Under the pieces are notes generated by a model. It saw only the letters and a program-made list of their open reading frames with translations, had not been told where the DNA came from and did not search any database. Both the position numbers and the translations under genes were made by a program. A DNA stretch of 28,647 nucleotides from Spirogloea muscicola (lineage: Eukaryota; Streptophyta; Zygnematophyceae; Spirogloeales; Spirogloeaceae): the NCBI GenBank assembly GCA_009602725.1, contig WELB01000005.1, positions 1,277,564 through 1,306,210 on the forward strand, given 5' to 3'. Position 1 is the first letter of the stretch, and every line of letters starts with the position of its first letter. This document shows, piece by piece, positions 1 through 28,647 of the stretch.

Positions 1-6
1 AAACGG

Positions 7-9
<3 letters not shown>

Positions 10-44
<35 letters not shown>
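10..44. repeat. (GCC)n trinucleotide run upstream of the SR gene
   Basis: An almost pure GCC/CCG run of about 35 bp lies about 227 bp before the start codon of the SR splicing-factor gene. The rest of positions 1-270 holds no recognisable coding exon and is probably promoter plus 5' UTR. Similar runs sit at the 5' ends of other genes in this window. Confidence 0.85.
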
Positions 45-270
45 TGGCGCGGGACGCTTTGCGATGGATGTGGTGCTCTCGTCGGCACTTTTGTAGCGGC
101 AGCTCTGGCGCCGGCGTAACAAGCCCCTGCACACACTTCACCGCCATGGCCCGCCGCTGCATGCGGCAGCGCCACCTGGGTGGCAGCGCCGCCGCCTGCG
201 GAGACTGCCGGCTGCCGCCCCATGGCTGACCCCTCGTGGAGCTGGTGCAGAGCAGGGGGGGACCGCCACC

Positions 271-3200
271 ATGAGCAGGCACAGCGTCGCCAGCCGCACC
301 ATCTACGTCGGCAACCTGCCCGGCGACATCCGCGAGCGCGAGGTCGAGGACCTCTTCCACAAGGTTTATCATTGCTTCTAAACCCTTAACCCAAGAATCC
401 TCTGCTTGCTGCAACACTTACCAATGGCCTCCGTGCCGCGAGCGCCAGCCAATCTCCTCCTTATCAACACGTCGTATGCCTTCTATTGTTCCGTTTCCTG
501 TACAAGGCTAGCTTTTGTGCAGTGCCGGCGTGCTTGTGGCTCCGCTAGAATGCTTATGCACACTATCTTTGTGCACCTGGCTGGCGTTTACAGCCGCCCT
601 TTTGATAATAGCAGCCGCTTCTTGGGGCCCCTGTGTCAATCTCTGCCTCCCTCTGCCCCTCTTGCCTCACCACTCCGTCTGTCCACCCCCATAGCGCAGC
701 TCTCTATGACACTCAACCGCACCCTCCCTTGTGATAGTTGTGCCTCATCCCTTCTGACCCTTTCTGTCCATCTGTCTTTACCTCCGCAGTATGGCAGGAT
801 CAAGGACATTGACCTGAAGATGCCCCCCCGGCCCCCTGGGTACGCTTTCATCGAGGTATGCGGTGTGTCGACGCCCTGCAGCTCCCTGCGGCAGCTCATC
901 GAGGACAAAGCCCTGAAGCTATGAATGCGGCAGGGTGCAGATTAAGCTGGCAGGGCGTTTGAGCTGGTGTCAATACTACAATAATCAAGCATGATCACTT
1001 ACGTTGAGTAGACCCTCAGATCATAATTTACATCCTATTTGACGTTGATTGTGTAGTTTGAGGATCCGCGGGATGCCGAGGACGCTATCCGCGGCCGCGA
1101 CGGGTACAACTTTGACGGCTACCGCCTCCGCGTGAGCTGTTCTTTTCTGCTGCGCTCTTGCGCTTGCTGGGCTCGCAGCTGATCGCAGCCAAGGCTCTCG
1201 GCAGTGCAGCTTTGAGGCTGATCCTGCTACTGCGATATGCCCCTCACGGACGTGATGGAGGCGGGCTGCAGGTGGAGCTGGCGCATGGTGGGATGCCACG
1301 TGGGCCACCTGGCGGCAGTTATGGCGGTGGTTATGGTGGTCGAGGCGGGTACGACGGCGGCGGCGGCAGCGGCGGAGGCGGCGGAGGAGGCGGCAGCGGC
1401 GGCGGCGGCGGGTACGGCGGCGGCCGGGGCGGTGGCGTGTCGCGGCGCTCCGAGTATCGAGGTGTGCTGCATATTGCAAGCTGCCGTATGCCCTGCTGCT
1501 ACCACATGTGGTTCTGCATGGCAGTGGCTGGTGCTCCACTGTTTTACCAAGTTGTCAATACATTATTATCTTTGTCACTGAAACACGTTGGTGTATAAGT
1601 TGCTCCAAGCTGAAGAAGAAGCTGCTTGGAGGCCACAATACCGATACTTCAAGTTTAATAGAGAGGCCTTGATTGCTTGAGTTGGTGCCCTTACACACTG
1701 CCTTTGCAAGTTGCTTTATTCACTGAATTGCAGACCTCTTCCCTAATTCAACCTGTTGTGATACTGCTGAACTTGCAGTGATTGTTACTGGCCTTCCAGC
1801 ATCAGCATCGTGGCAGGACCTCAAGGTGGGCCAGGCTTTAGTAGTCTCCAGATCTCACATTCTTCTCATGCCAGCCAGTGCCTATTCACAGCATTAAGCC
1901 ATGAAATGATGCCGACTGGAGGTTGATGGTGCCGTTTTGCATATCTTCAAATTACCAGGACCACATGCGGAAGGCTGGCGATGTTTGCTTCGCCCAGGTC
2001 TTTCGTGATGGCAATGGTGCGCTCGCGGCTGCCCTCATTGCTTCTGCAGGCGCATGCAGTTCTGCCCTCATCTTGTGCTGTTGGTCTGCAAGTGCACAGC
2101 CTGTACCTTTGTTGAGCTCTCTTGGTTGTATGACAAGAAGCGGCCACTGTGCACGTGCAGGCGCCATGGGGATTGTTGACTATGTCACAGGCGATGATAT
2201 GAAGTACGCGGTACGTTGCAGCGAATTTCTTTCCGTCAACAGCACAAAGTGCTCTTCCGTTGCACTGTCAAGTCTTTTAGATCGTGGCCGTTACAGACCA
2301 CTCCAGCAACCTGTTGCAATGTCGTATTGTAATTCGTCTATACCATTAGCATAACCATCTGTCGTGGGAGACTGATCTGAGATTTGCCGCCTCCTGCCTC
2401 CTTCCGTCAGATCAAGAAACTGGACGATTCAGAATTTCGGAACCCCTTCGCCAGGGCGTACATCCGCGTGAGCCACCTCAGCTACCTTCCCTCTGACCTC
2501 TTGTTCCATGTCCCTCGACAATTTTGACGTTTTATCTCACCAATCATGCAGGAGATGCATGTTGCAAGTCACTGTTGGGCAGTCAGTTGGTGATGTATCA
2601 GTAGGACAAGCAAGACAGCGCTGTTGGCACATGCATTTCCATGTGAAGCTCACTGGTTGTGTGGTCACTGTCCATACTGGCTACATCCTGGCCAGGTGAA
2701 GGAGGACAGGGGTAGTGATGCACGGCGCAGCCGCAGCCGCAGGTACGAGTAACAGTGATTCTTGCGACGTACATTTGATTGTGATTTATGGGCTCCTCAC
2801 AACACAACCCTGGCATCCCTACGTTCGGAGTCATATCTTCTCGTTAACCCAAATGCATCGCAATTCTATTGAATTTTAGGCATGTCTTCTCGCGGGTTAA
2901 TTGCTGATGGCCTGCTACTGTAATGTGGTGCAGCTACTCCCGCTCGCCGAGCCGGTCACGTTCGCGGTCGGCCCGCTCTCGCTCGAGGTCGCGTTCTCGC
3001 TCGCGGTCACGCTCTCCATCTCGGTGAATCTTTCAGACCTTCTTGCTGTTGTGGGTGTGTCAGCACGTATCATTAATGAAGTTGTGAATAGAAGCGTCCT
3101 TCAATGAAGGAGATGTATAATTCTCACATAGGTGTTGAGACCAAGAGTCCTACTTTGTGATGCGTGCACCAATTTTATTGTGCAGTTGGCACGTTCAAAA

Positions 3201-3941
3201 CGAGCTGATTTTCGAGAGCTGTATTGAGTCTTCAGTTGGATGCCCTTGTCACTGTCTCTCAAAGCTGTCAGCCGTGCACATAGTTGAAGTTCTGTGAAAT
3301 ATTGTTGATATTCACGTCTTGTGGGATGCAGCAGTTACTTATCTTCACTCATATCAATGCAGGTCTCCGTCTCGGTCGCGCTCGCGCTCAGTCTCTAAGA
3401 GCCGCAGCCCCGCTTCTAAGTCCCCACCGCCTGAAGTCGCACCTGTATGTACCATCTCCTAGACTGCAGCATATGAATGAACCAGATCTTAGAAGTTTGG
3501 CATGAGCTGAATTGAGAAGGCTAGGCAAACCCTTCCCTTATTCTCACTTGTCAAGTACTTGGGGACAGCCTGCCAAAAGTTGTTAAGACACCGCTGACTT
3601 GGAAGTTGTGCCGCTTGCAGAAGGGCGATGGGTATATTGCACCGGATGCAAAGGAAGATGTCAAGGTTGACGGATATGTGCCTGTTGACGAAGTTGACGA
3701 GGTAAGCGCCTGCGCTGCAAAACATTGCCTTTGTTGCACATATGTAGTTTGCAAGAGCTTTCTGTTTAGCTGTGCTTGAGTGTGTGGGATGAGGCTCATA
3801 CTGTGGGGGTTGATGCTAGATTGGAACTTGTCTTTACTCACTTAGTTGCACGCTGCGCAGCCACAGGATGGTGCTTCAGCTGGCGATGAGTTGAAGGATG
3901 ACGAGCCTCCCACCACGGCGCCGGCAGAGGACGAAGCTTAG
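271..3941 (+). CDS. SR splicing factor, SF2/ASF (plant SR34/SR30) type, 13 exons
   Basis: This is a nuclear pre-mRNA splicing factor that binds exonic enhancers and helps define splice sites. Exons: 271-363, 790-855, 1057-1131, 1272-1461, 1779-1825, 1959-2016, 2161-2210, 2411-2467, 2696-2742, 2934-3023, 3363-3444, 3621-3701, 3861-3941. They join in phase to 338 residues. RRM1 (about residues 10-80) has RNP2 TIYVGNLP and RNP1 PGYAFIEFED. A long Gly-rich hinge with GGYGG repeats follows (about 87-135). The pseudo-RRM2 carries the SWQDLK signature (152-157) and ends in AYIRVKE. An RS domain (about 220-275) of SRSRSRS repeats follows, then an acidic tail. The ATG lies in a GCCACCATG context and the stop is TAG. 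Convergent with the methyltransferase gene. Many SR genes regulate themselves by alternative splicing; nothing here proves it. Family assignment is firm, the exact subfamily is not. Confidence 0.93.
379..392 (+). repeat. Telomere-like motif in SR intron 1
   Basis: TAAACCCTTAACCC lies 15 bases after the intron 1 donor at 364. It resembles degenerate C-strand plant telomere repeats (CCCTAAA). Similar motifs occur in other introns of the window. Confidence 0.6.
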
Positions 3942-4850
3942 TGGTGACTGCAGAAAAAAGTTTGCGGCCAATGTGCTTGCTGGCACTGGAGGCAAGTATC
4001 CCATCAAGAGCTGGGCTGTCTGATGGCCAGTCCCATAACCTCATGTCTGACAGGAGGATGAGCTTACGCGCGAGCAACAAGGAGCAGCAGATGGAGGAGA
4101 AGGCTTTTGCAATGTGTGCTGACCGTTCGTGACGCAGGTGCATTGGCGCAGGTTGATTCAATAAGATATAAGAGTGTGCAAACGTGCGCTAGAGTCCTGT
4201 CAAGCAGAGACAGAATATTGCTTTCTGAAGGTGCTCTCACAAGCCACTTGTGGGCAACCAAAATGTTGACATTCTTTCTGCATGTAATAGGTCTTGCTCT
4301 TTAGAAGCTGACTGAAAAGTGAAATGGTATCTTTGAAACTTGTTGTCGTTCTTATTGCATCTTAGACTGGAATAGTGCATTAGTTCCAAAGGCGTTTTCT
4401 GCATTGGCATAAGCACAAGTGCCATCGCTTCACCAATGGGTTCGTATCGGGCTGCAATCAAGGTGAAGTGCTGGGAGGGCTGTCAAATATGAGACAGGAC
4501 AAAGCTCGAGTTGTAAGCGTCAGGTTGTTGATGTGTGCTGCTTGACGAGGAACAAGAATCTGCATGCCCAGTGTACACCCTCAGCAAGGGGCAGGTGATA
4601 GCCCGAAAGTCACCAATCAAATAAATGAAATGATTGCTAGCGAGGAGAAAAGGTGTGTAAGTGACTGTCAGACCATACTGTGTCAAAATTTTTAAGCTAG
4701 CTTGTGTTGTCACCTGCAGCTGCGCTGGCGATTTACTATTGATTTAATTATAGGTCGCAGCATCTTTACCTTTGTCAACAAACTAAAGTCAGCCACTGAT
4801 CAAGCTATTGGGCTGAATATCAATGTATGGTTCAAACATCAACATCGACT
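3942..4850. other. Intergenic region between convergent genes (3' UTRs)
   Basis: No exon could be supported on either strand in this 909-bp stretch. It lies between the stop codon of the SR gene and the stop codon of the methyltransferase gene, so it should hold both 3' UTRs. It is less GC-rich than the flanking exons. Confidence 0.7.
4283..4287 (+). terminator. TGTAA poly(A) signal candidate, SR gene
   Basis: TGTAA lies about 340 bp past the SR stop codon. Chlorophyte mRNAs commonly use UGUAA about 10-20 nt before the cleavage site. It is the first one I found downstream of the stop. Confidence 0.5.
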
Positions 4851-7571
4851 TCAAGCGCTGCGTGTCCCTTGTATGCACGCCCAACCATCCTCCTCGGTAA
4901 AGGAGACATTGACCATGAATGGCCCGTAAGCTTCGGTGACTGCACTCACCTGCTCAGCAATAGAGTGTACCCCATCAAAAGCCCGTGAGGCACCTTGACT
5001 ATAGAATCTCCGCTGTCACCAATGATGCTTAGCTCACTGTCATGTCTTTGCCACTCCCTTGAGCACTCCCACATCCAGACACTCTGGGATTCACACGCAA
5101 AGACATCCATAAAAGCAAGTCCCTTATCCTTGACCCACACTCGCGGAGGAGCGGTGTAGCAGGCTCACCTGCGAGGTGAGGATACCTGAGAGAGCGATCC
5201 TGCCGCCTGGCCTGGCATAGCTGGCGAGCCGTGGCGCCAATAGCAGCAAGGGGCCCACCAGTATATTGGCTACAACGATGTCAAACAAGCTGTCTGCCTC
5301 GGATGCTGGCCACTTGCCGGCTTGCTGGAGCGGTCCAGGAGCTGCAGGGTCTTTGCCATCAGGAGTCCTCAGGACGGCCTCGAAGACAGGTGGCGCGTAT
5401 CCATTGAGGCGCGCATTGTGCATAGCTGAGGAGACAGCGAGAGGGTCGATGTCAACGCCCACGGCCCGTGAGCCATGCAGCTGCTCGGCAGGCGGAGAAA
5501 TCAGAACTTGGAGTCAGCGGATGTCATCTGCAGTCCAAGAGCTGCTCTGCACTCCAGAGAAGTGGCATCAGTGGCGCCACTTGGGATAGTTGGTGTCTGT
5601 GAGTATTGCAACGACAGCGTGAGTCTCCATAGAAGGACAGCGATGCTCACCTTGAGCGCTGCCAGTGACAGGATGCCGGAGCCGCATCCATAGTCCAGCA
5701 TCTTTTCGCCGCCCTTCACCTTCGCGGCGTCAACGATCATGATGAGGGTCTTGAGATATGCTCTGCAAACGCTCTTGGCTTTCGACCTGGCAAGGGAAAC
5801 GTAACGAGCATAGGACACAGATGAGCTCCGGCAGCAAGAGCAAGTGCAGAGACGGCGACGCACCGCGCTTTTGAGCCACCGGAGGCACAGGCGTGTAGTT
5901 GGGTGGTCACCAGTGCCAAACGCCACGCCGGGCTCCAGCAGGATGCTCAGCGCTGCAGGGTCCTGTGGTATTCCAAGTCAATTACTGCCTAGTCATTGTC
6001 TTGTTTACAAATTTGAACAAAAACAACTATCATCCAATTCTTGCAGTAAATGACATTGACCGATAGCAAGCAAGCCCAGGACTGCACCACTTGGGAACTT
6101 AAGGTGTTAAGACCAAGCTTGCACTGAAGAAAATGCAGCGAACATTCCATCTTGGAATCACTCATCAAGCAAATGGCCAACATGCCGAAGGTTGTGAAGT
6201 TGTGGAAGAGGGCAAGCAGCTCCAAGGGTTCACAATCTAGGCTCTGGAGTATACATTCACGGGATCATAAATCTCCTCCAAGGACAAGCAGAGGTAATCC
6301 AAAAGGACCGGAAACAGTGACGAAGGACCAGGAAGGGGCCTGATGACCAGGTTTTGAATTCTGGCGGCTCTGGTGTTGTGGATGGAGTGAAAGGCACAGG
6401 ATAGCTGCAATTTGGCTCAACATCTGATAGAGCTGGACAGCCAAGTCTCACAGGGGGAAGCTTCGTCTCCCAGCTGGGCACAACCCAGAGGCCATCAGCA
6501 ACTTCTGTGGAGCGATACAGTCTCTGCCGCAGACCACACAGCCAGCAGTCTCACCGCAGCATCAGCACGTCTGTTGGATTGCAGTGTGTCTGAGGGGCCC
6601 ATCACGGACTGCTGCAAATGCAGGGGGGACTTCATGTACGTCCAAAGTGCCGAATTACAGCGCAATAAGTGCGAGCTCGATGACAAAGAGCACCGCACCA
6701 CTGATGCATCAGCTTGGTTGTTAAATCCCATCACGTACACAAATTTCTCTAACTTGCCTCTAGATTTCTCTAAGCATAGATCTGAATCTAACTCCAGGTA
6801 TAGCTTTCTCAGATCCTGCACCTGTACATGGCCAATCCAGTCCTTGTTGGCAATGTACTCAAGTGAGAAGCTGGGCACCGAGTCGAGACCGGCGGCAGTG
6901 GCGGCAGCGGCCAGCGCCGCCGCTGCATCGCTGCTGCTTGGGAACAGGGCCACCAAGCGGCTCTGCAATACCAGCAACAAGGGCGCGCGAAAGTTAGCAC
7001 TGTCTGCTACTGCCATCTTGCACGAGCTGCGACTACTGAAGCCTGCATGGACGGCAGGCGAGCAAAACCAGCGCAAGGAGCAGTGGATGCACGGTAAGGA
7101 GCCCACGATGGGTTACGGGGTTAGGTTTAGTAAGTAGGGTTTAGGGTTAAAGACCTGCTGCCAGAGCGGCTGGCGTTGCTCCGGAGCCTGCCACGGCAGC
7201 GGCCCAGCGGCGTAGATCTGCGCCCATACGACGGCCGCGGCTCGCTCGCGCGGGGTGAGCTTGGAGGAGCCAGGCCTGCTCGGCCAGGGAGTTAACAAGA
7301 CTGGCAGCATTACAGTAACAACGGCAATTGTGGCAGCATGATGGGGTGCCAGTGGCGGCATAATCGTGGCAGCCAGCACCGGAGGTGGTCAGCAGAGGAG
7401 ATGGGATAATGCTTAGGCTTAAACCTGCCTTTACTGTAATGACCGGGTTAAGGTTTTGGATTTGAGAGGTGTAGGTTCGAGCACCTCCTGCTCGGCGGCG
7501 GTCCCGAGGTGTGCGTCCTCCACGCTGCAGGCGGCCGCGCCGTGCTCCAGCAGCGCGTCCATCAGCGCGCC
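4851..7571 (-). CDS. prmA: Ribosomal protein L11 methyltransferase (PrmA family), 5' end unresolved
   Basis: SAM-dependent methyltransferase that in bacteria methylates ribosomal protein L11; eukaryotic members are usually in organelles. Exons in transcript order: 7571-7485, 7187-7155, 6962-6822, 6523-6452, 5962-5864, 5749-5651, 5480-5169, 4949-4851. All joins are phase 0, giving 313 residues plus stop. Family motifs appear in order: LLEHGAAACSVEDA, SRLVALFPSS, GLWVVPSW, LEPGVAFGTGDHPTTRLC, DYGCGSGILSLAALK (SAM motif I), VGVDIDPLAV, VVANILVGPL (NIL motif), GGRIALSGIL and EDGWACIQGTR. The 33-bp exon at 7155-7187 and the acceptor at 5750 are the least certain joins. A Met at 7562 could be the start, but family length (about 370 in Arabidopsis) and the lack of a transit peptide suggest an upstream exon I could not find. 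Head-to-head with the DUF1350 gene. Confidence 0.88.
5963..6451 (-). other. Intron of the L11 methyltransferase gene
   Basis: A 489-bp intron between the exon ending ...WETKLPP and the exon starting DPAALSILLEPG. The donor is GTGAGA and the acceptor is ACCACAG. I see no further exon or RNA in it. The plus-strand open frame running 6412-7137 is antisense to this intron and to real exons. Confidence 0.75.
7111..7153 (-). repeat. Telomere-like sequence at an intron donor of the methyltransferase gene
   Basis: Right after the donor at 7154 the transcript strand runs through TTTAACCCTAAACCC, then CTAAACCTAACCCCGTAACCC-like sequence. These are degenerate (CCCTAAA)n units. They sit immediately beside the splice site. 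Confidence 0.7.
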
Positions 7572-7572
7572 C

Positions 7573-7603
7573 TGGGGTCCAGGGGTCGGGTTACGGTTAA
7601 GGG
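7573..7603 (-). repeat. Telomere-like sequence at an intron acceptor of the methyltransferase gene
   Basis: Read on the transcript strand, CCTTAACCGTAACCCGACC is followed by CCTGGACCCCAG and then the exon at 7571. The end of the sequence upstream of the reductase exon near 12460 is very similar (TAACACCCGACC ... CCCTGGACCCAG). Confidence 0.6.
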
Positions 7604-7619
7604 CCTCATGCTGGCCAGC

Positions 7620-7631
7620 GGCGGCGGCGGC

Positions 7632-7664
<33 letters not shown>
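7620..7664. repeat. (CGG)n run between head-to-head genes
   Basis: A CGG/GGC trinucleotide run with one CCC interruption lies about 30 bp before the ATG at 7694. It falls between the divergent methyltransferase and DUF1350 genes, so it is probably 5' UTR or promoter sequence of one or both. Confidence 0.8.
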
Positions 7665-7665
<1 letters not shown>

Positions 7666-7693
7666 CACCCCCCTCGCCAGCGGCGGCGCCGCC

Positions 7694-10600
7694 ATGGGCC
7701 TCTCTCGGAACCCTTCGATGCTGCGCACACCCACCGTACCGGGCAGCCTGGACGCCCTCGTCGGCCCGGCGGTGGCCATCTCCCGGCCGCCACTAGGGCC
7801 GCCGCCTCCGTCGTTGTCGTCGACAGCTGTCGGGCTGAAGCGCTTTGGCTTCCACGTACGTCCGCCAGCTCCAGCTCCCGCGCCTCGACAGCCCGCTGCC
7901 TCTGCAGTGTGTGTCGAGCCACCTTGGCTAATGACGACGATGACGACAATAACGATAAGATGACAACGACAATCATGACGATAATGACGTTAATGACGAT
8001 ATTGATGACCGTCCTTTCTGGTTGCAGCCGACGCTGCTGCCGCTGGCGCTCATTGCTGTTGGCCTGGGCGGCCTGCTGCTCCGGATGCTGCCGGACATGC
8101 GATCGACCATGCACTCCGCGCTGCCGCTCCTGCCTCTGCTCCGCCCCCCGCCGCTGACGTGGGCAGAAACCGTCGCCGCCGCTGTGGCGCTGGCGGTCCT
8201 CGCCGTCGCCGTTGCCCGCCTCATCGCCGGGTCGTGGGCAGCCGTCCACGTGTGGCTGCTGCCGTCGGTGCTTCCATGGCATGCCGAGGTATGCACGTTA
8301 CTTGTCTCAGGCTGGGCGGTGCCAAATGCTGGCAGCGTCGTTGGCCCCACCTCCCCTCCTGGCACCCTCTTGTGCCCTGCACGCAGCAGGGGGGCGTCNC
8401 GCCGCGGCGCCCCAGTCGGCGGCGTGGCTGGGGTCGTACCCGGCGTTCCGCGCGGTCGGGCAGTGCCAGGTGTACGCGCCGCGGGGCCCGCCGCGGGCGC
8501 TCCTCAACTTCCTCGGCGGCGCCTTCATCGGCGCCAGCCCCGACGTCACCTACAGGTGCGCCAGGGCTTTGGGTTCAATGGCCTCACCGACGCTGGGCTT
8601 GGACGGAGCCAGGGCTTAGACTCCTCGTCCTGAGGTCCCGGGTTCAGCATTCTCGCGCCCCGCTGCTGTCTCTCCATCAGGTTACCAGCTTGATTTACTG
8701 GTAACTATTAAAGCACCTCGTAAAGCTACTCCTGCGAAAATACATTAACAATACGTGAAAGAAGAGAAGCATCATAAGCAGAGCGGAGATCGACCTGTCA
8801 TGATGCATCGAGTTCGTGTTTGAGTCTGAGAAGTAACCGCCGGTAGGTGAGCAGAGACGGTGTCCTCTCCGCCGCTCGCATTTGCTGAGCGGCATGGGGC
8901 CACCGGCAGCGCCGCCGCAGCCTGCTGATCGAGCTGCTGGTGAAGGAGGGCTACCTCGTCGTGGCGACGCCGTACGAGGTCACATTCGACCACGCCGCCT
9001 CGTCCCGCCGCATCCACGACAAGTTCAACGACGCCCTCGACCTCCTCCGGGCCTCCGGCCTCCCAGATGCTGGCATCTCTGCGGCTGGCGTCCAGGGCTT
9101 CCCCATCTACAGCGTCGGCCACAGGTTAGCGCCAATGTTCAACAGTCCCTCTCCCCCATTATCCCTCTATATAGCCCTCGTTCTGGGGTCGATTCAATGT
9201 AATGAGCGGCCCTTATAGACATCCAAACGAACCACGATAGGGCTAACCTCACTTGAGCACAGCATTCATCAGTTATGGCCGAGCACGCTTGCTTGCTCAA
9301 GTCGTGTGTCACTTGGTCTGCGGGCAACTGCCGCCGCCCGCGTGGAGGCTGCTGCTGAGGGCCGTGTCTGCTTGCCAAGCATCTCCCTGGGCTTATGCTG
9401 AACAATGACATGTGGCTGCAGCAACGGCGCCCTCATGCAGGTGCTGATTGGCAGCCTGTGCACCGACCGGACCCTCCCCCAGGTTCGCGCTCGCAGTTAA
9501 GGTGTCCTAGTGTTGTCCTGTGGCAGAGGAGTCTCGCATTGCACGTGAAAGGAAAGGCAGATTAAGATATGGTGCAAACTCCAGATTACAGAGCTGAAAT
9601 TCATGGCGTTGAATTCATTAGGACTACTGGATCTGATGTTTCCGATTCAGAAAACGTCAGTACCAGAGGTTCAGCAAGTGTACATGCACGTCCTCGATTG
9701 ATGTAGACTATAAGTCAGGGCTCCTTCTCGGTGATTCAAACTTTCGGTGCTTCTTATCAGGCAAATGCAATCTTGTCCTTCAACAACAAGGGCGCGACAG
9801 GCGCTGTGCCTTTTTTTGAGCAGGTCTGGTACTTTGTGCATGCTGGACACCTTACTCATGTTGCAAAAGAGCAATCCACGTGTCCTGCCACTACATGATT
9901 GAGTGAGAAGCATGACAATGTGTCAAGCAGAAAGTGGACTTGCTCGAACGTGGATGACCTGATCAGCGTGGGCACTCGTCACACGTAGAAGGATTAGTGG
10001 TCGCCAGCAAGACATATTAGAGCTGGTCACAGTATGCCCTAGAGTTGGTTACATTTACCTTACGCTAAATTAATACTCTAAGCAACTTAGGCGACTTGGC
10101 TCTCCAAGTAGGGTGTGGACGAGCGCTTAGAGGACAAAGTACTGTCAACTGTATGACATGGAAATTGCGATGATGTGCCTGCAGCTTGGACCAGGCTTGA
10201 AGCAACTCGCACCAGCCATTGAGAGCTCCCCACTGACGGGCCTGGCGCTCAGCCTCGTGGGTGCGATTCTGCAAATATATATTCAGTTGTTGTACTGCAT
10301 CTACCTGGCCCTTTTGCAGACTGAATTGTGCATACTTAGCTAATATAGCTAGCAACACACTCAAGCAAAGTCGTAGTGACTTTCTACTTTGCACCATCAT
10401 CCTGTACCTTAAATCGTTGCTTGTCCGACAGGTCCTGTTACACTGTTATCTGTTTGTGCCACCTCTCAGATTGGCCTGCACTGGAGCTGGAAGAAGGGCG
10501 ACGCTATCAGCCACACCCATCCGCCTTGTAATCTCATGTGACTCCAGCTGCTCTGTGCTGGGCAGATGAAGCGGTGAGGCTGGCAGAGAGCGGCCCAGTT

Positions 10601-11586
10601 GATCTTGACCCAGTTCTGAGGTTCCTCAACCAAATTGGGCCAGTCTTTGGCCAGGTATGGGTTACCCTGTGCCGTTTGAGGCCTACACCCCGTGTGGCAT
10701 GTACGCTGCATATGCATTATTGTTGGCACGAAAACGTAAGTTTGCTGTCACGGACACTGGCCTCCTCTCCCCTTGACTGATTCTCAGCCGCATTGGACCT
10801 TGGAGATATGATCGCTTGTTTGAGGTGAGAAGCTTCATTTGTTGCAGGTGCGAGAGGGAGTGGTGGAATTCACCCCCAGCCCCTCAGAAAACCGGGTGTC
10901 CATAGCCAACCACTACGTTGTGCCGCACAATTTGCTGGTATATCAAATCCTCATCACTCCCGTGCCTTGTGCCTTATGCTAAGTACATTGTGTAGGGGTC
11001 TACAGTGAGTGCAGTTCAGGGTTAGGAAGTCTGCGGTGAAGGCTTGACAACTGCTTATGATGCGCTACAGCTTTGCATTTCGGATATCTAAGAAGGATAT
11101 GGATGTGCAAGCATTGGGCGTGTACGCACATGAACTCCTAGACAGTCCAGTCGATACCTCATTAGGCTGATTTGCACAGTCCTCTGAGCAGGTGAAATTT
11201 GAGATTGACACGATTGACGAGACAGACATCCTGGAGAGCCTGCTGCGGCCGAGGGCCACCGCATGCGGCGGCACCTTGGTCAAGCTGGAGCTGCCCGGCA
11301 CGCATGCAACACCGCTCGCACCCGTTCGTCTCTATCTCCCCAACCACTTAGTTCACTCGCCCATTACTATGTCCTAAGTGCAGCGTCTAGCAGAAGCTGG
11401 TGCTATGGCATGGCGAACTTTTAATGGAGTCTTACGCCTGCCCCTGATGACATCCAGGATTTCAAGTGGGAAGTCGGCAGCACCTTCTCGCCGCTGGATG
11501 CCGTTGCGCAGGGGCTCCGCTCCGCCGCGCTCGCCGACATGCGGAAGCTGGTCAGGGCCATGGCCAACTTCTTCGACAGCTTGTGA
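7694..11586 (+). CDS. DUF1350 alpha/beta-hydrolase with predicted membrane N-terminal extension
   Basis: The core is a plant/cyanobacterial DUF1350 protein, a putative esterase or lipase of unknown substrate. Exons: 7694-7855, 8028-8288, 8390-8555, 8921-9124, 9422-9482, 9761-9823, 10185-10260, 10566-10654, 10848-10937, 11192-11323, 11458-11586 (about 477 residues). Core motifs: LLNFLGGAFIGASPDVTY, EGYLVVATPYEVTFDH, nucleophile elbow GHSNG (Ser about 265), SFNNKGATGAVPFFEQ, VVEFTPSPSE, FEIDTIDETD (acid about 397) and LPGTHATPL (His about 429). Exons 1-2 (about 141 residues) encode two hydrophobic stretches, near LPLALIAVGLGGLLL and AAAVALAVLAVAVARLIAG; I do not recognise this part. The ATG has a strong GCCGCCATGG context. 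Joining exon 2 to exon 3 needs one more base than is printed at the N at 8399, so exons 1-2 could belong to a separate gene. The core is secure; the fusion is about even odds. Confidence 0.82.
7930..8010. repeat. GAC/GAT/AAT microsatellite-like tract in DUF1350 intron 1
   Basis: An imperfect tract of ATGACGA, ATAACGA and ATGACGTTAATGACGA units fills most of the first intron (7856-8027) of the DUF1350 model. It is purine-rich and of low complexity. No other feature is seen in it. Confidence 0.65.
8399..8399. other. Single N in a GC-rich coding exon
   Basis: The unresolved base sits at the start of DUF1350 exon 3. The upstream exons are phase 0, while the QSAAWLGSYP frame needs one extra base here. 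The N probably marks a mis-sized or uncalled spot rather than a true frameshift. Confidence 0.7.
8556..8920 (+). other. DUF1350 intron 3
   Basis: A 365-bp intron between TY and LLIELLVKEGYLV. The donor is GTGCGC and the acceptor is CCGCAG. The middle is AT-rich, and no exon or RNA gene is seen in it. Confidence 0.7.
9824..10184 (+). other. DUF1350 intron 6
   Basis: A 361-bp intron between ...AVPFFEQ and LGPGLKQLAP. Donor GTCTGG, acceptor CCTGCAG. Nothing else is recognised in it. Confidence 0.7.
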
Positions 11587-11758
11587 CATGGTTGCCGGCT
11601 GAAGTACGCTAATATGCCGCATGCAGTGTACTTGGCAGGATGGACATTACCTCCAACATTGTCGTGCTGCTGTGCCTAATTGGAAGTGTCAAACTGCACT
11701 GAATATCATGGTCAGGCCTGTTAGCAATCTCTTTGGTGCGGCCCAGCTAAACAGCAGC

Positions 11759-11763
11759 TGTAA
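11759..11763 (+). terminator. TGTAA poly(A) signal candidate, DUF1350 gene
   Basis: TGTAA lies 173 bp after the TGA stop of the DUF1350 gene, at a typical chlorophyte 3' UTR distance. Confidence 0.6.
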
Positions 11764-12427
11764 AGACCGGAGTCAGACTCTCAATAGATAAGTTCTCCGA
11801 GTGCTCTTTATGGGATGCTACGCTCTGACACCACATTCCTGCTTCAAGAAGATCGAGCAAGTGCAGCTGATTTGCAGTAAGGGCCAGCGCTCGTGCATGT
11901 TGCCATGGACTACGAGGGTGGCTATATATGGACAGATTGAGAGCCACAGGTATGCAAGGCTACCTTGCGAAAGCCTGTCCATAGCAGACATACGCTGGGT
12001 GCGCTTCACTGGCAGCATACACTTGCATGCGGCTTGAGCTATGTCGAGACTGCTGGATATCATGCATGGCAGCAGAAAGATGCAGTAGTTGACAGGCCAG
12101 CTGCAGGCGCGGTCGTGCAGCCTCACATGCCATCAGGGAGCGAGCTGCACGTCGAGGCCGCAAAGTCTGAGCTCATTGGAGGAGGCTCTTCCTGTAGAGG
12201 GCGATGGCTGTGCTTGGCCAGCCCAGAAGAAGAACGAACGATGTTTCGAAGGCGCCACAGAAGCGGTAGGAACACAGCGACTCAAGTGTGGCCACCGGGT
12301 GCTCAATGCTGAGCTCATTTGCCTGCACTCGTGCGACCACAGTTGTGGGCAGAATCTGACGCCCGCATTGGGTTGTGGACACCTACAAGTACCTCCGTCT
12401 GCAGTGCGAGTTGGGCTCTTAAGCCCA

Positions 12428-12461
12428 GAACCCTAACACCCGACCACAAACCCTGGACCCA

Positions 12462-12462
<1 letters not shown>
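12428..12462 (+). repeat. Telomere-like sequence ending in an acceptor-like CAG
   Basis: GAACCCTAACACCCGACC, then CAAACCCTGGACCCAG, runs straight into the CCG run and the first recognised exon of the reductase. It looks like the 3' end of an intron and closely matches the acceptor of the methyltransferase intron at 7572. Confidence 0.55.

Positions 12463-12495
<33 letters not shown>
12463..12495. repeat. (CCG)n run at the 5' end of the reductase gene
   Basis: Eleven CCG/GCC units stand directly before the first recognised reductase coding sequence. If translated in the recognised frame they read as poly-Ala. They may instead be 5' UTR. Confidence 0.8.
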
Positions 12496-12496
<1 letters not shown>

Positions 12497-15400
12497 GTGC
12501 TGCGTAGGCCGCAGAGGCGGGGGAGCCTCGCACGAGGCCCCGGCTCTGGCCACGGCGCCATCNCCGCCGCTGCTGGTCCTTTACGCGTCGCAGACTGGGA
12601 ACGCGCAGGACGTGGCCGAGCGCGTCGCGCGGGAGGCCCGCCGGCTGTCGCTGGCGCCGGCGGTCGCCGCCATGGACGCCGTCGACGTCGTGAGTGTGCC
12701 CCGAGCCTGGCAGTCGTCCCCCTCTTCGGCTCGCTGACGCGGTCACGCTAAGGGAGGCTTGACGGCGTCGCCTGGAGGCAATGCGCCTGGCTGCGGCGTC
12801 GATAAATGTTTAAATAACAATATGATACATCCTAATCAAAAATGCTTGCACAAGTCGCAATTGTGGATAACCAATGTTTTAATGCGCAGACCTCGCTGCT
12901 GGCCGCCATGCGCGTCGTCTTCGTGGCTGCGACCACTGGGCAGGGCGACCCGCCTGACAACATGAAGGTATGCTCCTTAACCCCAAACCCTTGACTGTAG
13001 GATACGGGGTTAAGGATGTAGCTTTTAGGTTTTAAGTTTCCGGTTCTGGTTAGCTCCACTCTGGTAATTATTTTACGTCGCGAGCTGGCCTGCCTCGCGC
13101 CGTGCCCCAGCTCTCCTCCTGCGCCACGTCCTAGTGCCGGTCTGACCTCTGCCGGCCTCCAACGCCACATTTAAGTCTTGATCACCTAATCCAAATGCCG
13201 GGTTTAGGGTTAGGGCGTCCGGTCAGGTGGAGTCAGTTGCACGATGAGATGAGGGGTGACTGGCACAATCTTGTTCACATGACTCGTAACGATCTTGATG
13301 TAATATTCCACTTTGCGGATGTCAAGCCATCACTGAACCCCAACAGCCACAGTGAACCTCAAATTCTAGCTCAGTAAATCCACGAGCAACGACTTTGTTC
13401 ATGGCGGCAGAGATTTTGGCGGCAGCTGCTGCGCAAGAGCCTGGGACCCGCCTTTCTTGGCAGCCTCCAATACGCTGTCTTCGGCCTTGGCGACTCTGGC
13501 TATGAGAAGTACAACGTGGGTGCCTCGGCAGAGGCCCAGCCCTGATTACTGCGCTCTGTTGCCTGGCCGCATGTATCACAGGTCTCCATGCACCCAAATT
13601 CCTTTGTATATGAAATTGTGATTCGAGTTGAAGATCGTGTAGCATTCTTGCCTGTTGCCAATTATGTACTAGAGCTCTTTGCTGCAGGTGGTTGCCAAGA
13701 AGCTGGACCGCCGCCTGCAGGATCTGGGGGCCACTCCCATGGTCTCCAGGGGCCTGGGCGATGACCAGCACCCCTCCGGGTATACTACAATCGCTTGTGT
13801 TACTAAATTACCTCCTAAGTCTTAAGTACAATGGCTGTGAATCATGTATGCTTGATATGTGATAACCACTGACTTGCTTGGTAGTCTTGTCACAAGCTCT
13901 TACCTTTGTGCACATTAGAGACAAAGGCTGTCACCTGGGGCACCCATATCACGAATGTTTTACACGATGAAAACCAGTTGGTATACTGAGACTACCCTCA
14001 TAATCTCACACCACCATGCAAGACCTCATCACTTTACCCTCAGCCATTGAGCAAGGAGAGCTGCGGGCAGCTTACTATCAGAAGTCGCCCAGCAGTTGGT
14101 GTCCAGTGGTTCTTTCAGCAGCTCCATCCTGCATCAAACTTTGTGATTTAGGTACGAAGCGGCGCTCGACCCGTGGCTGGCAGCACTGTGGGTATCAGGC
14201 CAGCTGTTGAATGCCAGGCCCAATGGCCTCTTCCTTGCTCAGCAGGGCCCGCTTGAGCTCGATCGCCCCAGATATGAGGTTGTGCATCATCCATATGCAG
14301 ATACATCCAATGGCAGAGGTGTGTTGTTGGCCTGCATATGCTCATCACTTTGACATTATAATATTGAAAGCTACTGATGTGAGAAAGTATGGTGATTATC
14401 CTGGTGCTGAAACCCAGCACAGCATTGAAGCTGAAGTGCGCTTGGGCACCGTGCCTACCAGTCTCCATAGATGAGCGTCTGGAAGGCATGAGGGCGTTCC
14501 ACCAAGCTTCCTTGGCCGCAAGCAGGTTCCAAGTAGGGGGGGCTGTGCCGCTTCTTTCGACGCCGAGCGATGATTCAGCGTTGGGTTACGGGCCACTACG
14601 TCCGTACATTGCTGAGTTGGTAGGCTCCCCTCCTTATAAGCTCATCCTTGCCTATGAGTCATTCCATATATCAAACCTCAACTGCTTGACAATCTACTTG
14701 CGACCTAGGTGTCATTGAAAATGGGCTGCATGGGACGCTTGGTGTTCGATTGAGCAACTTTGGAGATCCAATCAACCGAAGAATTGCTTAATATCAAGGG
14801 TCACTCTTGATTTGCTGCTAGGGTCAGGAGGGGTTTAAGGTTGAGCATCCAGGGCTAATGGTTAAGGCACATGAGGCTCGTGGCCCGCTGTTGCCATGTG
14901 ACCTGCAATCCTCAAGTATCTAAGTACCAGCAGGCCTGCTGGACTGACAACATGGGTGTCTCTTTGGGCCGGTTGCTCATCTGACGTCCTTACACATGTC
15001 TCAGCAATGCAAGCCAGGTTGCAAACGAGCGGCTTACTGCAAAGGACTGGGAGCAGGACGTGCGGCACATCGAGTTTGAATTAGGGACTTCGGTACAGCA
15101 CAATCACCTCGCTCCTTCCTGAGAGTAGCATGCAGGATCTGCTGAAAGGCTTCACTCGCTTTAGGAAGTCTTAGAGCAGCAAGCGTATTGAGAGGCCCTT
15201 TGATATAAAAAAAATTGCTGCCGCCTGCCTCAGGCCAGGGCTCATGCACCTGTTTCAAAGACTTCTAATGCAATTAGTATTCTTTGCAATCTCTTGCTTG
15301 ACAAGTCTGGGGCACGAATGCAGGGCACAACGTATGCGCCGGGGGACGTCGTGAGCATGTACCCAGAGCAGCCTCCAGAGGCAGTCCAGCGCCTGTTGGC

Positions 15401-17634
15401 GAGACTTTCTTATGATTGTGATGCTGCAGTTACTGTAAGTAGTCCACCCAAAGAACCCTATTGCACTCATAAAGACAGTCATGGCAGATTTGGTGTGGGT
15501 ATCATAGATATTCTTGATGCAACAAAGGATTGGTAGAGTTCAACCTGATCGATTGTTTTCTTCGATCCATATTTTCCAGATAAGACCCTGAGTGGAGACT
15601 AAGAACCTGCTTCAGAGACTCCATTGTTGTGATTCGACTTTGGGCTTCTGCTTGACAGGTGCACGTTGTACCGGATGCTTCATCATCAGCAGGCGACGTG
15701 GAGACCGTACCACACACTCCTGCTGCCCAACCCATCAGAGTGGCAGCCCTTATTGCTGGCGCTCTAGATATATCGTCAGCTTCTCCCCGCCGGTACTTTT
15801 TTGAGGTCTGCAATTGTAGCATCAAGTTGATTTGCCTGCTTGAGCTTGTGTGCTTTCTCTAATCTTACTAAGCCCTTCTGGGAATTAGCCCTTCTGGAAG
15901 AAGCCCCATCATAATCAATGTCAACTCGAAGACTGAGTCTTATCAAGTGCTGGGTGGCGGAGATCCAATGCAACTTGACGTGTCTCTATTTGTGCTACGC
16001 GTGTGCTTGTGCACACACACAGAGGCACCGCAAGTGTCAGCTGAATGCTGCGCTCTTTCACCAACATGTGGTGCAGATCATGCGACCTTCAGCTGACACG
16101 TTGGCATGTGTGGCAGGTCCTCAGCCACTTTGCGGAGGAAGAAAGGGAGGCGGAGAGGTTGCGTTACTTCAGCACTGCCGAAGGCAGGGAGGATTTGTAC
16201 GACTACAACCAGAGGGAAAGGCGCAGCGTGCTGGAGGTGACACATCACGCCCTGAGCATCTGCAATGCATCTGTCTCATTACTTGTCTGGATCTCTTTGG
16301 AAATGCAGCAATTAAGTCCATATGTCTCAAGTCAATACGGTGTGTCTGCCTCATTTAAATGGATGCCTTCACTGAAACCACTGCTCTTGCAACTCTTTTG
16401 CAGATCCTGGAAGACTTCCCCTCAGTTCAGCTGCCTCTTCATTGGCTGCTGGAGATTGCACCGCGGCTACAGCCACGCGCCTTCTCGATCGCGTCATCGC
16501 TCCGCGCCCATCCGCAGCGCCTGGAAGTTGTGGCCTCTGTTGTGAAGGTGGTCACGCCCTACAACAGAACGCGCTTTGGGCTCTGCTCCAACTGGCTGGC
16601 TCAGATGGCCCCTTCCAAGGGTGAGCTATGTCTCAGGCTGGCCAAGCATCAAAATTGCAGCAAGCATGGCTTCCAGGTATCATAGGCGAATAGAAGCGTA
16701 GTGCTATCAAGCGCTCCACAGCAAATGCAGAGAGTGGTTGCCAAGGACAAGCTCACCATGTTGTGCAGTTGCCGCACAACCAGCATGCACTGAATGTGAC
16801 TGGCTCTTAGTAAGCTCATGGCCGTCCGCTCGACTCCGCTCGGAGACTCACAGCCGTGGTGCGTGCATGTCTGCATTGGGTTGCTTAAGGAGGCCAAGTT
16901 CCGCTGTGGGTCTCGCGTGGGTTCCTCCGCCTGCCGCCTGCAACTGGCACGCCGCTCATTCTCGTCGGGCCCGGCACTGGCTGCGCGCCCTTCCGGTCCT
17001 TTCTGGAGGAGAGGGCTTGCCTCCTGCAAGAAGGCCAAGGTCCTGCTCGCCATCGCCTGCAGCTGCAAAACGGGAGCCTTGGCCCCAACATCCTGCAGCC
17101 CGCACCATGTCTGTTCTTCTTTGGCTGCCGGAAAGAGCACGCGGACTTCTTGTACAAAGAGCAGTGGCGCCTGTACCAAGCCGCGGGGGGCATCTTGTCA
17201 GAGGCTTGGGGGAGCGGTTTCTACGCGGCCTTCTCCAGAGACCAGGCGCACAAGGTCAGGCTCACTCAACAGCAACTCACATGCTGTGTCGCAAATGTCA
17301 TCAAAATCCTCAGCTTCACCAGCAGAAGGCCGATGATCCTGATCTACGGTTGCCAATTGGGTTTGTGCCTACCATGTCGTGAGCCGAGGTTGCGTCATGG
17401 TTGCAGGTTTATGTGCAACACAAGATTCAGGAGGCAGGGCAGCGCGTGTGGGAGCTTGTGCTGCTGGGTGCAAACATCTACATTGCAGGGTCCGCTCAGA
17501 AGATGCCATCCGACGTGAAGAGGGCGCTGCAGAGAGTAGCTGAGCATGAGGGTGGGCTCACGCTGTCCGAGTCCAATGCGTGGTTGAGGCAAATGGAGCA
17601 GACTGGTAGATTATCAGTGGAGGCTTGGTCTTGA
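12463..17634 (+). CDS. ATR3: NADPH-dependent diflavin oxidoreductase (Tah18/ATR3/NDOR1), 5' end unresolved
   Basis: Cytosolic diflavin reductase that passes NADPH electrons through FAD and FMN to Dre2/anamorsin for cytosolic Fe-S cluster assembly. Exons: up to 12689, 12890-12967, 13411-13515, 13688-13779, 14152-14318, 14462-14525, 15005-15092, 15324-15434, 15659-15805, 16117-16236, 16404-16620, 16893-17254, 17407-17634. All joins agree in phase, giving about 640-670 residues, near family size. The flavodoxin domain shows LYASQTGNAQDVAERVAR, TTGQGDPPDN and FGLGDSGYEKYN. The linker/FAD domain shows NERLTAKDWEQDVRHIEF, RAFSIASS and the VPLWVSRG stretch. The NADPH domain shows GPGTGCAPFRSFLEER, FFGCRKEHADFLY and YVQHKI, ending in EAWS. 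The frame runs open through a CCG tract before 12563, but no ATG is found, so the first exon is missing. The N at 12563 lies in this exon. The C-terminal motifs are clear. Confidence 0.92.
12563..12563. other. Single N in the first reductase exon
   Basis: The ambiguous base lies a few codons before PPLLVLYASQTGN in GC-rich sequence. It may hide an indel that obscures the true upstream reading frame and start codon. Confidence 0.7.
12968..13410 (+). other. Reductase intron with telomere-like motifs
   Basis: A 443-bp intron with donor GTATGC and acceptor GCGGCAG. Near the donor it carries CTTAACCCCAAACCCTT and ACGGGGTTAAGG. At about 13199-13216 it carries GGGTTTAGGGTTAGGGC. These resemble degenerate plant telomere repeats in both orientations. 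Confidence 0.7.
13780..14151 (+). other. Reductase intron 4
   Basis: A 372-bp AT-rich intron between HPSG and YEAALDPWLAALW, with acceptor GTGATTTAG. No other feature is seen. Confidence 0.7.
14526..15004 (+). other. Reductase intron 6
   Basis: A 479-bp intron whose donor (AG/GTTCCA) was chosen because it is the only nearby one in phase with the NERLTAKDW exon. It holds weak telomere-like words (GGGTTTAAGG, GGTTAAGGC) near 14833-14867. No exon is seen in it. Confidence 0.6.
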
Positions 17635-18083
17635 AGCTGGCATCGATTTATACCACTTTTGGGTGATGGTGTCATTCTCTACCTCATTGAGTACATGCCG
17701 TTGCTAGCTGTTGTTGCCATCCTCGCTTTGAGCAGTCAGAGGGCGCATGTAGCATGGGCATTGTGTGCTGCAATTTTAGTTCTGATGGAGAATCTTTCTC
17801 GTCTCAGTCGATCCCTCACAAGGCGTTGAGTCAATTGCAGTTGCAGGCAATTAGGCCTCATCTGTGCACAACACTACTCATCTCTACAATGGTGAGAATG
17901 GGTGACCAAAGCATCCAAGGAGAGGCGCCTAAGATTGCATGAACGTTGGGGAAGCAGAGAGGCTGTTTAGTCATGGACGTCCATTTTGAGCTGTGCATAA
18001 TGCGGAGCCACTTTTTGTTTGAAGTTCTGAAATGCTCAGGAATGTGTGGTGGTGAAGTCCATGCTCGCATGCACACACATCGC

Positions 18084-18540
18084 AGGACTGGTCGATGTGT
18101 AGGGTCTTATATATACAAGCTCTTCAAGAGGCGGCATGCACACTCAAAATGAGGACGGGTCGACTAGAAGAATGAGTAGCCCACATGAAGCCATGCGCAG
18201 TGCATAGAGACTAGTCACACAGTATCACGTCTTGCCAAGTCAAGTGTGGTAGGGAGTAGCCCATGTGACGCCATCAACAGTCCATAGAGGCCAGTCACAC
18301 AGTATCAACAAAGTGTGCAGTCCAAGTGTGCAGTCCATAGCATGCAGTATGACTGCATGCTAGCATGCTAGCATGCAGTCATACTGCAAGTCTGGTCAAT
18401 GTCTAGGGCCTCATACATCCAAGCTCTTCTAGCGGCGGCATGCTCACTCTGAGCGATGACGTGTTGATCAGAAATATGAGTAGCCCATGTGAAGCCATTA
18501 GCAGTCCATAGAGTCCATAGCCAGTCCAACAGCGTGTCGT
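18084..18540. repeat. Three diverged copies of an intergenic repeat around a palindrome
   Basis: One unit (about 18084-18251) starts GGACTGGTCGATGTGTAGGG, continues through CAAGCTCTTC and GCGGCATGC, then GAGTAGCCCA and GTCACACAGTATCA. A second near-complete unit (about 18389-18540) repeats the same words in the same order with substitutions. A third, partial copy (about 18253-18305) has only the GAGTAGCCCATGTGA to CACACAGTATCA part. The palindrome lies between the partial and last copies. No open frame or transposase is associated. It could be a decayed non-autonomous element or a local tandem duplication. Confidence 0.75.
18343..18388. repeat. Perfect 46-bp palindrome
   Basis: Two 23-bp arms, TGCAGTATGACTGCATG-CTAGCA and their exact reverse complement, meet with no spacer at 18365/18366. 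All 23 base pairs match and the symmetry ends at both outer edges. Such a sequence can extrude as a cruciform or fold as an RNA hairpin. Confidence 0.95.
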
Positions 18541-18889
18541 AAGTGATGCATACACAGATTGAGCAACACTAGCGAATGGTTGATACAGCTCAATATATCT
18601 GCATTATTAGTGTAAAGCTTTGCTGGCGACCATTGCAACAATGCCACGGTTGACGGCCGTAGAGGGAAGGAGAACAAGAAAGCAATGGCAAAAGGTGAAA
18701 GACACCTTGAAGGAGTCTAGCAGATCTTGCAGGGCACAAGGGAGTCAGGCTGTCCCAGCGAACCATGTCTAAGAAGGTCGAGTAAGTAGCCACATAACGC
18801 ATGTGCAGGACCAGAGGAGGATGAGCCAAATTACGAGGAAGACAATGAGGACATGGCACCCAAGCATTATTAGCAAGTTCAGCTGGGGC

Positions 18890-21800
18890 TCAAGTGAAAA
18901 TTGTGACAACGTCCCGCCGATAGCCGCGGACCATGAGCAAGCGTGGAATGCCATCCACAAGAAGGTCCATGTATTCCATGTAGCAGTATGACGGGTGGTG
19001 GTGTGGGGGAGGGGGGAGGGAAACAAGCACCACCGCAGCCGCGCGTGAATACCGCATGATGATTGAGTTGAGCTTGATGGCCGTGTATATGAACTTGTTT
19101 ACTTTCTCCTCGGACACGGACCGGTACTCCAGTTGCTCGTCGCTGGCACTGCCCTCAGACATGTTGCCTACATGTGCCATGATTCGCTTTCGTGCCTGCA
19201 TGTGGCAACCTCATATTGATCAACAATCCCTCCAAGTCTCAACCACCACAATGTCCCAAAATATGTCTGATAAGCTCTTGGAAATCAGCACAGGAACTAC
19301 TGCCAAAATGGGCTAAGCTTTGAGGCCGAGGCCAACCTATGCGGCTGCATATTCGTGACCCCAACAGACGACAGTGCGGGCCACAAAGACCTCTGAATGA
19401 GGGATTGGAACCTGCCAACCTTTGAGAAAGCCTCCACAGTTCCAGCACGAGCTGGATCTGCTTCTTGGTCCTCCTTGTGCTCCTCCCACGACTTCATCGT
19501 CACCACGATGACCTCTGCTTGCATTCTCAGGTCGTACAGAAATTTCCGTACATCTCTGCAGCATCAACCTTGCAACTCTATTAGGCATCAGGCGCGGGTA
19601 GGCAATATCGAAGCTGATCACAAGTCAGCTAGTCTTAACAGACATCAGGGAACCTTGGTATCCTCGTTTAGCTGGACCACGAATTGAGTTACTGAAGCAA
19701 TAAAAAAGTACATCTACATGCTCATCGTGACAGTGTAGATGCCAGACAGAGAGAAGCACAGGCCGGGCTTTCTAGGCATTAAAGCTTTGACCCTTAGAGC
19801 TTGCGTACCTTGTGAATTCCTCTGCTTCTGAGTCCTCATCTGCTATGCAGAAGACCTGGATGCGGCAGCTCTCAAAGCTTTCCTTAGCTCTAAGAAGCTG
19901 GGAAAGGAGGAGCATGATGCCACCGTCTCTGACTATCCAATATAGATCAATTGTGCCATACTGCTTCTGAAATTCTCCTGGCCACTCATCCAGCCCTTTG
20001 ACAATGACGCAGGCCTGCACAGCTCAAGGGATGCAGTATTGTTACTCACAACCAAGACAGAGGCTGCTAGAAATATGTAACAAGCAACAAGACAGAGACT
20101 GCTAGGTATATGTCAGCTATTGAAGCAGCATTGCCAGCTTCAAAGTCATTTAAGCAACCCACGTCAGCTCAGATGAGAAAAGTGCTTCAGGAGACTGAGC
20201 AAAGATGTAATGAGCTTGAAGATTCTGTTTCTGTCACAGCTTTGCATTTTTTACCTTGTTAGCAACCGAGCAGTCATTTATAATGGAGACAAAAGTGTCC
20301 GGAATGTGCTTATTATGCCCCTCCCCTTCATTTCTCCAAATCTCAGGGTACCTCAGGCAAACGATATTGGGCTTGAGATTGGCTAACCCCATGCACTGGA
20401 CGATGGCCCTAAAGCCATCTCGCATGTCAGGAGCAACAACAACCTCAGCAACCCCTTCGCAATTCTTATAGTCGATGTACGTTGCCAAAAGCCGGCTGGC
20501 ATGACGGCTTTCCTCCACTTTGTCCCTGCATCACACAGAGTATGAAGAGTGTCATTAAAGTATCACATGCTTATCTATCTGTTTAAGCAATCCATAACAT
20601 GCCAGCGTTAGCACCACGACAATCACCAATTGCATGGATGACATGACTCTAGGGCAATGCAGCTTCACTCCATAGCAAACTCCAGAGGGCAGGAAGAAGA
20701 CAACAGAACCTCTCAACAATGGCCCTAACTAGCGGTGAGACATCAAGATTCTGCCAATTGCTTACTTGTAAGGCCCTTCTAGGATGCTCACAAACAGGCT
20801 CATCCCACGACCCTTTTTCTTCATGCAGTTTGCAAAGTCAGCAAGCTTTGGGTGGCACGGCACATCCTGGGGAAGGATACCCCAAGGCTTGCAGAAAATG
20901 AGGGGTATCGGGTACCAATTCTTGGGGTGCACGGCAGTGGCTGTGCAACAGAAGACAGACAGACAACTTATCAGAATAATTACAACTCAACAACTCTACA
21001 TGCACGGAGCAACTGCTCATGCCTGGTTCCAACGAAATGAGCTTCACCTCCAAGAGATCTCAATGATCGCAGGGCCAGTTGAAAATAAGCAGACTTAAAA
21101 CCATCCCCCCAATCACCCGCTTTCCCCTTCTTGCCAACATAGTAGTAGATAAGAGCAGCAAGCGCCAACGACACAATGGTGAAGCCCCAGGAAATCATGA
21201 ACATGATGACTGCAAACAGGAACATATGGACAGATAGAGTTGGGCATGAGGATGTGAGAAGCTCGAATTACATATCATCTAAGGCTTGCAGCCTCTTTGT
21301 GTACATACCTAAGTGCACAAGGATACCCAAGGGTGAAAGCAAGGAAGGGACTGGCAGGATAATGAAGCAAATTAAGCAAATTAAGAAAGGCGACCACAAG
21401 TTCTCTGATCACGATTTATTTCCTGTTGATGAGTCAGCAACTCGAGTAATGAAATCACAGCATTACTGGTCTTCACAGAGTGCTCACCAATACATAGGAT
21501 GGCACCAGCAAGAGAAGCAGCCCAATGGTGCCATTTCCAGCGAGGGCGCCAGCTAGGAGCATCAAGGAGGTCCAAGAGAAAGCAGGACAAATTAACGCCA
21601 CAATAACAGAGAAGGAAAAACATGGTGATGACAGGAGTGATGTAGTCCAGGTTGCCAATCACAACACAACCACAGCAGATGAGCATGGTGAATAATGTAG
21701 CCACGTTTGGCTCGGTGCCATCTGGAGCCTGCAGATTACCAAGAACATAAGAAAATATAACACCTGACGTATTTGTATTCACTGGAGGCTAAAACATCAC

Positions 21801-24800
21801 AAGGTATGTCACAAGCGTCACAAGGCCTCCTCTGTTGACAAAGCATTACAGCCAAAGAACTACTAAGGAGCAATGGGCATGACCAGCTTGGAAGTACCTT
21901 GCACCAGTTCAGTAATGGTAGGATGTCATCATTTGCAATTGCAGCAAGTAGACGAGGGGCACCAGTGAGGCTTTGCAATGCTGCACCTAGGGTTGACAGG
22001 ATGATGCCAACTTGAACTACACCTGGAACTGGCCAAGCAAGAGTAGCGAGTAGAAGCCTGCAGGTAGTTACAAGAAAGCAACAACCGTCAGCCAAGATGC
22101 AAGAGGTCTTGGGCAAGGCGACACAAGCCTACTCCATGAAGCAGTCAGCATCTGAGGTCAATAATATTGACAACCATGAAATACGTAGGTAGTGATGCAA
22201 TCCCATGTCCTGGTAAGAAGTGGTGGCTGTCATACTGCTGAGGAACTGTCTTGACAGCTACTTCTGAGACCAGTATGCATGCTAGTCACCTGTCTGTCAG
22301 AAGTACCTCACGGACAGAAACAGCCCCAATCAAAAAAGTAGAAACGACATAAAGGACAGTGGAGGCCCCAATTGCTGAAAGAGTGCCAGTTGGAATGGCC
22401 TTCTGAGTATCTCGCAGCGAGGCGGACCGATTTGAGCCAGCCATGATACCCGTGACAGCAGGGAAGAAGAGGCCCATGAGCTCACTGCAGAAGTGACAAG
22501 GGGGAAACAAGTTCTTAGCAATGAAGGTCATACTCACCGATCTACCAGAAGAACCTCACGTGTAGCGACAGCTCCAATGATGAAGACTGAGACGACGTAG
22601 AGCACAGTTGTGCAACCAATTGCTGACAAAGTCCCCACAGGAATAGATGTCTGGGTATCACGAAGAGATGCGGAACGATTTGACCCAGCCATGATGTCTG
22701 TCACAGCTGGGATGAAGAGGCCCAGCAAGGCACTGCAGTGGTTTAACAGTTTACTATCAGACTCCTTGACCATGGCGCCTCGTTTAAAATGGGAGTTGGT
22801 CACATGACCAGTGTCTAGTAAGCTTAAAAGCAGTGTATGCTCACTTGAACCCCCAATAGAAGCTGCCATTTGGGGAAGGTATGCCAGCATGGTTGGTCTT
22901 CTGATAGGCAGAGCCCCAGTTGCTTTTCAAGGTCTTCCACCTCACACCCGTGACACCATCTGCATGAATGCAATAGAGCAGGTAATCAAGTCACTGAATA
23001 CCAACATAGTCGCCCTGCAACACGGTAAAGAAGGCCATGCGGTTATAGCAATTGTTTCTTCTTTGAAGCTAACGAGATCCATCTGAGCTTTGACAAATTG
23101 GACACACACTAAGAGCCACGCTTACCCGGTTGACTGCCTCGTGGTGAGTCGAACATGCCAACAAAAATGAGCACTATTGTGATCAGCACTGGCACCAGGA
23201 AAAGTGGTCCAAGTTTGGCAAGTATCCTGACTCCCCCAAAGACCACCAAGCAGAGTATCACTGTGACAATAACTCCATAGACCTGCATGTCATGTTGATT
23301 CACAACCTTAACAAGCTCTGGCGCGCCAGATGGGGCCATCATCTGTGCAGAGGAGGGCGCCTGAGCAATGTAATCAACATTCCCTGCACAGGTTGTGAGA
23401 TCCATGTATAAGCGATGCAGAAATAACTACGAAATGTCACTCTCTTGCCCTCACGTGGCCTAAAGGGCAAGACTTTCTTTCTGACATCAGATATTGAGAG
23501 CATGCAAGCAGGCAGGAGGAGGGGCCGTCCAACAAGCTTACTTCCAAAGAGACTCATCCCTGGGAGGGCAGTTAGTGCAGTCTCCACTGCTCCGAGCACG
23601 TACCTGGTAAGGCAGGAACAAGCTTGAGACATAGTGCAGATCTTCATTAGGCCAGATCCGTGAGCTGCTATATTGCTTAGGAATCAAGGATTTGATTGCG
23701 ACCATGTGTTGCGCAATATTGCTGCCTACTTTTTAACAAAGCAGGCTATTGCTTTTCTTCAGTAGAGTAGGCTTACAGAGCGGCCGCAACTGCATTCCCC
23801 AGAAAGAAGCACAGGCCTATGCTTACACCAACTTCAGGCCCTAAAGCTCTCCCAATAAGATAGTAAGGTCCTCCACCCTGATATCAAAGGAGACATTCTT
23901 TGAGAATTACTTGAATATACGCAGTACATTGTGTGCAGGGCCTAATGAACCCCAACAAAAGCATGTGCCTAACTCTATCCTTCTCCTCAACAAGAGGGCC
24001 AGTAGTAGTGCTTCACCTTCATGGCGCCATTGGTTGCAATAGCACTGAGGGATATCCCTGTGAGGAAAGTGCAGCAACAGCACAGCAAGACCAGGAGAAG
24101 TGCTTGTCCTACTCCTGCAATGCCGACGATCCTGAATGCCCAACAAACATAGGTGTCACCTCTTGACCGCCGGACTCACTTCAGTCCAGCTATGCCAGTA
24201 GACACTTAGTCCTTGACAGCGCGGTTATCAGCTCTCTAGATTTCTGGTCAAAGAAATAACGAGGACAGGTGGCTGCAACTTTCACCTTGCACAAAAGAGA
24301 GCCTCACCATGAAAATCTGATGTAGTATATAATGCCCAGAATGTTCTGGAAGCATGGTATGAAGACTCCCATCAGTGTCCCCAGCTTCTGAGTCTTCTTC
24401 TCCTGCCCATGGTGGAACAAAGAGCTACAATCACTTCCGAGTAGATGTAGCGCTTCTCGCTGGTATTTTGGACTGCTTAGTGGCGCTCAGGGAGAACAGA
24501 AGCTCAAGAAACTAGCGGTGTGTCAAACAGGCAGCACAACTCTCCACGAGAAAGGATGAATGACTGACTCTTGCTGCTCCTCCTAGTGTCACAGGGACGT
24601 CCTCCATGCCTTCTCGAGGACTGAAGTTTCCAGTTCCTCGACCAGCCATGCTGACACATGATTTGAGAATTCCAATATCAGCGAGGGAATTTAGCCTAGT
24701 CCAGTGACACCAATCTTGCTAGATGAAGAGAAGCCAGTACAAGCTTGTAAGGCACAGGACGATTGAGCTTGTCCTTGCTCCACCTATGCCAGAGCAACTT

Positions 24801-25517
24801 GCATCGACTTGGTACCTAGATTCAATACCTCTTAAGTCCCATCACATCAACGAGTGGGTCGCACTCAAAGAGCTCCATCTTTGAATCTCGCTCTGCGCGA
24901 TCGAAGATGGATTCCTCGATGCCACTTTCTGAGCTCAATCTCCTCTGCTTGCTAGACCTGCCATGAGAAAGGGATCGACACATAGCCTGCAGTCAGCCGC
25001 TTGGACTTGGCAAACCTATGGCGAAAGCCAAGACGACCTGTCTAAGCTGAGCGCACCCTACCCTATCTGCAGCTGTCAGAGCTGTATACTCTCATTCCTC
25101 CTTTGTCATGACAACGCAGGCCAGAAAGCAGAACTAGTTGTACGCAACATGCACACAATTCACTCGACAAGACAGAGCAGGTTGATATAGGTCAGCAACT
25201 GGCAGATCACTTGCCAGTTATGTACTGCAGCATACTGCAGAGAGATAGCTGTCAGGTGCGCTTGCACGAGGCAAGGCGCCCTGACCGAGAGCACGCTGGT
25301 CCTGCCAAGACACGCGGCCCGGGGGCACACTTGAGGGGGAGGCAGGGTCGCACCTGCTCCCCGCATCGCTGTGAGCGCCGTCCGCCCCTCTCGGGCTCGG
25401 CGCATCCTCCGAGAGATCCACGGTGCTCATCTCCAGCGCCACATGCTCGTGCTCGCCGTCGGCGCGGCCGTTCGTCTCCTCGGGCGGCACCAGGGGGCCG
25501 CCGCCGTCGTCGGCCAT
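18890..25517 (-). CDS. CCC1: SLC12-family cation-chloride cotransporter, plant CCC1 type
   Basis: Electroneutral K-Cl (possibly Na-K-Cl) cotransporter in the plasma or an internal membrane. Exons in transcript order: 25517-25354, 24957-24829, 24650-24569, 24402-24308, 24131-24017, 23877-23777, 23603-23542, 23383-23126, 22959-22845, then 22732-22538 or 22484-22290, then 22057-21898, 21728-21488, 21209-21048, 20940-20766, 20525-20255, 20014-19809, 19555-19420, 19195-18890. With one twin exon this gives 990 residues in phase; plant CCC1 is about 975. TM1 has [20 protein letters not shown]6 [18 protein letters not shown] and TM8 [17 protein letters not shown]. Then come [20 protein letters not shown] and, in the cytosolic domain (about 640-990), [19 protein letters not shown] and [15 protein letters not shown]. 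The ATG has context GCCGCCATGG. TM8 has Gly-Ala where Na-dependent members have Ser-Ser. Confidence 0.95.
22290..22484 (-). other. Alternative cotransporter exon 10b (TM6, Gly form)
   Basis: A 195-bp exon, entering and leaving in phase 2, with acceptor CTGCAG and donor GTGACT. It encodes about residues 374-438, including [13 protein letters not shown], the canonical TM6 chloride-site sequence, then the next transmembrane stretch and REVLLTDR. It joins in frame to the upstream 22845 donor and to the downstream 22057 acceptor without exon 10a. Confidence 0.9.
22485..22537 (-). other. 53-bp spacer intron between twin exons
   Basis: GTGAGT to CTGCAG, only 53 bases. It is the shortest intron in the gene. 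Such a short distance between a donor and the next branch site can sterically block splicing of one twin to the other, a known basis of mutually exclusive exon choice. Confidence 0.8.
22538..22732 (-). other. Alternative cotransporter exon 10a (TM6, Asp form)
   Basis: A 195-bp exon with the same phases as 10b, acceptor CTGCAG and donor GTGAGT. It encodes [13 protein letters not shown] and then [11 protein letters not shown], with Asp replacing the Gly before IMAG, and ends REVLLVDR. I count 14 differences from 10b in 65 residues. The frame is open and both splice sites look functional, so it does not look like a decaying copy. Confidence 0.9.
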
Positions 25518-25819
25518 GGCGGCGGGCGGCACCCCGCGCCCCCCGCCGCCCTCCCCGCCGCCTCCGCGCTATCCGACGCCTCAGAACAGCAGTCCCGGAT
25601 GGTAATGCCCGCCGCCTTCGTCGCCGAATCTCCGCGGGGCGTCGCCGCCCTGCACTGCGTCGGCCGGGCACCGGACGCCGCCTGGCCGGCCCTATCCGAC
25701 GGCTGCCGCAACGGCGGGAGGATCTGTCTCGGCGCGCGTTGAAGCGCGCGGCACTGGCGGCGGCGGCGGCGGCGGCGCGCGCGTCAGCGTCGGCGTTGAA
25801 AGGCGAGGAGAACGGGCAG
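25518..25819 (-). promoter_or_regulatory. 5' flank and CGG run of cotransporter copy A
   Basis: A GC-rich upstream region with a (GGC)n run at about 25756-25776, some 240 bp before the ATG, followed by CG repeats up to the N at 25820. The matching region of copy B (28402-28647) is closely similar, including its CGG run. Open frames here are GC-rich shadows. Confidence 0.6.
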
Positions 25820-25820
25820 N
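25820..25820. other. Single N at the break between cotransporter copies
   Basis: To its right, copy B starts abruptly in the middle of exon 9, matching copy A from about 22925 onward. To its left is the 5' flank of copy A. The N is therefore a likely assembly join or unfilled gap. Confidence 0.75.
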
Positions 25821-28401
25821 TTTTCAAAGTCTTCCACCTCACGCCCGTGACACCATCTGCACGAATGCGTACAGCAGATATTTAAAATCACTGCGTATCA
25901 ACAGAGTCGCCCTAGGATACCTGCAACATGCACAAGAAGGCCACCTAGTAATAGCAGTGAATCTTGAAGGTAACAAGAACTATCTGAGCTTCCATAAAAT
26001 GGACTCGCACTAAGAGCCACGCTTACCCGGTTGACTGCCTCTTGGCGAGTCGAACATGCCAACAAAGATGAGCACTATTGTGATCAGCACTGGCACCAGG
26101 AAAAGTGGTCCAAGTTTGGCAAGTATCCTGACTCCTCCAAAGACCACCAAGCAGAGTATCACTGTAACAATGACTCCATAGACCTGCATGTCATGTTGAT
26201 TCACGACCTTAACAAGCTCTGGCGCGCCAGATGGGGCCATCATCTGAATGGAGGAGGGCGCCTGAGCAATGTAATCAACATTCCCTGCACAGGATGTGAG
26301 AGACTTGTTTATAGGTAATGCAAAGTGACTACAGATATCACTGTCTTGCCCTCATGTGGCCTGAAGGGCAAGACTTCACTTCTCGACATCAGTTACTGAG
26401 AGCATGCAAGCAGGCAGAAGGAGGTGGCGCCCAACAAGCTTACTTCCAAAGAGACTCATCCCTGGGAGGGAGGTTAGTGCAGTCTCCACTGCTCCAAGCA
26501 CGTACCTGGTAAGGCAGGAACAAGCTTGAGAAAGAGCACAGATCTTCATTAGGCCAGATCAGTGAGCTGCTATATTGCTTAGGAAACAAGGACCTGTTTG
26601 CAGCCATGTGTACCGCAACATTGCTTTGCCGCCATTTTTCTTATGAAACAGGCTATTGCTTTCCTTCAGTAGAGGAGGCTTACAGAGCGGCTGCAACTGC
26701 ATTCCCCAGAAAGAAGCACAGGCCTATGCTGACACCAACTTCAGGCCCTAAGGCTCTCCCAATGAGATAGTAAGGTCCTCCACCCTGATATCAAAGGAGA
26801 CATTCTTTGAGATAACTAAAATACACGCAACACATTGTGTGCAGGGCCTAATGAGCCCCAACAAAAGCATGTGCCTGACTCTATCATTCTCCTCAACAAG
26901 AGGGCCAATAGTAGTGCTTCACCTTCATGGCGCCATTGGTTGCAATGGCACTGAGGGATATCCCTGTTAGGAAAGTGCAGCAACAGCACAGCAAGACCAG
27001 GAGAAGTGCTTGTCCTACTCCTGCAATGCCAACAATCCTGAATACCAAGAAATAGGTGTCACCTCTTCACTGCAGGACTCACTTCGGTTTAGCTATGCCA
27101 GAAGGCGACTAGTCCTTGACAGCAGCAATCTACATTTCTGGTCAAGAGAACAACGAGGAAAGGTGGCTGCAACTTTCACCTTGCCCAAAAGAGAGCCTCA
27201 CCATGAAAATCTGATGTAGTAGATGATGCCCAGAATGTTTTGGAAGCATGGTATGAAGACTCCCATCAGTGTCCCCAGCTTCTGCGTCTTCTTCTCCTGC
27301 CCATAGTGGAACAAGGAGCTACAATCACTTCAAGTGTTTGTAGTGCTTTTCGCTAGTTTTTGGACTGCTTAGTGGCACTCAGGGTGAACAGAGGCTCTAG
27401 AAACCAGCTGTGTGTCCAACAGGCAGCACAACTCCAGACAAGGGAGGATGATGACTGACTCTTGCTGCTCCTCCTAGTGTTACAGGGACGTTCTCCATGC
27501 CTTCTCGAGGACTGAAGCTTCCAGTTCCTCGACCAGCCATGCTGACACATGAGCGATGACATTTCGATATGAGCGAAGGAGATTAGCCTAGTCCATTCAC
27601 ACCAGTGCACTCTACTAGATGCAGAGAAGCAAGTACAAGCTTGTAAGACACAGGACGAAGGAGCTTGTCCAAGATCCACCTATGCTAGAGCAACTTGCAA
27701 CAACTTGGCACCTAAGCTCAGTACCTCTTGAGGCCCATCACATCAACGAGTGGGTCGCACTCAAAGAGCTCCATCTTTGAATCTCGCTCTGCACGATCGA
27801 AAATGGATTCCTCGATGCCACTTTCTGAGCTTAATCTCCTCTGCTTGCTAGACCTGCCATGAGAAGGGGATCCACACCTAGCCTGCAGTCAGCCGCTTGG
27901 ACTTGGTATACTTGTGGCGAAAGCCAAGACGACCTGTCTAAGCTGAGCGTACCCTAAGTCTTTGCAGCTGTCAGAGCTGTATACTGTATTCCTCTTTTGT
28001 CATGACAACGCAGGCCAGAAAGCAGAACTCGATGTACGCAACATCCACTCGACGAGACAGAGCAGATTAATACTGTAGGTCAGCATCTGGCAAAACTACT
28101 CGCCATTGTCTTGCAGACTACTGCAAAGAGGTAGCTGTCAGGTGCGCTTGCAAGAGGCAAGGCGCTCTGAGCGGGAGCACGCTGGTCCTGCCAAGACGCG
28201 CGTCCCAGGGGCACGAAGGAGAGGGAGGCAGGGGTCGCACCTGCTACCCGCATCACTGTGAGCGCCGTCTGCCCCGCTCGGGCTCGGCGCATCCTCCGAG
28301 AGATCCACGGTGCTCATCTCCAGCGCCACATGCTCGTGCTCCTCGTCGGCACGGCCGTTCGTCTCCTCAGGCGGCACCAGGGGGCCGCCGTCGTCGGCCA
28401 T
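25821..28401 (-). CDS. CCC1: Second, partial cotransporter copy (exons 1-9)
   Basis: A diverged copy of the 5' half of the neighbouring CCC1-type gene. Exons in transcript order: 28401-28241, 27853-27725, 27541-27460, 27296-27202, 27037-26923, 26784-26684, 26505-26444, 26284-26027, and a partial exon 25856-25821. From exon 2 to 8 each is exactly as long as in copy A; exon 1 lacks one Gly codon. All frames and splice sites are intact. In exon 8, I count 11 differences in 258 bp, nearly all silent, with one Ala/Ile change. Introns differ far more, with indels. It stops at the N within ...GVRWKTLK, so TM6 and everything after it are absent. It is either a true tandem paralogue with its 3' half lost to an assembly gap, or a strongly diverged haplotype placed in tandem. 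Confidence 0.88.
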
Positions 28402-28647
28402 GGCGGTGGGCGGCTACCCCGCACCCCCCGCCGCCCTCCCCGCCGCCTCCGCGCTATCCGACGCCTCAGAACAGCAGTCCCGGGTGGTAATGCCCGCTGC
28501 CTTCGTCGCCGAATCTCCGCCGAGCGTCGCCGCCCTGCACTGCGTCGGCCGGGCACCGGACGCCGCCTGGCGGGCCCTGATCCGACGGCTGCCGCGACGG
28601 CGGGAGGCTTCGTCCCGGCACTGAAGCGCGCGGCGGCGGCGGCGGCG
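28402..28647 (-). promoter_or_regulatory. 5' flank of cotransporter copy B with CGG run
   Basis: Sequence upstream of the copy B ATG, closely similar to the copy A flank. It ends at the window edge in a (GCG)n run starting at about 28628, some 226 bp from the ATG. Confidence 0.6.

Follow-up and report, generated by a model that had tools for sequence, protein, structure and literature searches.

Twin exons probably let the alga Spirogloea muscicola change a chloride site of a KCC-type cotransporter by splicing

The vertebrate cation-chloride cotransporter (CCC) NKCC2 (SLC12A1) is encoded with exon 4 cassettes A, B and F, which specify alternative versions of transmembrane segment TM2 and its adjoining loop and are thought to tune ion affinity. 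Among green algae, the Volvox carteri gene cyn23 is described as an experimentally verified sample gene with two adjacent 106-nt mutually exclusive exons and 13 isoform differences (PMC4378016). A steric criterion has been applied to human twin exons, in which fewer than 50 nt separate the 5' splice site from the branch point, and 57 clusters (9%) are stated to fall within it (PMC5740500). For exons 4a and 4b of human OGDH, a distant branch point is described (PMC7969005).

The ion sites of K-Cl cotransporters are also relevant here. The second chloride site of KCC4 (S3, or SCl2) is described as being formed by the backbone amides of Gly433, Ile434 and Met435 and by the side chain of Tyr589 (PMC13294203), and the S3 chloride ligands are credited as first assigned in KCC1 (PMC13294203; PMC12401179). 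It is argued in the former source that the transported Cl- is the one at S2, not S3, and that source finds it puzzling what a second chloride is for when K and Cl are cotransported 1:1, leaving the question open (PMC13294203).

Our analysis concerns a window of 28,647 nucleotides from the zygnematophycean alga Spirogloea muscicola (C5:1277564-1306210; the assembly comprises 153 Mb in 471 contigs). The window carries a CCC gene in which two adjacent homologous exons, termed A and B, have equal length and phase and are each in frame with their neighbors (Table 1). As with the NKCC2 cassettes, the gene belongs to the same superfamily, and the exons would offer a choice between two forms of a membrane segment that lies at the ion path. 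Unlike NKCC2, the gene is of KCC type, its variable part is the TM6-TM7 helix rather than TM2, the swap alters a backbone ligand of a chloride site, and the origin of the pair is presumably independent and algal. An NKCC2-type placement at TM2 was not found, because the twins align with KCC1 over its TM6 ion motif and the hydrophobic stretch that follows. The pair resembles that of cyn23 in being an adjacent pair of equal length in a green alga, but cyn23 is a cyclophilin gene from a chlorophyte and has no ion site, whereas the gene described here encodes a streptophyte transporter. In contrast to the distant branch point at OGDH, the whole intron between A and B is only 53 nt long.

Plant-type CCC1 proteins (Mesotaenium P0121, Marchantia P0011, and the other listed proteins from land plants) belong to the same family, with 66-78% identity over residues 160-600 among the best 120 of 2,287 matches. 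Those listed, which are known from proteins alone, each have a single full TM6 segment, with Gly as the residue at S3. For the CCCs of algae or plants, a search of the open-licence literature found no paper on such an exon switch. Twin exons have precedents; this helix and this substitution look new. If the proposal developed below is true, it would add an SLC12 exon switch at a helix other than that of NKCC2, in an algal relative of land plants.

Table 1. Positions, within the window, of the cotransporter gene and its twin-exon features
Feature	Positions	Strand	Remarks
Whole CCC/KCC-like gene	18890..25517	-	Start codon to stop codon in 19 exons; isoforms of 990 aa with A or B
Exon 9, upstream neighbor common to both isoforms	22845..22959	-	Donor CAA/GTGAGC
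Exon 10 (twin A)	22538..22732	-	195 bp; low-scoring acceptor
Codon 386 of twin A	22696..22698	-	GAC, Asp at the KCC1 Gly433 position (Cl site S3/SCl2)
Intron between twins	22485..22537	-	53 nt
Exon 11 (twin B)	22290..22484	-	195 bp; pyrimidine-rich acceptor (14/17); low-scoring donor CAG/GTGACT
Codon 386 of twin B	22448..22450	-	GGT, Gly, the conserved state
Exon 12, downstream neighbor common to both isoforms	21898..22057	-	Gene model

Each twin begins with one base that completes codon 374 and ends with two bases left for codon 439. They lie in a gap-free direct repeat of 208 nt that is 73% identical, and their 64 whole codons comprise 25 that are identical, 25 with silent differences and 14 with residue differences. 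All 18 introns of the gene are GT-AG in the C5 copy, and either twin gives 990 codons. When a draft model was used, in which exon 18 was wrong and each version held one stop near the C terminus, the frame was kept with A only, B only, both or neither; on that model, the reading frame does not enforce exclusion. After correction, the A-only and B-only versions are both open through to the final stop. A tblastn search of the B protein across the gene detected no other exon duplicated in this way. These results agree with the first-pass annotation, which had reported two adjacent open 195-bp exons with matched phase and good splice sites, each able to join its flanking exons in frame. It had also placed the segment at residues 374-438 with 14 differences; the region and the differences stand, but the segment runs over 374-439, has 64 whole codons, and covers TM6, a loop and TM7.

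The assignment of the gene to the CCC family, made previously from the letters alone, holds up as well. Isoform A matches the Pfam families PF00324 (AA_permease, 164.8 bits) and PF03522 (SLC12, 127.7 bits). A PDB search with isoform B gave 557-585 bits for 14 distinct KCC sequences with a membrane domain, compared with at most 311 bits for NKCC or NCC; lower matches included three sequences labeled as K+/Cl- cotransporter, with 71-409 residues (6vwa, 6vw9) and 33-126 bits. On the basis of domain content and closeness to solved structures, the gene is classified as an SLC12 CCC of KCC type rather than of NKCC/NCC type.

Ion-site positions, a set to which the K+ ligand Tyr216 also belongs, were mapped by aligning isoform A to KCC1 (6kkr). 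The mapped positions are Asn131-Ile132 and Gly134-Val135-Ile136 in TM1, together with Pro429, Ser430, Thr432, Gly433-Ile434-Met435 and Tyr589; the TM1 register was set by its motif, and Tyr589 was equated with Tyr534 by counting by hand on the alignment. The twin-encoded segment had been proposed to be TM6, the chloride-binding helix, and this alignment supports that view. In isoform B, the mapped positions are all present except for the conservative changes Val135Ile and Ser430Ala, both at backbone ligands. Isoform A has the same ion-site state, including the Ser430 to Ala change seen in both isoforms, except that Gly433 is replaced by Asp. Specifically, Asp386 of isoform A falls on Gly433 and Ile381 on Phe428, whereas Thr385, Pro382, Tyr534 and the TM1 Asn-Ile-Leu-Gly motif (with Val135 changed to Ile) are retained. 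The TM6 ion motif of A is kept apart from F381I and G386D. By this alignment, Asp386 at the S3 glycine is an addition to the original observation of twin exons.

The glycine is conserved in every other homolog listed (300 of 300, after P0001 is removed from the 301 fetched), a set that includes plants, animals, Perkinsus, cyanobacteria and other bacteria. The neighboring Thr of the K+ site is likewise Thr in 300 of 300, and at the Phe428 position 289 have Phe, 9 have Tyr and 2 have Ser. An A-type Asp was found among the 301 listed proteins only in P0001. The listed homologs were the best 120 of 152, the best 120 of 2,287, and 108 of 108 matches, and they represent clusters at 90% identity that could hide isoforms.

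We consider it likely that exons 10 and 11 go back to an old tandem duplication and are kept as an exclusive splice switch between two functional twins, and hence that splicing probably lets the alga alter its chloride site. Each mRNA would carry either A or B, with the joins 9-A-12 and 9-B-12 permitted and the A-B join not. The 53-nt intron would be too short, from 5' splice site to branch point, for the spliceosome to assemble. Isoform B would then be an ordinary KCC-type transporter. Isoform A would place a permanent negative charge in or next to S3, along with Ile for Phe close by; it looks built to serve as TM6/TM7, because 50 of its 64 residues are common with B and the ion motif is mostly kept. 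Asp386 would be expected to alter the anion dependence of A, most simply because S3 is filled or weakened. If Asp386 substitutes for the S3 chloride, isoform A would lose some of its chloride requirement; should Asp386 block cycling, the isoform would act as a silent partner.

The former possibility would make isoform A a natural CCC with a built-in S3 carboxylate, and splicing would switch S3 between chloride-occupied and chloride-independent states. We put this idea forward tentatively. There are bacterial LeuT-fold transporters in which the place of chloride is taken by an acidic side chain, and the logic proposed for isoform A is comparable. An isoform with Asp at S3, set against an otherwise 78% identical segment in one gene, amounts to a ready-made experiment on the purpose of this site.

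The latter possibility retains exclusive splicing and is nested within the favored explanation, but supposes that A does not transport and serves as a regulatory or dominant-negative dimer partner, or simply lowers the dose of active protein. CCCs assemble as dimers, and an Asp in place of a glycine found in all 300 other listed homologs may be incompatible with transport; it could simply spoil it, which also weighs against the functional reading of A. Against a non-transporting A, its protein sequence is unchanged in three gene copies and the other mapped ion-site positions are kept, which exceeds what inactivity needs. We regard this alternative as unlikely, though it deserves some weight.

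Exclusive splicing itself is suggested by geometry. The intron between the twins is the shortest of the 18, as had been noted before, and the other 17 span 107-396 nt in C5. Because the intron is only 53 nt long, any branch point must lie less than 50 nt from the 5' splice site, and the geometry falls within the under-50-nt limit used for human twin exons. The sole match to CTRAN in this intron is CTAAG, with its A at nucleotide 23 (22515), in all three copies; a looser branch-point match, TTCAT at nucleotide 16, is present in C5 and C41 only. The minimum intron length in plants is given as roughly 70 nt. Donor-acceptor lag statistics for 23 sequences (the window and L015-L036; 246,649 bases, of which 62,500 are N) gave no clear intron signal, and the bins for 40-59 nt, with 36 forward versus 24 control, lean if anything against the steric argument. 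RNA pairing among introns 9, 10 and 11 was also considered, and nine duplex tests found no duplex common to the three copies. The strongest duplex, between introns 9 and 11 of C41, scored -75.4 (shuffle mean -57.4, sd 4.9), compared with -60.5 versus -54.0 in C5 and -58.5 versus -57.5 in C60. Since only one of the nine duplexes stood out, and in C41 only, pairing was dropped as a mechanism of exclusion.

It is possible to propose instead that both twins are spliced in together, giving a normal protein with an extra TM6-TM7 hairpin and no switch. The deposited model SM000060S19634 (P0001; s60:225036-230284, matching the C60 copy) is the top protein match to exon A, and it contains both twins, joined through the 53-nt intron. 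The A-B joint is in frame in the draft model, every splice site is GT-AG, and the even number of added helices would keep the topology of the remaining protein. However, P0001 is faulty elsewhere, in that it begins inside intron 9, shortens exon B and skips exon 12. It is the sole deposited model found for the gene copies among the listed proteins, and no model of the C5 or C41 copy was found within the covered length ranges. Moreover, the 53-nt intron is half the length of the next shortest, and the nearly intact buried TM6 ion motif of A would be needless in an extra peripheral hairpin. Among the listed homologs, only P0001 showed a second full segment, by a test that missed the shorter TM6 repeats in the three Closterium models. 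Joint inclusion seems distinctly improbable.

The age of the pair and the selection acting on it bear on whether A is maintained. Between A and B, dN is 0.19 and dS 1.18 (NG86), and three methods place dS at 1.2-1.5, near saturation at silent sites. Outside the twins, divergence among the three gene copies is only 5-12% at fourfold sites; because the twins are near saturation by comparison, the exon was duplicated long before the copies separated. In a tree of the 64-residue segments with 13 outside rows (Mesotaenium, Chara, Klebsormidium, two EukProt rows and sampled land plants), A groups with B with support of 90/87, where the bootstrap had not settled. Within the resolution that 64 residues allow, this grouping, apart from the outside rows, makes the Spirogloea branch the probable place of the duplication.

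The dN/dS ratio between A and B is ~0.15 (bootstrap median 0.148, 95% range 0.06-0.30, with 494 of 500 replicates usable). When compared by eye with 190 relatives, mostly land plants (193 proteins minus P0001, P0002 and P0010, which lacked the motif), ~4 changes appear specific to A (381, 386, 402 and 437) and ~6 to B (377, 403, 406, 415, 423 and 431). The branch is unclear for two differences (414 and 425), and the remaining two of the 14 (375 and 430) are changes confined to the C5 copy of B. No relaxation is apparent on either branch. Both twins are maintained by purifying selection, as judged from a pairwise ratio that pools both branches and from a split between branches made by eye. Among C5, C41 and C60, the protein encoded by exon A has no changes, with 0-2 nucleotide differences per pair, and that encoded by exon B has one to three residue differences per pair. 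These data extend the earlier view of the exons as diverged copies of the same segment, in that both twins are retained in all three gene copies.

Another explanation, that A is an exon copy in decay with little or no use, draws on the loss of the glycine present in 300 of 300 relatives and on the scores of the splice sites. With a matrix built from 15 other C5 introns, whose own sites score high by construction, the acceptor of A scores 2.7 in C5 and C60 and 4.3 in C41, compared with 3.3-14.8 for the training acceptors; that of B scores 6.2. Donor scores are 5.1 for A and 4.0 for B (training range 3.8-10.1). The acceptor of A has 8 of 17 pyrimidines, a count matched by two other introns of the gene, and that of B has the highest count listed. 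Splice-site strength weakly suggests that B is the default and A the regulated choice. Decay of A is nevertheless very improbable, given that its three copies have no stop, frameshift or residue difference, that dN/dS is low, and that changes are distributed roughly equally between the two branches.

The three gene copies, C5, C41 (L015) and C60 (L016), may be products of the genome triplication reported for S. muscicola (PMC7994812). In the C60 copy, N stands in place of exons 1-8 and part of exon 9. The presence of the pair in all three copies indicates that it predates the gene triplication and is no artefact of assembly. The assembly is gapped, and a single N at 25820 may mark a misjoin close by; even so, the chance of an assembly or collapse artefact is negligible, since three scaffolds have an equal spacer length between twins that differ at 27% of sites.

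The block that contains the twins differs little between copies. The spacer is 53 nt in all three, with no indel, and has 1 (C5-C41), 2 (C5-C60) and 1 (C41-C60) differences in 53 sites, whereas the other introns diverge by 15.7%, 11.6% and 15.8%, respectively (17, 9 and 9 introns compared). With sites treated as independent, binomial P values for these pairs are 0.0013, 0.046 and 0.0012. For C5-C60, intron 9 has 0 differences in 112, so the spacer is not the least diverged intron of that pair. Fourfold sites in the twins versus the remaining exons differ at 4/89 versus 52/429 (P 0.038), 2/90 versus 15/275 (P 0.26) and 2/91 versus 27/274 (P 0.023), which is below 0.05 in two of the three copy pairs only. 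The low divergence fits a constraint on splicing; gene conversion between copies would look similar and may contribute. A 307-nt stretch, intron 9 plus exon A (22538-22844), is identical in C5 and C60, for which the other introns differ by ~12% on average, and is likely a gene-conversion tract.

Repeated TM6 segments also occur in the Closterium models P0002, P0014 and P0064, where they are near-identical or decayed, and P0014 and P0064 have repeated TM1 segments too. These repeats could reflect either independent exon repetition at the same helix or noise in the gene models.

Upstream of the gene in the minus-strand sense, beyond the single N at 25820, 2.8 kb (25820-28647) that reach the end of the window are 88% identical to the 5' half of the gene. 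This block covers exon 1 to part of exon 9 and breaks off in exon 9 at about the point where the C60 copy starts, after at least 3.5 kb read as N. It may be the missing 5' half of the C60 copy, misplaced by assembly. Elsewhere in the assembly, AA_permease matches on C310, C206 and C48 lie in uninterrupted frames of 3,998, 3,054 and 4,285 codons, unlike the intron-rich gene described here; these are possibly bacterial contigs. An Rfam scan of the window gave no match, nor did Pfam searches with seven further frames of the window. Two neighboring frames do have Pfam matches: 16889-17515 on the plus strand to an oxidoreductase NAD-binding domain, and 5504-5977 on the minus strand to the ribosomal protein L11 methyltransferase PrmA.
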